DNA of 64,000 nucleotides from Bdellovibrio sp. BCCA (GTDB lineage: Bacteria; Bdellovibrionota; Bdellovibrionia; Bdellovibrionales; Bdellovibrionaceae). The stretch covers positions 2,914,001 to 2,978,000 of the forward strand of contig NZ_JBBNAC010000001.1 in assembly GCF_037996825.1 (NCBI RefSeq), given 5' to 3'. Shown here piece after piece: positions 1 to 64,000 of the stretch. The position numbers and the translations under genes are program-made. The notes under the pieces are model-generated. The model was given only the letters and a program-made list of their open reading frames with translations, had not been told where the DNA came from and made no database searches. Position 1 is the first letter of the stretch. Every line of letters begins with the position of its first letter.

Positions 1-924
1 TCTCTTTCTGAATGCATACCTGTTTTGTTCTATGCAGAAAAAGAACACTCAATTCTCCCCGCTGATCCTCTCCTAAAGTCATACGCCAATCTTTCTGATG
101 AAATCGATCAAAGAAATCCAAATAGTTTTAAGATATTAGTTCATGACATTAGCTATTCTTTATTTGCTTCCGCTCCAAATAAGGAAGTATTAGACGCGTA
201 TTTTGCATTCTGGGAAAAATACTATTCAAACAGAAACTCGCTGTTAAATTTTCTTAAAGACCTATATTCGGTGATTCTTGTTTTGCAAGAAAACGACATC
301 GGAAAAGAGCTGTTAAAAAAAGACCGCCTGAAAGAACTCAAGGCTATAAATAATTATGCTCCGACCAACTACCCTTCATTAGAAACCTTAAAAGATTTTA
401 TAACTATGAAAGCAGGAGTGGAAATCGTTAAGGAGATAGAGAAAGATTGTTCATATTGCAAGAGCGCCGGAGAATGGTTTCAATTATTACATGAAATGCC
501 GAGAATTCGTGCGACTGAGATTCTAATTCGCGAAGGCTACTATGATTTCATTCTAAAAAACGTTAAGTCTTCAGAAGACGACGAAAGCACCGTGAATATC
601 TTTGGAAGGGCCTTCTGTTTTGAAAAAACAGGGCAAGAAGAAAAAGCTTTGGAGCTCTATGAACAATACATTCAAGCATTAGGAGAAAGATTTGACGAAT
701 TCGAATCCTCACTTCCATTCATCACAATGGCATTTGCAGCTGAAAAGATTAATAATTTGGAATTAGCCCAAGAGGCAATCCAAAAAACTCACAAATTCCT
801 TAAGACTTCTAGTGAGTCCGAATATTTTATACCAGCAACCTGGAAAAAAACGAATAACATCAAAGAGTTTAAAAAGTATGTTGCAGAGTTAGAAAACTCG
901 ATAAATAAAAAAATGCAAATTTGA
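1..924 (+). CDS. TPR-like hypothetical protein, 5' end outside the window
   Basis: The frame is open to the left edge of the window, and the codons before the first possible start (TTG at 25) already read like protein, so this is probably the 3' part of a longer gene. I do not recognise a named family. Roughly the last 130 residues look like tetratricopeptide-type helical repeats: alternating amphipathic helices with an A-x-x-F-E-K-T-G-Q-x-x-K-A-L-x-L-Y-E pattern around codons 200-215. No signal peptide is visible in the part present. The gene is clearly more AT-rich than most of the window, which could mean recent acquisition. A strong hairpin terminator follows the stop. A role in protein-protein interaction is only an inference from the repeats. 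Confidence 0.7.
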   Translation, partial: SLSECIPVLFYAEKEHSILPADPLLKSYANLSDEIDQRNPNSFKILVHDISYSLFASAPNKEVLDAYFAFWEKYYSNRNSLLNFLKDLYSVILVLQENDIGKELLKKDRLKELKAINNYAPTNYPSLETLKDFITMKAGVEIVKEIEKDCSYCKSAGEWFQLLHEMPRIRATEILIREGYYDFILKNVKSSEDDESTVNIFGRAFCFEKTGQEEKALELYEQYIQALGERFDEFESSLPFITMAFAAEKINNLELAQEAIQKTHKFLKTSSESEYFIPATWKKTNNIKEFKKYVAELENSINKKMQI

Positions 925-956
925 CTATAACGACTCAGGGATTTTTTTAAATGCAT

Positions 957-985
957 TAAGCCCGATAAAAATATCGGGCTTTTTC
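957..985. terminator. Bidirectional intrinsic terminator
   Basis: A perfect 8-bp stem (959-966 with 973-980, AGCCCGAT/ATCGGGCT) is followed by T5 on the plus strand; an A-rich stretch lies before it, though not directly against the stem. It separates two convergent genes and can serve both. Confidence 0.85.
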
Positions 986-996
986 TTAAATTATTG

Positions 997-2088
997 TTAC
1001 TCAAAAGCCGGAAGATCTACAATCACTCCACCACCGTTATTTGCTGGTGGATTCGATGGTTGCTTTTGCTGCTCTTGTTGTTTCTTCTTTTCTTCTTCCT
1101 CTTTTTTCTTACGAGCTTCTTCGTCTTTCTTGCGTTGCTCTTCTTGCTGACGACGTAATTCTTCTTGGCGTTTTTGCTCTTGAGTGCGTTGCTGCTGTTG
1201 ATCCGCAGATTGACGACGCTGTTCTTCCTGGCGACGTTGTTCATCCAAACGACGTTGCTCTGCCGCACGCTGTTCGGCTGCACGACGAGCTTCTTCAGCT
1301 TGTCTGCGTTTGTCTTCTTCGATACGGCGAAGCTCTGCTTCACGACGGGCTTTGGCTACGGGGTCAAATTTCTCCAAGCACACGCGAGCTGCCTGAACAC
1401 CAGACAAACCGTCATTGTTATAAGCGCTGATAATACACTTATTCAATTCTTGGTTGGTATTATTGCGGCACAAACGATGAGCATCTGTCGCAAGTCTTGA
1501 ATTTTCGATTTCTTGACCGCCGCGGGAGTAAAGGTCGATTACACATGATGAATAGGACGGATTAATAGTTCCTTGGCAGAGCCCTAAAGCGTATGAGCGG
1601 TAATCGAAATTTCGATCTTCAGTAACACCGACGAGATATCTTGATAATGACAATGTACATTGTTGGACTTGACTGCGTGTCTCATTTCTCGAGCACAAAA
1701 GGCCCGCTGTATCAAAATCTTTCTTAGATATATTCTTTGTAAACTCAAGAGTACAGTTTCGGAACTCACGGTCGCCCCTACCGTTTGAGTACAAGCATGC
1801 TTGAGAAGCATAGATAACATTATCCGGATGCGGACCTCCATTGGCACGCAAAATAGAATCCAGATCGTTCGTCAAACCGATAGTGCAATCTCTAAATTGG
1901 AAATCAGTGCGTCCCTGCATACAAGCAAGATCAGTCTTGGATTCATGAGTACTCAATTTTTGATAAAGATACATTGAGCAAGTTTCTTCCTGAGGAGTCA
2001 TAGCACGCTGAGTACCTTGAATGATATAGGCATTGGAAATGCTTGAAGCAGTGGTGACGGATAGAACAGCCAAGATTAACTTTTTCAT
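997..2088 (-). CDS. Exported Cys-repeat protein with charged coiled-coil region
   Basis: A 363-residue protein of unknown function that probably leaves the cytoplasm: it starts with a typical signal peptide (MKKLILAVLS..., Ala at residue 20). Residues about 37-237 carry twelve cysteines in an ordered pattern: five close pairs (56/68, 98/112, 132/144, 171/182, 207/218) plus 37 and 237. Each pair sits in a degenerate 36-42 residue unit ending C-(T/V/I)-(L/I)-x-(L/F). This suggests tandem disulfide-bonded helical repeats in the periplasm or at the cell surface. Residues about 246-340 are almost entirely R, E, Q, K and A, predicted coiled coil. The tail is Pro/Asn/Gly-rich. The lipoprotein gene at 2098-3111 lies just upstream on the same strand, so the two may be co-transcribed. 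Confidence 0.8.
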   Translation of the reverse strand: MKKLILAVLSVTTASSISNAYIIQGTQRAMTPQEETCSMYLYQKLSTHESKTDLACMQGRTDFQFRDCTIGLTNDLDSILRANGGPHPDNVIYASQACLYSNGRGDREFRNCTLEFTKNISKKDFDTAGLLCSRNETRSQVQQCTLSLSRYLVGVTEDRNFDYRSYALGLCQGTINPSYSSCVIDLYSRGGQEIENSRLATDAHRLCRNNTNQELNKCIISAYNNDGLSGVQAARVCLEKFDPVAKARREAELRRIEEDKRRQAEEARRAAEQRAAEQRRLDEQRRQEEQRRQSADQQQQRTQEQKRQEELRRQQEEQRKKDEEARKKKEEEEKKKQQEQQKQPSNPPANNGGGVIVDLPAFE

Positions 2089-2097
2089 ATAATCCTC

Positions 2098-3111
2098 TTA
2101 ATTCAGTCCCAACTCTTGCAACTGTTGAGCCACGACTTCCCTCTCAAAATCATGGGCTTCAGCCACCCTAGCCCTGACTAACTCTTTAACATAAGCGACA
2201 ATTTCCGGGTTCTCAGTAAATAATGCTGTTGGTACTGGCTTTATATCATCATCTGCATCCTGCTCTTGCGGAGGCGGTGGCGGTGGTAAAGGCGCACCTA
2301 CAGTTTCAGCTCGAAGCTCCAGGGAACTCAGAGTTTCTTTTAATGCAACAAAAGAGGAAAGTACGCGATCCAGAGGACGATTCTTTAGCCAGCTGAAAAT
2401 CAAGTTTATGCTCACAACACGATCGAACCTTGAGCACTGCTCACCTACTAAAGAAAGAAGCTCTTTGTCAGCGTTTTTAAAACCAACATAGATAAAATAA
2501 CTTTCATTTCTTTGAGCTTCCGTTACATATTTATAAACGAAGTGTATTTTTAAAGACCTGTCCACTACAGTTTTATCAAGATAGTATTCAAATAAATTCA
2601 ACGTACCGCAAACACTTTGAGTCGGAGGAATATAGTTGTCTTCAAGAAACTGTTCAAGAATTTGCAAGTCATTTTTGATGCACACAAGTGTGGCCTCAGC
2701 GAGTAATTTTCTTTGACTCTTCACCACTAACTCTCGAAGTTCTCTTTTCTCTATACGCGCATTCCCCAGCCTCGAAGCTCCGTAAGTCGGTCTGAATGGA
2801 GATGCGCCGGCGTCTAATAAATCTCTAAAATAATCGTGGTAATTTCCGTCCAAAGCCATTTCCAAAAGGGAACGGCCGCCAGAACTCAGTTTATTTAAAT
2901 CAGCGCGGCTTGAAACCTTAAGAACTGAGTAAAATAGTTTGCTATCATTGGTCGAAATCGCCAACGCCAGTTTATCGAAATTTGAAGAAAGAGTATTCGC
3001 AAGAATCTCTTTCTCATTTGAATTTAAAGTTTTCGCAGTATCACTACCATCTTTTTTAAACGAGCATCCCGCCACAAAAAGTAGTGAAAGAATAATTGAT
3101 AGCCATTTCAT
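2098..3111 (-). CDS. Lipoprotein with ankyrin-like segment
   Basis: A 337-residue predicted lipoprotein. I start it at the ATG at 3111 because AGGAGG lies five bases before it and the product then begins with a short lipoprotein signal ending L-F-V-A-G-C; a start at 3135 would add eight unlikely residues. After the lipobox, residues about 65-105 resemble an ankyrin unit (G-G-R-S-L-L-E-M-A-L-D-G-N...L-L-D-A-G-A), so a binding role is plausible but unproven. Near the C-terminus there is a run of six prolines followed by an acidic patch. It lies 9 bp upstream of the Cys-repeat exported gene, same strand, suggesting an envelope gene pair. Function unknown. Confidence 0.78.
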   Translation of the reverse strand: MKWLSIILSLLFVAGCSFKKDGSDTAKTLNSNEKEILANTLSSNFDKLALAISTNDSKLFYSVLKVSSRADLNKLSSGGRSLLEMALDGNYHDYFRDLLDAGASPFRPTYGASRLGNARIEKRELRELVVKSQRKLLAEATLVCIKNDLQILEQFLEDNYIPPTQSVCGTLNLFEYYLDKTVVDRSLKIHFVYKYVTEAQRNESYFIYVGFKNADKELLSLVGEQCSRFDRVVSINLIFSWLKNRPLDRVLSSFVALKETLSSLELRAETVGAPLPPPPPPQEQDADDDIKPVPTALFTENPEIVAYVKELVRARVAEAHDFEREVVAQQLQELGLN

Positions 3112-3130
3112 GAAAACCTCCTCAGGGCAT

Positions 3131-3169
3131 AACAAAACCCGGAGTGGGAAGAGAGAAAACCACTCCGGG
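3131..3169 (-). terminator. Terminator after the sigma-54 activator
   Basis: A perfect 10-bp stem (3138-3147 with 3160-3169, CCCGGAGTGG/CCACTCCGGG) with a 12-nt loop is followed, reading the minus strand, by TTTTGTT. It lies between the activator gene and the lipoprotein gene, so these two are probably separate transcription units. Confidence 0.85.
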
Positions 3170-3190
3170 CTATGCTAGGAACTTTCGGAA

Positions 3191-4249
3191 TTACTTCATC
3201 GGTTTTGTGTGAACCGCGAATTTTTCAAACTCACCGTATTCGTGAAGTTTGTTATAAAGAGTCTTGATCGTGATACCCAAGTTGTTAGCAGCTTGAGTTT
3301 TGTTTCCACCGAAGTGAGCAAGAGCTTTCAAGATGTAACGCTTTTCTAGCTCGTGCAAAGTCATTTGTGGATCGTAATCAATAATGTCTTTTTCCATCTC
3401 ACCGTTACGGATGTTTTCTGGAATATCGTTAAGCATGATCATGTGGCCTTCAGACAAGATCTGAAGTCTTTCGCACACGTTTTGAAGCTCACGGATATTT
3501 CCTGGCCAGTCGTAACGCACAAGGGCTTTCATCGCTTCTTCATTCACAGAACGACCGCGATTCAAATAAGCATGTTGAGAGTTGTTCAAGAAGTGATTCA
3601 CCAACGCCGGAATGTCTTCTTTACGACGGCGAAGAGGCGGAGCACTTACTACGATTGTGTTGATACGATAGAACAAGTCTTCACGGAAGTTGCCTTTGAT
3701 AACTTCTTGATCCAACTCTCTGTTCGTCGCACAGATCAAACGGATATCAACTTTGATAGGGTCTTTACCACCGACGCGGTAAACTTCACCTTCTTGGATG
3801 AAACGAAGAAGTTTAGCTTGGATAGCCGGATCCAACTCACCGATTTCATCAAGGAACAAAGTTCCGCCGCTCGCCGCTTCAGCCAAACCGATTTTACGAT
3901 TGTAAGCGCCAGTGAAAGAACCTTTTTCGTGACCGAAAAGTTCTGACTCAAGGAGAGTCTCACGAAGAGCACCGCAGTTGATGGCAACAAACGGTTTGTT
4001 CTTACGACCTGAACGATCGTGGATAGAACGAGCGATAAGCTCTTTACCTGTTCCAGACTCACCCAACACCAAGATGTTCGCGTTAGAAGGAGCCACGCGA
4101 TCGATCATCTTCATGAGACTTCCCATCACTTCAGATTGATAGACGATGGTCTTGTTTTCCAAAACTTTTGAAGTTTGGTTTGTGTTCCACATGACTTGGT
4201 TTGCATTCTGAGAAGAGGGCAAAACGGTCGTTGAGTTGTTATCGTTCAT
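3191..4249 (-). CDS. Sigma-54-dependent transcriptional activator without receiver domain
   Basis: A 352-residue enhancer-binding protein that would remodel sigma-54 RNA polymerase. After a short N-terminal segment of about 45 residues comes the AAA+ domain: Walker A (GESGTGKE), the sigma-54 contact loop as GSFTGA in place of the usual GAFTGA, Walker B (GGTLFLDEIGEL) and an R-finger region (FREDLFYRIN). The C-terminus is a Fis-type helix-turn-helix (GGNKTQAANNLGITIKTLYN). No receiver, GAF, PAS or FHA domain is present, so activity is probably set by expression level or a partner protein. ATG at 4249 is preferred over GTG at 4258 because AAAGGTGGAG sits just before it. Divergent from the recombinase gene. 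Confidence 0.93.
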   Translation of the reverse strand: MNDNNSTTVLPSSQNANQVMWNTNQTSKVLENKTIVYQSEVMGSLMKMIDRVAPSNANILVLGESGTGKELIARSIHDRSGRKNKPFVAINCGALRETLLESELFGHEKGSFTGAYNRKIGLAEAASGGTLFLDEIGELDPAIQAKLLRFIQEGEVYRVGGKDPIKVDIRLICATNRELDQEVIKGNFREDLFYRINTIVVSAPPLRRRKEDIPALVNHFLNNSQHAYLNRGRSVNEEAMKALVRYDWPGNIRELQNVCERLQILSEGHMIMLNDIPENIRNGEMEKDIIDYDPQMTLHELEKRYILKALAHFGGNKTQAANNLGITIKTLYNKLHEYGEFEKFAVHTKPMK

Positions 4250-4409
4250 TGGCTCCACCTTTCGGTAAACGTACTTTAAAAAGAAAGCTTGGGTGGGCGT
4301 CTCAAATTGAATATCTCAACTTGATACGCCGCAGCAACGCATTGAGTTATAACCTTGGTCGTGTAAGATTTGCAAGTAAAATTTTGCATGGCGTTATATT
4401 AATTTTAGG

Positions 4410-4423
4410 GTTTTAGCTAAAAC
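4410..4423. promoter_or_regulatory. 14-bp perfect palindrome before the recombinase gene
   Basis: GTTTTAGCTAAAAC is a perfect palindrome 17 bp before the recombinase ATG, in the divergent region with the sigma-54 activator. Its size and place suit an operator for a dimeric repressor, but no binding protein can be named. Confidence 0.4.
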
Positions 4424-4440
4424 TAATAGGATTTCAGGTC

Positions 4441-5328
4441 ATGGCGAAGGCTTTTAAACTGGCCGAAAATATCGATAAGTATCTGAAATACATGACTTTT
4501 ATTAAGTCAGCCTCCCCGCTTACGATCAAAAGCTACAAATTGGATTTGAACCAGGCTTTTAATTATGAATATCACTCGCTTTCATCAAAAAGCTGGAGCG
4601 AGGCCGACCTTCTGGCCACCGCCCGCGGAGCCTTCAATGGATGGGCTCACTTATCCTTGGCCTCCCGCAATCGCAAAGCAGCCACACTAAAAAGCTTCTT
4701 CTCCTGGGCCTTTGATCAGGGCCTTACAGAGAGAGATCTTTCCCTGCAAATCGCCAGTCCCAAAGTTCCGAAGAAGCTGCCGCATTTTTTAAGTGTCGAT
4801 GAAGCTCTCTCTGTGCTTAACAGTTTTGATACGCACAAAGAAATTCCGCTGAAAGAAAAAGTTCTGTTTCTGCTTTTGTACGGCGGAGGACTGCGCGTGA
4901 GTGAAGCGTGCCATCTCAAATGGTCTGATCTTCAATTGGGACAGAAAATTTTGCGCGTCAAAGGAAAAGGTTCCAAAGAAAGAGTCGTCGCACTTCCTTC
5001 ACTGACTGTGGAGGTTTTGCAGAGATGGAAAAAAGAAAGTTCTTTTGATGAATTTGTTTTCGGAGAAAAACCTCTGAACACACGCACGGCGTACGAGATG
5101 GTTCGTCAAAGCGGAATTCGTGCGGGGCTGTTAAAGCCACTTCATCCACATGCTTTAAGACACAGCTTTGCCACTCATCTTCTGAGCAGCGGAGCCAACT
5201 TAAGAACTCTGCAAGAATTATTGGGCCATGAAAGCCTGCAAGCGACGGAAAAATACACCCACTTAGGCATTGATCAACTGGCGCGCACGATGGAAAAGAT
5301 GCATCCGCTGGGAAAAAAGAGCGGCTAA
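4441..5328 (+). CDS. Tyrosine recombinase, XerC/XerD type
   Basis: A 295-residue site-specific recombinase, the usual size for XerC/XerD, which resolve chromosome dimers at dif. The N-terminal SAM-like core-binding domain covers residues about 10-100 and the catalytic domain about 110-290. All catalytic positions can be seen: R152 (GGGLRVSE), K176 (VKGKGSKER), H237 and R240 (HPHALRHSF), H263 (LLGHE) and nucleophile Y272 (EKYTH). Whether it is XerC or XerD cannot be decided from this window; no dif site or integron structure is next to it, so a housekeeping role is more likely than an integrase role. Its last 4 bp overlap the convergent recO. Confidence 0.92.
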   Translation: MAKAFKLAENIDKYLKYMTFIKSASPLTIKSYKLDLNQAFNYEYHSLSSKSWSEADLLATARGAFNGWAHLSLASRNRKAATLKSFFSWAFDQGLTERDLSLQIASPKVPKKLPHFLSVDEALSVLNSFDTHKEIPLKEKVLFLLLYGGGLRVSEACHLKWSDLQLGQKILRVKGKGSKERVVALPSLTVEVLQRWKKESSFDEFVFGEKPLNTRTAYEMVRQSGIRAGLLKPLHPHALRHSFATHLLSSGANLRTLQELLGHESLQATEKYTHLGIDQLARTMEKMHPLGKKSG

Positions 5329-5924
5329 AGCGTCGCGTGCTCCAGATAGTGCTTCACCATCTGCTCGACATTGTAGAGTTCATCATCCACCGTCTGACGG
5401 TAATTCACCAATTGATTTGTATCTGCAAGATTGGCTTTTAAAAATGGAGCCATCCAAGGTTCTGCATTCACCACACCTTGTTGAAGTAAGAATTTTAAAT
5501 AGAAATGCATTTTTAAAACTAAGGGATCTTGGGCGGTCTCGATCGCTTTTAAAGTATTGCCGAGAAGGTTGAATAAAAATTCTGAATTCTTATCCCCTTC
5601 TTGACTCACCTTGCTCACACACTCTAACGCATGCAAGGCCAATTCAAGATGATCATAGTCTTTGCGAATTCCAGGGAAATCATTGATCAAGGTTGCTTCT
5701 TGAAGAACGTTGAGCTGTCCTTCATCGGCGGCTTGCTTGTACGTGAAGGTCACAAAGTGCGAGGGCTCAAGAACTCCCCCGCCAAAGCGCTTCTTACTTT
5801 TCAAAGCTCCGCGCGCAATAAAAGACAGCTTCTCACCTTTTGGCGAAAGTGCATGAATAATCAAATCCGCCTCGGAATATTTGATCTTTCTTAAAATGAT
5901 AAAGCGGTCTTGTCCTTGCGTCAC
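5325..5924 (-). CDS. recO: DNA repair protein RecO
   Basis: A 199-residue RecO, which helps RecR load RecA onto SSB-coated single-stranded DNA in gap repair and anneals complementary strands. The N-terminal OB-fold is recognisable from the opening (F-I-I-L-R-K-I-K-Y-S-E-A-D) and the next strands (G-E-K-L-S-F-I-A-R-G-A-L-K-S-K-K-R-F). The rest is the helical C-terminal domain. It is shorter than the E. coli protein (242 residues) and lacks the four-cysteine zinc site many RecO proteins carry. Start is GTG at 5924 with GAAGGA just upstream. Tail-to-tail overlap of 4 bp with the recombinase gene. Confidence 0.85.
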   Translation of the reverse strand: MTQGQDRFIILRKIKYSEADLIIHALSPKGEKLSFIARGALKSKKRFGGGVLEPSHFVTFTYKQAADEGQLNVLQEATLINDFPGIRKDYDHLELALHALECVSKVSQEGDKNSEFLFNLLGNTLKAIETAQDPLVLKMHFYLKFLLQQGVVNAEPWMAPFLKANLADTNQLVNYRQTVDDELYNVEQMVKHYLEHATL

Positions 5925-6079
5925 AAATCCTTCGTGGTTTTACTTAGGCTTATCTTATAAGAACTCCTGAAAAAAGTATTCTTTCATTATTGAGACCGGA
6001 CGTGTCGAATCGCCTTCTGTAAAAAACGTGACAATAATAGTAACATTTAAAAGAATTTTTCAATAACAGAGGAACCAAA

Positions 6080-7150
6080 ATGAAAGACCACTCATTATTT
6101 AAGCCCTTCCAATATAAAAATCTGCAATTAAAAAATCGCATCGTGATGGCGCCGATGACGCGATCGAAGTCTCCGAACGGGATTCCTACGGAAGATGTCG
6201 CCAAATATTATCAACGCCGCGCTCAGGGCGAAGTAGGCTTGATTCTTTCAGAAGGAACCGTCATCAATAGACCTGCGTCTTCGAATGACAACAATGTTCC
6301 TCGTTTTCATGGTGAAAACTCTCTTAAAAAATGGAAAGTCGTGATTGATGCCGTTCATGAAGCCGGTGGGAAAATGGCTCCACAAATTTGGCATATGGGA
6401 AAAATGAAGCCTCACCAATCAGGATGGCTTCCACCGACTCCTTTTGAGGGCCCTGCTGATATGAGCCTTGAAGACATTCACACGACGATCGAGGCTTACG
6501 CACAAGCGGCTCTTGATGCAAAAAATCTGGGATTCGATACTGTGGAAGTTCACGGTGCTCACGGCTATTTGATTGATCAATTTTTCTGGGATGGAATGAA
6601 CACGCGCAAAGATGAATTTGGCGGATCTTCTATTAAAGAAAGAAGTCGTTTTGGAATTGAAGTCATTAAAGCTATCAGAGCAAAAGTGGGACCCGACTTC
6701 CCGATTCTTCTTCGTTTGTCTCAGTGGAAACAACAAAACTACGAAGCAAAACTTGCACAGACTCCGAAGGAAATGGAGGAGTGGCTGCTTCCTTTGAGTG
6801 AAGCGGGCGTTGATATTTTCCACTGCTCACAAAGAAGATTTTGGGAGCCGGAGTTTGCAGATTCTGATTTGAACTTTGCAGGCTGGGCAAAAAAGATCAC
6901 AGGCAAACCGACAATCACGGTGGGTTCAGTGGGCCTGAGCAATGTGGATTTTATCCAAAGTTTTAAAGGTCAAAGTGCTGAAGCAGGATCACTGGAAGAA
7001 TTAACTCGCCGATTGGATCGCGGAGATTTTGATTTGGTTGCTGTCGGTAGAGCGCTTTTATCTGATCCAATGTGGGTTAAAAAAGTGAAGGAAGAAAGAT
7101 TCGCGGATTTAACTGGGTTTAATCCAGCGGATTTAGCCGTATTAACTTAA
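6080..7150 (+). CDS. Old yellow enzyme family NADH:flavin oxidoreductase
   Basis: A 356-residue FMN-dependent ene-reductase of the OYE family, expected to be cytosolic and to reduce activated C=C bonds (or nitro groups) with NAD(P)H. Family landmarks are in order along a TIM barrel: LKNRIVMAPMTRS near residue 22, QIWHMGK near 104, VHGAHGYLIDQFFW near 160 (substrate-binding His pair type H-x-x-H), NTRKDEFGGS near 178, and the phosphate-binding end VGRALLSDP. The gene has AGAGGA before its ATG and stands alone. It converges on the frameshifted gene with one base between stop codons. Physiological substrate unknown. Confidence 0.92.
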   Translation: MKDHSLFKPFQYKNLQLKNRIVMAPMTRSKSPNGIPTEDVAKYYQRRAQGEVGLILSEGTVINRPASSNDNNVPRFHGENSLKKWKVVIDAVHEAGGKMAPQIWHMGKMKPHQSGWLPPTPFEGPADMSLEDIHTTIEAYAQAALDAKNLGFDTVEVHGAHGYLIDQFFWDGMNTRKDEFGGSSIKERSRFGIEVIKAIRAKVGPDFPILLRLSQWKQQNYEAKLAQTPKEMEEWLLPLSEAGVDIFHCSQRRFWEPEFADSDLNFAGWAKKITGKPTITVGSVGLSNVDFIQSFKGQSAEAGSLEELTRRLDRGDFDLVAVGRALLSDPMWVKKVKEERFADLTGFNPADLAVLT

Positions 7151-7151
7151 T

Positions 7152-8167
7152 TTAAACACTCCAACTTTGCTGAGCTTTGACTTCTTGATAAGAAGTTTCC
7201 AAAAGCTTGGCAAAGTCTGTCGTATTCAAAAGTTCGGGCCCTACGATCAACATTCCACGCAACTGTTCTTGTGATGGACTTGGTTCCCACCAGTGACGGA
7301 ACATTTTAATCACCGACCAGTGACACATGTTTGTGCTGGAAAGCTTCTGCCAACCTTGTTCAGAAGAAAGACCTAATTTTTTAAACAAAACTTCGGCAAC
7401 AGCTTCCGCACTAGCATCTGCAAAGACACACACAGCGCGATCAAACAAACGTGCGCTCCCTGCTTTAAAAACGGCGTAGCCACAGATGCAATATCTTTTT
7501 CGAATTTTTCTACGAGCGGAGGATTTTGCGAACGCACCGAGCGTGCATCCATGATTGTTTTTAAAAATTCTTCTTTATCCCACGTCATATTTTGCGCCAG
7601 CAAAGAAGGAGATCTAAATCTCTCACCCAACACAGCAATAGCGGCCTGAGGCGTATAGGAACAAAGACGAGCCGTGTAAGGACGAATCTCTGTTGCCTGA
7701 TAAAAATGTCGAGCATGCGAAACGCGGAAAGAAAAAATACGCTTCTCATTTAAAAGCTTATCAAGTTCATCGGCAAAAGGATAAAGCTCCCCCGTCACCG
7801 GATGATCTTCACTGAATAACACAAAGTTGGTGTCCTTCTTAAGACTCTCGACCCATTCTTTTACGTCTGTAAGTTTTAAATGCGACAACGCATTTACTTC
7901 ATAAGTTTCTTTGTAATAGTACGGAAGAAGACTTTCAAAAACGGAAGTTTGTCCTAAGATCACGCCAATGGATTTTTTGTGCGACATAAATTGCGCGGTG
8001 CCTTGTGCGATTTCAAAAACGGCCTGACCGATTCCTTGAAAACTTCGAACACGCAGGCGCGCATCCAATCCTAAGGAAGACTTCACTTGATCATTTAATT
8101 CTTCCCAGGATTCCGGGCGCACAACATCGATGAACATACTTCTTAAAAATTTATCAGATTCCCTCAC
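7152..8167 (-). pseudogene. Unknown protein gene split by a -1 frameshift (programmed, mutational or sequencing error)
   Basis: Two overlapping reading frames together give one continuous protein of about 335 residues. The first (8167 to 7373) covers roughly 230 natural-looking residues, then degenerates; the second (ending 7152) continues smoothly with ...RLFDRAVCVFADASAEAV... A -1 shift at 7463-7469 joins them, and that point is a canonical slippery heptamer T TTA AAG. The product has no signal peptide and I cannot name the family. Start could be GTG at 8167 or ATG at 8137; neither has a strong ribosome-binding site. If the shift is a mutation, about 95 C-terminal residues are lost from the main frame. 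Confidence 0.7.
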
Positions 8168-8184
8168 AAAAGAGAGTGCGACAA

Positions 8185-8203
8185 AGGTCTTATTTTAAGA
8201 CCT
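8185..8203. promoter_or_regulatory. Perfect 8-bp inverted repeat in a divergent promoter region
   Basis: AGGTCTTA-TTT-TAAGACCT lies between the divergent frameshifted gene and the barrel gene. The 3-nt spacer and lack of a T-run make an operator more likely than a terminator. The regulator is unknown. Confidence 0.35.
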
Positions 8204-8261
8204 GATTTGTGTATCTAGAACTAGAACATTACACTAGGAAGACGTTTTCAGGAGTTTCAGA

Positions 8262-8882
8262 ATGAAAAAGATCCTTTCTCTTTTGTCCGTCACAATTGTC
8301 AGCGTTTTGTTAAGCTCTCAGGCACATGCTCTTTTTGAGGCACGTGTTTCTTACGGCTTACTTGCGACAAACGCAGATTTAGGCCCTCTGTGTCCAACAT
8401 GTTCCGCACCTGCACCCAGCATTGTTCCCACTTATGGACTTGGTGCCGACGCCATTTTAACATTGCCAATTCCTTTGATTCCCGGAGTGGGAATTCGCTA
8501 TGAAAACATGGGCCTCACGGCAAGTTCAGGTGGAGTTGATTTTAAAGCGGATTACACACGCACTGCGCTGATTCTCAATTGGCGTCCCATTGATAATTTT
8601 ATTTATTTGGGCCCGATTCTCACATATGGAATTTCTCATTCAACGAAATTAAAAGCAGAGGATGGCGGCGTGAAGAAAGCTGATTTTTCAGCAGATTCCG
8701 TGAAATCTTACAGCGTGGGTCTAGAAGGTGGATTAAAGCTCATTGGCTTCTCTGTTGGAGCTGAAATCGGTTACCTCGATTTTCGATGGAACGATGCAAA
8801 GGACTCGACTGGTAACGCGCCTACTCAAGATATCAATATGAGCGGCACTTACGCTAAATTTATCCTTGGCTTTTCTATTTAA
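8262..8882 (+). CDS. Outer-membrane beta-barrel-like protein
   Basis: A 206-residue exported protein. Signal peptide: M-K-K-I-L-S-L-L then a hydrophobic run, cleaved after S-Q-A-H-A. The mature part alternates hydrophobic and polar residues in strands of 8-10 (for example G-V-G-I-R-Y-E-N-M-G, T-A-L-I-L-N-W-R-P, F-S-V-G-A-E-I-G-Y) with Gly/Asp turns, and the last strand ends A-K-F-I-L-G-F-S-I, close to the aromatic/hydrophobic end used for BAM recognition. Size fits an 8-stranded barrel. An extracellular-loop-like segment has two close cysteines (C-P-T-C). No specific pore or enzyme family is recognised. AGGAG precedes the ATG. Confidence 0.75.
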   Translation: MKKILSLLSVTIVSVLLSSQAHALFEARVSYGLLATNADLGPLCPTCSAPAPSIVPTYGLGADAILTLPIPLIPGVGIRYENMGLTASSGGVDFKADYTRTALILNWRPIDNFIYLGPILTYGISHSTKLKAEDGGVKKADFSADSVKSYSVGLEGGLKLIGFSVGAEIGYLDFRWNDAKDSTGNAPTQDINMSGTYAKFILGFSI

Positions 8883-8930
8883 GTGTCGAAATCTAAGCAC
8901 CTCTGCTAGACTTTATTGTGAGAGGTGCTA

Positions 8931-10037
8931 ATGACAAAAAAACGTATCGAATGGCCTGTGGCTTTATTCCTGATCCTCAATCCACTGGTCACATTGATTC
9001 TGACTCCGATTTATTTTTATTATTATGGTTTTCAGTGGGGCATTCTTCTTTTCGCACTTGTTTTCGCAGCTGCCACAAACCTTAGTATCACAGCGGGATA
9101 CCACCGCCTCTTTTCACATAAAAGTTATGATGCGCATCCCATGGCCAAAGCTTTGTTCTTGCTTGTTGGTGCGTCTGGCTTTCAAGGCTCTGCATTGAAA
9201 TGGTCTTCAGACCATCGCCGCCACCACACGCACATTGATGGAGAAAAAGATCCTTACAACATCAATGAAGGTTTCTGGTATGCCCACATGGGTTGGCTGT
9301 TCTTTAAAGATTCTGTAGATCAAAAAATCCAAGCTCCTGATCTTGAAAAAGATTGGATGGTGAAATTCCAGCACAAATATTATGTGCCACTGGCGATCAT
9401 CACAGGTTTCGCTATTCCTACTTTAATTGGTTGGATGATGGGCTCATGGTTGGGTGGTCTTGTGATCGGCGGAGGCCTTCGCATCGCTTTGACTCAACAA
9501 AGCACTTTCTTCGTAAACTCTTTGTGCCACACCTTGGGCAAACAAACTTACTCTAAAGAGATCTCTGCCCGCGACTCTTGGTTCGTAGCGGTTTTGACTC
9601 ACGGAGAAGGCTACCACAACTTCCATCACAAATTCCAAATCGACTACCGCAATGGAATCAAGTGGTATCACTGGGATCCAACTAAATGGGTGATTCGCTC
9701 TTTGAACTTGATGGGTCTTGCCACGAAACTTCGTCAGATTTCCAACGCGGAAATTTTGAAAGCGCGTCTTCAGGCGGAAGCTGCTGAAATGACGAAGCAC
9801 GGATTTGCGGAAGAAAAATTGCTTGCGATGAAAGAGAAAATCTTGGAAGCGCAAAACAAGATGAAGAAAATCCGCGAAGACTACGAACAGTTTAAACTTG
9901 ATGCTGCTCGTAAGCGTGAAGAACTTAAAGAGGCTTACGATCACAAGTTGGCGGAACTTAGACGAGAGCTAGAAATTGCCAAGCTAGAATTCCAAATGGG
10001 AATGAAACAATGGCAAGTGTGCTTGAGATCTGTTTAA
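8931..10037 (+). CDS. Membrane acyl desaturase with C-terminal coiled coil
   Basis: A 368-residue di-iron fatty-acyl desaturase of the delta-9 (stearoyl-CoA/acyl-lipid) type, which would insert a double bond into membrane acyl chains. The three histidine boxes are present: HRLFSH, DHRRHH and HNFHH, with transmembrane segments before, between and after. The start is placed at ATG 8931, with GAGAGGT just upstream; an in-frame GTG at 8925 overlaps that site. Unusually, the last ~95 residues form a long, highly charged coiled coil rich in E, K, R and A, absent from standard desaturases of this class. This may be an interaction or oligomerisation tail. A strong terminator follows. Confidence 0.9.
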   Translation: MTKKRIEWPVALFLILNPLVTLILTPIYFYYYGFQWGILLFALVFAAATNLSITAGYHRLFSHKSYDAHPMAKALFLLVGASGFQGSALKWSSDHRRHHTHIDGEKDPYNINEGFWYAHMGWLFFKDSVDQKIQAPDLEKDWMVKFQHKYYVPLAIITGFAIPTLIGWMMGSWLGGLVIGGGLRIALTQQSTFFVNSLCHTLGKQTYSKEISARDSWFVAVLTHGEGYHNFHHKFQIDYRNGIKWYHWDPTKWVIRSLNLMGLATKLRQISNAEILKARLQAEAAEMTKHGFAEEKLLAMKEKILEAQNKMKKIREDYEQFKLDAARKREELKEAYDHKLAELRRELEIAKLEFQMGMKQWQVCLRSV

Positions 10038-10058
10038 GATTTTAAAAAGATAAAAATA

Positions 10059-10091
10059 AAAAACCCCACAAGAAATTGTGGGGTTTTTTAT
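10059..10091. terminator. Bidirectional intrinsic terminator
   Basis: An 11-bp stem (10061-10071 with 10076-10086, AAACCCCACAA/TTGTGGGGTTT) with a GAAA loop has T-runs on the plus strand and A-runs (T on the minus strand) on the other side. It separates the desaturase and the convergent lipoprotein gene. Confidence 0.9.
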
Positions 10092-10113
10092 TTTCTAAAT
10101 TAGCTCACCTGGC

Positions 10114-11646
10114 CTATTTACAAGTATTCGCCTTGTTATAGAAGAAGTAGTGAAACTTCGAAAGATCCGCAACGTTGCGATCATCATACGACTCGCTTAC
10201 TTTATTTCTCGCCGCTAAATGCTTCTCACAATCCTGACGACGGTATTGTTCATTAATAACCATCATGTCCTGGAAGGACGGCAGATAACCTTTTTGCTTG
10301 TAAAACTCGGCTTCCTTCTCATAGATATTTTTCTCTAGAGTTTTCGCGACTGCTTCAAACTGCACATTCGTTTTAATTGAATCAATAGGCATATATTTTG
10401 GAAGAGTGTCTGCCACCATTCCGAACTGACGAACGAATTTTGCAAGATATGCTTTCACGGAATGCTGAGGCGCCCAGTGGAAAGAATAATCCTTTTCGAT
10501 CATCCAAGAGTAGACGCTCTGTAAAACCGCGTCTTGCATGCGCACTTGACGAAGAAGCGGATAGAAACGGTGTTCCGCGATCAAATCAAAGCGAGGGTCC
10601 ACTTCAATGTCATAAGGAGCAAACAATGAAGTTTTCGTTACACCCAAAGATTTTGGATATTCGGAGTTTTTAAACTTCGTCACCGTGCTGCGATACTTTG
10701 GAATAATGAACTTTTTGTCTGAAGCCATATCATAGGCATAACGAATGACCTCTGAACAGAAGAGCGTCGAATAATCGTCATCATCCATCGCAAAGTCGTA
10801 GCGGATGCCTTTTTTCTGATCCAAGGCGCCCTGAGCTTTGTCATAGATTTTTCGTGCCGCTTTTTTTGCCAACGCTTCATCAGGTTGACGGTACAAAGCC
10901 ACACGGGCATCTTCTTGCTGTCTCCATTTTTCAAGTGGAGTCACAATTGTTCCATACTGAATCAAAGCTTCAACGACGTATTTTTTGCCAGCTTTATCTT
11001 CACCCACGATGGCTAAGTGAGAGAAATTTCCCTCCTCGTCACCAATACGCGCGATCATCGCAGAGACGTGGGATTTTCCACGGACAAGCATTACGTCACC
11101 GCTCTTAAGTTCAAAACCGGCATATCTTGGATTTGTCCACGTGTTCGGTCTTGAATTCGCCATGATCGGTGTTGCTTTGAAATCATAAACCTTGTTTCTA
11201 AAGAGCCACTCTAAAAGATACTCTTCAGAAAAACGCGCATACTGAAATCCTTCACGGATCTTTTGAATACAGTCTTTAGAAAGCTCGTTGCGAGAATCAA
11301 ACTCACGAAGTTTGTCATGCAAGACCACGCGGATTTGGAAAATCGTATCCATCACCTCAGAGCCGTGAGTTTTTAAAGCCTCGACCTCTTGCGGTGTTTT
11401 TGGAATAAAGTGGTCAGCCGGTAGATAATAAAGATAATCCGTCACTTGATTCACGAACTTTGCGCAGGTCGCAGGATTGAAGATCTGCGGGTTTGAAATA
11501 TCATTTAAAACCTTTTGGCTTCCGCTAATAAGTTCCTGAGTGTTTGCAGGATTACGATACGTTCCGATCTCAGGATGCGTGGGCTGACTTTTGCAACCAG
11601 CCATCGTCAAAGCTGCAAAACCATAAAGAAGAATCTTTTTCTTCAT
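10114..11646 (-). CDS. Lipoprotein with YiiX/YaeF-like permuted papain fold
   Basis: A 510-residue predicted lipoprotein. Start set at ATG 11646 (GGAGA upstream), giving a short signal ending L-T-M-A-G-C. The central part, about residues 165-330, matches the permuted NlpC/P60-like (YiiX/YaeF/Poxvirus G6R) pattern: L-K-S-G-D-V-M-L-V-R-G, then F-S-H-L-A-I-V-G with the conserved His, V-V-E-A-L, and much later L-F-C-S-E-V-I-R-Y-A-Y with the catalytic Cys. Such proteins cleave amide or thioester bonds in lipids or peptidoglycan. Long helical regions flank the domain. Membrane location is supported by the lipobox; substrate is unknown. Stands alone, divergent from the methyltransferase. Confidence 0.8.
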   Translation of the reverse strand: MKKKILLYGFAALTMAGCKSQPTHPEIGTYRNPANTQELISGSQKVLNDISNPQIFNPATCAKFVNQVTDYLYYLPADHFIPKTPQEVEALKTHGSEVMDTIFQIRVVLHDKLREFDSRNELSKDCIQKIREGFQYARFSEEYLLEWLFRNKVYDFKATPIMANSRPNTWTNPRYAGFELKSGDVMLVRGKSHVSAMIARIGDEEGNFSHLAIVGEDKAGKKYVVEALIQYGTIVTPLEKWRQQEDARVALYRQPDEALAKKAARKIYDKAQGALDQKKGIRYDFAMDDDDYSTLFCSEVIRYAYDMASDKKFIIPKYRSTVTKFKNSEYPKSLGVTKTSLFAPYDIEVDPRFDLIAEHRFYPLLRQVRMQDAVLQSVYSWMIEKDYSFHWAPQHSVKAYLAKFVRQFGMVADTLPKYMPIDSIKTNVQFEAVAKTLEKNIYEKEAEFYKQKGYLPSFQDMMVINEQYRRQDCEKHLAARNKVSESYDDRNVADLSKFHYFFYNKANTCK

Positions 11647-11704
11647 GCAAATCTCCTTAAATAATTCAGTCACTATTCGGATATTCCTCGGAATTCTGTA
11701 ACTC

Positions 11705-11766
11705 GACTTAGGTGTGTTCCGCGTAAAAAATGTTTACAGAAAGAAGACGCTCACTCTACCTAAGTC
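11705..11766. repeat. 9-bp inverted repeat between divergent genes
   Basis: GACTTAGGT (11705-11713) and ACCTAAGTC (11758-11766) are perfect inverted copies 44 bp apart in the region that holds promoters for both the lipoprotein gene and the methyltransferase/cyclase pair. Looping by a shared regulator is possible; this is only a candidate. Confidence 0.3.
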
Positions 11767-11846
11767 CATCAACTTCATCCGCCAAGAGTACGATAAGAGA
11801 AGTGCTTATTTTTCTAACAAGAGTTCGACAACGTTGAGGAGACAGC

Positions 11847-13310
11847 ATGAGTGATGCAGCTATGAAGCAAGAATTTTTCCATATTGATGAACACAATCGC
11901 AAGAAAGTGATTCGTCAAGACCGCACAGCTCTAGAGCCCGGTTCCTGCTTCCTTGATTTCAACGGTCGCCAACTTGAAATGCTTAACATCAGTTCTTTTG
12001 GTTGCGCGGTTCTGGTTTCAGCCACAGAGTTTCAAGATTTGAAAGCTTGGTTTGAAAAAAATCCGCACATTGAAGCCAACGTTCTTTATAAAAATATTCA
12101 AACTCAAAATGTGGGCCTTCGTTGGGCGCGAGCAGAAGATCATGCGAAATCTGCTACAGGCGAAATGATTGTCGGCTTTGAAGTTTTGGGTGAACCATTG
12201 AAAGTCGACCGCATCAAAGCTTTGGAAGTCTCTTCAGAAGTGATTGCCGAACAAACGCAATATGCTCGCGACCTTGCACAACTTCCTGCTGAATTTAAAA
12301 CCTTCGTTTACGAAATGAAGGATTGGCTTGAAAAACTAAAAACGAAAATTGATAAGCTCGAAGCGGAGACTCCCGTTGATAACTGGAAAGAAGCGCAAGA
12401 TTATCGTCTGACGATTGCCGATACTGTCGCAGAATATCTGGGCCAGTGCATTCCTGCGAAGTACTCTCAAGTGCCACAGCTTATTAAAAACTTTACTCCG
12501 GACCAATTGAAATGGGCGACTCAGTTTGCTCGTGAACAAATCGGTCACCTGGTTTATGGTGCTCCGTTTGCAAGCCGTGCTTATTACAAGCCTCGTGGTT
12601 ATGCGGGTGATTACGAGATGATGAATCACCTATATCGTGATGAGCTTGTGGGTAAAACATTGTTCGACCAATGCATGCACAAGTATTTTATCGACGAGCC
12701 TGCTGGGGCCGCAGTTAAAAACCGAGGTCAGTACCTTTTTGAAAAGATCACACAACTTTTCAATGACACTCCTGCGAAACAACCTTTAAAAATTCTTTCT
12801 GTAGCCAGCGGTCCTGCGATGGAGCAACAGATCTTCCTGCAAAATGGAAACCAGTTCTATGGCCGCCCCGCTGAGTTCACGTGCTTGGATCAAGATGAAG
12901 AGTCTTTAAAGCACGCGCAAAGACAGCTTCACTCTGTAGAACGCTTCGTTCGCTCTGGTTTTAAATTCAAGTTCAATAATATGGCGATTCGCAATGTGAT
13001 TGCGGCCGGCTGCCCTGAACAAGATTATGACTTGATCTACTCTGCGGGTCTTTTTGATTATTTCACAGAACCTGTCGCGCAAATGGCGGCACAAAAAATG
13101 TTGGCCTCTGTAAAACCAGGGGGTCGCGTTGTGATCGGTAACTTCAGTAAAGACAATCCGTGTGTTCCATTTATGGAGCTCGTTCTTGATTGGCATTTGA
13201 TTTACAGATCTGAAGAAGATCTTTTGAGAATCTTTAAAGGCATGGGCTCTAAAGTGTGGGTTGAAAAAGAACCTCTTGGAGTGAACCTTTTTGTTGTGAT
13301 TCAAAAATAA
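11847..13310 (+). CDS. PilZ domain fused to a PhcB-like SAM methyltransferase
   Basis: A 487-residue, probably cytosolic protein. Residues about 15-115 look like a PilZ (c-di-GMP receptor) domain: a basic stretch R18-K-K-V-I-R-Q-D-R26 followed by N47-I-S-S-F-G52, matching the (D/N)xSxxG motif. Residues about 240-262 hold YYKPRGYAGDYEMMN, a signature I associate with proteins annotated as 3-hydroxypalmitic acid methyl ester biosynthesis (PhcB-like). A Rossmann methyltransferase fold follows: motif I I316-L-S-V-A-S-G322, acidic end of strand 2 at L-D-Q-D 350, and D-L-I-Y-S-A-G near 395. This suggests a c-di-GMP-controlled methyltransferase, perhaps making a fatty-acid methyl ester signal; the substrate is inferred. 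A class III cyclase gene starts 12 bp downstream. Confidence 0.8.
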   Translation: MSDAAMKQEFFHIDEHNRKKVIRQDRTALEPGSCFLDFNGRQLEMLNISSFGCAVLVSATEFQDLKAWFEKNPHIEANVLYKNIQTQNVGLRWARAEDHAKSATGEMIVGFEVLGEPLKVDRIKALEVSSEVIAEQTQYARDLAQLPAEFKTFVYEMKDWLEKLKTKIDKLEAETPVDNWKEAQDYRLTIADTVAEYLGQCIPAKYSQVPQLIKNFTPDQLKWATQFAREQIGHLVYGAPFASRAYYKPRGYAGDYEMMNHLYRDELVGKTLFDQCMHKYFIDEPAGAAVKNRGQYLFEKITQLFNDTPAKQPLKILSVASGPAMEQQIFLQNGNQFYGRPAEFTCLDQDEESLKHAQRQLHSVERFVRSGFKFKFNNMAIRNVIAAGCPEQDYDLIYSAGLFDYFTEPVAQMAAQKMLASVKPGGRVVIGNFSKDNPCVPFMELVLDWHLIYRSEEDLLRIFKGMGSKVWVEKEPLGVNLFVVIQK

Positions 13311-13322
13311 GGACGTTGACGT

Positions 13323-14765
13323 TTGATTATTGGAAATGAGATCACGACGGCTCAGTTGCGTGAGTCGGAAGTGCTAGATGAAATTAGATCGGTCTTGCGG
13401 GTCATCGCAAATTGGATGGCCATACCGCTCTTTTTAGCCTTCTGGATTGCGGATCTCATTTACGTTCCTCAATACAAATGGCCTTTTCTGGCGTTGCGCT
13501 TGACGATCATTCCACTTTGTTTTCTTGCTAAGTACGAATCCAAAAGAGAGCAAAGTGCCCGCCGCGCACAAATATTTTCGGCTCTCTATGTGGGTCTTGT
13601 TGCGTTACCAATCAACGTGATGATCGCAATGATTCCCGATGTAGGAACTGGTTATTATGCTGGTTTAAATCTGGTGGCTATCGGCGGACTGTCTTTTATT
13701 CCATTTTCTATGGGATTTTTTCTTTGTACAGCTTTAGCGATCTATCTTCCCTATTACGCGATCGTTTTAACTAGAGCACAAAATCTTCAAGATATCTGGT
13801 CGATTGTTCTTAATTCTTTCTTTATCGTTGGCGCGATCATCATTTGTTTTTTGATTCGATTCTTTCACGAGCAATTGCGCATCCGAGAAATCAACAGCCG
13901 ATTGGCATTGAAAGCCGAGATCGCCAATCGCGATAACGTTATCCGCACGAAAACAGAAGAAGCCGTTCGTTTAAATACTTTAAGCACACAGTTCAGCCCA
14001 CAAGTCGTTCAAGCCATCCGCGATGGACGAGTCGATATTGAAAAAGGTGTGCGCCGTTCGCAGATTTGCGCAATATTCGTCGACATCGTAGGCTCTACAG
14101 AACGCGTTGTCCGTTTAGATCAAGCCAAAGTGGATTTAGTTCTGGCGCGCTTCATGGACACGGTCGTTACGATCTTTTTAAAATACGACATCACGATTGA
14201 TAAATTCCAAGGTGACGGAATTTTGGCGTTTGCGAATGATCCGATCCGCTATGGAGATTTCATTCAGCGCACGTGCTTAGCCGCTCTTGAAGTTCGCGAA
14301 GCTTTGAACCAAGACCGCGAATTCTATTTGATGAACTGGAAAAAAGAGATGCAAATCCGCATTGGCATTTCTTCGGGTTATGCGAATGTCGGTTTTTATG
14401 GAAATAAAAAATTCTTCCGTTCTTACACGGCGATTGGCGCTCCCCTTCCTTTTGCCTCTCGTTTAACGAACTTAGCCGAACCCAATCAAATTCTTATTGA
14501 TTCCGACATCGCTCAATGTTTGATGGCAGAAAACTATCAGGTCCGAAATATCGGAGAGCGTGTGATTAAAGGTTTTGAAGGCGATCAGCATTTCGTTTTT
14601 GAACTGATTCGTCCACCTGATACTAAAAAAGAAACCAATACAAGTCACTGCCCTCACTGTGCAGACTCTGTTTTGTACTTGGATACCAATGCTCAAGGTA
14701 TTTTTGTGATGAAATGCCGCCAGTGCGGATTTGAACTGGCGGACTTACAAACGACTACGGCTTAG
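13323..14765 (+). CDS. Membrane class III adenylate cyclase-like protein with C-terminal zinc ribbon
   Basis: A 480-residue protein starting at TTG 13323 (AAGGA about 10 bases upstream). Residues about 30-180 hold five or six transmembrane helices, then a coiled linker (185-215) and a class III cyclase domain (about 245-430). Both metal-binding aspartates are present (D254 in F-V-D-I-V-G-S, D298 in F-Q-G-D-G), and K294 suits adenine recognition. However, the segment after Y-T-A-I-G reads A-P-L-P-F-A-S-R, so the second base-specificity residue is Ala373 and the transition-state Asn is replaced by Pro376, while R380 remains. Activity may be low or altered. The tail has two Cys pairs (C-P-H-C, C-R-Q-C), a zinc ribbon. 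Co-directional with the PilZ-methyltransferase, likely one operon. Confidence 0.88.
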   Translation: MIIGNEITTAQLRESEVLDEIRSVLRVIANWMAIPLFLAFWIADLIYVPQYKWPFLALRLTIIPLCFLAKYESKREQSARRAQIFSALYVGLVALPINVMIAMIPDVGTGYYAGLNLVAIGGLSFIPFSMGFFLCTALAIYLPYYAIVLTRAQNLQDIWSIVLNSFFIVGAIIICFLIRFFHEQLRIREINSRLALKAEIANRDNVIRTKTEEAVRLNTLSTQFSPQVVQAIRDGRVDIEKGVRRSQICAIFVDIVGSTERVVRLDQAKVDLVLARFMDTVVTIFLKYDITIDKFQGDGILAFANDPIRYGDFIQRTCLAALEVREALNQDREFYLMNWKKEMQIRIGISSGYANVGFYGNKKFFRSYTAIGAPLPFASRLTNLAEPNQILIDSDIAQCLMAENYQVRNIGERVIKGFEGDQHFVFELIRPPDTKKETNTSHCPHCADSVLYLDTNAQGIFVMKCRQCGFELADLQTTTA

Positions 14766-15972
14766 CTTCGACTTTCATCGCAACATTCTTGTTAATCATA
14801 TACATCATCGACAATGTGACACAGATCACACCGACAATAATGTATCCCAAGGTGTCGAAATGCTCGATAGAACCATTGGCTCCCTCAACAACAATCAGAC
14901 CCGCAATCACAGAGGCGATACCACCGGACACAGACTGGATGGAAGAACTCACCGACATGAAAGCACCACGATTGGCCGGAGACGGAATCGCCGACATCAA
15001 CGTTTGTGCTGGAATCATACGGGAGAAAACACCTAAGAACATAATGGCATTAATTAGAATCACCATTGGCAACGGTGTAATTCCCAGGTTCGTATAAATA
15101 ACAACCATCACCATCATCAGCAAAGATCCGACGATAAACACTTTATACTTTCCAAAATTATCGCTTGCCTTACCAATCATCGGACCGATTACGATCGCAC
15201 AGATTCCAGAAATCAAATAAATGATAGGAAGCTGAGCCATCGAGATTCCCAAGTTATTCACCGTATAGGCACTTGAAAACGGCATCAGCATAAAGCCTCC
15301 CGTCGTCAAAAGAGCCATGGTCACATAAGCCAAAAGATACTGTGGTGTCTTCACTGTTTCTGTCAGATGACGTAAAGGACTGCGCTCAGCTTGCAAGTGC
15401 AAGTGACCATCCACGGGCTTAAGATACATCCAAATTAAAACACCTGCGACAGATCCAAAGACAACAATCATTAGAAACGGCGCGTGCCATCCCCACAAGT
15501 TAGACAAATAAAGTCCGGCAGGAATTCCCAAAATTTGGCTCGCAGCAAACGCTGTTTGCATTAAGCCCATCACGCGACCGCGCAATTCATATTCAAATAA
15601 ATCCGTAGCGATGGCTCCGCAGATCGCGCCCAAAACTCCACCGAAAAGTCCTGTGACCATGCGAGCGGCAAGCAGCATATGGAAATTGGGGGCCAAGCCG
15701 CAGAATAAAGTTCCTAAGATAAATCCGACATAGAAAAACAAAAGTAATTTTTTTCGGTCATAGCGATCGGCAAACCCCGCCGCTAAAAATCCAGAAATCC
15801 CCGCACTCACCGCATACACCGAAACCACCAACCCAAACTGTGTCGGACTGATTTTCAATGCCGGCATCAAAGCCGCCCCTAACGGAGACAAAATCATAAA
15901 ATCTAAAATAACCGTGAACTGAAGAAACGTTAGAATGGCAATCACTGCTTTTTGATAACTTGTGAACTTCAC
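14755..15972 (-). CDS. MFS transporter, 12-helix drug:H+ antiporter type
   Basis: A 405-residue major facilitator protein. The N-terminal half carries the DHA1-type signature: D-F-M-I-L-S-P-L-G in helix 1, the loop 2-3 motif G-F-A-D-R-Y-D-R-K-K, and A-A-R-M-V-T-G-L-F-G-G in helix 4. Twelve hydrophobic helices can be counted. Likely an inner-membrane proton-coupled exporter of small molecules; substrate unknown. The start codon is GTG at 15972, with GAGG five bases upstream. Its 3' end overlaps the convergent cyclase gene by 11 bp. A possible short ORF immediately upstream ends in a GTGA overlap with this start. Confidence 0.9.
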   Translation of the reverse strand: MKFTSYQKAVIAILTFLQFTVILDFMILSPLGAALMPALKISPTQFGLVVSVYAVSAGISGFLAAGFADRYDRKKLLLFFYVGFILGTLFCGLAPNFHMLLAARMVTGLFGGVLGAICGAIATDLFEYELRGRVMGLMQTAFAASQILGIPAGLYLSNLWGWHAPFLMIVVFGSVAGVLIWMYLKPVDGHLHLQAERSPLRHLTETVKTPQYLLAYVTMALLTTGGFMLMPFSSAYTVNNLGISMAQLPIIYLISGICAIVIGPMIGKASDNFGKYKVFIVGSLLMMVMVVIYTNLGITPLPMVILINAIMFLGVFSRMIPAQTLMSAIPSPANRGAFMSVSSSIQSVSGGIASVIAGLIVVEGANGSIEHFDTLGYIIVGVICVTLSMMYMINKNVAMKVEAKP

Positions 15973-16157
15973 AAAAACCTCGTTTTACTAAAGATGATTT
16001 TTAAATAAATCGAAGTGAGAAGCTCTTTGGGATCAAGGCGCCTTCGCAACACCTCAGCTAAGACTAACGAAGCGCTGTGATGAATGCAAATACTTTGGAC
16101 AGCCCAGTGACACTCTTCCGAAATCGTTCTCCGTTTGAGAATCTCATCTTGAGACAC
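15969..16157 (-). CDS. Possible small protein coupled to the MFS gene
   Basis: A 62-codon frame whose TGA overlaps the GTG start of the transporter (GTGA), an arrangement typical of translational coupling. It starts with GTG and has no clear ribosome-binding site. The predicted product is helical, with C-H and C-I-H-H residues near the middle and no signal peptide. No family recognised. It may be chance; the overlap with the transporter start is the only real support. Confidence 0.3.
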   Translation of the reverse strand: MSQDEILKRRTISEECHWAVQSICIHHSASLVLAEVLRRRLDPKELLTSIYLKIIFSKTRFL

Positions 16158-16234
16158 CGCCGGGTTAAATTTCGATAATCACTGATCTTTTGTGATCTTT
16201 TCGAACTTGAACGCTCCTTGCAATACCTCCTGGT

Positions 16235-17314
16235 ATGAAGATTTTGAAGATATACAAACCATTCGTAGCGGGTCTTTTAGGCACGATGCTCCTTGCCGGA
16301 TTTACCGGAAAGGAAAAATACGTTGAGCTTGAAAGCTATCTTAACGGGCGCACTTCAGCGTCGTTTACGGCAAGCTCCAATAATATTGCAGAGACTTTGC
16401 AAGCAGGAACTCGCGGCGAGATCCTCGAGTATAAAAAACTTCCTTCGGGTAATTATGGTTTGCGTATCAAGGTGCTTAACGGCAACCATGCCAATAGCGT
16501 CTTTTGGGTCTACCATAAACTCAGTGATTCTGATTTAGCTCTTTATGAAACAGTTCCTCAAGGTTGGGGCAAATCCCGCGCGGTGGCTTCTGTTGAAAAA
16601 GCCCGCGGAGTTCAAACAACTCGCGACACGCAAGCTCGCACGGATTCGGGTCGCACAGCGGTGGAATTGATTGGTCAATCTAATAAGTCTTTAAAAACTG
16701 CAGGCGAACCAGCCTGTGTGAATTGCTCGATTTCTCCGGTGGCGGGACAGCGCTCACTGCTTCGCCCTCCAACAACTCGTGGGATGTCGAAAGCATGTTC
16801 TAATTTGATGAATGCCGAAGGCGAACTCGGTCCTCAAGGACAAAGTGTTTTTTCTATCATGGCTGAGTCTAAATACGCAGGTTACTTCACAGCGAATAAT
16901 GCCCTAGGAAGTTTCTGCCCGAAGTTCAATACTCTTTCTAAGTCACAAAAACTTCACGCTTGGACTTGGTTCTGGACAGCCTTGGCAAAAGAAGAATCCA
17001 GTTGCAACCTAACACAGAAACATGGCACGACTTACAGAGACAAAGCCGGCAACTTGCGTGTCTTGAATCCTCGCGAAGGTTACGGCATGTGGGCTCTTGA
17101 AAGAGACCGCAACGTGCGCGCATGGCGCGGAGCTGCTTGCAGCAACATCGGAACAGCCGAAGGCCAGGCACGATGCTCTATCGACATTATGATGCAAACA
17201 CAGTTATCTAAAGGAAGAACGGCCGGAGTCAATTCGATGAGTTATTGGGGACCAGTTCGTCGCGGTAACACTCAATTGATGCCACACATGAGGAGACTAA
17301 GCTTATGTTTCTAA
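16235..17314 (+). CDS. Exported protein with lysozyme/transglycosylase-like C-terminal domain
   Basis: A 359-residue exported protein. The N-terminus (M-K-I-L-K-I-Y-K-P then a hydrophobic run to about residue 22) is a signal peptide or anchor. Residues about 55-95 resemble an SH3-like domain (G-T-R-G-E-I-L-E-Y...Y-G-L-R-I-K-V...V-F-W-V-Y). Residues about 245-350 look like a goose-lysozyme/SLT-type fold: a helix ending A-L-A-K-E-E-S-S-C-N with a plausible catalytic Glu, then G-Y-G-M-W, and S-Y-W-G-P. Several cysteines suggest disulfides. A role in cutting peptidoglycan, of self or prey, is inferred. The next gene overlaps its last 10 bp, so the two are probably coupled. Confidence 0.75.
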   Translation: MKILKIYKPFVAGLLGTMLLAGFTGKEKYVELESYLNGRTSASFTASSNNIAETLQAGTRGEILEYKKLPSGNYGLRIKVLNGNHANSVFWVYHKLSDSDLALYETVPQGWGKSRAVASVEKARGVQTTRDTQARTDSGRTAVELIGQSNKSLKTAGEPACVNCSISPVAGQRSLLRPPTTRGMSKACSNLMNAEGELGPQGQSVFSIMAESKYAGYFTANNALGSFCPKFNTLSKSQKLHAWTWFWTALAKEESSCNLTQKHGTTYRDKAGNLRVLNPREGYGMWALERDRNVRAWRGAACSNIGTAEGQARCSIDIMMQTQLSKGRTAGVNSMSYWGPVRRGNTQLMPHMRRLSLCF

Positions 17315-17739
17315 ATATCAGAACTACTTTAGCAGTCGCTTTAACGTTCCTTAGTTTTTCAGCTCACGCGCAAAAAGCCGCTTTCTTGGAAGCGGGAAAA
17401 TACCAACTGACTTCGGGAGAGAAGGCTCTGTGCAGAAGTCTTTCGATTTCTGAAAGTGATTTGCAGGCAAAGCGTTTGTCCATCGGTGGCCTTTATGATT
17501 TCGAAGTAGGAAATTCAATCCACAATATCGAATCCGACATCGATCCTGATTGTGAGTTCAGAGAACAAAACCGCGTGCAAAACCGCAGCAACGACACTTT
17601 GTTGGTTCGTATCAATGAAGAGTATTGCAAAGGGACATTGCGCTCTAAAACAGTTTCAGCCGCTGTTATCACTCCAAACGAAATTCAAATCCGTCATCAA
17701 GTGGACGGGGCTGAGGTAAACTGCGTTTGGCAAAAATAG
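17305..17739 (+). CDS. Small exported protein of unknown function
   Basis: A 144-residue protein with a classic signal peptide (hydrophobic run then S-A-H-A-Q, cleavage after Ala22). The mature protein is mostly beta by pattern and has four cysteines, probably two disulfides. No family recognised. Its ATG lies inside the end of the lysozyme-like gene (10 bp overlap) with GAGGAG upstream, so the two proteins are likely made together; a periplasmic inhibitor, chaperone or partner of the lysozyme-like protein would fit, but that is speculation. Confidence 0.75.
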   Translation: MFLNIRTTLAVALTFLSFSAHAQKAAFLEAGKYQLTSGEKALCRSLSISESDLQAKRLSIGGLYDFEVGNSIHNIESDIDPDCEFREQNRVQNRSNDTLLVRINEEYCKGTLRSKTVSAAVITPNEIQIRHQVDGAEVNCVWQK

Positions 17740-17750
17740 ATTTTAATATT

Positions 17751-17776
17751 GAAGGGCTTAAAGAGAAAAGCCCTTC
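17751..17776. terminator. Hairpin between convergent genes
   Basis: A perfect 9-bp stem GAAGGGCTT/AAGCCCTTC with an 8-nt loop covers the stop of the LysR gene. The flanking T-tracts are weak on both strands, so termination efficiency is uncertain. Confidence 0.4.
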
Positions 17777-18660
17777 ATCAGTTTTGCGGCAATCGGATTA
17801 TCAATCTTTCTATCTGCCGCCATCAACCAGATCTCTTCATAGACTCCTTTGAGAGTCCCTAAAACCACGAGCTTTTTTTCTTTCAATAAATCCGACGCTG
17901 CGACCTCCGCAATGGGAATAAGTCCGACCCCTTCCGCGCCTAAAAGCTTTTGCAAGCTTGTATCTTGAGTCTCAGCGATTCTATCCACACGAATATCATT
18001 CACTAAGAAATAATGATCGAGATCTCGACGTAATTTACTGTGGACCGTCGGAAAAACAAAAGGCTGCCCTTCAAGTGAATGCGGAAAATCTTTGCGCAAG
18101 TGTTTGTATTTCGGAGAAGCACACACCACCACATCTAATTTCGCAATGGATTTTGCATACACCGTTTTAAAATCCACGTTTGGCGGATAGTTGGAAAGAA
18201 GAAGGTCGATTTGATGCGCACCCAACTCGCGCAATAAATCCCCACCCGCCCCTTCAAGGACAGAGACATTGCAGTTCCCCTGCTGGTAAGCCTGAAGAAT
18301 GACTTCCAGAATGATGTGCTTAGGGACACTGTCCAAAGCTCCGATCTGCACATGCACACGGTTGTTTTGCAGACGATCTTGCAGGACCTCCACCATTTCA
18401 GATCCTAATTGAAAAACTTGATCAGCGTATTGATAAGCCACCTTGCCGGCTTCGCTTAAGTGCAGTCTTTGCTTGCGTCTTTCAAAAAGATTTTTGCCTA
18501 ATGACTCTTCCAGTTGTTTTAACTGCGTGCTCAATGTGGGTTGACCGATTTTCAATTTCTCTGCCGCTTTGGCAATACTGCCCTCTTTGGCTATGGTATA
18601 AAAATAATGCAGGTGATGATAGTTAAGCCACTGCATTTGATTTTCCACTTTAACAGGCAT
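17758..18660 (-). CDS. LysR-family regulator, NhaR-like
   Basis: A 300-residue LysR-type regulator. The N-terminal winged helix-turn-helix begins W-L-N-Y-H-H-L-H-Y-F-Y-T-I-A-K-E-G-S-I and contains I-G-Q-P-T-L-S-T-Q-L as recognition helix; this opening is typical of NhaR, which senses Na+/pH stress in E. coli. The rest (about 95-300) is the periplasmic-binding-protein-like effector domain. ATG at 18660 has GAGGT upstream. It is transcribed divergently from the TerC/Alx-like gene 97 bp away, the usual layout for a LysR regulator and its target, so control of that gene is likely. The effector is unknown. Confidence 0.9.
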   Translation of the reverse strand: MPVKVENQMQWLNYHHLHYFYTIAKEGSIAKAAEKLKIGQPTLSTQLKQLEESLGKNLFERRKQRLHLSEAGKVAYQYADQVFQLGSEMVEVLQDRLQNNRVHVQIGALDSVPKHIILEVILQAYQQGNCNVSVLEGAGGDLLRELGAHQIDLLLSNYPPNVDFKTVYAKSIAKLDVVVCASPKYKHLRKDFPHSLEGQPFVFPTVHSKLRRDLDHYFLVNDIRVDRIAETQDTSLQKLLGAEGVGLIPIAEVAASDLLKEKKLVVLGTLKGVYEEIWLMAADRKIDNPIAAKLMKGFSL

Positions 18661-18672
18661 TCGGACCTCTTC

Positions 18673-18696
18673 GTTAAAAACAAATAACTTGTTAAA
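18673..18696. promoter_or_regulatory. Candidate LysR operator
   Basis: In the divergent region, an inverted repeat AACAA-ATAAC-TTGTT (18679-18693) is framed by direct repeats of GTTAAA (18673 and 18691). LysR proteins bind interrupted dyads in such places, so this is the best candidate site for the adjacent regulator. Confidence 0.35.
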
Positions 18697-18756
18697 GATT
18701 ATCGATTTTTTAAAAATTGAGGAAGCGCTTATACTCTGGGTCTTGGAGGTTTCTTC

Positions 18757-19731
18757 GTGACACAGACTCTTTTGTTCCCGTTTGTCGATTATTGGTGGTT
18801 TTATTTAGGCTTCATAGCATTTGTCATTGCAATGCTGGCCCTCGACCTGGGTGTATTTCACAAACACTCCCATACTGTAGGCTTTAAAGAAGCCACGTTG
18901 TGGTCTATCGTATGGGTTTCACTCGCCCTGTTATTTAACGCAGGTCTTTATTATTATTCCCTTCACAAGTTTGGTGATGCCGAAGTCGCTAAAAATGTTT
19001 CGCTGCAGTTCCTCACCGGATATGTCATTGAAAAATCTCTCTCGATTGACAACATCTTTGTCTTCGTTGTCGTCTTTGGATTCTTCGGTGTTCCTGCAAA
19101 ATACCAACATCGTGTTTTATTTTACGGAATCATCGGTGCTTTGATTTTCCGCGCGATCTTTATCGCTCTGGGATCTTTGCTGATGCAATATCAAGCGGTC
19201 GTTATTATCTTCGGCGCGTTCTTGATTATCACTGGTATCAAGATGATGTTCCAACCTGACAAAGAAGTAGACCCGTCGCAAAACTGGATCATCCGGTTTA
19301 TGAAGCGGCATATTCGTGTCGCGGATCGTATGCATGAGGATCATTTCTTTATTAAAGAAAATGGTTTGAAATATGCGACTCCTCTTTTTGTGGCGTTGGT
19401 TTTCCTGGAATTTACAGACGTGATTTTTGCGGTGGATTCAGTACCTGCAATCTTTGCGATCACGAATGAACCTCTGCTCGTGTTCACTTCAAACATCTTT
19501 GCGATTCTTGGTTTAAGATCTTTGTACTTCCTGCTTGCAGGTGTGGTCGATAAATTCCATCTCTTGAAGTATGGTCTAGCTGCGGTTCTTGTTTTTGTAG
19601 GTCTTAAGATGGTTTGGTTGAATAAACTTTTTGACGGCCATTTCCCGATTGGTGTGTCGCTCGCCGTGATTGCTTTCTTCATAGGCGGCTCTATTGTGGC
19701 CTCATTGCTTATTAAACCCAAAAAAGCGTAA
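18757..19731 (+). CDS. TerC/Alx family integral membrane protein
   Basis: A 324-residue inner-membrane protein of the TerC family. Known relatives include Alx (manganese export, alkaline-induced) and TerC itself. Typical motifs are F-L-T-G-Y-V-I-E-K-S-L-S-I-D-N-I-F-V-F near residue 90 and F-L-E-F-T-D-V-I-F-A-V-D-S-V-P-A near 220, whose acidic residues lie in membrane helices and probably bind metal. Eight to nine helices are visible. Start GTG at 18757 has GGAGG six bases upstream. No manganese riboswitch of the yybP-ykoY type is seen in the 96-bp leader. Divergent from the NhaR-like regulator. Metal export, probably Mn2+, is inferred from the family. Confidence 0.9.
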   Translation: MTQTLLFPFVDYWWFYLGFIAFVIAMLALDLGVFHKHSHTVGFKEATLWSIVWVSLALLFNAGLYYYSLHKFGDAEVAKNVSLQFLTGYVIEKSLSIDNIFVFVVVFGFFGVPAKYQHRVLFYGIIGALIFRAIFIALGSLLMQYQAVVIIFGAFLIITGIKMMFQPDKEVDPSQNWIIRFMKRHIRVADRMHEDHFFIKENGLKYATPLFVALVFLEFTDVIFAVDSVPAIFAITNEPLLVFTSNIFAILGLRSLYFLLAGVVDKFHLLKYGLAAVLVFVGLKMVWLNKLFDGHFPIGVSLAVIAFFIGGSIVASLLIKPKKA

Positions 19732-19748
19732 ATTAAGTCATGACAAAG

Positions 19749-19789
19749 GCCCTCCATAAAGAGACAATATCTTTATAGGGGGCTTTTTT
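19749..19789 (+). terminator. Terminator hairpin that also contains the thpR ribosome-binding site
   Basis: The 13-nt arms 19749-19761 and 19771-19783 pair with one mismatch and one G-U, followed by T6. This is a good terminator for the TerC gene. The T-run touches the thpR ATG at 19790, and the AGGGGG that would be its Shine-Dalgarno sequence is in the 3' arm. Confidence 0.75.
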
Positions 19790-20404
19790 ATGAATAAAAG
19801 ACTCTTCTTCGCTCTCAATGCCACAGATCCTTTGGCCGAGACCTTTCCTCCCACCTTCAAAAAATTGAAGATCAATGCCGATCGCAGAGAAATCTCTGTG
19901 AAGTGGGTGCCGATTGATAATTTCCATATCACGGTGAGCTTTTTAGGAGATCGGCCCGAAGAAGAACTCCCCTTGATTGCCGAAACACTGCAAACGGTCT
20001 GCACTCAGTTTACTCCGTTTGATTTAAAGATCGAAGATATGGGTGCATTCTCCAATGAACACGATGCGCGGGTGATTTGGCTCGGAGTTCAAAAGAAAAG
20101 ATATCTCGCTGAGTTTAAAGAAATCTTAGATCAAGCTCTTTTAGAAAAACAAATTCTGACGAAGCCTGACGAAAGAGCTTTTTCTCCGCATCTTACGATC
20201 GGACGACTTCGCAATCCGCGCAGTGTGAAAGATATGATTTCACCGTTTAAGCGTAAAAGCTTCGGCAAGATCCATGTGAATGAAATTGTTTTGTATGAAT
20301 CAAATCTGCAGGGAGCGTTTCCAGTTTATACACCCGTGCTTCGCTGCCCTTTGACAGGAGAAGAAGAGGCCGTTGAAGAAGCCTCCCCTTCTTTGTTTTA
20401 CTAA
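19790..20404 (+). CDS. thpR: RNA 2',3'-cyclic phosphodiesterase
   Basis: A 204-residue 2H phosphoesterase of the LigT/ThpR family, which opens 2',3'-cyclic phosphates on RNA ends and can join tRNA halves in vitro. The two H-x-T/S-x motifs are both present: F-H-I-T-V-S-F-L-G near residue 45 and H-L-T-I-G-R-L-R near 130. The opening K-R-L-F-F-A-L is typical. The C-terminal ~20 residues are an acidic extension. The ribosome-binding site is embedded in the terminator hairpin of the preceding gene, so expression from read-through RNA may be restricted. Its stop overlaps the next gene by 4 bp, tail to tail. Confidence 0.92.
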   Translation: MNKRLFFALNATDPLAETFPPTFKKLKINADRREISVKWVPIDNFHITVSFLGDRPEEELPLIAETLQTVCTQFTPFDLKIEDMGAFSNEHDARVIWLGVQKKRYLAEFKEILDQALLEKQILTKPDERAFSPHLTIGRLRNPRSVKDMISPFKRKSFGKIHVNEIVLYESNLQGAFPVYTPVLRCPLTGEEEAVEEASPSLFY

Positions 20405-20793
20405 CGAGGAAATGTGTTTCCAAAAAGACGGATATAGATATTGCTGTCGTTCAAAACGAAAGCAAGCTCTCCCCAATGAGGGCCTTGAGTTGTCGGCCAG
20501 TAAAATACGCGCGTTGTGCACGTTTGACCCGGCATCAAAACTTCAGGGCAATTTGAAGTCGCATCGTAAGCGAATCCGCGAATTACAATACGACGGATCA
20601 CTGTCGCATCAGGACCGTTTGCCGTTAATGTGAAATCAGCAAAAGCGCGCGAGTTTTGGAAAATAGATCCAAAGCTGTAGTTGTAATATTGATCTTGTGC
20701 TTGAGTTTGCAATGCAAATGTTTGCACCTCACCTGCCGCCAAAGACACGATGGGAGCCAAAAGCAAAGACATCATAACGATGAGCTTTTTCAT
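20401..20793 (-). CDS. Small exported protein with immunoglobulin-like (ASH-type) pattern
   Basis: A 130-residue exported protein. The long frame upstream of 20793 is spurious; the ATG at 20793 has a perfect AGGAGG and begins a clear signal peptide (M-K-K-L-I-V-M-M-S-L-L...S-L-A-A). The mature part is beta-rich and contains C-P-E-V-L-M-P-G-Q-T-C-T-T-R-V-F-Y-W-P followed by W-G-E-L-A-F-V-L, close to the L-x-P-G-x-x-C-x-V-x-V-x-F-x-P pattern of ASPM-SPD2-Hydin/choice-of-anchor domains. Probably a periplasmic or surface binding module. Its 5' leader shares a conserved block with the membrane gene at 21499-21876. Confidence 0.78.
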   Translation of the reverse strand: MKKLIVMMSLLLAPIVSLAAGEVQTFALQTQAQDQYYNYSFGSIFQNSRAFADFTLTANGPDATVIRRIVIRGFAYDATSNCPEVLMPGQTCTTRVFYWPTTQGPHWGELAFVLNDSNIYIRLFGNTFPR

Positions 20794-20810
20794 AAAAGTC
20801 CTCCTATATC

Positions 20811-20860
20811 TAAAGTCTGGAAGAGGACTTTTGCGTGAGCAACTAAAATATCTTTGTCGA
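20811..20860 (-). promoter_or_regulatory. Leader repeat, copy A
   Basis: This 50-bp block directly upstream of the 20401-20793 gene matches 21891-21940 at roughly four positions in five (one shift). Both copies sit 15-18 bp before a start codon, same orientation. A shared promoter, operator or RNA leader is likely; no standard -35/-10 pair is obvious. Confidence 0.5.
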
Positions 20861-20890
20861 AAACAAAAAGAGAGCCAAAAGGCTCTCTTT
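20861..20890 (-). terminator. Terminator after the TMEM175-like gene
   Basis: A perfect 10-bp stem (20867-20876 with 20881-20890, AAAGAGAGCC/GGCTCTCTTT) with a four-base loop is followed on the minus strand by TTTTTGTTTT. Confidence 0.85.
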
Positions 20891-20906
20891 AATGCTCTGT
20901 AGCCAG

Positions 20907-20923
20907 AAAAAAGAAGCAGGCAC
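20907..20923. repeat. 17-bp intergenic repeat, copy A
   Basis: AAAAAAGAAGCAGGCAC occurs here and, identical and in the same orientation, at 21952-21968. Both lie between terminators and gene ends. Confidence 0.6.
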
Positions 20924-20926
20924 CTT

Positions 20927-21487
20927 TTAGTGTTCGAAGCGTTTGTCGGGGATGAACCAGAGACAGGCCACGGCGATGTAGAGCGCGTATGAAACCCAGT
21001 GCATCCAAAATGAGAGAGCAATGGCAATAGCGTAAATGACGACGGAGATTTTTCCTTTGAAGTCTGTTCCCAGTGCTTTGGCAAATTCCGTGTTTTTCCC
21101 CGTGCTAAGTAAAGCTCGAGTCAAAATATAATAGGCAATTCCCGCAAAGAACAAAACAGCGCCATACATTGCCACCGGCCAATTTTTTTGGGGATGCTCA
21201 CCCATCCAAGCTGTGACCACAGGAATCAGCGACAACCAGAAGAGCAAATGCAAATTAGCCCACAACACTTTTCCATTCACGTGTTGAATTGAATGAAACA
21301 TGTTGTGATGATTGTTCCAATAAATACCGACGTAAATAAAACTTAAGACATAACTGCAAAAGACCGGAACCAGTGGGCGAAGAGCCTCCAGAGATCCCTC
21401 ATGCGGAACCTTTAACTCCAACACCATAATGGTGATAATGATTGCTAAAACTCCGTCGCTAAATGCTTCAAGTCTTCCCTTGGTCAT
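20927..21487 (-). CDS. TMEM175-family (DUF1211) potassium channel-like membrane protein
   Basis: A 186-residue membrane protein with six hydrophobic helices. The first helix has the family signature R-L-E-A-F-S-D-G-V-L-A-I-I-I-T-I, matching the (R)xxxFSDGVxAIxxT motif of bacterial TMEM175 proteins, which assemble as tetrameric, leak-like K+ channels with hydrophobic filters. Further support is H-x-x-M-F after Y-W-N-N-H-H. Bacterial members have one repeat per chain, as here. Start taken as ATG 21487 (GGAGA upstream) instead of TTG 21490. Lies 11 bp downstream of the 125-residue membrane gene; likely co-transcribed. K+ selectivity is inferred from the family. Confidence 0.88.
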   Translation of the reverse strand: MTKGRLEAFSDGVLAIIITIMVLELKVPHEGSLEALRPLVPVFCSYVLSFIYVGIYWNNHHNMFHSIQHVNGKVLWANLHLLFWLSLIPVVTAWMGEHPQKNWPVAMYGAVLFFAGIAYYILTRALLSTGKNTEFAKALGTDFKGKISVVIYAIAIALSFWMHWVSYALYIAVACLWFIPDKRFEH

Positions 21488-21498
21488 CAAGTCTCCTG

Positions 21499-21876
21499 TT
21501 ATTTTCCCTTACATTGAACGACAGCTAACTGGTCGATAAATTCTTTAAACTGCGGGATTGGAACATAGTCGTAATGACTCAATATGAAGCCAACCACGAG
21601 CAACACCATCACAATGACCGCAAACACCTTAACAAGTAAAGTGGCTTTCTGTTTTTGAGTATCAGAAACGTCCAACATCTTTTTTCGTGTGTCCCATGCC
21701 AACATCAAAAGACCGGGAAAGAAGAAATAATAAAAACTGATATGAGTGAGTTCCGCGCAAAAAAGCAATTTTGTCGCAAGCGCGGCCGCGTACGTTAAAA
21801 AGAATGAAGCCGCAGAAAAAATAGCTCCCCACGTTTTCTTCGTTAATCCCAGATATCTTTTGTTGTTACCAGCCAC
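21499..21876 (-). CDS. Small three-helix membrane protein, unknown function
   Basis: A 125-residue protein starting at GTG 21876 with GAGAGGA five bases upstream. Three hydrophobic helices (about residues 17-37, 45-60 and 80-102) and a short C-terminal tail with one Cys. No family recognised. It precedes the TMEM175-like gene and shares its leader block with the 20401-20793 gene, so it may be the first gene of a two-gene membrane operon. Confidence 0.7.
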   Translation of the reverse strand: MAGNNKRYLGLTKKTWGAIFSAASFFLTYAAALATKLLFCAELTHISFYYFFFPGLLMLAWDTRKKMLDVSDTQKQKATLLVKVFAVIVMVLLVVGFILSHYDYVPIPQFKEFIDQLAVVQCKGK

Positions 21877-21890
21877 GATGTTCCTCTCTA

Positions 21891-21940
21891 TAAAGTCTGA
21901 AAGAGGACACTAAGGTGAGCAAACTAAAAAATATTTGTCG
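21891..21940 (-). promoter_or_regulatory. Leader repeat, copy B
   Basis: Second copy of the leader block described at 20811-20860, directly upstream of the GTG start of the 21499-21876 gene. Conserved cores, read on the minus strand, are GACAAA, TTAGTT, GCTCAC and GTCCTCTT, then CAGACTTTA. Confidence 0.5.
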
Positions 21941-21951
21941 CAGCGTAGTGC

Positions 21952-21968
21952 AAAAAAGAAGCAGGCAC
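21952..21968. repeat. 17-bp intergenic repeat, copy B
   Basis: Identical to 20907-20923. Here it lies between the nuo terminator and the leader of the next gene. Confidence 0.6.
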
Positions 21969-21969
21969 T

Positions 21970-22006
21970 TTTTAAAAAGAAAAACCCCGGCCGAAGCCAG
22001 GGTTTT
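21970..22006 (-). terminator. Terminator of the nuo operon with UUCG-type loop
   Basis: Read on the minus strand, AAAACCC-T-GGC closes on GCC-G-GGGTTTT with a TTCG tetraloop (C-TTCG-G closing pair), one T-G wobble, then TTTTTCTTTTT. A very stable intrinsic terminator about 60 bp after nuoI. Confidence 0.9.
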
Positions 22007-22066
22007 AATGCAGTATTGCCAGAAAAACTGCGGTGGGCCCTCCTGTGGAGGGTGCCGCAGAGGCAC

Positions 22067-22591
22067 CTAGATGCCGGCTTTGTTTCTTTCTTCGTCGTCG
22101 ACGTGAGTTTGGATGCCGCCTTTTAGGTTTGGACGGTATGCCAAGTAGTTGATGTCGTAGATGAAGTTAGCACCGTTCACAGCAGGTGTTTGCCATTCAG
22201 GTCCCAAGCGGATTGCGTCTACTGGGCAGGCTTCTTCGCAGAAACCGCAGAATACGCAGCGAAGGATATCGATCTCGTAGCTGATCGGATATTTTTCAAC
22301 GCTTGGATCATTATGTTCTGCCGCTGTGATTTTGATACATTCTGCCGGGCAGTTTGTCGCGCACAACATACAAGCTGTGCAACGAAGAGAACCGTCTTTT
22401 TTAACAGTCAGAACGTGATTTCCTTTGAAGCGAGGAGAGTATTCATACTTCTCCTCTGGGTAGTTCAAAGTCATCATCTTCTTTTGATTAAAGAGGTTCT
22501 TCAGCAAGTGCTTCATTGTGATCGAAAGACCACCCAGCACCCCTGGCAAATACCACTTCGACTTTTCGGAGTTGTTTTGCATTACGCTCAT
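22067..22591 (-). CDS. nuoI: NADH-quinone oxidoreductase subunit I
   Basis: A 174-residue ferredoxin-like subunit of complex I that carries clusters N6a and N6b and passes electrons toward NuoB. Two C-x2-C-x2-C-x3-C-P type motifs are present: C-T-A-C-M-L-C-A-T-N-C-P and C-V-F-C-G-F-C-E-E-A-C-P. Located on the cytoplasmic side of the inner membrane. It overlaps the end of nuoG by 4 bp. In standard operons nuoH lies between nuoG and nuoI; here it does not, and no other membrane subunit follows: the operon ends at the strong terminator. Confidence 0.96.
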   Translation of the reverse strand: MSVMQNNSEKSKWYLPGVLGGLSITMKHLLKNLFNQKKMMTLNYPEEKYEYSPRFKGNHVLTVKKDGSLRCTACMLCATNCPAECIKITAAEHNDPSVEKYPISYEIDILRCVFCGFCEEACPVDAIRLGPEWQTPAVNGANFIYDINYLAYRPNLKGGIQTHVDDEERNKAGI

Positions 22592-24168
22592 AGGCTACCT
22601 CTTCTAAATACAAATTCATTCTTCTTACGAGCTTCCAATTCAACTTGGTCCGCACGCTGATTTGTCGGCATGAACGGTTGCGCTGTTGTTGGAATCGCCA
22701 AGTTTTTACCTGCAAGCAACAATGCTGCTTCTGTCAACGTCAACGCCTCAGAAACCACTGTTGTTACCTTCTTGAATTTTTGTTCAAGACCCGCTTGGTT
22801 GATGAAAGTTCCGTCTTTTTCAACGAAAGTTTTTGTTGGGATCAACCATACGTTGCCAGCCAAAGCCATCAACGCATCGTTTTTACCCGCTTGCAACCAG
22901 ATCAAGTTGTGAGCTTTAGAAAGCTCTTTCACGCGCTCTGCGAAGTCAGGGAAAACCACTTGGTTTTCTGGGCCCGCAACAACAACAGTCTTGATAGAAC
23001 CACTTGCGATACCTTGAGACAAATCCGCCCAAGTCGCTGTGATTCCGTGCTTCTCAAGAACTTTCAACAAGCCTTTCGTATTCGGGTTTTTATCTCCGCG
23101 AAGAAGAAGACCGTCGAAGCTGTCGAAAGTTTCTTTGTTGTTGATCCAGAAGAATACTTTTTTAGTTTTAAATTCATTTACGAATGTAGAAACAATCGCG
23201 TCGAATTCTTCAACTGTGTATTGCGCCGTCAAAACCAAAGCCAATGAATCACCTGAAGTGTTTTTCAAAACTTCAGAAGCATTTTTCGCCGCCGCCCCTG
23301 CTGTCATTTCTGTCCAGCCGGAAGCATTGCGAACTTGCGCTTTCAACAGGCGGTGTTCACGGTTCACAAACTTATAGATGTCACGACCTTCATCGCACAT
23401 CCAGTAACCGTTTACTTTTTCGTTGTATACAGGCTTCACACGGAAGAAACCTTCCTTGTTGTAGTATACTTTCACGTTGCAACCCGTAGAGCAGCCGTTA
23501 CAAATAGTTTCAGCATCTTTGAGATACCAAACGCGCTGACGGAAACGGAAGTCTTTGGAAGTCAAAGCACCTACTGGGCAGATATCCACGGTGTTCAGTG
23601 AATATTTGTTATCCAAAGGCATGCCGTCGTGCGTACCGATTTCAGTACGGTCACCACGGTTGAAAAGACCTAGTTCATTAGTTTTAGAAACTTCCTCTGT
23701 GAAACGAACACAGCGAGAGCACAAAATACATCTTTCAGAATCCAAAACCACTGTAGGTCCTAGATCGACAACTTTGTGTTTCTTTTGTTTGTGTTCAGCC
23801 ATTTCTGGATCGTACTTACCGTACTCCATGTATTGGTCTTGAAGACCACACTCACCGGCTTGGTCACAGATAGGGCAATCCAAAGGATGGTTGATCAAAT
23901 GGAAATCAAGTCCCCACTTCACAGCATCGCGAACTTTCTCGGATGTGTTGTTGATCTTCATACCTTCAGTAACCATCGTGTTACATGCGATTTGAACGCG
24001 TGGATTTCCTTCGATCTCCACCATGCAAAGACGGCATACGCCGGCCACTGACAATCCTGGATGCCAGCAATAGTGAGCGATACGATCGCCAGACTGTTGC
24101 ATGGCTTCGATGATCGACGTGCCTTCTTTTACTTCGACTTCTTTGCCATTAATGGTGCATTTCGGCAT
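22588..24168 (-). CDS. nuoG: NADH-quinone oxidoreductase subunit G
   Basis: A 526-residue subunit of the NADH-dehydrogenase module. The N-terminal [2Fe-2S] domain has the H-P-G-L-S-V-A-G-V-C-R-L-C-M motif; the H-x3-C-x2-C-x5-C cluster (F-H-L-I-N-H-P-L-D-C-P-I-C-D-Q-A-G-E-C) and two more Cys groups (C-I-L-C-S-R-C, C-N-G-C-S-T-G-C) follow. The C-terminal molybdopterin-oxidoreductase-like region is short compared with typical NuoG (often 680-900 residues), a reduced form seen in several lineages. Overlaps nuoF by 20 bp and nuoI by 4 bp, so translation is likely coupled through the operon. Confidence 0.95.
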   Translation of the reverse strand: MPKCTINGKEVEVKEGTSIIEAMQQSGDRIAHYCWHPGLSVAGVCRLCMVEIEGNPRVQIACNTMVTEGMKINNTSEKVRDAVKWGLDFHLINHPLDCPICDQAGECGLQDQYMEYGKYDPEMAEHKQKKHKVVDLGPTVVLDSERCILCSRCVRFTEEVSKTNELGLFNRGDRTEIGTHDGMPLDNKYSLNTVDICPVGALTSKDFRFRQRVWYLKDAETICNGCSTGCNVKVYYNKEGFFRVKPVYNEKVNGYWMCDEGRDIYKFVNREHRLLKAQVRNASGWTEMTAGAAAKNASEVLKNTSGDSLALVLTAQYTVEEFDAIVSTFVNEFKTKKVFFWINNKETFDSFDGLLLRGDKNPNTKGLLKVLEKHGITATWADLSQGIASGSIKTVVVAGPENQVVFPDFAERVKELSKAHNLIWLQAGKNDALMALAGNVWLIPTKTFVEKDGTFINQAGLEQKFKKVTTVVSEALTLTEAALLLAGKNLAIPTTAQPFMPTNQRADQVELEARKKNEFVFRRGSL

Positions 24169-25441
24169 ATGTCGTTCCTTTTACTTTCGAGCGTCCTTCA
24201 CGAACGTAGAATTCAAATTCATCTCTAAATTTAGTTACAAAGCTCAATACAGGTAAAGCAGCAGCGTCTGAAAGAGCGCAGATTGTTTTACCTTTCATGT
24301 TGTCAGCGACTTTGATCAACAAATCGATATCTTGAAGACGGCCACGGCCTTCCAAGATCGAGTGAAGAATCTTATCAAGCCATCCTGTACCTTCACGGCA
24401 AGGAGTGCACTGACCGCAAGATTCGTGAGCGTAGAAGTGAGTCAAAACTCCCAACATATCAACCATACATTGAGAATCATCCATCACGATCACCGCGCCT
24501 GAACCCAACATTGTGCCAAGTCCCGCCAATGATTCGTAATCCAGATTGGCTTTCGCCACTTCTTCCGCTGTCAAGACAGGAGCTGAAGAGCCACCAGGAA
24601 TGATCGCTTTCAAACGGCGACCTGGTTTCATGCCTCCGCACTCTTTCATGATCAAATCCATCAAAGGATAACCGAGTGGAACTTCGTAGTTACCAGGCTT
24701 CATCACGTTACCAGAAACAGAGAACAATTTTGTTCCCGCAGATTTCTCAGTGCCGTGTTTGCGGTAAGTCTGTGCGCCATCTTTAATGATGTAAGTCACA
24801 GCCGCCAAAGTTTCCACGTTGTTTACGATTGTTGGTTTACGCAAGTAACCTTGAACCGCTGGGAATGGGGGCTTCAATTTTGGTTGGCCTTTCAAGCCTT
24901 CCAAAGAAGAAATCATTCCAGTTTCTTCACCGCAGATGTAAGCGCCGGCGCCACGGTAAACATCAAGATCAAAGTCAAAACCTGAACCCAAAATGTTTTT
25001 ACCAAGAAGGCCCGCTGCATACGCTTCTTTGATAGCTTTATACAAGCATTCAATCGGGTAAACGTATTCACCACGAACGTAGATATAACCTTTATTAGAA
25101 CCGATCGCGAAAGCAGAAATAATCATACCTTCGATCAATTGATGAGGAGCGCGCTCCATCATCATACGGTCTTTAAATGTTCCAGGCTCCCCTTCATCGG
25201 CGTTGCAAAGAAGGTAACGAGGCTCACCGTTTTTCGGCAAGAATCCCCATTTCATTCCCGTTGGGAAACCCGCGCCACCACGACCGCGAAGACCTGAAGC
25301 CTTCACTTCGTCGATGATTTGCTGAGGTTGCATTTTCAAAGCTTTCGGCAAAGTTTCATAACCGCCTTTAGCTTTGTAACCAGCCAAAGTTTGATACTCA
25401 GGCAAGTGATAGAATTCTGTAAGTATTTTTACTTCAGCCAT
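24149..25441 (-). CDS. nuoF: NADH-quinone oxidoreductase subunit F
   Basis: A 430-residue subunit that binds NADH and FMN and starts electron transfer in complex I. Seen in order: the nucleotide-binding motif G-R-G-G-A-G-F-P-T-G-M-K-W, N-A-D-E-G-E-P-G-T-F-K-D-R for FMN, G-A-G-A-Y-I-C-G-E-E-T near residue 170, and the N3 cluster E-S-C-G-Q-C-T-P-C-R-E-G-T near 350. Full length. Its start overlaps the nuoE stop by one base, and its end overlaps nuoG. Confidence 0.97.
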   Translation of the reverse strand: MAEVKILTEFYHLPEYQTLAGYKAKGGYETLPKALKMQPQQIIDEVKASGLRGRGGAGFPTGMKWGFLPKNGEPRYLLCNADEGEPGTFKDRMMMERAPHQLIEGMIISAFAIGSNKGYIYVRGEYVYPIECLYKAIKEAYAAGLLGKNILGSGFDFDLDVYRGAGAYICGEETGMISSLEGLKGQPKLKPPFPAVQGYLRKPTIVNNVETLAAVTYIIKDGAQTYRKHGTEKSAGTKLFSVSGNVMKPGNYEVPLGYPLMDLIMKECGGMKPGRRLKAIIPGGSSAPVLTAEEVAKANLDYESLAGLGTMLGSGAVIVMDDSQCMVDMLGVLTHFYAHESCGQCTPCREGTGWLDKILHSILEGRGRLQDIDLLIKVADNMKGKTICALSDAAALPVLSFVTKFRDEFEFYVREGRSKVKGTTYAEMHH

Positions 25442-25914
25442 TATTTCATACCTCTTAGCAGATTCATCGCTGTCTCTGGAGTGAGTTTCTCATGATAAGT
25501 GTCGTTCACTTGCATCATTGGAGCGGTTCCGCAAGAACCCAAGCACTCCACTTTAGAAACTGTGAAACGACCATCTGAAGTCACTTCGTCAAATTTCACG
25601 CCCAACTCGTGGCAGATGTGCTTCGCCATCTCACGACCGCCTTCAAGAGCACAGGAAATATTCGTGCACACTTGAACGTGGTATTTACCCACAGGCTTTT
25701 GGTTGAACATTGTATAGAATTTGAAAACTTCGTTGATACGAGCTTCAGGAATATCCATCACCTGAGACAAGTGACGGATGATATCCGGAGTGATGAATCC
25801 GTTGTTTTCTTTTTGCGCAATATACAAGCTTGGAATGATCGCAGAATCTTTCGCTTCGTAGCGATTGAGTTCTTTTTTTACTTCGGCCAAGCCTTGATCA
25901 CTTAGTTTAAACAT
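25441..25914 (-). CDS. nuoE: NADH-quinone oxidoreductase subunit E
   Basis: A 157-residue thioredoxin-fold subunit that holds the off-path [2Fe-2S] cluster N1a. The four cysteines are in C-T-N-I-S-C and V-E-C-L-G-S-C-G. The N-terminal helical part (L-S-Q-V-M-D-I-P-E-A-R-I-N-E-V-F-K-F-Y-T-M-F) is typical. It begins 56 bp after the nuoCD stop, the only real gap in the operon, which contains a small GC-rich hairpin. Confidence 0.96.
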   Translation of the reverse strand: MFKLSDQGLAEVKKELNRYEAKDSAIIPSLYIAQKENNGFITPDIIRHLSQVMDIPEARINEVFKFYTMFNQKPVGKYHVQVCTNISCALEGGREMAKHICHELGVKFDEVTSDGRFTVSKVECLGSCGTAPMMQVNDTYHEKLTPETAMNLLRGMK

Positions 25915-25942
25915 ATCTTTCCTTTAGTACTACTCCAGTTGC

Positions 25943-25957
25943 GCGGCCCGAGGCCGC
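25943..25957. other. Intercistronic hairpin between nuoCD and nuoE
   Basis: GCGGCC-CGA-GGCCGC is a perfect 6-bp stem without a T-run, in the only intergenic gap of the operon. It may mark an RNA processing or stability point. Confidence 0.4.
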
Positions 25958-25970
25958 TCCACTCTGTGAC

Positions 25971-27653
25971 CTACCGGTCCAGCTCGCCAGCGATAAGGTT
26001 CATAGATGCTACCGTCGCAATCGCATCCGCAAGCATCGCGCCTTTAACCACAGTCGGGAAAGACTGGTAGATCGCGAAGCATGGTGGACGAACTTTCAAA
26101 CGGTATGGATTCGCAGAGCCGTCAGACACAAGATAGAAGCCCAACTCACCGTTAGCCACTTCTGTCGCATCGTAAACTTCGCCCACTGGAGGACGAAGAC
26201 CCTTGATGATCAACATGAAGTGATTCATCAAACCTTCGATGTTTCCGTAAACGTCTTTTTTCTCTGGAAGAACGATGCCTTTGTCGCGGATTGTGTAATC
26301 GCCACCAGGAACGTTTTTCGCAACTTGCTCAATGATACGAACAGATTGGCGCATTTCTTCGAAACGAACCAAGTAACGATCGTAGATGTCTCCGGAAGTT
26401 CCTACTGGGATGTCGAAATCCAAAGAGTCGTAACCATAGTATGGTTGCGCTTTACGCAAATCCAAGTTCACGCCCGTTGCACGAAGCATGGGACCTGTAT
26501 AACCCCATTGAATCGCATCCGCCGCAGAAACCGGACAGATACCACGAGTACGTTGGATGAAGATTTTATTGTCGACAACCATGCTCGCCATTTCGTCTGT
26601 GCCTTTGCGAATTTCTTTGCAAAGAGCCAGAACTTCGTCGAACCAACCTTCAGGCGCGTCTTGAGCCATACCACCGACGCGAGTCATAGATACAGTCAAA
26701 CGAGCTCCGCAAAGTTTTTCGAACAAACCGTAAACTTGTTCACGAAGACCGAACATGTAGAAGAAGGAAGTCAAAGCTCCCAAGTCCATCGCGCCAGTAC
26801 CGATAGCAATCGTGTGGTCGATGATACGAGAAAGTTCCGCCAGGATCACGCGCATCGCTTGGGCTTTTGGTGGGATTTCGACACCCAACAAACGCTCCAC
26901 CGCTTTACAGTAACCAATGTTGTTCATCGGAGCTGAGCAGTAGTTCAAACGGTCTGTGTAAGGGATAACTTGATTGTAGGGATGAGTCTCCGCCATTTTT
27001 TCAAAGCAGCGGTGAAGATAACCGATCTCGTTGTTGCAACGAACGATGGTTTCGCCGTCCATCTCTGCCATCACACGAAGAGTTCCGTGCATCGCTGTAT
27101 GCGCAGGACCGATGTTCAATGGAACATACTTATCATTCAACACATCACCAGGAGAACCCGGTTCGTTGTTGAAATGAATCGGCAAAGAGTTCGTGCAAGG
27201 TTGTTGAAGATTCGCATCGTAATCTTTACGAAGCGGATGTCCCACGAATTGGTGATGAGTCAAGATACGGCGAAGATTCATGTGACCGTCGAATTTCATT
27301 CCGAACATGTCGTAAGCTTCGCGCTCAAACCAATCAGCACCACGGTAAGCCGGGATCGCCGTTCCGATGGACTCGTTCTCACCCACTTGAGCTTTCACGC
27401 GCAAACGTGAAGCGTCTTTTGAAGAGAAAAGGTGATAAACGACGTCAAAACGTTTTTCGCGGTTTGGATAATCCACACCGCAAACGTCCATCAAGAAATC
27501 AAACTGTCCGCTTTCACGGAAGTGCTTTAGCAATGCAGGCACGTCTTCTTTTGGAACTTCAAGAACGTCATCGCCCACAGCGTGAGTGAATTTGTAATTC
27601 CCGATATTGAATTTACCCGCGAGGTTTTGTTTTAAAGTCTCAAGCTTGTTCAT
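25971..27653 (-). CDS. nuoCD: NADH-quinone oxidoreductase fused subunits C and D
   Basis: A 560-residue fusion of NuoC (about residues 1-165; [10 protein letters not shown] and [18 protein letters not shown] are the C-type signature) and NuoD (about 180-560; [21 protein letters not shown] and the C-terminal [12 protein letters not shown]). NuoD forms the quinone pocket with NuoB. The start is placed at ATG 27653, which overlaps the end of nuoB by 14 bp; the earlier in-frame start at 27701 is wholly inside nuoB and adds non-conserved residues. C-D fusion is known in enterobacteria and some other groups. Confidence 0.95.
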
Positions 27654-28203
27654 AAGGGCTCTTCCAGTTGTCCTTCCAAGGACGAGGTTGATGAGTTGCA
27701 ATCATACGTTGCAAAGCCATGATTCCATCCATCACCGCTTCAGGTGTTGGAGGGCAACCAGGAATATAAACGTCAACAGGGATCACCTTATCAACGCCTT
27801 GAAGAACGTGATAAGCGCGATAGAATCCGCCAGAGCTTGCACATGCACCCATCGAGATCACATATTTTGGCTCGAGCATTTGTTGGTAGATACGAGTGAT
27901 AACAGGAGCCATCTTTTCAGTGATTGTTCCTGCAACAACCAACAAGTCCGCCTGACGAGGAGAGAAGCGCGCCACCTCTGCACCGAAACGTGCAAGGTCG
28001 TACTTCGGTCCCATCACCGACATGAATTCAATACCGCAACAAGCAGTACCGTAAGGCATTGGCCACAAAGAATTTTTTCGTCCCCACGCAACCAAAGCAT
28101 CGAGCCTTGATGTGAAGGCAACATCTCGTGACATGTCATCTATGGCTTGAGTTCCACTGGCCCCTTGATGAGACACAGAACCCTGCACTTGATCTTTGTG
28201 CAT
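27640..28203 (-). CDS. nuoB: NADH-quinone oxidoreductase subunit B
   Basis: A 187-residue subunit that carries the terminal cluster N2, which reduces quinone. The adjacent cysteines are in [12 protein letters not shown], with the others in G-A-C-A-S-S-G-G and Y-I-P-G-C-P-P-T-P. The first ~27 residues are polar and not conserved. First gene of the operon: an AGAGGTG ribosome-binding site precedes it, and a good sigma-70-like promoter lies about 80-105 bp upstream. nuoA, which normally precedes nuoB, is absent. Confidence 0.97.
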
Positions 28204-28279
28204 AAAAACACCTCTGTAATTTCATTTAGCTATCATTAAGTAATTACTGATTTTCCGTAGTCCTGACAACTAGATATGT

Positions 28280-28308
28280 ATTATAGGACGCTCCCCCATT
28301 TTCTTCAA
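28280..28308 (-). promoter_or_regulatory. Predicted sigma-70 promoter of the nuo operon
   Basis: On the minus strand TTGAAG (28308-28303) is followed after exactly 17 bp by a perfect TATAAT (28285-28280), about 77 bp before the nuoB start. Optimal spacing and a consensus -10 make this a confident prediction. Confidence 0.65.
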
Positions 28309-28451
28309 CGCACCATTCCGTAACAAGGCAAATGAAATTGATTCTCTAGTCGACTCACTTCTAAACTTTAATTTCCACTCAAATATCAATCGAGGAGAAG
28401 TCTAGTGTTATGCAACACGGGATTTCAGAGGGGCCTCGAGAAGGGAATCAT

Positions 28452-29870
28452 ATGAAAAAGATGGCTCTGTACGTGAGTTCTGCCATTGTTGCGTTGGGCA
28501 TTTCCGCTCAAGCGAATTCAAAAAAGCAAGATTTGCTTATAAAATTGGCACCTGGCTTCGTTGAGTTCCAAATGGAAGGCGCCAAAGTCGAGAAATTGAC
28601 GGAATCATGGGTTCGAGTTCAAGCTCCACGCCACATGAATTTGCAAACTCTTGAGAAAAATCCTGCGGTTGAATACGTGCAACCAAACTACAAAATCACG
28701 ATTCCAGAAGATTATAAAATTGAAGATCCTCTTCGTCGCGCGGCTTTAGCGAAGATGCTTTCAAGAAATCCTCAGCTTCGCGCGATGGCTCGCCAAGACA
28801 ATCCGGCGATTCCTGACGCTCCGCAAATCACAACGGGTGCCGATCCTTTGTTCAACCAACAATGGGGCATGCGCGACATTGGTGTAGTTGACGCTTGGAA
28901 AATCACTAAAGGCAGTCCTGATATGATTGTGGCTGTGATCGACACAGGTGTTGATTATACTCACGAAGATCTTTTGCCAAACTTGTGGAGAAACCCACGC
29001 GAAATTCCAGACAACGGTATTGATGACGACGGCAACGGCTATGTTGACGACATGATCGGTTGGGACTTTGTTGGTAACGACAACAAACCTTACGATTTGG
29101 CCGTAGATACTTTGGATGGCTTGTTCAAAGGTGGAAATCCAGGTCACGGCACTCACTGTGCGGGTAACGTCGCAGCTCGCGGTGATAACGGCAAAGGTAT
29201 TGCCGGAGTTGCTCCGAATGTAAAAATCATGTCTTTGCGTTTCATCGGTATGACTGGTGGCGGAACAACTGCAGATGCGATCAAAGCCATTCGTTACGCT
29301 GTTGATAATGGCGCGAAAGTTTTGAGCAACTCTTGGGGTTCTGAAGGCGAAGAGCCCGGCGCACCAGAAAACCAAGCTTTGCGCGATGCTATTCAATACA
29401 GCCAAGATAAAGGTGTGTTATTTATCGCTGCTGCGGGTAACGGACACAAAGGTGTTGGTTATGATAACGATACGGACAAGCTTCCTGCTTACCCAGCGTC
29501 TTACGATCATGAAAACATCATTTCTGTTGCAGCACTTGATGTGAACAACAAATTGGGTTCTTTCTCTAACTGGGGTGCGAAAACTGTTGATATCGGCGCG
29601 CCGGGCGTGAAAGTGTTCTCGACTGTTGTAGGTCAAGGTTACTCTGACACTGTTATTGATAAATTTGGATTCAAAGCGACTTGGGATGGAACGTCTATGG
29701 CGACTCCTCACGTTGCTGGTGCAGCGGCTCTTTACTGGTCCGCTCATCCAAACAAATCATGGCATGAAGTGAAAGCGGCGATCTTAGGTTCCGCGAAAGC
29801 GATCCCGGCATTGCAAGGCAAAACTGTGTCAGGCGGCAAGCTTGATGTAAAAGCTTTGATGAATTACTAA
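28452..29870 (+). CDS. Secreted subtilisin-family serine protease (S8)
   Basis: A 472-residue subtilase with a signal peptide (M-K-K-M-A-L-Y-V...A-Q-A-N-S), an I9-like propeptide of about 70 residues, and the catalytic domain from about residue 110. Catalytic triad: Asp in V-I-D-T-G-V-D, His in G-H-G-T-H-C-A-G, Ser in G-T-S-M-A-T-P-H-V-A-G; the oxyanion Asn is in A-A-A-G-N-G. Two D-D-(D/N)-G-N-G-Y-V-D-D repeats near the Asp look like calcium-binding loops. ATG at 28452 is chosen for its clean signal peptide (AAGGGA upstream), but the in-frame ATG at 28410 also has GAGGAG. Secreted proteases of this type fit prey or protein digestion. Confidence 0.93.
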   Translation: MKKMALYVSSAIVALGISAQANSKKQDLLIKLAPGFVEFQMEGAKVEKLTESWVRVQAPRHMNLQTLEKNPAVEYVQPNYKITIPEDYKIEDPLRRAALAKMLSRNPQLRAMARQDNPAIPDAPQITTGADPLFNQQWGMRDIGVVDAWKITKGSPDMIVAVIDTGVDYTHEDLLPNLWRNPREIPDNGIDDDGNGYVDDMIGWDFVGNDNKPYDLAVDTLDGLFKGGNPGHGTHCAGNVAARGDNGKGIAGVAPNVKIMSLRFIGMTGGGTTADAIKAIRYAVDNGAKVLSNSWGSEGEEPGAPENQALRDAIQYSQDKGVLFIAAAGNGHKGVGYDNDTDKLPAYPASYDHENIISVAALDVNNKLGSFSNWGAKTVDIGAPGVKVFSTVVGQGYSDTVIDKFGFKATWDGTSMATPHVAGAAALYWSAHPNKSWHEVKAAILGSAKAIPALQGKTVSGGKLDVKALMNY

Positions 29871-29909
29871 AACTTTCAGCAACTTAATTTGTAAAAGTTA
29901 AGGTCATCT

Positions 29910-29966
29910 AAAAAAGTAGAACGAGCACTAAACCGAAAGGATTTAAAATGCGCGTTCTACTTTTTT
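29910..29966. promoter_or_regulatory. 14-bp inverted repeat enclosing the yceI ribosome-binding site and start
   Basis: AAAAAAGTAGAACG (29910-29923) and CGTTCTACTTTTTT (29953-29966) are perfect inverted copies. The 29-nt loop holds GAAAGGA and the ATG at 29948, and the right arm is codons 2-7 of yceI, followed by more T-rich sequence. It could act as a terminator for the protease transcript, as a translational switch, or both. Confidence 0.55.
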
Positions 29967-30553
29967 CTTTTTTAGCGACCGCTGCTTTTTCTTCTTCCGC
30001 GTTTGCCGCAAAATACGAGCTGGATAAAGCTCACACGAATATCGCCTTTCAGGCTCCTCACCTTGTGGTTTCCAAAGTCAACGGCCGCTTCGATCAGTTT
30101 GACGGCAGTTTCGATTTTGATGAAACGTCTCAAAAACTTGATAACGTCGTGGTCACCATTAAAACCGCTTCGCTTAATACGAATGAAAAAGATCGCGACA
30201 AAGATCTGCGCAGTAAAAATTTTTTCGACGTTGAAAAGTATCCCAATATAACTTTCAAAAGTACGAAGGTCGAATACGACAAAGACAAGCCCAAAAAAGT
30301 TCACGGAGATCTCACCATTCACGGCATCACGAAACCCGTTGTTTTGGATGTGAATTATAACGGCGCCGTGACCGACCCTTGGGGCAATCGCATGGTGAGC
30401 TTTGATGCGGAAACCAAGATTGATCGTAAAGATTTCGGGATGACTTGGAATAAGCAACTCGACAAAGGCGGATGGATGGTCGGTGATGATATTAAAATCA
30501 AAATCGACGGCGAAGCCAAAGTTGCAAAACCTCAAGCCCCTGCAAAAAAATAA
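29948..30553 (+). CDS. YceI family periplasmic protein
   Basis: A 201-residue exported protein of the YceI lipocalin-like family. A signal peptide (hydrophobic run, cleavage after S-A-F-A-A) is followed by the family core: Y-E-L-D-K-A-H-T-N-I-A-F, V-S-K-V-N-G-R-F-D-Q-F-D-G, D-L-R-S-K-N-F-F-D-V-E-K-Y-P, and L-T-I-H-G-I-T-K-P-V. The beta-barrel of relatives binds isoprenoid-type lipids such as polyprenyl chains in the periplasm. A short Lys/Pro/Ala tail ends it. No cysteine is present. It is the first gene of an operon with DUF692 and DUF2063 genes (14-bp gap to the next start). Confidence 0.93.
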   Translation: MRVLLFSFLATAAFSSSAFAAKYELDKAHTNIAFQAPHLVVSKVNGRFDQFDGSFDFDETSQKLDNVVVTIKTASLNTNEKDRDKDLRSKNFFDVEKYPNITFKSTKVEYDKDKPKKVHGDLTIHGITKPVVLDVNYNGAVTDPWGNRMVSFDAETKIDRKDFGMTWNKQLDKGGWMVGDDIKIKIDGEAKVAKPQAPAKK

Positions 30554-30567
30554 CTAAAGGAAGAAAA

Positions 30568-31422
30568 ATGCACCCGTCATCATTCACTCACAAAGTGGGG
30601 TTGGGCCTACGACCTCCTCATTATTCTTTTTTAGAACAAAGGCCTGCTACCGAAGTCGCGTGGTTTGAAGCGATCTCGGAAAACTACATGGACTCGCGTG
30701 GACGTCCGATGGAGATGCTCCAGCTCATTCGTCAGGATTATCCTGTCGCGCTTCACGGCGTTTCGATGAATATCGGTTCTCCTGAAGGTATTCGTTTGGA
30801 CTATCTACAAAAACTTCGTGATCTGATTGATCGTGTGGAACCGTTTATCGTTTCCGATCATCTTTGCTGGACGGGAACATCAGATATGAATATGCACGAT
30901 CTTCTTCCCCTTCCCTTCACGGAAGACAGTCTAGCGACTTTGGTAAACAATATCGATTTCGTACAAAATTTTTTGCGTCGTCCTTTGATTTTAGAAAACG
31001 TATCGACTTACATCAGCTATCGTCGCAATGAGATGAGCGAGTGGGATTTTGTGAGTGAGGTGAGTCGCCGATCCGGTTGCGGGTTGCTTCTGGATATCAA
31101 CAACGTCTACGTAAATTCTTACAATCACGGATTTGATCCGCATTATTTTTTAAATCACATTCCGATGGATCGTGTGGCGCAAGTTCACATGGCAGGGCCT
31201 TCGGACTATGGCGATTTTCTTTTCGACACTCACTCAACGGACATCCCGGAGCCTGTTTGGAATTTATTTAAAATTTTGGCGCCACAAATTCGCCACCTGC
31301 CGATTCTTATTGAGCGAGATGAAGACATTCCTGATTTCCATGAGCTTGAAGTTGAAGTGATGAAGGCTGTTTACATTTTGGAGAGTTCACATGAATCTGA
31401 ACGAAGCATTGAACCTGTTTAA
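30568..31422 (+). CDS. DUF692 family MNIO (multinuclear non-heme iron oxidase), MbnB/BufB-like
   Basis: A 284-residue cytosolic TIM-barrel enzyme of the DUF692 family, whose characterised members (MbnB, TglH, BufB) use two or three irons to modify cysteines or other residues of ribosomal peptides. Probable metal-site positions: H63 (L-H-G-V-S), D97/H98 (S-D-H-L-C-W), E143 (I-L-E-N-V-S), D176 and N179 (L-L-D-I-N-N-V-Y-V-N), H207 (V-H-M-A-G), D220/H222 (D-T-H-S-T-D) and E249 (I-E-R-D). Where most relatives have A-G-H, this one has A-G-P (P211), so one probable ligand is changed. AAAGGA precedes the ATG. The next gene overlaps its end by 32 bp. No Cys-rich precursor is adjacent. Confidence 0.92.
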   Translation: MHPSSFTHKVGLGLRPPHYSFLEQRPATEVAWFEAISENYMDSRGRPMEMLQLIRQDYPVALHGVSMNIGSPEGIRLDYLQKLRDLIDRVEPFIVSDHLCWTGTSDMNMHDLLPLPFTEDSLATLVNNIDFVQNFLRRPLILENVSTYISYRRNEMSEWDFVSEVSRRSGCGLLLDINNVYVNSYNHGFDPHYFLNHIPMDRVAQVHMAGPSDYGDFLFDTHSTDIPEPVWNLFKILAPQIRHLPILIERDEDIPDFHELEVEVMKAVYILESSHESERSIEPV

Positions 31423-32167
31423 AAGAAATATTGCCTCTGGCCAGGTGAGCGACGGCAAAGCGGAAGCAGAATTAAAACCCGTTGGCTCGCTTTCTTTGGA
31501 GCAAGCCTTTCAAGTCTATCACCAAGGCTACGTTGCCCGTCTGACCGGAGCCTTACGTGAAATTTATGAGGCTTCCTCGTGGGTTTTAGGTGAAGATGAA
31601 TTTCACAACGCCAGTCGCAAGTATATCAACGCTCAACCCTCACGCTCGTACAATCTTTCTGATTACGGTCATGAATTCCCTGAGCACTTGCAGATGTCTT
31701 CTTTGGGCACAGCTCATCCGTTTCTCTATGATCTTGCGCGCTTTGAGTGGACTTTTAAAAACATGTATCACACGCCGACATCAGATCCTTTTCCAGCCGA
31801 GGAAATTCAGGCATTGCTGAATTCAGAAGATTTCAAAGTGCATTTCATTGAGGGCATGGACATCTTTCAGAGTCCTTATGCGATCTATGAAATTTGGCGA
31901 CGCCGCAATGATCCTTCGGGAACAATTCAAGATATTCACTGGCAAACACCTGAAAGTCTTTTGGTGTATAAGAAGCAAAAGAAAATTTACGTGCACAAAA
32001 TTGATCACGTGGAAGCTCAGGTTTTAACGGAACTTAAAGAAGGAAAATCCGTTTCCCAGGCCCTGGTGGGTTTTTCTCACGTCTTAACGTCAGAAAAAAT
32101 CACGCAGCTTTTTCAAATAATCATGAGAGCGGGAATCATTGAAGACGTCTTGGTTTTAGAAACCTAA
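31391..32167 (+). CDS. DUF2063 family MNIO partner (BufC/HvfC-like)
   Basis: A 258-residue protein of the DUF2063 family. The N-terminal domain (labelled putative DNA-binding in Pfam) opens with L-F-K-R-N-I-A and contains [15 protein letters not shown] and [12 protein letters not shown], both typical. The C-terminal half is mixed alpha/beta. In known systems this protein acts with the DUF692 enzyme, probably as a peptide-binding or recruiting subunit. Its start is 32 bp inside the MNIO gene, so the two are translationally coupled. The last 4 bp overlap the convergent chemoreceptor gene. Together with yceI this forms a compact three-gene operon. Confidence 0.88.
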
Positions 32168-33630
32168 GCCGCCTTCTTTGCCGATCTTCCGATCACTTCA
32201 GAAGCCATATGGTGAACCATGTGTTGAAGAGTGTTGGCTTGCGCTGACATCTCTTCAGACGTCGCCGCTGTTTCTTCTGCCGCCGCCGAGAAAGCTTGCG
32301 TCTGCTGTCCTAGAGATCCCATTGCATCGTGAATGGAACGAATGCCTTCGGATTGCTGTGCAGAAGTCTCAGCAATTTCTTGATTGAGCACGTTGACCTT
32401 TTGCACGGAGGTCACAATTCCATCTAAAACTTTGTCACTTTTTTCTGCGAGTTCTAAAGACACTTGGGTTTGCGTAACACTGCTTGTGATCACGGTTTTA
32501 ACTTCTTTTGCAGCTTGGGCTGACTTCAACGCCAGTCCGCGCACAGCTTCGGCAACAACTGCAAAACCTTTTCCCTGCTCTCCGGCACGAGCGGCTTCTA
32601 CCGCCGCATTTAAAGCCAAAAGATTTGTTTGAAACGCGATATCGTCAATGATGTCCATGGCAGACGTGATCTCACCAGAAATTTTTGACATCACCGTGAT
32701 GGATTCAATTAAGCGCTTAACCTCGCCCGCGCCTTGAGAGGCACCAGCTTCTGAATTTTTCGCAAGTTCTGCTGCGGCTCTTGCGCGGTCTTGATTGGTT
32801 TTCACGATGTCATTTAATTCTTTAACGGCGTTCAGTGTTTCTTCAATACGGGCTGCGGATTCCACAGCGCCTTGTGCGACATTTTGTCCTGCATTTGAAA
32901 GCATATTAGATGCTTCCAGAACCTGTTGGCTTGCATCGTTCGTGTCATTCACAGTTTTTGCCAAAAAGTTCATAAGCTTTCCGGCGAAAACAAAGAACAA
33001 ACCAAAAGCTAAAACGAATGCGCATGAAAAACTGATAATCACTTTGGAACGAAACTGCGCCACGGATTTTTCAACGTCATCCACATATACACCACTACCA
33101 ATGATCCATTTCCACGGCTTAAACTGTCTTACGAAACTGATTTTTGGCTCTGGCTGAGGTGAACCCGGCTTCGGCCACAGATATCTGACAAAACCTTCGC
33201 CTTCAGGAGTTTGTCCGACGCGCGCAAACTCTACGAACAAACGAAGACCTTCGGGATCTTTCATATCAGAAAGATCTTTGCCATTCAGTTCCGGCTTAAT
33301 CGGATGCATCATCATTTTGGGATGAAGATCGTTGATCCAAAAATATTCATTGCCGTTATAACGGAGTTTTGAAACTGCAAGCAGGGCTTGTTTCTGCGCT
33401 TCTTCATCAGTGATGACTTTGGCTTCCGCAAGTTGGTGATAGTGTTCTAAAACTTTTCCCGCGATATCCACGGTATTACGAATGGATGTTTTGCGGTCTT
33501 CATATAAATTGGTACGCACCAAGGGCAGCACGTAAAACAAAACTATCGCCCACAAAGGCAGGATCGCCACGACAAGAAGAGCTAATATTTTGTAACGGTA
33601 ACTCTGTGACTTCCAGACTTTATTCCACAT
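32164..33630 (-). CDS. Methyl-accepting chemotaxis protein with periplasmic Cache domain
   Basis: A 488-residue chemoreceptor. Start set at ATG 33630, where GGGGAG is upstream and the first transmembrane helix follows at once; the longer frame to 33774 is not supported. Order: helix 1 (about 15-38), a single-Cache periplasmic sensor (about 40-195; [10 protein letters not shown] and later [10 protein letters not shown] are characteristic of sCache_2, often sensing small organic acids), helix 2, then the cytoplasmic signalling hairpin with [23 protein letters not shown]. No clear HAMP domain. Glu/Gln methylation sites are expected in the flanking coils. Ligand unknown. Confidence 0.95.
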
Positions 33631-33733
33631 ACATGTACTCCCCGGGGATGAAATTGCATGGGAAAAGATCGGCATCTGCTTAAGAACCTGAAGCACTCTC
33701 GAGGGTTTATGAGGAAGTTTAATTATTTCTATT

Positions 33734-34513
33734 TCAGAATGAGACAGCGGAAGGAATCCAGTCAAGTCCTCCACCCTCTCCCGGTGTTCGATTTGTGTTC
33801 ACACCTGGGGGAACGACTTCATCGCCGACCATTGCTTGCTCGGAAGGATAACGCCGTGAAAATCCAATGAGGTCTTTATGATAAGATAAAAGCAGACTTC
33901 CGTTTTGCAAAAGATTGATTAGGTAATTCACATACTCAAGTCCTACGGCAAAACATCCTTCGCTCCATCCAAGTCGTCCATTTCGTTGAATAAAATCTTC
34001 ACTCACGTAAGAGGCGCCGTGCAAAACAATTGTTCGCAGTTTGGCGTTATTATTCGAGCGATCAATACCGTCGAGATAAAGTGAAATGCCGTTCTTAGAA
34101 CTGACGTATGAACCTTTGGCAAAATAAAAGCCCAACGAACTTTTCCAAGAATCCGGAAGATTTGAAAAGCTGCGTGTTTCGATAATGCCTGAGCGAATGC
34201 CATGGGCCACATAGAATTTTTCAACAGAGCCGTTGCTAAGATTTATCAGAAACAATCTTTTTTCCGTCGAGGGCCGGGAATAATCAACCAGCACCGTGTA
34301 AGTCAGATTCGGAATTCGCCCTTCGTTGTAATCGTACATTCGGAAGATTAAGTCCAAGGGCTCCCGGGAAACACCTTGCTCCATCACAACGTCAAAAAGG
34401 AAACGTCCATTTCCCAGACGACGATTGAATAAAGAATCCGCCCACGCCGTTGTCGCGATCAGATCCACCGCTAAAAAAATCCATAACGAAAAAACCCGCG
34501 CAAATGAACCCAT
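33734..34513 (-). CDS. Exported L,D-transpeptidase-like (YkuD_2) protein
   Basis: A 259-residue protein with a signal peptide (hydrophobic helix then T-T-A-W-A-D). The body matches the murein L,D-transpeptidase-like family PF13645: [42 protein letters not shown] and [12 protein letters not shown] with the candidate catalytic Cys and preceding His. Such enzymes make or edit 3-3 crosslinks in peptidoglycan; predatory bacteria encode many. The usual R-S-x-G-C is W-S-E-G-C here. ATG 34513 is preferred to GTG 34519. The C-terminal tail is Pro/Gly-rich. Confidence 0.85.
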
Positions 34514-34569
34514 AGTCACACTCTCAATGGAAGTGCGAATATCAGCAAATTAAGTTTCCGAAAGGTGTG

Positions 34570-35343
34570 TCAGGGCCAAGGAATGTGCGGCACATCTTGG
34601 CAAATGATCGGCAAAGCTTCGGCTTGCAAAGGAGCTGCGAGCGCGTCGATTTCAGAAGATTCTTTCAAGAGATTTATGTGCGATTTCAAAACTGTTCTCG
34701 ACAAAAGCAATGAAGAGATATGCAGTTTCTCGCGAGCTTTGCGGTCATGTATTGGAGCAAGACCTGCCATTCGGCGAATGGATTCCAAGACATGACGGAC
34801 CATGCAGTTATAGCGCGGGACTCTGTTGAGTTCTTGCACTTGTTCATCAGCATAACGAACAATGCCGTTATAATCTTTGGCTTTAAAAAGCTCCCTCAGG
34901 CGCTCTGAAATTTCGCGCGCTTGTGCAGGATGAAAATGTTGAAGCGAATCTTTTCCATCAGGGTTGACTGCACGAAATGCTGGTGTGTGCGACATATCAA
35001 TAAAATCCGCGCACAGAATCGGAATGCCCGCTCGCTGATATGGAGCCGCCCAGGCATCTGCTAAAGGAGCCACCCATAAAACTTTTTTTTCGGCCTTGAT
35101 CAGCATTTCAGAAATTGCGCGGCTCTGCCCCTGAGAAAGTCGCTCGTACACAGGGGCTCTTTGTTCGTTGATTTTGATGGCCTCACGCAAGTGCGTGGAT
35201 AAGCATGGCTTCACATCTTTAAGGCCCGCTTGTCCAATAGCAGGCAATAGAAGTCCTAAAAGAAAAACCATAAGGGATCGACGGTGACTGTCTATAAATA
35301 AGTCACCCTGACAAATCGCGGTTTTTATCCGTTGCCAGCTCAT
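34570..35343 (-). CDS. Unknown membrane-anchored protein
   Basis: A 257-residue protein with no family I recognise. ATG 35343 has AAAGGGAG upstream. The first ~24 residues are polar, followed by one hydrophobic helix (M-V-F-L-L-G-L-L-L-P-A-I-G) ending in A-G, so it is either a signal-anchor with a periplasmic domain or a signal peptide with a long N-region. The rest is helical with four scattered cysteines, rich in R, E and L, and includes W-V-A-P-L-A-D-A-W and A-D-F-I-D-M-S-H-T-P. It follows an XRE regulator on the same strand (50-bp gap) and precedes the transpeptidase-like gene. Confidence 0.7.
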   Translation of the reverse strand: MSWQRIKTAICQGDLFIDSHRRSLMVFLLGLLLPAIGQAGLKDVKPCLSTHLREAIKINEQRAPVYERLSQGQSRAISEMLIKAEKKVLWVAPLADAWAAPYQRAGIPILCADFIDMSHTPAFRAVNPDGKDSLQHFHPAQAREISERLRELFKAKDYNGIVRYADEQVQELNRVPRYNCMVRHVLESIRRMAGLAPIHDRKAREKLHISSLLLSRTVLKSHINLLKESSEIDALAAPLQAEALPIICQDVPHIPWP

Positions 35344-35393
35344 TCGTGCTCCCTTTAATTATCCTGGTTTTATCAAAAGCAAAGCCAGTGCCA

Positions 35394-36128
35394 CTATTCT
35401 TTCTTTTTAATCGCGCCCATATAGGAGTGCTGCCAAGGACGATACGAAAAGAGAACACCCATATCCACGACGGAAACATTGTGTTCACTTTCAAAACGCG
35501 ATTCCTCTTGCATCTCCAACATCAATTTTTCAAGCTTCGTTTTGTACTTCGCCATAGTCTGCGGGCTTAGTTTTAAGAATGAAAAACGAATGTAGTCTTC
35601 TGGACGGAAATCATAATTAAGATAGTGCGCTTTGGTGTTTTCAAAAAGAGCTTTCCCCACAAGCCCGTCTCGACGGAAACGCAAAAAGCCATGGCGCTTT
35701 AATTTCACTTTGTCGCGCGGATGAAGCTCGATGAGATTTAAACGGTCTAATTGAAAAAGATATTTTTTCGATTCAGAACTGGAGATCTGATATTCCCGCT
35801 CGATTTTTTGCGGCGTTTTTCCCTCTTGCAACATCATAAAGTAATGAAGCATACGAGAGTTTTCAGCCAGCGCTTTTTCCTGATCATCCGTGAGAGTGAA
35901 AACCTGAGACGTTTCCTCTAAATTGGCGGATTTAACGACCTCAGAAAAACTGATGTCAGCTACTCGGCAGATTTCTTCCAAGCGCTCCAGACTTAAGCTT
36001 TTGTTGGAGAGAATGCGCTTAACGCTAGACTCACTCAAATTCAATGCTTTCGCCAAGTCTCGATACAAGACGTTCTTGGCTTTTAGCGCACGTTTCAGCG
36101 AATTCAAGAATTGGTCAATTTGTGACAT
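35394..36128 (-). CDS. XRE-family transcriptional regulator with winged-helix-like C-terminus
   Basis: A 244-residue predicted DNA-binding protein. ATG 36128 (GGGGGT upstream) is preferred to 36146. Residues about 5-60 are a Cro/C1-type helix-turn-helix: Y-R-D-L-A-K-A-L-N-L-S-E-S-S-V-K-R-I-L followed by L-S-L-E-R-L-E-E-I-C. The middle (about 95-150) looks like a second helix-turn-helix (G-K-T-P-Q-K-I-E-R-E-Y-Q-I-S-S-S-E). This two-module design resembles TIGR02147-type regulators but is not a clear member. Divergent from the small ORF/ABC exporter operon starting at 36232, which it may control. Confidence 0.8.
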   Translation of the reverse strand: MSQIDQFLNSLKRALKAKNVLYRDLAKALNLSESSVKRILSNKSLSLERLEEICRVADISFSEVVKSANLEETSQVFTLTDDQEKALAENSRMLHYFMMLQEGKTPQKIEREYQISSSESKKYLFQLDRLNLIELHPRDKVKLKRHGFLRFRRDGLVGKALFENTKAHYLNYDFRPEDYIRFSFLKLSPQTMAKYKTKLEKLMLEMQEESRFESEHNVSVVDMGVLFSYRPWQHSYMGAIKKKE

Positions 36129-36231
36129 ATCAACCCCCAAAACCACGGTATTACATGATGGTACTTAAATCAAGGGTATTGAATTATAAGACCAAGCCGC
36201 CGATCCTTAGCAAGAGAACGCAGGAGGTTCT

Positions 36232-36372
36232 ATGAGCATTCTCAAGTTCATCGTGGATCGTTTAACAAGCAAAAGACCTTTCTTTTATGGCTGGGAGCAA
36301 AGAGCGTACGAACGACGCCAAGAGCAATATCCCACGTCGTTTCAAAACACTTGCAGGCTCAAGCAGGATTAA
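36232..36372 (+). CDS. 46-residue small protein or leader peptide before the ABC exporter
   Basis: A short gene with a perfect AGGAGG four bases before its ATG, ending 15 bp before the ABC exporter start. The product opens M-S-I-L-K-F-I-V-D-R-L and is basic and aromatic (F-F-Y-G-W-E-Q-R-A-Y-E-R-R), with no membrane helix. It has the best ribosome-binding site of the region while the ABC gene itself has a poor one, so translational coupling or a leader-peptide role in attenuation (see the hairpin at 36451) is plausible. It does not resemble any protein I know. Confidence 0.6.
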   Translation: MSILKFIVDRLTSKRPFFYGWEQRAYERRQEQYPTSFQNTCRLKQD

Positions 36373-36387
36373 ATACTCTCCTTGAGC

Positions 36388-38148
36388 ATGCAAAGTTCGA
36401 CCACTGACTCTTCAGTCCTCTTTAATCGTCCCCTTTGGTTTTACATTAAAAACAATCCCCGAGCCTTCAGCTTGGGGATTGTTTTTTTAATCATCACGAA
36501 TGCGCTGGATGGTGTGTATCCACTCATCATGAAAACAGCCATTGACCAGATCGAAGCGCAGGTGCCGCTGAATAATATCGGCAAAACTTGTTTGATCTTC
36601 TTTGCGGTGATGGCAGGACTTGCCGTCAGCCGTTACGGATGGCGCACGAACTTTGGGCGCTTTCACACTTTTGCAGCTGAACATATTCGTCAAAAACTTT
36701 TCCGACATGTGACTTCCCTGGGGCCAAACTTTTTCCACAAAAATCAAGTGGGAGAGTTGATGAGCCTTTTGACTAATGACGTTCAATCATTTCGCCAAGC
36801 GATCGGCCCTGGACTTTTGATTTTAGCTGATGGTGTGATTATCATCGCCGTGATTCTCCCGATTATGGCGACCATGAATTGGGCTTGGACTTGGAAGACG
36901 TTGGTCTTTCTTCCGATCGTTCCTTTCCTTATCTGGAAAGTGATGCGCCTTATTCATTCTAATTATAAAACTCAACAGGACCGCTTTTCCGAACTTACCG
37001 GCGTAGCTCAAGAAACTGTGGGCGGCATCCGTGTTATTAAAAGTTTTGCTCAAGAGGACAACCGCACAACATTGTTTAACGGTGTCAGTTCCGCTTTTGA
37101 AAAAGCTTGTAACAAAGTCGCACGCATTGATGCGTTCTTTGTTCCGGTGATGGAGTTTGGCGTTACTTCTGGCAGCGTGATTTTATTGTTCATCGCAAAG
37201 GATGACATTTATTCTGGCGCTGTGACCATTGGAACTTTCGTGGCGTTTCATCGCTACATCCAAAAAATGGTCTGGCCGATGACAGCCTTGGGGATGGGTT
37301 TTTCTTATTTCCAAAAAGGTTATGCTTCCTTTGATCGCATTAAGGATGTTCTTAAAACAGAAACAGACATTCCTGATAACGGCACTTACGAAATCGCTGA
37401 ATTTAAAACTTTGGAATTTAAAAACGTTTCTTACAAACATAAAGGCAGTGACCATTATGTTTTGAAAAACGTTTCCTTTTCTTTAAATGCCGGCGAGAGC
37501 TTAGGAATCATGGGCCCTGTTGGCGCCGGGAAAACGACTTTGCTTCATCTGCTTTCTCGTATGTACCCGCTTGAAGAAGGACAGATTCTTATTAACGGAG
37601 TGTCGATCGAAAATATTTCTCAAGAGTCTTTACGGAAAACTTTGTTGCTTGTTCCTCAAGAGGCTTTTTTATTTAGTGAAAGCATTTCGGAGAACGTCAG
37701 CTTCGGTCTTAAAGAACGCGCCTCTGAAGAAGAAATATTACGCATGACGGAGATTGTGGATCTCAGTAAAGAAATTGATTCTTTACCGCACAAGTACGAT
37801 TCACAGTTGGGCGAAAGAGGTGTCAACCTTTCCGGCGGACAAAAACAACGTCTGACTATTGCTCGCGGTTTGATCATGAAAACTCCCGTCTTGGTTTTGG
37901 ATGACTCTTTAAGTGCTGTGGATACGCGCACCGAAAAAGCCATTGAAGAAGAATTGGCGAAGAGCAATTCCACAACCAGCCGAATTATTGTGGCTCATCG
38001 CCTGTCTTCATTAAAGGCCGTGAATCATTTGTTGATTTTGAAAGACGGCCAAGTCGAAGCCCATGGCACTTACGAAGAAGTTTTAAATGTGAGCCCGACA
38101 TTCCAAAAAACCGTGCAAATCCAAGAGAAAGGAGATCACCATGAGTGA
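36388..38148 (+). CDS. ABC exporter half-transporter with degenerate catalytic site (heterodimer subunit 1)
   Basis: A 586-residue type IV ABC exporter: six transmembrane helices (about 20-320) then a nucleotide-binding domain. Walker A is G-P-V-G-A-G-K-T-T, the signature is canonical L-S-G-G-Q, the H-loop is V-A-H-R-L-S, but Walker B reads L-V-L-D-D-S with Asp in place of the catalytic Glu. Its partner has the reciprocal defect, so the pair forms one active and one degenerate ATP site, as in LmrCD, TM287/288 or MdlAB. ATG 36388 is used; TTG 36382 is an alternative and neither has a strong ribosome-binding site. A strong terminator-like hairpin lies inside codons 22-34. Likely exports drugs, peptides or lipids. 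Confidence 0.92.
   Translation: MQSSTTDSSVLFNRPLWFYIKNNPRAFSLGIVFLIITNALDGVYPLIMKTAIDQIEAQVPLNNIGKTCLIFFAVMAGLAVSRYGWRTNFGRFHTFAAEHIRQKLFRHVTSLGPNFFHKNQVGELMSLLTNDVQSFRQAIGPGLLILADGVIIIAVILPIMATMNWAWTWKTLVFLPIVPFLIWKVMRLIHSNYKTQQDRFSELTGVAQETVGGIRVIKSFAQEDNRTTLFNGVSSAFEKACNKVARIDAFFVPVMEFGVTSGSVILLFIAKDDIYSGAVTIGTFVAFHRYIQKMVWPMTALGMGFSYFQKGYASFDRIKDVLKTETDIPDNGTYEIAEFKTLEFKNVSYKHKGSDHYVLKNVSFSLNAGESLGIMGPVGAGKTTLLHLLSRMYPLEEGQILINGVSIENISQESLRKTLLLVPQEAFLFSESISENVSFGLKERASEEEILRMTEIVDLSKEIDSLPHKYDSQLGERGVNLSGGQKQRLTIARGLIMKTPVLVLDDSLSAVDTRTEKAIEEELAKSNSTTSRIIVAHRLSSLKAVNHLLILKDGQVEAHGTYEEVLNVSPTFQKTVQIQEKGDHHE
36451..36488 (+). terminator. Intrinsic terminator-like hairpin inside the first ABC exporter gene
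   Basis: AACAATCCCC (36451-36460) pairs perfectly with GGGGATTGTT (36474-36483); GAG/CTT extends it to 13 bp with one G-T pair, loop CCTTCAG, and seven T (36482-36488) follow. It is inside the coding sequence, about 80 bp after the 46-codon ORF stops. The form is that of an attenuator. Confidence 0.65.
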
Positions 38149-39952
38149 AAATTTCATGCATGAAGACCTGGTGAAAACCAAGATCACCTACCCGGTTCTT
38201 TTTAAACGCCTGTGGCCTTATGCTCGCCGCGAAAAGTTATTACTTTTTTCTGCGATCTTTGCTGTCGCTGGTGGCGCTATTGTGGCGCGTTTGATTCCTG
38301 CTTTGATTGGATATGCGATTGATCACGGCGTGAAGGAAAAAGACTATAGCGTTTTCACGAAAGTCGCTTACGCTTATTTGATTTTAGAAATCTTCCGTTC
38401 TTGCTTTTCTTTTGCGAACGTTTTTCTATTCCAACTTTTCGGGAATAGAATGCTTTTTCATTTGCGCGAAGATTTAATGGCTCATGTGCAAAGACTGCCT
38501 TTGCAGTTTTTCAATAAAACGCCGACAGGTCGAATCGTGACTCGTTTGACGAACGACGTGATGTCTTTAGGCGAGCTTTTCACTGATGGCGTGATTTCGG
38601 TCTTCACGCATTTTGTGATTATCATGTCTGTTGTCGTGGCTTTGGCTTTGATTTCTTGGAAACTGACTCTTGTGAGCTTGGTTTTAGCGCCATTTTTTAT
38701 TGGTGCTTCGTTTTATTTAAGCAATCGCATCCGCGATATCTTAAGAGAACAGAAAAAGAAATTATCGTTGATCAATGCATTTTTGGCCGAAAACTTGAAC
38801 GGCATCAAGGTCGTTCAGCTTTACAACCGCGTTTTCCGCAACCGTGAAAAGTTTGGCGTTCTTTCCGTTGATTACCGCGATACAAATATGCGCTCCATCC
38901 GTGCCTATGCGCTGATGCAGCCGATTATGAATCTTTTTAATGCGACGACAATCACAGCGGCTTTATACTTTGGCGGACTGTTGAGTGCGCAGAACTCCAT
39001 TGCGATTGGTGCTTTGGTGGCATTCTTGATGAACATTCAAGACTTCATCCCGCCTCTTCGTGAAATTTTGGAGAAATATCAGCAATTCCAAAACTCCTTA
39101 ACGAGTGCCGAGCGTATTTTCACTTTGATGGATGAACCGCAAGAGTATGAACTGGAAAATCTGCAAACACCTGAGGTTGTTAAGGGTGACATTGAAATTC
39201 GCAATTTGAATTTCCAGTACGAAAGCAATTTGCCTTTTGTGCTAAAAAATATTTCTCTGCAAATCAAGGCCGGAGAATCCATCGCATTAGTAGGAAGAAC
39301 TGGCAGTGGAAAATCGACGTTCATTTCATTGCTGCAAAGATTTTACGATGCGCCAGAGAAAAGTATTTTTATCGACGGCTTGGCTTTAGAAAGAATTCCT
39401 CGCACAGAGATCCGTCACCATGTCGGCGTCGTTCAGCAGGATAATTTTATCTTCCGTGGAACGATTCGCGATAATATCGGACTAGGTGATTCACGTATCA
39501 CTGAAGAACAGATTCTGAAGGCTTGTGAAAAAACAGGCTATATGAGCCTTCTAAAGCGCACAGGTCGGGATCTTTTAAGTACAGTGGAAGAACGCGGTTC
39601 CAACTTGTCTGTCGGCGAAAGACAGCTGATCGCATTTGCGCGCATCTTAGCTTTCAATCCGGATATTTTGATTCTGGATGAAGCGACAGCAAATATCGAC
39701 TCTGAAAGTGAGCACATCATTCAAGAGGCGACGAAGGAAATCACCAAGGGTCGCACAAGCATTATCATTGCTCACCGTCTTTCGACGATTCAGCAATGTG
39801 ACCGCATTGTCGTTTTAGATCACGGAGAAGTTGCGGAAGTGGGCTCTCACGAAGAACTTATGAAAGCCCAAGGCCTTTATTATCAGTTTGCGTCTTTAGG
39901 TTTGAAGTCCACTTTGATGGATGCATCTGCTGCCGGAACTGCGGAGCCGTAG
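38141..39952 (+). CDS. ABC exporter half-transporter (heterodimer subunit 2)
   Basis: A 603-residue partner of the preceding gene, overlapping it by 8 bp with AAAGGAG upstream of its ATG. Six transmembrane helices, then the nucleotide-binding domain: Walker A G-R-T-G-S-G-K-S-T, signature degenerate as L-S-V-G-E, Walker B normal I-L-I-L-D-E-A-T, H-loop I-A-H-R-L-S. Its intact Walker A/B pairs with the intact signature of subunit 1 to give the single hydrolysing site. The short C-terminal tail overlaps the convergent lipoprotein gene by 70 bp. Substrate unknown. Confidence 0.93.
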   Translation: MSENFMHEDLVKTKITYPVLFKRLWPYARREKLLLFSAIFAVAGGAIVARLIPALIGYAIDHGVKEKDYSVFTKVAYAYLILEIFRSCFSFANVFLFQLFGNRMLFHLREDLMAHVQRLPLQFFNKTPTGRIVTRLTNDVMSLGELFTDGVISVFTHFVIIMSVVVALALISWKLTLVSLVLAPFFIGASFYLSNRIRDILREQKKKLSLINAFLAENLNGIKVVQLYNRVFRNREKFGVLSVDYRDTNMRSIRAYALMQPIMNLFNATTITAALYFGGLLSAQNSIAIGALVAFLMNIQDFIPPLREILEKYQQFQNSLTSAERIFTLMDEPQEYELENLQTPEVVKGDIEIRNLNFQYESNLPFVLKNISLQIKAGESIALVGRTGSGKSTFISLLQRFYDAPEKSIFIDGLALERIPRTEIRHHVGVVQQDNFIFRGTIRDNIGLGDSRITEEQILKACEKTGYMSLLKRTGRDLLSTVEERGSNLSVGERQLIAFARILAFNPDILILDEATANIDSESEHIIQEATKEITKGRTSIIIAHRLSTIQQCDRIVVLDHGEVAEVGSHEELMKAQGLYYQFASLGLKSTLMDASAAGTAEP

Positions 39953-40863
39953 AAGCGAATGGCATTGATGGACTCGATATAATCCCATCCGTTCACGTTG
40001 CTACGAGGAACGGATTGGCCGTTGATCGTAACCGTGATGGATTCAATCACAGGCTTTTTAGAAAGTTTAAAGTCTGTGAGGATTTGATAGATGCGAGCGC
40101 GGATGTTTGTTACGGCTGATCCCAAACTAGATGTACAAATTGACTCTTGAACACCGCCAGAGACGTTAACTAAATCAATGAATCTCCAGCCTACCTCTGA
40201 ATAGTCATTAAATGTAGTACAGTTTGTACTTGTAGGTGTTACCCCGATAAAGTTAAAGACCCAAGATCTTGAGCCATCGACCCAGGGGCGTTTGAGACCA
40301 TCAAGCAAACCCGTGTAATATGGAGAGGGATTAGAAACTACACTCTTATCTTCTTCATTTGATAGCGCGATCACAACTAACAAAGCATCGTTACGAAAAA
40401 ATCCCTTACCTTCATTAGCAAGATAGCCTGAAGACAAGGCATTTTCCATCGACTCAAGACCACGCTCGTTGTTACTGCCCGCTTCACCCACAATCATGCG
40501 GTTCTTAAGTGAATTCACAAGATCAGGAGTTGAAGATGTCACATACTTCGGGCTTCCAATAAAGCGACCGCCGTCAGGATTTGGACCTCCCATACTCGTC
40601 GTCACCACCGCCATATGATAATCCATTTTGAGGGAATTCAAACGCGCAACCAGATCAGGAACCTGGTTGCTGAGATTTTGCTGATGTTTCAACATGGAAG
40701 AGGAGTTATCAACAATCCAAAGAATATCCACTTTGTTATTATAGGTCACACTTTGATCAAAGTTGTCGGACGTTTCTGGAAGATCAAACTGCACACCCGA
40801 AGAACAAGCCATGAGAGCTGTTGACATCATGGCCGCCAACAAAGCTGAAAATTCCTTTTTCAT
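39883..40863 (-). CDS. Lipoprotein with von Willebrand factor A domain
   Basis: A 326-residue lipoprotein. The signal ends S-T-A-L-M-A-C, a lipobox. Residues about 45-235 form a vWA domain: W-I-V-D-N-S-S-S-M is a MIDAS motif (DxSxS), preceded by K-V-D-I-L; later S-N-E-E-D-K may supply the remaining metal contacts. vWA domains bind proteins or matrix through a metal ion, so a surface adhesion or complex-assembly role fits. The last ~70 residues are beta-rich. Its 3' end is antisense to the last 70 bp of the ABC gene; both ends look genuinely coding. Single-gene unit. Confidence 0.88.
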   Translation of the reverse strand: MKKEFSALLAAMMSTALMACSSGVQFDLPETSDNFDQSVTYNNKVDILWIVDNSSSMLKHQQNLSNQVPDLVARLNSLKMDYHMAVVTTSMGGPNPDGGRFIGSPKYVTSSTPDLVNSLKNRMIVGEAGSNNERGLESMENALSSGYLANEGKGFFRNDALLVVIALSNEEDKSVVSNPSPYYTGLLDGLKRPWVDGSRSWVFNFIGVTPTSTNCTTFNDYSEVGWRFIDLVNVSGGVQESICTSSLGSAVTNIRARIYQILTDFKLSKKPVIESITVTINGQSVPRSNVNGWDYIESINAIRFYGSAVPAADASIKVDFKPKDAN

Positions 40864-40899
40864 AAATCCTCTTTCAACACGTTCATAGAAAACAAAATC

Positions 40900-41700
40900 T
40901 TATGCCGCTTTAGTCGTGAAGTTTTTAATCGACTCACGCGCCGATTGACTCAGAGTCGTGAATTTCACGCCGTATTTTACGGGCTCTGCTGTTGTTGCAT
41001 TGGAAGCATCTTTCACGAATTGCTTACTCACGATCTGGCAAACCGCATTGAATGGAGGAACGCCGTCTCCGGGTTGGAAATGTAAGAACAAAGACTGGCC
41101 TGGCTGTAAATTTGGAGTATCAATCAAGACACCAGCTCCCCCGGCACTGATTTCCAAAGCTTGACCCCGGAATACAGTTTTATTGTTATGCACAATCAAA
41201 GAAGCACCGTAAGAAGCGCGTGCATGACGACGACGGAAGAAAATTTCTGCCACGTCGACATCTTTGGAATCTTTCATTCCGCGGATTTTATCTGAAGAGA
41301 ACTCTTCTACTTCAGCCACACGTTTCCATGCAGGAAGTTTTGCGTGCCAGATGTAATCGTATTCAAACAAAGTTTTTTCCTGCAGCATTTGGATCAACTC
41401 CAACTGGCAGAAAGGTCCGTAGTTATTTCCCTCTTTGAGAATAAACCACTCTTTGTCCTTAAGAGCGTTTGCAAACCCCGCTTTTGGAAGAGGTGTCGCA
41501 CTTGGACGAACCGACGGCTTCTGAGCTAGTTTCTGCGCAAACTCAGGGTGTTCAAGTAGCATCATCCATTCACCTACGTTTTCATCGTAAACGTAATCAG
41601 TCCATTGATGTTCCTGGGCCTCGATCTTTTTTAAGACTGTCTCATGCGTGTACGGTCCGATATGAGTCCCATTGTTAGAAAGATAATACTGTTTTGCCAT
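40900..41700 (-). CDS. Protein with two GYF_2 domains and a PilZ domain
   Basis: A 266-residue cytosolic protein. Start ATG 41700 has AAGGAG upstream; the frame to 41790 is not needed. Two GYF_2 (DUF4339-like) domains: residues about 3-50 (Q-Y-Y-L-S-N-N-G-T-H-I-G-P-Y-T) and about 80-130 (W-F-I-L-K-E-G-N-N-Y-G-P-F), each with the G-P-(Y/F) core that binds proline-rich peptides. Residues about 155-260 are PilZ: R-R-R-H-A-R-A, then E-I-S-A-G-G (D/N-x-S-x-x-G with Glu first) and the beta-barrel end V-K-Y-G-V-K-F. It would be a c-di-GMP-sensing adaptor. The Glu substitution makes c-di-GMP binding likely but not certain. Confidence 0.88.
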   Translation of the reverse strand: MAKQYYLSNNGTHIGPYTHETVLKKIEAQEHQWTDYVYDENVGEWMMLLEHPEFAQKLAQKPSVRPSATPLPKAGFANALKDKEWFILKEGNNYGPFCQLELIQMLQEKTLFEYDYIWHAKLPAWKRVAEVEEFSSDKIRGMKDSKDVDVAEIFFRRRHARASYGASLIVHNNKTVFRGQALEISAGGAGVLIDTPNLQPGQSLFLHFQPGDGVPPFNAVCQIVSKQFVKDASNATTAEPVKYGVKFTTLSQSARESIKNFTTKAA

Positions 41701-41857
41701 TGTTCCGTTACTCCTTGGACCACCTATCGGCGCAAACAAGACTCGACTTAACTGTAGGAAATTAGACAATTTGTAAGAAAAATGATTCAAATTTTTTGTC
41801 GAACTTTTAGTCGTTTTTCATTCTGTAATTAAACTAAATAAAGTTAAAGGGATCCTC

Positions 41858-41951
41858 ATGAAAGCCGATCAGATTACTGGGCGTTAAGAATTCCATTCTC
41901 AAACCGATAGAAGTTTATGGTTTTTATACAGAAGAAAGAAATGAAACTTAG
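41858..41951 (+). pseudogene. Short coding remnant, possibly frameshifted, upstream of the REC-CheX gene
   Basis: AAAGGGATCC precedes an ATG (41858) that reads M-K-A-D-Q-I-T-G then stops. One base further on, the next frame continues protein-like as V-K-N-S-I-L-K-P-I-E-V-Y-G-F-Y-T-E-E-R-N-E-T and stops at 41949-41951, overlapping the ATG of the REC-CheX gene. Joined by a +1 shift this is about 30 residues. It may be a gene remnant, a frameshifted leader, or chance. Confidence 0.35.
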
Positions 41952-42855
41952 AAAAAACATCCTCATTGTTGATAATAACTGTGAACTGGAGCAATCGGTG
42001 AAAGAGCCTTTGCTTAAGCAGCTTGAGAACTCCGGCGTGTCTCCTATCGTGGTGCGCGCAAAAGACGGAGCGGAAGCTGCGATTAAGTCGGAAAATCAAA
42101 AATTTGATATGGTTATCATCGACACCGAAGTCCCTCGTTTGATGGATGGCGGTTTTGTTTACGGCATTCATACTTATAAGAATACTCAGGACGCTGAAGT
42201 CATCGTGATCTCGCAAAAAGATCCCTCTGATCTTCCTGAATCTTTGCGCAGTTCTAAATTCTTTAAAAAGCCAGTCACTCCCGAAGAATTGATCAATGCC
42301 ATGATCACGGTGCTAAATGTGCAACATCATGGACAAGCTAAAGACGCAAACACAGCAGCGGCGGCTACGAAATATGCCGTCGATGTGCGCGTGATCAATG
42401 CTGTGATCAAAGCGACAACCAATGTGCTTGAACAATTTGGTGTGACATCTGTGAAAATGGAAAAAGCCGGCCCAAAATCTCCGCAAGAGTGTTTAATGGG
42501 CGAAGTGTCTTCTGTGATTGATATTAAAAGTCAGTCCTTCCAGGGTTACTTGAGCATTTCTTTTGATAAGGGAAGTTTTTTGGAAGTTGTTTCCACGATG
42601 TTGATGGAAGAACAAACAGAACTTACTAAAGACAATCAAGATGCTGTGGGCGAAATCAATAATATTATTTTTGGTAACGCCAAATCTGAAATCACAAGCT
42701 ACGGCGTTCAGATGACAGTTCCTCGCGTGCTTTTAGGATCAGATCAAGTCGTGCCTTGCGCGACGGGCTCCGCCGGAATGATGATTCCTTTTTCTACAAG
42801 CAAAGGGAAATTTTATTTGACGGTGGTTGCGCTGCCGATTGCGAAAGCGACGTAG
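41941..42855 (+). CDS. Response-regulator receiver fused to CheX-like domain
   Basis: A 304-residue chemotaxis-type protein. Residues about 1-125 are a receiver: I-L-I-V-D-N-N (acidic site altered from D-D to D-N), M-V-I-I-D-T with the phosphoacceptor Asp, I-S-Q-K for the switch Thr/Ser, and K-K-P-V. Residues about 150-300 match CheX (A-V-I-K-A-T-T-N-V-L-E-Q-F; A-V-G-E-I-N-N-I-I-F-G-N-A-K with the conserved E-x2-N phosphatase pair). CheX dephosphorylates CheY-P, so this could be a self-acting or networked phosphatase. ATG 41941 is used; ATG 41917 is an alternative, neither with a strong ribosome-binding site. Stands alone. Confidence 0.85.
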   Translation: MKLRKNILIVDNNCELEQSVKEPLLKQLENSGVSPIVVRAKDGAEAAIKSENQKFDMVIIDTEVPRLMDGGFVYGIHTYKNTQDAEVIVISQKDPSDLPESLRSSKFFKKPVTPEELINAMITVLNVQHHGQAKDANTAAAATKYAVDVRVINAVIKATTNVLEQFGVTSVKMEKAGPKSPQECLMGEVSSVIDIKSQSFQGYLSISFDKGSFLEVVSTMLMEEQTELTKDNQDAVGEINNIIFGNAKSEITSYGVQMTVPRVLLGSDQVVPCATGSAGMMIPFSTSKGKFYLTVVALPIAKAT

Positions 42856-42869
42856 ATAAAACCGTCTAT

Positions 42870-43600
42870 TCACTGCGAAAGATATTTTAATCCGGCTTCT
42901 TGGCGATATTTCATTTTATTATGTTGAGCACAAAAAAGCTGAGCATTCTCGATAGTGCTTTGACCGTTAGCCCACCGACTTTGCTTATGATCTATTTGTA
43001 AAAACCATCGGCCACCACATTGTTTTCCAGTGCTTGGATCTTTATACCGACAGCATTTATCTTTATTAATAACTGTTTTTCTAGTTCTCGCAGAAAATGG
43101 TTTTACTTCCACGGTGGCAGTGGCTTTCTCCTGAAAATGTGGTCGCACAGATGTTTTCTGTTTAATTACCCGATCGGTCACGTATTCTAGGTAATCCACG
43201 ATATCATTCGAAGAAATGGCATGGGAAAGAAGAGCCTGGGCTTGCTGAATTTTGTCTGCAAGTTCTTTTGAAATAGTCAAAGACAAACATCTCGCGCGGC
43301 TTTTTGTATAAGTGATACCTGATGAAGTTTCACTTCACCCGACTGGATCTTTTCTCCCAATGTCGGAACTTCGCTTAGCAATCTCGCAGCATCAATTCTA
43401 CGTTGCGCACTCCCCGCGGAATAGCCAACACCCTCGACTAAGTATAAAAACAAATTGGCAAAACCGTATTCCAGATACAGTCTGCGTTGGTCTATTTCCT
43501 TAATAGTCAGAAGAATTTCATGAAGTAATTCGCGTTCTTTCGCGACCAATGATTTAATTCTTTGATCAAGCTCGAATTTATTTAAACTTTTAAGATTCAT
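42870..43600 (-). pseudogene. Broken HNH endonuclease gene
   Basis: Two frames give the N- and C-terminal parts of one HNH-endonuclease family protein. The N-part (ATG 43600, GGAGG upstream, to 43277) has the helical L-Y-L-E-Y-G-F-A-N-L-F-L-Y-L and Y-S-A-G-S-A-Q-R-R-I-D-A-A-R region. The C-part (43286 to 42870) has the HNH site: C-R-Y-K-D...C-G-G-R-W-F-L-Q-I-D-H-K and E-N-A-Q-L-F-C-A-Q-H-N. At 43277-43286 the first frame stops and the second joins without the usual middle linker (about 50 residues in relatives, from memory), so an internal deletion with frameshift is likely. Such HNH genes occur in many copies in Bdellovibrio-type genomes. Confidence 0.8.
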
Positions 43601-43986
43601 TTTGTCCTCCATCTGAAAACCATCGCGACGCCTTCCAACAAGATTCACTGCCGCCGTGGCAGTACAATACCACAGCTTTTTCATCACGATTTTGATGGTT
43701 TTTAGAGGAGAAATGGCAATCTCAAGAGTTTAATTAAAAGCGTCCATTTGCTTCAAATTTGACCCCTAAGAAGACATTTTCAATAAATTAAGAAGCTTCT
43801 CGTAAAGAAAAATATGTATCAACAAAGGAGGGATAAAAATCTAACAAATTACCCACAAGGAAATTTTTATTACAAATAATTTCAACGCAAGGCTGAATCA
43901 ACATTGTCCCGAAGAACGATCACTTCACAAATATTTTTACTGACGATGCCAATCTTAAAACTTATCATTTTTCAAAAGGAGTTTTC
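43601..43986. other. AT-rich intergenic region, no gene seen
   Basis: Between the broken HNH gene and the VOC gene I find no convincing ORF. It contains a 6-bp hairpin ACTGCC/GGCAGT (43647-43663) in the HNH leader and a stray GGAGGG (about 43825) not followed by a usable ORF. The rest is plain AT-rich sequence, with AAAAGGAG before the VOC start. Confidence 0.5.
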
Positions 43987-44355
43987 ATGATCACCGGAGT
44001 TCAAGATATTTACTACAGCGTGACTCAACCGAAACGTGCCATTCAGTTTTATACTGAAGGCTTAGGCATGAAACTCATTGACGAAAGCGAGTATTGGATC
44101 GCTCTTGATTGTCATGGCGTGAAGATTGGCCTTCACCCTGAAGATGGTCCGATTCCTCAAATTCCTAGAGACAGTCACGGTGCGCACGCTGGAGCCACAC
44201 TTACTTTAAGATCTGACAATGTTCCTGAAGATCGAAAAAAGCTTGAGAAACTGGGCGCAAAAATTCTTGATGAAGCGGACCAGCCTTGGGGACATATGCT
44301 TGTTTTTGAAGATCCCGATGGAAATGTTTTAAAGCTAATGAATCCAAAGTATTAA
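43987..44355 (+). CDS. VOC (glyoxalase/bleomycin-resistance) family protein
   Basis: A 122-residue cytosolic protein of the vicinal oxygen chelate fold: two beta-alpha-beta-beta-beta modules, with D-I-Y-Y-S-V-T-Q-P-K-R-A-I-Q-F-Y-T-E-G-L-G-M-K at the start and F-E-D-P-D-G-N-V-L-K-L-M at the end, the usual metal-site Glu region. Members are glyoxalases, dioxygenases or resistance proteins; nothing here fixes the substrate. AAAAGGAG lies just upstream of the ATG. Confidence 0.88.
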   Translation: MITGVQDIYYSVTQPKRAIQFYTEGLGMKLIDESEYWIALDCHGVKIGLHPEDGPIPQIPRDSHGAHAGATLTLRSDNVPEDRKKLEKLGAKILDEADQPWGHMLVFEDPDGNVLKLMNPKY

Positions 44356-44404
44356 ATCAAGGCTCTACGACACTGTGGAGCTATTGTCTTTGAGTATTTA
44401 CAAT

Positions 44405-45532
44405 ATGACTAAGAAACCCAAAAGAATTTATCTTACTTCTCTTCAACAACCTGACTTACTGGGTAATATTGCCCACCTGCCGTTTGATCCTCTGAAAAAT
44501 AAGGAAGTTGAGAAGCTTCGATCTTATACTAAGATTGAAAAGATTTTTTCAAAGCACGAAACCGATTTTGTTCAGGCACTTAAAATTGCGAAATTCACTT
44601 CAGAGGCTTGGGGGCATGATGGGTTTAATTCTAATCCTAAAAAGCAAGATGCTCTGACCATTCTGAAATTGGCCGACAAGGGAGCGTCTTTTGCGTGCGT
44701 GCAGTTTGCATCCGTATTTGTACAGCTTTGCCAGAGCGTAGGAATTCCAGCGCGTGTTCTGAATGTCAGAACGAAACATCCTGATTTGGGTTCCTCCGGG
44801 CACGGACATGTGACAGCGGAGTATTTCGACAATCAACTTTGTAAATGGGTATGGATCGATCCTCAAATTCATGCATATGCTCTAAACAGAAACACTCCCC
44901 TCAGTTATAACGAACTTGCGGAACTCATTGTTACTGGCAAAAATCCGACCATTAAATTTACTGAGCGCACGCTGACTTATATCAAGAACAACAAAGCTCA
45001 TCTAAAGTTACTAAAGAACTTTGTGAGAAGATATATTTGGTCGACGCGAATCGGTGGCTTGAAATCATTTTATTCAAAACAGTCGCATCTAAAAAATATC
45101 GGCTGCAAAAGAAACGGCGTACAACCAGCAATCACTTTTCAAGGATTTGCAGATAAATCTCCAACTTATTTTCAACGCGAGATCTTTGATGCGCCTTTGA
45201 ATGCTTGTCATATTCAGTTTGAAACGAAAGCACCCCGAAAATTGGTGAACTGGAAAGATCTGCAAGACTATAAAGATCGCGCTTATTTGAATTTTGCAAA
45301 ACCGGAAGTCACGATGATTTTGAAGAACAGCATGCCGTGGTTTGAATCCTATATCGTGATTATCAATGGAAATAAAAAGATTTTAAAGACCTATGAGATC
45401 ACCATCAAACTTCGTGATGGCTTGAATACTATTCAAGTACAAGCAATGAATGGCTACAAACGCTGTGGCCCCATGACCACTGCTGAAATTCGCTATGACA
45501 ATCGTTATAAGAACGTGAAGAGTTATTGGTAA
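44405..45532 (+). CDS. Transglutaminase-like domain protein
   Basis: A 375-residue protein with a transglutaminase/papain-like triad in the N-terminal half: Cys in G-A-S-F-A-C-V-Q-F-A, His in G-H-G-H-V-T-A-E-Y-F, Asp in W-V-W-I-D-P-Q-I-H. The C-terminal ~150 residues are beta-rich and may be a substrate or carbohydrate-binding module. Archaeal- and bacterial-type members act as peptidases or protein crosslinkers. No signal peptide. An alternative GTG start at 44375 lies in the 3' arm of a 7-bp hairpin (44362-44381), so ATG 44405 is preferred, though it has a weak ribosome-binding site. Confidence 0.82.
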   Translation: MTKKPKRIYLTSLQQPDLLGNIAHLPFDPLKNKEVEKLRSYTKIEKIFSKHETDFVQALKIAKFTSEAWGHDGFNSNPKKQDALTILKLADKGASFACVQFASVFVQLCQSVGIPARVLNVRTKHPDLGSSGHGHVTAEYFDNQLCKWVWIDPQIHAYALNRNTPLSYNELAELIVTGKNPTIKFTERTLTYIKNNKAHLKLLKNFVRRYIWSTRIGGLKSFYSKQSHLKNIGCKRNGVQPAITFQGFADKSPTYFQREIFDAPLNACHIQFETKAPRKLVNWKDLQDYKDRAYLNFAKPEVTMILKNSMPWFESYIVIINGNKKILKTYEITIKLRDGLNTIQVQAMNGYKRCGPMTTAEIRYDNRYKNVKSYW

Positions 45533-45578
45533 ATTAAATTAAACCAATAACTCACATAACTTTTTAACGTAGCTGGCT

Positions 45579-45980
45579 TTATTCCATATCCAAAGCTTTT
45601 TTCCACTCTGGTGTCGGTTCGATTAATTTTCTTGCTACCATGTCAAACAAGCCAAAGGTGAAAAGAGCTTCGCTCGCGACTGTGCCGTCTTCTTTTACCA
45701 TTTGTTGAAGCATTTGGCCGATCTTGCCCTTGTAATTCACAAGCTTTGTTGTGATTGTGATGTTTTCGCGAAGGCGGATTTCTTTTAAGAATTTCAGATT
45801 CACTTCTAAAATCACGGGACCCTTTTTCAATTTGTGAATTTCGCTAAAGCCATAACCTCGCGGTGTGATTAATTCCCAACGGGCTTCCTCGTACAATTCC
45901 AAATATGTGGCGTTGTTGATATGCCCATAAGAATCCACATGATGTTCACGAACAGTGACTTTGTATCTAGCTTCTGACAT
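45579..45980 (-). CDS. Hot-dog fold acyl-CoA thioesterase
   Basis: A 133-residue thioesterase of the 4-hydroxybenzoyl-CoA type (YbgC/FadM-like). The active-site helix motif is D-S-Y-G-H-I-N-N-A-T-Y-L-E-L-Y-E-E-A-R-W, with Asp as nucleophile/general base. Likely hydrolyses short or medium acyl-CoA in the cytosol. It is the last gene of the phnDCE unit, starting 9 bp after phnE ends, though a functional link to phosphonate uptake is not obvious. Confidence 0.9.
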   Translation of the reverse strand: MSEARYKVTVREHHVDSYGHINNATYLELYEEARWELITPRGYGFSEIHKLKKGPVILEVNLKFLKEIRLRENITITTKLVNYKGKIGQMLQQMVKEDGTVASEALFTFGLFDMVARKLIEPTPEWKKALDME

Positions 45981-45989
45981 AACGAACCT

Positions 45990-47003
45990 CTATTTTAAAG
46001 CTTCACGGATATGAGCTGAGGCAAGATCCAAAGCCCACACGACAACGGCAATCACTGCGATGATGCAACCTACTTCACGCCACATCGCCTGTCCTTGATA
46101 CTGCACCAGCATCGTTCCGATACCGCCGCCACCGACAAGACCGATGATCGTCGCCATTCGCACATTGATATCCCAGCGATACACCGTAAATGAAATATAA
46201 GGCAAAAGCACCTGAGGAACAATCGCATACCAAATTGTTTGGAGTTTATTAGCGCCTGTTGACTCAATGGCTTCGATGGGACCTTCTTCAACAGCTTCAA
46301 CCATTTCAGAATATTGCTTCGCCAATGAAGCTACAGAGTGAACCATGAGGGCTAACATTCCCGCGAAAGGACCGATTCCCACCCACACGGAAAAGATGAT
46401 GGCCCAAATCAAAGCTTCAATGGAGCGTGTGATATTTAGCATTGTTCGCAGCACGAAGTACACGCTTTGAGCCCAGGGACCTTTCATGATGTTTTTTGCA
46501 CAAAGAAAACTTAAAACAAAGGCCACTGGAATCGCTAAGCTTGTTGCCAAGAACGCCATAAAAATCGTCTCGACGATATTTAAAACTGCACGAGGCAACA
46601 CAGCCCAGTTCGGATCAAGCAAGCCTTTAAATAACCGCACCGCTCCGGCAAACCCGTTCTCGTCAAAAATTTCGATAAACGAAAACTCTGTTTTAAGAAG
46701 GGCAACAATAAATGCAACCGCAAGACTCACAAGAAGCTGCCAACCCCAAAAACGACGATACCATGCTTTGTCAGCTAAAGTAGGAGCCGCCGTTTTAAAG
46801 AGAACATCCCCTAACGTCGTGACTTTATTCTTACGAAGAAGAACACTGATTCCGCAGCCCACCGCAAAGAAGGCGACAGAAATTAAACTGACGAGTTGTA
46901 AATTCAAAAGCTGCTCTTCCGAAGACACAAAAAGTGCCACCGCAAGAACTGCCAGTAAAAAGGCAAAGAGAATTCCGTCAAAGATCGTTCTTCGAAAAAT
47001 CAT
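45990..47003 (-). CDS. phnE: Phosphonate-type ABC transporter permease PhnE
   Basis: A 337-residue inner-membrane permease, longer than usual PhnE (about 260-280) because of an N-terminal extension of about 90 residues with two or three extra helices. The conserved permease region has F-L-A-T-S-L-A-I-P-V-A-F, R-S-I-E-A-L-I-W-A-I-I-F and the EAA-like loop V-E-A-V-E-E-G-P-I-E-A-I-E-S-T-G-A. It would form a channel with PhnC and receive substrate from PhnD. ATG 47003 is preferred to GTG 47009 (CGAAGG upstream). It overlaps phnC by 26 bp. Confidence 0.9.
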   Translation of the reverse strand: MIFRRTIFDGILFAFLLAVLAVALFVSSEEQLLNLQLVSLISVAFFAVGCGISVLLRKNKVTTLGDVLFKTAAPTLADKAWYRRFWGWQLLVSLAVAFIVALLKTEFSFIEIFDENGFAGAVRLFKGLLDPNWAVLPRAVLNIVETIFMAFLATSLAIPVAFVLSFLCAKNIMKGPWAQSVYFVLRTMLNITRSIEALIWAIIFSVWVGIGPFAGMLALMVHSVASLAKQYSEMVEAVEEGPIEAIESTGANKLQTIWYAIVPQVLLPYISFTVYRWDINVRMATIIGLVGGGGIGTMLVQYQGQAMWREVGCIIAVIAVVVWALDLASAHIREALK

Positions 47004-47757
47004 GGGCACCTTCGCCGTAAATTCGTTGAAACCATTCTTCGGTGATCTCTTCAGGTTTTCCGGTAAAGACCAGCTCCCCGTCTTTTAATGCCACCACGCG
47101 AGTTGCGTACTGTCTCACTAAAGAAAGAAAGTGCAGATTCACGATCACCGTGATCCCCAACTCTTGATTGATTTTTCGAAGATAATCCATCACCACGTGA
47201 CAAGTCGCCGGATCCAAGGACGAAACCGGCTCATCCGCCAAAAGTAAAATCGGATTTTGTGTCAAAGCTCTGGCGATGGCCACGCGTTGCTTTTGTCCGC
47301 CAGAAAGCTGATCGGCGCGCACCAAAGCCTTATCGCCAATACCCACAAGTTTAAGATTTTTAAGTGCTTCCTGCTTTTCTGCCTCAGAAAAAATTCCCAG
47401 CAAACTTTGCCACGTGGATTTTTCAGAAAGACGTCCCATTAACACGTTTTTTAAAACACTTTGTCGCGGAATCAAATTGAAATGCTGAAAAATCATTCCC
47501 ATCTTTTTTCTTAAAGAGCGAATGTCCTGAGCTTTTTGCAAGGAACCGATATCTCGTCCCTCAAAAAGAATTTGTCCCGAGGTCGGCTCTTGCAGTCGAT
47601 TCAAACAGCGAAGCAGCGTTGACTTACCTGAACCACTTAAACCAATGACAACAAGAAATTCTCCTTGCTGTACATCCAGAGTGACATTTTTTAAAGCCGT
47701 CACTCCGCCGGGATAAGTTTTTACTAAATTGCGCACGCTTAAAAGCGGAGTGCCCAC
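46978..47757 (-). CDS. phnC: Phosphonate-type ABC transporter ATP-binding protein PhnC
   Basis: A 259-residue ATPase. Walker A G-L-S-G-S-G-K-S-T, signature L-S-G-G-Q-K-Q-R-V-A-I-A-R-A, Walker B I-L-L-L-A-D-E-P-V-S-S-L-D-P and H-loop V-N-L-H-F-L are intact and PhnC-like. It powers uptake by PhnE. It starts 1 bp after phnD and overlaps phnE, so the three genes are tightly coupled. No C-P lyase, phosphonatase or phosphite dehydrogenase gene is in the window. Confidence 0.94.
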   Translation of the reverse strand: MGTPLLSVRNLVKTYPGGVTALKNVTLDVQQGEFLVVIGLSGSGKSTLLRCLNRLQEPTSGQILFEGRDIGSLQKAQDIRSLRKKMGMIFQHFNLIPRQSVLKNVLMGRLSEKSTWQSLLGIFSEAEKQEALKNLKLVGIGDKALVRADQLSGGQKQRVAIARALTQNPILLLADEPVSSLDPATCHVVMDYLRKINQELGITVIVNLHFLSLVRQYATRVVALKDGELVFTGKPEEITEEWFQRIYGEGAHDFSKNDL

Positions 47758-47758
47758 T

Positions 47759-48652
47759 TTACTTCCCTTCTGGCGCCAACGTTCTTAACATCTCGCGAAC
47801 GGTGTCATAATCACTGTCAGAGGCTTTCTTAAAATTCGTCGCTCCCAACATCAGGTCAATAGCTTTTTTACCTTCGTCTGTCGCGGCAAACTGCAAAAGA
47901 GTGTCGACGATTTTTTCTTTCATTTCTTCCGGCATATCTTTGCGGAAAGCAATCGGATCATTAGGGATGGGTTCTGACAATTCGATGATTTTTACTTTTT
48001 GTTCTACATCAGGGTATTGCGTTTTTACTAAACGGCGCGCATCTTCGATCTGACCATTCTGCGGAGGACTGTAGTAAGTCGCACCTGCATCGACCTGCCG
48101 TTGATAAATCATCGTCACCACAGAGTCGTGCTTCATTGCAAACACAATGTCCTTAGGTTCAATCTTAAGATCTTTCAAAGTTTTTAAAGGTAAGAGATAA
48201 CCCGACGTGGATGCCGGATCGACAAAGGCAATTTTCTTTCCCGCAAGATCCCTTAGCGTTTTGATTTTACTATCCGCTCGCGCCAGGAATTGAGATTGAT
48301 AAGTGGCAGAGCCATAGCGAATGACGGTTAAACGAGCTTCGGCACCGTATTGTTTGTGCGCAAGGTAGTATCCGTAAGTGTTAATGGCAGCCACGTCGGC
48401 CCTTTTTGTACCGAACGCTTCAACGACAGCGACAAACGATTGAGGAATTGTGATTTCGTATTTGTACGGCGTGTTTTTTTCTAAATATTCTTTAAGAACT
48501 TTAGCATTGTCCGTGAGAACCTTTGCATCAACAGCAGGGACAAGATGAAATTTAATGGGATTTTTCTCAGTCCCAAGAGCATCTTTTTTAAACTGACAAC
48601 CTGTCACTGCAAACAGGCCGATCAGGACCATCGTTGAGAGAAGTCGTTTCAT
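47759..48652 (-). CDS. phnD: Phosphonate-type substrate-binding lipoprotein PhnD
   Basis: A 297-residue solute-binding protein. ATG 48652 has GGGAGG upstream; the lipobox is F-A-V-T-G-C. The PhnD family is recognised from F-H-L-V-P-A-V-D at the start of the mature domain and I-A-F-V-D-P-A-S-T-S-G-Y-L-L-P, the loop that binds the phosphonate group. It delivers phosphonate, phosphite or a related oxyanion to PhnCE. First gene of the phnD-C-E-thioesterase unit, divergent from the HAD operon. Confidence 0.93.
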   Translation of the reverse strand: MKRLLSTMVLIGLFAVTGCQFKKDALGTEKNPIKFHLVPAVDAKVLTDNAKVLKEYLEKNTPYKYEITIPQSFVAVVEAFGTKRADVAAINTYGYYLAHKQYGAEARLTVIRYGSATYQSQFLARADSKIKTLRDLAGKKIAFVDPASTSGYLLPLKTLKDLKIEPKDIVFAMKHDSVVTMIYQRQVDAGATYYSPPQNGQIEDARRLVKTQYPDVEQKVKIIELSEPIPNDPIAFRKDMPEEMKEKIVDTLLQFAATDEGKKAIDLMLGATNFKKASDSDYDTVREMLRTLAPEGK

Positions 48653-48757
48653 GTTGTGGCCTCCCAACTCATTATAGAAAATCACTGGAGACGGGCAAGA
48701 AAAGTCTTTGATTTCACTGGACTTGTATGGCTAGATGGCGCTGAGTGCAGGATGGTT

Positions 48758-49486
48758 ATGTTAAGTCAGATTCTTGTTAATATTCAGGACCTCACAAAAC
48801 AAGGTAAAAAGAGCCTTGTGGTCTTTGATTTGGACTCCACTCTTTTTGATGTCAGTCCTCGCGTAGAACGAATTCTTCTCGACTTCGCCGCCGCCCCCAT
48901 CAACCAAAAACGCTTTCCTGAACAGGTCGCTCTTTTTAATAAAATCAAAACTATGCGCACGGATTGGGGCATTCAAAATGCTTTGCAAAGAGCTGGACTT
49001 GATGGCCATCATCCTGAGTTTCAAGAAGCTGTTCGCGAGTATTGGCAAAAACATTTCTTCTCAAACCATTATCTTCAATTCGACAACCCCTACGAGGGCG
49101 CGATTGAGTTTGTTCAAGCCGTAGATCGAGCGAAGGCTGAGATCGTGTATCTCACGGGTCGCGACGTGGAAAGAATGGGAACTGGGTCCGTCGAGATTTT
49201 ACATCAATGGGGATTTCCTCTTCATGAGCGTGCAAAACTGGTTTTAAAACCGCATCGAAGTATGGATGATGCCCAATTCAAAACCGATTATTTTGTCGAA
49301 GCCGAAAAGAAAGACTACGCCAAAATTTATTTCTTTGAAAATGAACCGGTGAATTTACACCATCTTATGCAGTTCTGCCCTCACGTTGAAATGATTTTCT
49401 TTGAAAGCACTCATGCAGGAAAAGCAGAACCACCCGAGGACCTTCCTCGTATTATGAACTTTCTGCTTTCGCAAAAGGAATCCTAA
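48758..49486 (+). CDS. HAD-superfamily hydrolase
   Basis: A 242-residue HAD hydrolase. The first motif is V-V-F-D-L-D-S-T-L-F-D (nucleophile Asp plus the D+2 general acid), motif II is V-Y-L-T-G-R-D, and motif III/IV is near K-P-H-R-S-M-D-D and F-F-E-N-E-P. It resembles phosphatases of the acid-phosphatase/UMP class more than DNA-damage phosphatases, but substrate is not determinable. ATG 48758 is preferred because AGGA is five bases upstream; the frame to 48656 overlaps phnD. First gene of an operon: its stop and the next start share one base. Confidence 0.85.
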   Translation: MLSQILVNIQDLTKQGKKSLVVFDLDSTLFDVSPRVERILLDFAAAPINQKRFPEQVALFNKIKTMRTDWGIQNALQRAGLDGHHPEFQEAVREYWQKHFFSNHYLQFDNPYEGAIEFVQAVDRAKAEIVYLTGRDVERMGTGSVEILHQWGFPLHERAKLVLKPHRSMDDAQFKTDYFVEAEKKDYAKIYFFENEPVNLHHLMQFCPHVEMIFFESTHAGKAEPPEDLPRIMNFLLSQKES

Positions 49487-50142
49487 TGCTTTATCTGGTT
49501 GCGACCCCTATCGGCGACACAACGGAAATCACATTGCGTGCGTTAGAAATTTTAAAATCTTGTGATGTTGTGATCTGCGAAAGCACCAAGGAAGCTTCAA
49601 AACTTTTGCGCGCTCATGGGATCACAGGAAAGACTTACGAAGTTTTAGATGAACATTCCACACCTGACGACAAAGCGGCTTTGGTTCCTTTGTGTGCGGA
49701 AAAGAATGTGGCTTTAGTGACGGACTGTGGAACTCCGGGGTTTTGTGATCCAGGAGCTGATCTTGTTAGACTCTGCCGCCAAAAGAACGTTCCTGTAAAA
49801 TCAGCTTTGGGCGCTTCTGCCTTGATGGGACTTCTTTCCTTAAGCGGCCAGCGTTTAGATGAGTTTGTCTTCCGCGGATTTTTACCTGCAGAAACAGAAT
49901 CCCGCGCCAAGGCTTTAAAAGAACTTACCAAAGAAAAACGCGCTATTATCGTGATGGATACTCCCTATCGTTTGAAGAAGACTCTCAACGATATGAAAGA
50001 GCATTTCTCACACAGAAAATTTTTATTAACTTTAAATCTGTCTCAAGAAGATGAAGCCGTTCTTGAAGGGTCTATCGATAAACTTATTTCCGGACTTCGT
50101 TTCGATAAAGCGGAGTTCATGCTTCTTATTTATCCCGCATAA
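49486..50142 (+). CDS. RsmI-like tetrapyrrole-methylase-fold rRNA methyltransferase
   Basis: A 218-residue SAM methyltransferase of the tetrapyrrole methylase fold. L-Y-L-V-A-T-P-I-G-D and the following I-T-L-R-A-L-E are the RsmI signature; T-D-C-G-T-P-G-F-C-D-P-G is the second motif. RsmI 2'-O-methylates C1402 of 16S rRNA. It is shorter than standard RsmI (about 280 residues) and lacks the C-terminal domain, so it may be a reduced homologue or have another RNA target. Coupled by one-base overlaps to both neighbours. Confidence 0.85.
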   Translation: MLYLVATPIGDTTEITLRALEILKSCDVVICESTKEASKLLRAHGITGKTYEVLDEHSTPDDKAALVPLCAEKNVALVTDCGTPGFCDPGADLVRLCRQKNVPVKSALGASALMGLLSLSGQRLDEFVFRGFLPAETESRAKALKELTKEKRAIIVMDTPYRLKKTLNDMKEHFSHRKFLLTLNLSQEDEAVLEGSIDKLISGLRFDKAEFMLLIYPA

Positions 50143-52667
50143 TGTCGAATTTGATCTCGCTTCCCATTGATGACTTCACTCCTGCGATTGAGGAACAACT
50201 CAAAAAGGGAACGAATCTTGTTATCACGGCAGCACCGGGTGCGGGTAAAACAACAAGACTTCCCCCCGCCCTTCTAAAAGTAACGGCTAAAAAAGTCATC
50301 GTGCTTGAACCGCGCAGAATGGCGGCTATCGCCGCCGCCCATCGCATCGCTGAAGAACAAGGTTGGCAAGTCGGTCGCGAAGTCGGTTACCAAGTTCGTT
50401 TTGCAAATAAAACTTCACCAGAGACCCGTCTGATTTTTATGACGGAAGCCTTATTAGCAAGACAGATGATTCAAGACCCTGAACTTTCCGACGTGGATCT
50501 TGTGATTCTGGATGAGTTTCATGAAAGATCCATGCACGTTGATTTGGCGCTGGGACTTTTACGGGAACTGCAGGAGCTTGGCCGGGATATTAAAATTCTT
50601 GTGATGTCAGCCACACTCGAAGCGGAAAAGATCGCCGACTATCTTGGACACTGTCCCGTCGTGAGCGTACCCGGAAAGTTATTCGAATTGGATGTGCGAT
50701 ATCAAAAAGGTTCCCAGCTTCTCCAAACGCTGCCGTCTTTTTACGAAACCCTTTTGCAAACGATAAAAGAAGCTCAAGCACAAACAGACAAAGATATTTT
50801 GATCTTTCTTCCCGGCGTTGGTGAAATTGATCGCGCGCAAAATACGTTGCAAGGATGGGCCGACAGTAGAAATATCGAGATCGTGCCATTGCATGGCTCT
50901 TTAAATCTGGAAGATCAAAGAAAAGCCCTGCAAAAATCCGCACGACAAAGAATTATTCTTTCGACCAATATCGCTGAATCCTCGGTAACCTTAGATGGTG
51001 TGAACACGGTTATCGATTCGGGTCTTGCAAAAAATATGAAGCAAGATCACCGCACAGGATTTTCTCGCCTGGAACTAGGCCGTATCAGTTTATCAAGCGC
51101 GATTCAAAGAGCGGGCCGAGCCGCACGTCAGTTTCCGGGTGTTTGCTATCGCCTGTGGAATAAAATGGATGAGCTGTCATTCAATAAAAGCGACATCGCT
51201 GAAATTCAAAGAATTGATCTTACCGAAAGTTTGCTGTTCTTAAGCGCTCAAGGTGTCACAGACTTTGAAGCCTTTAGCTGGTTTGAAAAACCTCCGGCAG
51301 TGGCTTTGCAAAATGCTGTTCGCTTCTTAAGAATTGCGGGAGCAATTAGCAACGAAAATAAAATCACCGATCTTGGCAAAAAGATTCTCCACTTCCCTCT
51401 CCCCGTACGCCTGGCAAAGCTTATGCTTGTGGGAATGGAAATGGGAACCACCGAGCTTGCCTCAGAGATGGCAGCTCTTCTGCAAGAACGAGATATTCTC
51501 AAGCGCGAAGCCGTGGCCAATTTTATTGGCGATCAGTTTGAAAATGATCTAGCGGCACGCCTTGAAGTGCTCCATCACTTCCGTCGCGATAAAAAAGCGC
51601 CAAGAGAAGCCTCTTTTTACTCTCTGCAAACCGTAGATCAGTCTGCAAGACAAATCGCCGACCTTGCGAAAAAACTAGGACCGCAAACGGCACCTTCCAA
51701 CGAAGATTCTTTGACCCTTACAAAAAAGATCCTACTTAAAGCCTATGCCGACCGTCTGTGCCGTCGTCGCGGAAAATCGGAACGCGCTTTGATGGTGGGC
51801 GGTCGCGGTGTGAAACTGCAAACCGAAAGCCTGGTGAAAACGTCGGAATTCTTTGTTGCACTTAACGGCGTCGAAGGAAGTTCCGACGCAGAAACAATCG
51901 TGAGTTTGGCTTGCGGTTTTGATAAAGATTTTATTTTGCAAAACTTTAAAGAGAAAATCGAAAAAACTCGCGACGTCACATTCATTGAGGAAAAAGGACA
52001 GTTTTTCACACGCGAATATCGCTCTTTGCATGGACTTCCTTTGGATGAACCCACACTGACTCCAGCTTCGAGCGAAGAAATTGCTGAAAAACTTCCACAG
52101 ATTTTGAGCGATAAATTTGATCTTGTCTTAAAGGCCAATGAAAAACTTGCTCATTGGTGGACTCGTTTTGAATTTTTAGAACGCCAAGAGCCGCAGAACT
52201 TAGATCTTGAAGCTTTGAAACTAGAGGCTCTTACGCAAGCGTCATTAGGCGAAAAGAAAATGCAAACGGTGATGGAAAAAGATTTGGTCTTTTTCTTTGA
52301 AAACGTTTTTCCAAGTGATGTTGTTAAAACACTAAAAAAAGAAATTCCCGAGAAAATCGAAGTTCCCAGCGGCAGTAAAATCCCCGTCATCTACCCTTCT
52401 GATAAAAATCCCTACCTGGAAGTTCGCATCCAGGAAGTTTTCGGCATGATGGAAACTCCCAAAGTTTATTTTGGAAAAATCCCCGTGACTCTGCATCTTT
52501 TGGGACCGAATTTCCGTCCGGTGCAAGTGACCTCAAGCTTAGAAAGTTTTTGGAAGAACGGTTATCCTGAGATTCGCAAAGAATTGCGAATCAAGTATCC
52601 GAAGCATCAGTGGCCCGAAGATCCAGCAGATGGAGTTCCCGAAGCCAAAGGCCGCCGTAGAAATTAG
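50142..52667 (+). CDS. hrpB: DEAH-box ATP-dependent helicase HrpB
   Basis: An 841-residue helicase of the DEAH/RHA family. Walker A A-A-P-G-A-G-K-T-T, motif Ia E-P-R-R-M-A-A-I-A-A, motif II as D-E-F-H (I-L-D-E-F-H-E-R-S), motif III M-S-A-T and motif VI Q-R-A-G-R-A-A are in order, followed by the ratchet/OB region and the HrpB-specific C-terminal domain. HrpB is a nucleic-acid helicase whose exact role is poorly known. The start overlaps the preceding stop (TAATG). It ends 2 bp before a convergent gene. Confidence 0.95.
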   Translation: MSNLISLPIDDFTPAIEEQLKKGTNLVITAAPGAGKTTRLPPALLKVTAKKVIVLEPRRMAAIAAAHRIAEEQGWQVGREVGYQVRFANKTSPETRLIFMTEALLARQMIQDPELSDVDLVILDEFHERSMHVDLALGLLRELQELGRDIKILVMSATLEAEKIADYLGHCPVVSVPGKLFELDVRYQKGSQLLQTLPSFYETLLQTIKEAQAQTDKDILIFLPGVGEIDRAQNTLQGWADSRNIEIVPLHGSLNLEDQRKALQKSARQRIILSTNIAESSVTLDGVNTVIDSGLAKNMKQDHRTGFSRLELGRISLSSAIQRAGRAARQFPGVCYRLWNKMDELSFNKSDIAEIQRIDLTESLLFLSAQGVTDFEAFSWFEKPPAVALQNAVRFLRIAGAISNENKITDLGKKILHFPLPVRLAKLMLVGMEMGTTELASEMAALLQERDILKREAVANFIGDQFENDLAARLEVLHHFRRDKKAPREASFYSLQTVDQSARQIADLAKKLGPQTAPSNEDSLTLTKKILLKAYADRLCRRRGKSERALMVGGRGVKLQTESLVKTSEFFVALNGVEGSSDAETIVSLACGFDKDFILQNFKEKIEKTRDVTFIEEKGQFFTREYRSLHGLPLDEPTLTPASSEEIAEKLPQILSDKFDLVLKANEKLAHWWTRFEFLERQEPQNLDLEALKLEALTQASLGEKKMQTVMEKDLVFFFENVFPSDVVKTLKKEIPEKIEVPSGSKIPVIYPSDKNPYLEVRIQEVFGMMETPKVYFGKIPVTLHLLGPNFRPVQVTSSLESFWKNGYPEIRKELRIKYPKHQWPEDPADGVPEAKGRRRN

Positions 52668-52669
52668 TC

Positions 52670-53377
52670 TTAATTGCCGTTAAAAATACGGCGAGTGATA
52701 TTTAAATATTCAACGTGAGACATTTGCCCAATAGCATCTGAAAGAATCAAAGCATTGAAATAACGTGCGGGTTCTGAAGTTCCCGTCCACGCTTTGGACT
52801 CCGCCAAGTCACGGTAAATAATTTCATGTAAAATCGCGGCGGCTTGCTGTTCGGGTTGCATCCACTGCCAATAATCCAAAGCCACCATGTAGCGACGGTC
52901 TTGAGGGAATTTAGGCGTTCGTTGAATGATGAGCTGATGTAATGAGCATTGCGGCGGAATAAAACCGATTCCTGTGTCAGGAATATCAAACAACTCCACC
53001 TCAGGTAAGAAGCGTGTGTCGTTTTTAAATTCCGCTAACCACTGAAAATATCTTTGTGCGCGCACGGGATCTTGCGTTTCGATACGCTGGACCAGTTCCT
53101 TGGCAATTTTCAGACTGAAATCCAAAGACATTTCATCACCATAATTCGGAGCACCCGTATCAGGCCATTCAGGTTCTTCCAGATCCGGAAAGATCAACTT
53201 AAATTGGTAACGCACTTCCGCTTCATAAGCGTCATACATAAGATTGCCAAGAGGCGATTGTGGACACACGATCACGTCCCCACCGTTACCACGCTCTGCC
53301 CAGTCATTAGGGTCAGCGCAAACAAAAGCACCCCAGAGCACCAAACCTACTGCCATGACTGAGCTTAAAAAACGCAC
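52670..53377 (-). CDS. Exported protein coupled to the TIGR02147 regulator
   Basis: A 235-residue exported protein with a signal peptide (L-V-L-W-G-A-F-V-C-A-D, cleavage after Ala). The mature part begins W-A-E-R-G-N-G-G-D-V-I-V-C and later has A-A-I-L-H-E-I-I-Y-R-D, like an H-E-x2-(H/Y) metal-helix but with Tyr in place of the second His. No named family. Its GTG start shares one base with the upstream TAG (TAGTG), so it is translationally coupled to the regulator gene. This regulator/exported-protein arrangement is a recurring Bdellovibrio theme from memory. Confidence 0.78.
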   Translation of the reverse strand: MRFLSSVMAVGLVLWGAFVCADPNDWAERGNGGDVIVCPQSPLGNLMYDAYEAEVRYQFKLIFPDLEEPEWPDTGAPNYGDEMSLDFSLKIAKELVQRIETQDPVRAQRYFQWLAEFKNDTRFLPEVELFDIPDTGIGFIPPQCSLHQLIIQRTPKFPQDRRYMVALDYWQWMQPEQQAAAILHEIIYRDLAESKAWTGTSEPARYFNALILSDAIGQMSHVEYLNITRRIFNGN

Positions 53378-54138
53378 TACGTCCTCACCTTGGTAACCGG
53401 AACCAATTGAATGTTTAAATTATAAACTTCCGTAGACCTACCTTCGGTAAGAAGCCTTGTCATCTTTCTTCTGAAGTCGCGGATGATTTTTTTCGCCTCC
53501 GGGATTTTTTCAGGGTCGGAAGGGATCGTAATAGATGTAATATCGCGGATAGCCGGATCATCTTGCATTAAAGACGCAATGGCCTGCTCTAAAATCTGCC
53601 TGTGCGATTCCCGCAGAATCTGTGAAGGCACGTCGTGCGTCGTAGTAACGCGGTGATGGGTTCTTTCCCACAATCCTTTTTCAAGTTTAATTAAATTCAG
53701 TCTATGCAAACGCTCCAAAGCCTTGCGAATTCGCGATTCAGAGATTCCCAAACGCTCTGCCATCCACGGCTCGTGAGATCTAAAATCATGAGTTCCCATG
53801 AGCATCATGACCGCGTAATTTTCCCAATCCGCGATCAAAGCAAATTCGTCTTCACTCAGTTGGTGAGCGTCCCCTTTTTCGTCGACCAAAAGTTTTTGTT
53901 TTTCAATCAGATTGAGAAACTGTTTTGATTCGTCTTCGGACATTTTGAGGGCATTGACGATTCGACTTCGCAGTTCTTTACCCGGTAAACGCCTGCCCGA
54001 AAGAAGATCAGAAAGACGTCCCGGGGAAAGTCCTAAGTCCCTGGCAAAAGCGCGCATAGAATATTTGGGATTACGCAAACGGCGCGTCTCGAGAACGTCT
54101 TGAAGAAAAATAGAAAGTGACGAATGATTTTCGACCAT
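53377..54138 (-). CDS. TIGR02147/DUF4423 family regulator
   Basis: A 253-residue predicted DNA-binding protein of the TIGR02147 family, abundant in Bdellovibrio and Fibrobacter. The N-terminal helix-turn-helix is recognisable: N-P-K-Y-S-M-R-A-F-A-R-D-L-G-L-S-P-G-R-L-S then the L-L-S-G-R-R. The DUF4423 part holds a second winged helix (M-A-E-R-L-G-I-S-E-S-R-I-R-K-A-L-E-R-L). The start ATG at 54138 has only A-rich sequence upstream, no Shine-Dalgarno, so the message may be leaderless or weakly translated. Coupled to the exported protein gene by a one-base overlap. Confidence 0.9.
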   Translation of the reverse strand: MVENHSSLSIFLQDVLETRRLRNPKYSMRAFARDLGLSPGRLSDLLSGRRLPGKELRSRIVNALKMSEDESKQFLNLIEKQKLLVDEKGDAHQLSEDEFALIADWENYAVMMLMGTHDFRSHEPWMAERLGISESRIRKALERLHRLNLIKLEKGLWERTHHRVTTTHDVPSQILRESHRQILEQAIASLMQDDPAIRDITSITIPSDPEKIPEAKKIIRDFRRKMTRLLTEGRSTEVYNLNIQLVPVTKVRT

Positions 54139-54219
54139 ATCTATTTTTATTTTTATTAGATCCGCGTTCCAATGTTTCAGACTCGTTTGGGAACACTTTT
54201 CCGGCTTTCTTTAAGCGAC

Positions 54220-54438
54220 TCAATGAACTTTCAGTTCTGAATTTTCACAAGCGCAGGAGGCTTGCTGTTCTTCTCGACTTTCAAGGTAAGAAAGAAACGC
54301 GGCACTCCGAAAAGCCAGATCGTACAAAGTATCCACGTCGATCACGAACTTTTCGTCGCCGAGTTTTAAAGTCACCCAATCCGTCGTCACTTCTTCGAAA
54401 GCAATTTGCTCTGCTTCGATGAACTTAGAAGTTTTCAT
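54220..54438 (-). CDS. Small protein coupled to the S4 paralogue
   Basis: A 72-residue protein whose ATG overlaps the S4 stop (TAATG), so it depends on ribosomes that translated S4. No signal peptide; one beta-rich stretch (W-V-T-L-K-L-G-D-E-K-F-V-I-D-V-D) followed by a helix and a tail with two cysteines (C-A-C). No family recognised; a regulator or partner of S4 is a reasonable guess from position only. Confidence 0.7.
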   Translation of the reverse strand: MKTSKFIEAEQIAFEEVTTDWVTLKLGDEKFVIDVDTLYDLAFRSAAFLSYLESREEQQASCACENSELKVH

Positions 54439-55064
54439 TAGCCCCTCATTGAGTAGTAACCGATAACAAGTCCCGGTTCGAAGGCAAACGGCACGGCTTC
54501 TAAATTCGGCTCATCCGTCAAACGACCTTCTTCTTTACCGCCGATTTCTTCTTTCATCATGAATGTCGGCAAAGGCAAACGTGGAGTTTGTTTGGCCTGC
54601 ATGTAGACTTGGTTTTCGTAGGCTTCCGGTTTTAAAGTGATCTTGTCACCCACGCGAATGATTTGCGATGCGATGTTTACTTTCTTTCCGTTCACCAAAA
54701 CTTTTCCATGCGACACCAATTGTTTTGCGGCGGAAATACTCGTAGCAAATCCCAAGCGAAACACAACATTGTCCAAACGTTTTTCCAAAAGGTTGACTAA
54801 TGCTTCTACCCAGTTTGTTGCAGCGGATTTTTTTGCTTTCACAATCATGCGGCGAAACTGCTCTTCGCGAATTCCATAGTGGAAGCGAAGTTTTTGTTTT
54901 TCTTCCAATTGCAATGCGAATTCGGAATACTTACGGCGCTGTAAGCCGTGCTGACCCGGAGGATAAGGGCGTCTTTCCAACGCACCCGCTTTTCCCATAC
55001 CGGGAAGTTCCGTGAGAAGTCGTCTTTGTCTTTTAAATCGCGCTGTCTTGCCTTTTCTTTTCAT
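54438..55064 (-). CDS. rpsD: Ribosomal protein S4, zinc-free paralogue
   Basis: A 208-residue S4, which nucleates assembly of the small subunit by binding the 5' domain of 16S rRNA. The S4 RNA-binding domain is intact (R-L-D-N-V-V-F-R-L-G-F-A-T-S, Q-L-V-S-H-G-K-V-L-V-N-G-K-K-V). The N-terminus starts M-K-R-K-G-K-T-A-R-F and has none of the zinc-binding cysteines; the whole protein lacks Cys. It is not in the usual rpsM-rpsK-rpsD-rpoA-rplQ operon but alone with a small coupled gene. It may be a spare, low-zinc copy, a common C+/C- pattern for ribosomal proteins. ATG 55064 has AAGGAT upstream. Confidence 0.9.
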   Translation of the reverse strand: MKRKGKTARFKRQRRLLTELPGMGKAGALERRPYPPGQHGLQRRKYSEFALQLEEKQKLRFHYGIREEQFRRMIVKAKKSAATNWVEALVNLLEKRLDNVVFRLGFATSISAAKQLVSHGKVLVNGKKVNIASQIIRVGDKITLKPEAYENQVYMQAKQTPRLPLPTFMMKEEIGGKEEGRLTDEPNLEAVPFAFEPGLVIGYYSMRG

Positions 55065-55194
55065 AATCTGATCCTTCAAATGTCGTTAGACGATTTAAAA
55101 GCCTCTTGAAAGAAAGAACAGAGTTTCCTGATTTTTTAGATGAAATGAAAGTATGAAGAAAACCGAATGAAAGGAAAATGAGAGTGAAAACAAG

Positions 55195-55223
55195 TTGAAA
55201 GTAACAGAGAGCTTTGTTAGAAC
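55195..55223 (+). promoter_or_regulatory. Predicted sigma-70 promoter for the 119-residue exported protein
   Basis: TTGAAA (55195-55200), a 17-bp spacer, then TAGAAC (55218-55223), 24 bp before the ATG at 55247. Spacing is ideal; the -10 matches four of six. Confidence 0.4.
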
Positions 55224-55246
55224 CCGCCCCAACAAAGGAAATGACG

Positions 55247-55606
55247 ATGAAAACATTTGTTGCACTTGCCACTGTTCTTTTCGGTTTCAAAGCGATGGCG
55301 GCTTCTGAAGTTCTTCTTAACTGCAAAAATATCGATCAAGACGATATCACTTCCGCGATTGTTCGCACTTACGAAGACCCTGCAAAAAAATTCTCTTTAG
55401 AGTTGGTTTTGACTTCTCCAAAAGGGGAAGTTCAATCTCTTGAAATTGATTCTGAAGATTACAATGAAGGTTGGATTGCTCTGCCTGCTGATGATATGGC
55501 GGAACGCTATTTGACTCGCCAACAAGAAGGCTGGGAAATCTTTGGAACTATCGGACAAGTGAACTTCACAGCCGACGCTCAATGTGAAGAGGCGCCTCTT
55601 TATTAA
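55247..55606 (+). CDS. Small exported protein of unknown function
   Basis: A 119-residue protein with a signal peptide (M-K-T-F-V-A-L-A-T-V-L-F-G-F-K-A-M-A-A, cleaved after Ala). The mature domain is beta-rich and acidic, with two cysteines (about 26 and 113) that could form a disulfide. ATG 55247 is used because AAAGGA is eight bases upstream; the earlier in-frame starts overlap it. No family recognised. Divergent from the S4 paralogue. Confidence 0.75.
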   Translation: MKTFVALATVLFGFKAMAASEVLLNCKNIDQDDITSAIVRTYEDPAKKFSLELVLTSPKGEVQSLEIDSEDYNEGWIALPADDMAERYLTRQQEGWEIFGTIGQVNFTADAQCEEAPLY

Positions 55607-55614
55607 AAAGGGCG

Positions 55615-55677
55615 CTGTAACATCAGACTTATCTTTGCCTTGCATAGAGAAAGCTATAGAGAAAGCTGATGTTACAG
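55615..55677. repeat. 12-bp inverted repeat enclosing a 12-bp tandem duplication
   Basis: CTGTAACATCAG (55615-55626) and CTGATGTTACAG (55666-55677) are perfect inverted copies. Between them, ATAGAGAAAGCT occurs twice in tandem without change (55644-55655, 55656-55667), the second copy touching the right arm. It sits between two convergent genes and may be a terminator derivative or a small mobile-element remnant. Confidence 0.55.
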
Positions 55678-55689
55678 TGACCTAGCCGT

Positions 55690-55806
55690 TTACCAGCTCG
55701 GTAGACGGCGACGGCGGTTGCGTTTACGAACAGGAGCAGTTGTTCCTGTGCTCTCTTGATGTGTGTTCGTTGTTGGAGCCGTCGGGATTGTTTCTGTCTG
55801 CTTCAT
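55690..55806 (-). CDS. 38-residue Arg-rich protein
   Basis: A short ORF with AAAGGAGT six bases before its ATG. The first half is Thr/Pro/Glu-rich (M-K-Q-T-E-T-I-P-T-A-P-T-T-N-T) and the end strongly basic: V-R-K-R-N-R-R-R-R-L-P-S-W. No signal peptide or membrane helix. It could bind nucleic acid or ribosomes, or be a signal peptide-like small protein; no family is recognised. Position, ribosome-binding site and composition argue for a real gene. Confidence 0.55.
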   Translation of the reverse strand: MKQTETIPTAPTTNTHQESTGTTAPVRKRNRRRRLPSW

Positions 55807-55916
55807 AGCCGAACTCCTTTCGTGCTAGATTAAGAACTCCAGCTATTCTCTCAGAGAAGCAGGGCAGCAAGCGACGATTTTAATATTAGTATTGAGTTAT
55901 GAAAACGGGTTGAGAA

Positions 55917-56354
55917 TCAAAATCGGCCTTTAAATAGGAACTTCACGACCCACAAGGGTCCGACGAGCAGATACTGTAAGTCTTTGAAAAATGAAGGCTT
56001 TTTCCCTTCAACCTTGTGCCCATAAAACTGCCCGATCCAGGCCAGAACAAATATAACGATGAGCGGAACTAGTGGATCTGCCACTTGGCGGAGTGCATAA
56101 AAAAGGACATAACATATCGCCAATTGTGCCAACATCACGACGAAAGGCTTGGGTCCCAAAGTAAAATACCACCCTAAAGCGATGGCAATCAGGATTTCAC
56201 CGACACGCAAAGGTCCCAAACTGTACGGAATTAAAATCAAAAGACCGACGATGGAAAAGAAAATCAGAGGCACGCAAATCTTATGAATCCACTGATTTGT
56301 GGGATGCTGATGGCTTTCACCATATTCTGCAAACCATTGCTCCAGTGTTTTCAT
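55917..56354 (-). CDS. DUF962/Mpo1-like membrane protein
   Basis: A 145-residue protein with four hydrophobic helices. The start T-L-E-Q-W-F-A-E-Y-G-E-S-H-Q-H-P-T-N-Q-W-I-H-K-I-C-V-P-L is the family signature, with the His pairs (H-x-H-P, H-K) that bind iron in yeast Mpo1, an alpha-oxidation dioxygenase of 2-hydroxy fatty acids. Later W-I-G-Q-F-Y-G-H-K-V-E-G-K-K-P-S is also conserved. A lipid-oxidation role in the membrane is inferred. Lies 17 bp after cysE, same strand. Confidence 0.88.
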   Translation of the reverse strand: MKTLEQWFAEYGESHQHPTNQWIHKICVPLIFFSIVGLLILIPYSLGPLRVGEILIAIALGWYFTLGPKPFVVMLAQLAICYVLFYALRQVADPLVPLIVIFVLAWIGQFYGHKVEGKKPSFFKDLQYLLVGPLWVVKFLFKGRF

Positions 56355-56371
56355 TTTTACCTCGCGTGTTT

Positions 56372-56890
56372 TTATTTTTGCACGGCTAGCGGTCCCACCA
56401 TCGTTGCACCTGGTGGGACGTCTCTGACGACAACGGCATTGGCACCAATCATCGCACCGTCACCGACTGTGATCGGACCTAGAACTTTCGCACCCGTTCC
56501 AATCAAAACTTTATTGCCTACAGTGGGATGACGTTTCACCGGATCAAATTTGAGTCCGCCCAAAGTCACACCGTGAAAGATAATACAATCATCACCGATG
56601 ACCGCAGTTTCACCAATCACCACACCCATGCCGTGATCAATTACGAGACGTTTTCCCACAGTGGCGCCTGGATGAAGTTCAATGCCCGTGAGCAAACGAG
56701 AGATTTCTGCCACCAATCGCGCGAGGAAATACCAATGATTTTTATAAAGAGCATGCGCGATTCTATGACAGAACAAAGCCTTCGGTCCTGGATACAAAAC
56801 AGCGATCTCGATTAAAGATTTCGCCGCCGGGTCATAGTTTTTATAAGTGCGCAGAAGTTCCAGGATACGATCAATCATTGAGTTTCTCAT
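56372..56890 (-). CDS. cysE: Serine O-acetyltransferase CysE (short form)
   Basis: A 172-residue acetyltransferase that makes O-acetylserine for cysteine synthesis. It is the short, EpsC-like form without the full N-terminal domain of E. coli CysE. The left-handed beta-helix hexapeptides are visible ([38 protein letters not shown]...R-H-P-T-V-G-N), including the catalytic Asp/His (D-H-G) and second His (H-G-V-T). Start at ATG 56890 or 56878; both lie in the end of yhaM, so the genes are coupled. Confidence 0.92.
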
Positions 56891-57839
56891 TTAGGTCTTC
56901 AAGCAGGAAGTACCTATCAAAAAGTTCATTGTAGCGAGACCACTTTTCACCCGAACCACGCTCGGCATCGACAATTGTTTTTAGGGTGCTCACTTTGCTG
57001 TCGAAATCATCCACCATGGCAACAACCATGGCTTCCAGGAATTTAGGTCTCTTCGGAGAACCATATTCCAACTTTCCATGATGACTTAGGATAATATGCT
57101 TACAAATGTCACGCAGTTCTTCGTTAAATCCCAAAATGCGAGACGCCTTTTTATCTATCAATTCACACGCGATCTGCATATGTCCGATCAAACGGCCACG
57201 ATCGGTGTAAGAGATGCCATTGTCGTAGGAAAGCTCCCACAGTTTTCCGATATCGTGAAAAATTCCGCCAAAGAGCAACAGATCGCGATTCAAAAACGGA
57301 TAATGTGTACCCATGAAATCCATGATTTTGGAAATCGACAAGATATGCTCTAATAATCCACCAAGCCACGCATGGTGAATGGATTTTGCCGCCGGAGCTT
57401 TGAGCATCATCGGACGAATTTCAGGATCTTCCAAAGTGTCGAGAACAAGCTGGCGCAAATGATCGTTTTTCATTGTGCGCACCATTTGTAGCAATTCGAC
57501 CATCATGTCTTCGGTATTCTTAGAAGCTTTAGGAATAAAATCTTCAAAATTCACTGTCGCAGAATCCACACGCTCCAGACGATGCACGATCAATTGTTTG
57601 CGGTTCTGGAAAATTTGCACTTGGCCTTTGATTTTTAAAACGTCGCCAACTTCAAATTCTCGGGCAAGTTCATCCACGCGATCCCACAGACGCGCATCAA
57701 TGCTTCCTGAAGAATCTCCAAGCTGCAGGCCCATGAAGGGACGGCCATTTTTGCCAACCCCCACTGTTTTTTCTTTCACGAGGTAACAAGAATCAACAGT
57801 GTCTTTGTCTTTAAGACTGTGAATACTTTGTCTTTCCAT
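56871..57839 (-). CDS. yhaM: OB-fold/HD-domain 3'-5' exoribonuclease of the YhaM family
   Basis: A 322-residue nuclease. The N-terminal OB-fold ([23 protein letters not shown]) is followed by an HD metal-dependent domain: [25 protein letters not shown] and L-S-H-H-G. YhaM degrades RNA and single-stranded DNA 3' to 5' using Mn2+ or Co2+. Its start shares a base with the lipoprotein stop (TAATG type) and its end overlaps cysE by 20 bp. Confidence 0.9.
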
Positions 57840-58537
57840 TAGGGCACCTCACAAAAAAGCGGCGTGTACTGAGAGTTTTTAAACGTCACTTGCGCAACGT
57901 GAATGTCACTGCCTTGTTGAGCTGAAAATAAAAACGTCCCACCCAAAACACTTAAATAGCGTTCTTGAGTCGTGTTGACTTTCAAACCTTCGCCTTTCAT
58001 TTCTTTCATGAAACGATCAGTGATATCGAAAAACTGATTGCAACCCGCACCGAAGATTTTTTGCTCAATTCTTCTTTTGCGAGTGCCGCTGACAAACAAA
58101 ACTTTTTTCGCAGTGGCTTTTTCAAAGGCCGGAAATTCAAAACCGACGTAGAAGGATCCTCTTTGTCCTGTGATAAAGCGAGAAAGATCAATCGTGCCAC
58201 CGCCTTTTGGCAGAAGAATCTTAACGGCTTCACCTTCAACAATGCCGGGATTTTTTTGGACCAGAAAGACTGTGACTTCAGAGAATAATAAATTCTTCGT
58301 TGAAGAGTGTTCTCCTCCGGCTGGAGCACCATGCTCCCCACCTGCGGAAGGAGCGGCCTCTTCGTGCCCACCTGCGGATTTAAATTCAAGAGCGTCCCAA
58401 GCCTTCGCTGGGATTTTGATATCTTCTGCTAAGTCTTCAAATTTGATTTCTTGGTATTCTTCGACGTGATATCCAGGACTTCCCGTACAGCCACCTAAGA
58501 CCAAGAGCAAAAGGCTTATAGGCAACAAGTTCATCAC
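57839..58537 (-). CDS. Lipoprotein with Gly/His/Ala-rich segment
   Basis: A 232-residue lipoprotein (signal ending L-V-L-G-G-C). After about 50 residues comes a low-complexity stretch with repeated A-G-G-(E)-H units, which could bind metal or act as a flexible linker. The C-terminal half is beta-rich with three cysteines. No family recognised. It overlaps the TPR gene by 4 bp and yhaM by 1 bp, so it is translated as part of the same chain. Confidence 0.78.
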   Translation of the reverse strand: MMNLLPISLLLLVLGGCTGSPGYHVEEYQEIKFEDLAEDIKIPAKAWDALEFKSAGGHEEAAPSAGGEHGAPAGGEHSSTKNLLFSEVTVFLVQKNPGIVEGEAVKILLPKGGGTIDLSRFITGQRGSFYVGFEFPAFEKATAKKVLFVSGTRKRRIEQKIFGAGCNQFFDITDRFMKEMKGEGLKVNTTQERYLSVLGGTFLFSAQQGSDIHVAQVTFKNSQYTPLFCEVP

Positions 58538-60312
58538 TCGTACTCCAGTTGATCCCTCAACTCTAATAACGGTAAGAAGTTAGGTTCCGATTGCAGACCT
58601 GCGCGGACATAGTCGTACGCTTTCGTGCGATCGTTGTTACGCATTACCACCCAAGCCAAACCATAAAGAGCAACGGCATTCTTTGGATCTTGATTGTAAA
58701 CTTGCGTGTAAGCATTTTGTGCACAAGTGATATCTTGAGTATTAATACAGATATCGCCTAACAAAAGATTCTTTACCGACAGCGTTTGCAACTCCGGCAT
58801 TTTTAATATCGTTGTCGCCTCGGGAAGACGGCCGATTTTCGCCAGGTAACTGGCTTGAGTTGCGAGCACATAAGGATCTTTCGGTGCTTCAGCCAAAGCC
58901 TCTTGCAAAAGTTTGGCGGCATCAGAGTCACGATTGACTTCCATTAAACACACGGCACGCAAAGCTTTTAGTTCCGGATGCGGATTTTGTTTTTGATAAA
59001 CTTCCGCGCAATATTTCTCTAGATAATCCCACTGAGTGAAACGCCACTCCACATGCAAAGGATGCGTGTAGTTGCGCGCTTGTCCCGGCATTTGATTAAG
59101 AAATTGAACGACCGATTGATTTACGCCATCGACATCGCCCAAAATACTTTGCGCATAAACCACAAACAACAAGAGTTCTTGGCGCAAATAACCTGTTTTT
59201 TGAACGTTGGCTTTAATATCGCGAATCAGAGATTGAAGAGCATTGGAGTCTGAATTCGCTTTTGCATACTCAACAGTTGAAAGAGCGCGACCAAAAAGAG
59301 CCAAAACAGATTGCGGATTCTTGCGATAAATCGCATCGAAATCACGCATGGCCTCGCCATAATTTCCTTTTTTCTGCTGAATGATCGCAAGATTCAACAA
59401 CGCTGAAACGTTGAAGGGCTCATGACCAATAGCTTTTTGCAAAGTATCTTCGGCTTGTTTTAGATCCCCGTCCATCATGTAAGAAACGGCGATGCCCAGA
59501 TAAGCATCTACGATCTCCGCACGACTGCGACCTTCCTGGACAAGGGCCCGCTCCAAAATTCTTCGTCCCATCAAACTTTGACGGTCTTCAGAAATAAGTA
59601 CAGACGCCATTTGCACCTGAGATTCCGCGTCGGGTTCTTTAAGTTTTGTGGCCTTGAGATAAGCCTGCAAAGACTTTTCGTAAAGCCCCAAAGTTTTATA
59701 GCGAATCGCCTGATTCATGAGTTCGTCATAACCCATGCTTTTCTTTTTATCTTTTTGCGAAAGTCCAAAGATCACAACACCGGCTACCGCAATGGCCGCC
59801 ACAATCATGCTCCAACGAAGAACGTTAGATTTCTGACGAAGCTTTCCTTGAAGACGCGTATCTCCTGTTGCCCCGTAACTTTTTGCAGCCGCTGGTGCCG
59901 CGACCGAACGAGTGCTTAGAGGCTCCACCATTGGTGTCACGTCTTTCATCGTATCACGTTGCACTGGTGGCGGAGTCAGATCCAAATTCGGAGGCACTGG
60001 TGTCGGCGTTAAATCATCCGTCATATGAATGACGTCAGTGCGAGTGATCGCCGTGTGTTGGGCAATCGACTGAGTCATGGTTTGTTCAGAGTGAGAATCT
60101 TGCTCTTCACGGATGTTTTTTACGATATCCATGAAAAGTTTGTTTTCGCGGATATAACTCCAACGCCCTTCCGGCAGACGAACTTCATCAATGATGGAGA
60201 TTTGTTTTGTGCGAAGATGTTCCGTGACTTCAGCTAACGTAAACGGACCGAGAATCCTTGTTGAGGATTTAACCAACCAATTTTTCTCGGTGCTGCCTAC
60301 ATCCGCTGTCAT
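58534..60312 (-). CDS. GYF_2 and TPR membrane protein
   Basis: A 592-residue protein. Residues about 10-65 are a GYF_2 domain (W-L-V-K-S-S-T-R-I-L-G-P-F-T-L-A-E-V), then a Pro/Thr-rich linker, one transmembrane helix near 170-190 (S-M-I-V-A-A-I-A-V-A-G-V-V-I-F-G-L), and from about 200 to the end some nine tetratricopeptide repeats (for example Y-E-K-S-L-Q-A-Y-L-K-A-T-K, G-D-L-K-Q-A-E-D-T-L-Q-K-A-I). Topology predicts a cytoplasmic GYF_2 domain and periplasmic TPRs. It lies 2 bp downstream of mlaD, so a link with lipid transport or cell-envelope assembly is possible. Confidence 0.88.
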   Translation of the reverse strand: MTADVGSTEKNWLVKSSTRILGPFTLAEVTEHLRTKQISIIDEVRLPEGRWSYIRENKLFMDIVKNIREEQDSHSEQTMTQSIAQHTAITRTDVIHMTDDLTPTPVPPNLDLTPPPVQRDTMKDVTPMVEPLSTRSVAAPAAAKSYGATGDTRLQGKLRQKSNVLRWSMIVAAIAVAGVVIFGLSQKDKKKSMGYDELMNQAIRYKTLGLYEKSLQAYLKATKLKEPDAESQVQMASVLISEDRQSLMGRRILERALVQEGRSRAEIVDAYLGIAVSYMMDGDLKQAEDTLQKAIGHEPFNVSALLNLAIIQQKKGNYGEAMRDFDAIYRKNPQSVLALFGRALSTVEYAKANSDSNALQSLIRDIKANVQKTGYLRQELLLFVVYAQSILGDVDGVNQSVVQFLNQMPGQARNYTHPLHVEWRFTQWDYLEKYCAEVYQKQNPHPELKALRAVCLMEVNRDSDAAKLLQEALAEAPKDPYVLATQASYLAKIGRLPEATTILKMPELQTLSVKNLLLGDICINTQDITCAQNAYTQVYNQDPKNAVALYGLAWVVMRNNDRTKAYDYVRAGLQSEPNFLPLLELRDQLEYE

Positions 60313-60314
60313 AC

Positions 60315-61685
60315 TTAGAATGGTGCCTTCGTTAAGAGAAGTTTAAGATCGTCGTTCGTAAGGAAAAGTCCCGCGCCCAAATAACCGGATCTTGCATTCG
60401 CTTTATCGAAGGCATCATTGATACCGCCGGTAATGTAAATACCGCGATACAAAGTATAAGAAAGAGAGCTTCGGACATTTGTTTTACTAAAGTCGAAAGC
60501 TTCCATCGTGAATTTCAATTTGCGACGGAAGAAGAAGTAATCAATACCAAATCCACCGGAGTTCTCGATCAAACCACCTTTAAGCGTAAGATCCCAAAAG
60601 TTCTTCGCAAAGAGCACCGTGAATTTGATTTTGTTCTGATAAGTTTTAACTTCCGTGTAATCAGAAGGAGCACCGCCGCCCGTTCCTGTCACCTGTGTGC
60701 GAGTCGTTTCAACCACACCGGCTGGGTCATCCACCACAGCGATATAGTAATAACGATCTAGACCCGGTTGGATTTGCACCCCGATATAAGATTTCGTTTT
60801 ACCAACATCACCTAAGTATTCCGCTCTGAAATCAAATGCGGTTTGGATTCTTGTCGCGGTATCAAGCATTCCGCTAAGACCGTCAATGGCTGAAGATACG
60901 TTTTCGGCTGTTTGCTCATCGCTGACAAGCTTACCGATAGCGCCTTCACCTTTGTTGATTTTAGAGGTGATCTCGTCCAGGTTTTTAACTGAGTTCGACA
61001 AGCGCTTCCAAGTTTCTTTCAAACCTGTTTCGCTCTTGTCATTCATAACTTCTTTAAGAGATGTCGTGATGCTGTGAACGTCGTCAACGATGTCACCGAT
61101 TTTATCTTTGTTCTCGGTTGTCATCTGAGCCAGATCGCCCGTGAGTGTTTCGATATTCTTAACGATACGACCTAAGATATGTTTACGGGTTCCGTCTTCG
61201 GAAGTCGCCTCTTGAAGATTTTTTGCGACTTCTTTCAGTGATGTTGTCACTTCAGAAACTTGAGTCATCAAGTTATCCAAAGACCCGCCGTCTTTCACGG
61301 TTAAGATCTGCGCGTTGTCTTCTAAAGGAGGATCTGTTGGTGAGCCCGGATAAACTTCGACGTGCTTGTCGCCCAAGATCCCTTGCGCTTTGACTTCAAC
61401 AGATGCTGATGTCGTCAAAGCAACATCGGATTTAACAGTGATATCAATACGGGCTTTGCCATCTTGAAGAGTGATGTTTTTAATCACACCGACCGGGATA
61501 CCTGCAGAACGAACTGCGGAGTTTTTAACAAGACCACCGGCATTGGGAAGAAGGAACCAGGCTTTTTTTGAACGACCAAGATAGGATGGATCATCGCTCA
61601 CTCGCATGGACATGATAGCGATCAAAGATCCTACCACGATCACTAAGACACCTACTTTAAACTCTGCAGCGCGAAGCCAATTCAT
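60315..61685 (-). CDS. mlaD: MCE/MlaD-like lipid transport protein with C-terminal beta-rich domain
   Basis: A 456-residue MCE protein: one N-terminal transmembrane helix (F-K-V-G-V-L-V-I-V-V-G-S-L), then the MCE beta-barrel (about 40-125; A-G-G-L-V-K-N-S-A-V-R-S-A-G-I-P-V-G and G-I-L-G-D-K-H-V-E), a long helical region (about 130-280) that could form a needle or channel, and a beta-rich domain (about 290-450; alternating strands ending G-A-G-L-F-L-T) that resembles an outer-membrane barrel. Typical MlaD is only about 180 residues. It could span from inner to outer membrane for phospholipid transport. Overlaps mlaF by 4 bp. Confidence 0.9.
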   Translation of the reverse strand: MNWLRAAEFKVGVLVIVVGSLIAIMSMRVSDDPSYLGRSKKAWFLLPNAGGLVKNSAVRSAGIPVGVIKNITLQDGKARIDITVKSDVALTTSASVEVKAQGILGDKHVEVYPGSPTDPPLEDNAQILTVKDGGSLDNLMTQVSEVTTSLKEVAKNLQEATSEDGTRKHILGRIVKNIETLTGDLAQMTTENKDKIGDIVDDVHSITTSLKEVMNDKSETGLKETWKRLSNSVKNLDEITSKINKGEGAIGKLVSDEQTAENVSSAIDGLSGMLDTATRIQTAFDFRAEYLGDVGKTKSYIGVQIQPGLDRYYYIAVVDDPAGVVETTRTQVTGTGGGAPSDYTEVKTYQNKIKFTVLFAKNFWDLTLKGGLIENSGGFGIDYFFFRRKLKFTMEAFDFSKTNVRSSLSYTLYRGIYITGGINDAFDKANARSGYLGAGLFLTNDDLKLLLTKAPF

Positions 61686-62449
61686 TGATGTTTCATCCCT
61701 TTATTCACGAATTTCTTTACCAGCTCGATGTCCGTGTTAAAGAAATCCTCTGGAGTACCAAATAATAGAACCCGGCCACTATCTAACATCGCAATATGGT
61801 CGGCAATCCTAAACGCGGCGGCTAAGTCATGGGACACCATGATAGACGTCGTGCCTTCTCTTAATTTGTGCGTACTCAGAATCAAATTATCCACCATTTC
61901 CGTCAGAATGGGATCTAAACCCGTGGTCGGCTCATCATAGATCAAGATTTCTGGATCTAGGGCGAGAGCTCGAGCTAGACCGGTTCTCTTCTGCATTCCC
62001 CCGGAAATCTGGCTTGGTAGTTTGTTAAAATGTTTGGCCTCCAAACCGACTTGCAGAAGTTTTTCTTCCGCTATACGAAGGACCTGTGCCTCTTTCAAAT
62101 CACGACGGTGCTCAAAAAGAGGAAAACAAACATTTTCAAGAACGGTCATATCGTCAAACAAAGCGGCCGATTGAAAAAGAACTCCGAAGTTGCAGCGGAA
62201 TTTCGTCAATTCGTCTTCAGACAATTTACTGATGTCAGTTCCTAAAACTTCCACTGTGCCCGACGTCGGCTTGAAAAGACCGAGCAAGTGTTTCAGCATC
62301 ACGCTTTTTCCGGTTCCGGAAAAACCGATGATCGCCGTCAAACTTCCCTTGGGAATTTCCAAGTTGATCCCTTTAAGGATGAACTCTTTTCCTCCATCGA
62401 AAGATTTTTTTACGTCACGAAGTGAGACTGCGGATTCAACACTCATCAC
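61682..62449 (-). CDS. mlaF: MlaF-like ABC ATPase for phospholipid transport
   Basis: A 255-residue ATPase. Walker A G-F-S-G-T-G-K-S-V, signature I-S-G-G-M-Q-K-R-T-G-L-A-R-A (the G-M-x-K-R form is Mla-specific), Walker B I-L-I-Y-D-E-P-T-T-G-L-D-P and H-loop V-S-H-D are intact. It drives lipid movement with MlaE and MlaD. Overlaps both neighbours by 4 bp. No MlaB STAS or MlaC gene is in the window. Confidence 0.93.
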   Translation of the reverse strand: MMSVESAVSLRDVKKSFDGGKEFILKGINLEIPKGSLTAIIGFSGTGKSVMLKHLLGLFKPTSGTVEVLGTDISKLSEDELTKFRCNFGVLFQSAALFDDMTVLENVCFPLFEHRRDLKEAQVLRIAEEKLLQVGLEAKHFNKLPSQISGGMQKRTGLARALALDPEILIYDEPTTGLDPILTEMVDNLILSTHKLREGTTSIMVSHDLAAAFRIADHIAMLDSGRVLLFGTPEDFFNTDIELVKKFVNKGMKHQ

Positions 62450-63276
62450 GAAATTCCCATCACGTTGTAGTAGAAACGAATCAAGTTGGTTACGAAGTAA
62501 TCAAGAATAATGATACCGACCATGCTTTGCACGACGCCTTGGTTTGTGGCATCACCCACACCTTTTGCTCCGCCCGTCGTATTAAAACCACGGAAGGTGC
62601 AAATCACTGCGAAGTAAATTCCAAAGACCATGCCTTTGAAAAGACCTTCGTTGATGTGTTTGACCTCGATAAAATCCGCGATCTTTTGCCAGAACACGGC
62701 TTCGTCAAGTTGCACGAGTTTCACACAAAGAAAATAACTTCCCAGCATCGCAACGAAGTCAAAAACCGCAACGAGCAAAGGCATGCAAATCACAGCCGCG
62801 ACAATACGTGGAGAGATCAAATACTGTTTTGTATTCACACCCATGACGTCAAGCGCATCGATTTGTTCATTTACGCGCATGGTTCCCAAACGTGCCGCCA
62901 TCGCACCACCTGCGCGTGCAGCAACAATAAGACCTGTCAAAACCGGTCCCAATTCACGCGTGATACCCAGAGCCACTGTGGGGCCCACCATGTTCACGGC
63001 ATTGAAGAGTTTAAAGCCCAAATAAAGTTGGAACGACAAAGCCAACCCTGTGAAAATTCCCGTCAGACAAATAATACCGATGGATTGATTGCCGACGAAT
63101 TCCATATGACGAATGATTTCAGGAAAGCGTGACGGCTTTGCGAAAATCAAACGCACACTTTCGTTAAAAAATAAAACCACACGCCCCGTCTCAGTGATCA
63201 CACCGCGGGTCATTTTCAAGGCAAAGGCGCCGACTCCCGAAATAAAGCTGAATATATTGTGTGATGCAGTTTCCAC
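62446..63276 (-). CDS. mlaE: MlaE-like permease for phospholipid transport
   Basis: A 276-residue inner-membrane permease. Five to six helices and the core motifs E-F-V-G-N-Q-S-I-G-I-I-C-L-T-G-I-F-T-G, R-E-L-G-P-V-L-T-G-L-I-V-A-A-R-A-G-G-A-M-A-A and I-D-A-L-D-V-M-G-V-N-T are present; all are standard for MlaE/YrbE. It forms the transport core that binds MlaF. Its start shares a base with the alr stop, so the Mla genes follow alanine racemase in one transcription unit. Confidence 0.93.
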   Translation of the reverse strand: METASHNIFSFISGVGAFALKMTRGVITETGRVVLFFNESVRLIFAKPSRFPEIIRHMEFVGNQSIGIICLTGIFTGLALSFQLYLGFKLFNAVNMVGPTVALGITRELGPVLTGLIVAARAGGAMAARLGTMRVNEQIDALDVMGVNTKQYLISPRIVAAVICMPLLVAVFDFVAMLGSYFLCVKLVQLDEAVFWQKIADFIEVKHINEGLFKGMVFGIYFAVICTFRGFNTTGGAKGVGDATNQGVVQSMVGIIILDYFVTNLIRFYYNVMGIS

Positions 63277-64000
63277 TACGCCTTCTCCCCGGTATAAATA
63301 CGCGGCACTCTTTCACCGACACTTGTGAGCATTTCCCAAGTGATGGTCTTTGCCTGTTGAGCGAGCTCTTCAGGTGAAAGAAAATTTCCATCGGACCCAA
63401 AACCAAATAGTGTGACTTCCTGGTCTTTAAAATCTTTGAGATCTTTTCCCTGCACCACATCTGTCACATCCAACATCAGATAGTCCATACAAATATTTCC
63501 AACCACTGGTACGCGTTGCCCTGCAAAGAGCACGTGTCCTTGATTGGAAAGAATGCGGTGGTAACCGTCTGCATAACCGATAGGCACAACAGCAATCACA
63601 GAGTCTCTTTGCGCTTTCCATGTGCCGCTGTAGGAAACAGTTTCTCCGGTTTTGATTTGACGGTAAGTTCCCACTTGCGATTTCAAACTCATCACAGGTT
63701 TTAAATCACAGATGTTTTTGTCTGCTAATGGATTATAGCCGTAAATCATCAGGCCCGGTCGCATTCCCCACTCTTGCAATACCAAAGGATGGTTCTCGGG
63801 AACGCTCTTTTTTTGCAAAGCAAGTAAACTCAGAATTCCGGCGCTATTGAGGGAATGACTGAAGATATCGAACGGTTTAAAAACTTCGCTTACGTGATGA
63901 AGCTTAAGAAGTTGTTCAGCACTGTGCCCTTTTTCAGAAACGGCGTCTTCGCCGTTAAACAAATGAGTCACAAGAGCTTTCAAACGGATTTTTTTATTCT
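63276..64000 (-). CDS. alr: Alanine racemase, 5' end outside the window
   Basis: The C-terminal ~240 residues of a PLP-dependent alanine racemase, which makes D-alanine for peptidoglycan. The frame stays open to the right edge (TTG at 63983 is not the true start). Seen are G-M-R-P-G-L-M-I-Y-G, Y-S-G-T-W-K-A with the catalytic Tyr, V-P-I-G-Y-A-D-G-Y, V-P-V-V-G-N-I-C-M-D and the C-terminal beta domain to W-E-M-L-T-S-V-G-E-R-V-P-R. The PLP lysine is upstream of the window. It is the most upstream visible gene of the alr-mla-TPR-yhaM-cysE string. Confidence 0.9.
   Translation of the reverse strand, partial: NKKIRLKALVTHLFNGEDAVSEKGHSAEQLLKLHHVSEVFKPFDIFSHSLNSAGILSLLALQKKSVPENHPLVLQEWGMRPGLMIYGYNPLADKNICDLKPVMSLKSQVGTYRQIKTGETVSYSGTWKAQRDSVIAVVPIGYADGYHRILSNQGHVLFAGQRVPVVGNICMDYLMLDVTDVVQGKDLKDFKDQEVTLFGFGSDGNFLSPEELAQQAKTITWEMLTSVGERVPRIYTGEKA

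Follow-up and report, generated by a model that had tools for sequence, protein, structure and literature searches.

The bufferin gene set normally yields a modified copper-binding peptide, the Cys modification of the BufA2 clusters being of the thiooxazole type. Operons of the BufA2 bufferin type are already known, and what stands out in the locus described here is its link to YceI and an enzyme that has no precursor and is yet constrained. In the MNIO family (DUF692), TglH binds its irons through H71, H107, E151, D184, N187, H216, D229, H231, and E258 (PMC10880893). In FonB, D249 is the catalytic base and the D249A variant is inactive, and the Cys-Lys specificity position is Asp251 in BufB2 (PMC13097082). 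Lipocalins of the YceI family bind isoprenoids, e.g., ubiquinone-8, and guard the envelope against lipid peroxidation (PMC9113575). In the window, i.e., the whole stretch of 64,000 nucleotides of Bdellovibrio sp. BCCA that was analyzed, members of both families are encoded side by side.

The operon consists of three co-directional genes on the forward strand. The first, yceI (29948..30553; PF04264, E=2.5e-52), encodes a cysteine-free YceI/lipocalin-type protein, the Sec signal peptide of which can be read directly from the sequence. A gap of 14 bp with a ribosome-binding sequence (30554..30567) separates it from the MNIO gene (30568..31422; MbnB_TglH_ChrH, 8.6e-100; AF2 model with a pLDDT of 89.6), which encodes the sole PF05114 protein of the genome. 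Its reading frame overlaps by 32 bp with that of the third gene (31391..32167; PF09836, 4.6e-17), which encodes a DUF2063 protein with a C-terminal RRE-like domain. The Pfam matches of all three proteins are above the cut-offs, and together with the coordinates they bear out the arrangement given in a preliminary description of this DNA. The same is true for its statement that a Cys-rich small ORF does not adjoin, as an ORF check of the operon and the window revealed no hidden small ORF with a Sec-like start and at least three cysteines in or beside the operon. A secreted 144-aa protein with four cysteines is encoded at 17305-17739, away from the operon. Genomes of Bdellovibrio sp., with 80-81% identity, are the nearest named relatives. 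Upstream lies the gene of a secreted subtilase (S8; 28410..29870, forward strand; PF00082), a syntenic neighbor that was rejected as a member of the system, because it is also present in genomes of the genus without the operon, and that is probably not part of it. In two genomes (G012 and G022; loci L050 and L058) the subtilase gene and yceI are separated by an insert whose long ends resemble inverted repeats and which may be a small mobile repeat.

The MNIO of the window passes the BufB equivalog model NF050167 (MNIO_BufB) with 332.3 bits (cut-off 310) and stays below the cut-off of the HvfB equivalog model (242.7 bits versus 360), by which it is classified as a BufB-type bufferin maturase. 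In the alignment nine of nine iron ligands are present (H63, H98, E143, D176, N179, H207, D220, H222, and E249), as are the catalytic base D251, R15, and E252. The latter residue occupies the position of Asp251 in BufB2; the acidic character is kept and would suit a target beside a basic residue. The preliminary description had regarded P211 (codon 31198..31200, forward strand) as an altered metal-site residue and had counted it among the features of a candidate undescribed system. The residue is indeed present, in the context H-M-A-G-P four residues past H207, where the HvfB homolog 3BWW and several other MNIOs of the order have AGH. However, alignments against the ligand list of TglH (PMC10880893) reveal that the position is not a ligand, and it is filled by G in TglH and by F or Y in MbnB, both of which are active. 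Moreover, the proline is conserved in 19/19 genus members with an operon MNIO, including those with bufA2, and occurs also in the bufA2-bearing relatives G033 and G044, so that it is not tied to the absence of the precursor. Judged from these alignments, P211 characterizes the lineage of this enzyme group and does not represent a change of the metal site, and a new system in which it endows the enzyme with a new chemistry is extremely improbable.

The AF2 model of the DUF2063 protein (pLDDT 93.6) matches the folds of TglI (8hci/8hi7) and NGO1945 (3dee); a phmmer search for relatives with solved structures gave no match. On the basis of the model, the protein is assigned as a BufC-type, RRE-bearing partner of the MNIO. 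An intact and syntenic DUF2063 gene is also present in G008 (L238:2538-3347), behind the gene of a 215-aa lipoprotein and without MNIO or yceI, so in this species the partner protein has outlasted its enzyme.

Comparison with relatives was used to unravel the origin of the operon. In these, a short ORF for a Sec-exported peptide with six invariant cysteines lies between yceI and the MNIO gene, and two such ORFs were scored against the BufA2 model and are both BufA2 (66.2 and 65.1 bits, cut-off 60). The order yceI-bufA2-MNIO is present in two members of the genus (G005 and G020) and in three relatives from other genera and families (G033, G035, and G044). The site of bufA2 is the very junction that has shrunk to 14 bp in the window, and which measures about 300 bp in G005. 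The ancestral order is thus yceI-bufA2-bufB-bufC, and it has been kept in relatives. A survey of 84,980 species genomes, from which 80 loci were fetched, revealed the order yceI-bufA2-MNIO in 17 of them, which stem from Bdellovibrionales, Bacteriovoracaceae, Omnitrophota, Spirochaetia, and Binatia; in three further loci of the 80, all from Bdellovibrio, yceI adjoins the MNIO gene without bufA2. Among the bufA2 loci fetched from 291 Bdellovibrionota genomes, 24 have an adjoining MNIO gene, and yceI is directly upstream in 13 of these 24. The identity of YceI was confirmed by Pfam in the five loci that were checked. As the gene order is kept across the genus and the link to yceI recurs in several phyla, the arrangement is more than chance, and the adjacency of yceI extends far beyond this genome. 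Conserved neighbors elsewhere do reveal a precursor, in the ancestral form of the operon. The view that the locus is an undescribed system therefore did not hold; judged by its gene content and that of its relatives, it derives from a BufA2-type bufferin (captophorin) operon, the precursor gene of which has been lost.

Variants of the gene set also came to light. In two Omnitrophota loci (L097:3980-5683 and L106:3965-5818) MNIO and DUF2063 are fused, behind yceI and bufA2 (confirmed by Pfam for two), and long MNIO frames are also found in the Omnitrophota loci L103, L116, L117, L119, L120, and L127. Two genomes, one from Spirochaetia and one from Leptospirales (L100:3992-6153 and L102:3995-6177), have a bufA2 between the MNIO and DUF2063 genes, and a second bufA2 follows past DUF2063. 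In L186, L187, L188, L191, and L196, bufA2 is solitary, as neither an MNIO gene nor a DUF2063 gene lies within about 1.5 kb. Upstream of other Bdellovibrionota MNIOs (L002, L004, and L005), Sec-exported Cys-Lys-rich peptides of a CKGK type are encoded, which passed no NCBIfam cut-off.

Within the genus, an operon MNIO is present in 19/24 genomes and BufA2 in 2/24 (G005 and G020), as determined with a six-sequence profile, a 16-sequence profile (E up to 1), and the BufA2 family model. In the genome of the window (G000), the best match to NF050166 (E up to 10) had 13.3 bits, and the 16-sequence profile yielded none at E<=1; the best sub-threshold match was rejected, being a frame of 55 aa on the strand opposite a large gene. 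A DUF2282 precursor, a CKGK-type peptide, and an EGKCG motif were not found in this genome. A double CKG pattern (CKG..CKG) had two matches, equal to the control level, and these were rejected as well, one being antisense inside a 277-aa gene and the other containing an in-frame stop. The absence of a precursor postulated in the preliminary description is thus borne out, as no unpaired BufA-like peptide was detected genome-wide by these profile and motif searches, which would miss a short, unrelated, unlinked precursor. The whole-genome searches also support its proposal that the substrate is encoded elsewhere or is different. A tree of the operon with outgroups gave 73% support for the bufA2-less group and, when so rooted, placed G005 and G020 outside the rest; in a tree of NuoD, NuoB, and S8 the bufA2-bearing pair is likewise separate from the rest when so rooted. 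The simplest reading, with moderate support in the operon tree, is that bufA2 was deleted once, at the base of the main radiation of the genus.

The enzyme has had different fates after the loss of bufA2. In 11 species without bufA2, including that of the window, none of the nine ligands is missing, and both D251, the base, and R15 are kept (11/11). In five further species (G010, G011, G012, G021, and G022; named Fe3-lost here) N179 is replaced by Ala and H222 by Lys, and D251 and R15 are lost. For HvfB it has been shown that alanine changes of the matching site-3 residues abolish activity (PMC13419390). Taken together with the inactivity of FonB D249A (PMC13097082), this indicates that the Fe3-lost enzymes are probably catalytically dead, and the G012 enzyme scores below the BufB cut-off. 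In G017 two or three of the nine ligands are left by identity and yceI does not adjoin the MNIO gene, G008 has lost both MNIO and yceI and retained DUF2063 in synteny, and four genomes (G004, G013, G015, and G016) have lost the system entirely. G015, a genus member without the yceI operon, contains two adjacent, highly divergent MNIO frames (L030; C6:326210-328035).

This graded series, from the full operon via the loss of bufA2, of catalytic residues (five species), and of ligands and yceI (G017) to DUF2063 alone (G008) and nothing (four genomes), would be in agreement with the view that the BufBC pair of the window is a decaying remnant without any catalytic use. However, when close or moderately distant members of the 11 species are paired and dS can be measured, the dN/dS values of the MNIO are 0.01-0.04, at dS values of 0.5 to over 2 (saturated in several pairs), and the ligands and the base are intact in all 11. 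Over that divergence neutral retention is not credible, and decay is an improbable explanation for the window. The MNIO of this clade is under strong purifying selection. For the Fe3-lost pair G012-G022 the dN/dS is 0.13, and the MNIO/NuoD branch-length ratios are 3.2 for the 11 species, 7.3 for the bufA2-bearing species (one pair only), and 7.8 for the Fe3-lost species, according to which the constraint on the enzyme of the window's clade is no weaker than that on the enzyme that still has its precursor. Six species of the genus have kept the MNIO frame after the loss of catalytic residues, so retention alone is no proof of catalysis. A non-catalytic scaffold role of BufBC is a further, rather unlikely explanation.

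The complete active site and the strong purifying selection point to the retention of iron-dependent oxidation with a new substrate as the most likely reading, and we consider it fairly probable that the orphaned BufBC pair is still active and has a substrate different from BufA2. Following the deletion of bufA2 from an ancestral yceI-bufA2-bufB-bufC locus, most simply in one event, the pair stayed catalytically complete and strongly constrained in the lineage of the window. The RRE domain of BufC would bring the alternative substrate to BufB, which would oxidize it in an iron-dependent manner.

A candidate for this substrate is a small, Cys-containing secreted peptide, unlinked and unrelated to BufA2, the distant gene of which would have replaced the precursor gene of the operon. 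The complete active site for cysteine oxidation and the acidic E252 at the Cys-Lys specificity position speak in favor of such a peptide, and precursor genes distant from MNIO genes are known (PMC12452194). A possible example of an unlinked precursor from the same order is G040, in which BufA2 (C66:25534-25791) and the MNIO (C95:45466-46245) are encoded on different contigs. The searches described above count against it, as CKG..CKG frames did not exceed the control and EGKCG, CKGK-type, and DUF2282 sequences were missing; this does not prove absence. With a chance somewhat below even, the unlinked, unrelated peptide is a likelier single candidate than YceI.

YceI itself is a real and conserved partner of the operon. 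The genome of the window encodes six YceI copies, and the operon YceIs of Bdellovibrionota form a clade of their own, apart from the other paralogs in the same genomes. The operon yceI adjoins the MNIO gene in 18/19 genomes with an MNIO, the exception being G017, the enzyme of which has lost 7/9 ligands by identity, and in the five genomes without an operon MNIO no YceI copy that scores high enough for orthology falls into the operon clade. This co-inheritance and the losses in G017 and G008 tie yceI to the enzyme, and not to DUF2063 or the subtilase. A literature search did not uncover, among the matches listed, any paper that pairs YceI with MNIO, DUF692, MbnB, or DUF2063. The isoprenoid binding and envelope protection by YceI lipocalins make an accessory role in a copper-defense operon plausible, and most simply, YceI in the bufA2-bearing relatives would be an accessory periplasmic protein of a metal-stress system.

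The preliminary description had proposed a non-Cys target, possibly YceI, which would make YceI a protein-sized MNIO substrate. In favor of this, the operon-specific paralog is tightly co-inherited with a catalytically competent MNIO, it has a Sec signal like the BufA precursors, and yceI and the MNIO gene overlap translationally in G011, G012, and G022. It has been argued that MNIOs may modify proteins (PMC12452194), and non-Cys targets of MNIOs are known (biphenomycin ortho-Tyr and homocitrulline). However, YceI has no cysteine, which excludes the ordinary cysteine chemistry and demands another residue if it is the substrate. Furthermore, the association of yceI with the operon spans several phyla and exists alongside BufA2, so YceI already had a role for which modification was not needed; the five Fe3-lost species retain yceI beside a probably dead enzyme; and the YceIs of intact and Fe3-lost species differ at few positions, among which no obvious new target is seen. 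Modification of YceI at a non-Cys residue is therefore unlikely, and YceI stays a candidate with evidence on both sides. The specific version, that BufBC was re-aimed after the loss of BufA2 and oxidizes a non-Cys residue of the folded, isoprenoid-binding periplasmic protein, is slightly less likely still. If true, YceI would, to our knowledge, be the first cysteine-free protein substrate of a BufB-group MNIO.

YceI, which is widespread and whose role is uncertain, is now linked to bufferin metal defense in several phyla. The genus represents a natural experiment, as it comprises the full operon, a complete enzyme without precursor, an eroded enzyme, and the partner alone, and it permits a test of whether an MNIO may survive the loss of its precursor by adopting a new substrate.

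The locus resembles several described systems. It shares with the BufA2/BufB2/BufC2 bufferin (captophorin, Cys-Lys type) clusters the BufB equivalog score, the DUF2063-RRE partner, the catalytic base, and the iron ligands, and at the corresponding place its relatives encode a BufA2 equivalog; in contrast to these clusters, the genome of the window has no bufA2, and its operon starts with yceI and has no adjoining DoxX gene. The oxazolin-fontiphorin clusters HvfABC/FonABC (Lys-Cys, EGKCG) likewise have an MNIO and DUF2063-RRE pair and the metal site, but the MNIO of the window is below the HvfB cut-off, the genome has no EGKCG, and the base is followed by E instead of F. TglHI (3-thiaglutamate) and MbnBC (methanobactin) also combine a TIM-barrel multi-iron enzyme with an RRE partner, and the DUF2063 model matches TglI, whereas their sequences are distant and their precursors and pathways are different. 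Lastly, the YceI/BcnA lipocalins with cytochrome b561 (LcoA) belong to the YceI family and are isoprenoid-binding periplasmic proteins with a connection to oxidative envelope stress (PMC9113575), but the YceI of the window is linked to an MNIO pair instead of cytochrome b561.
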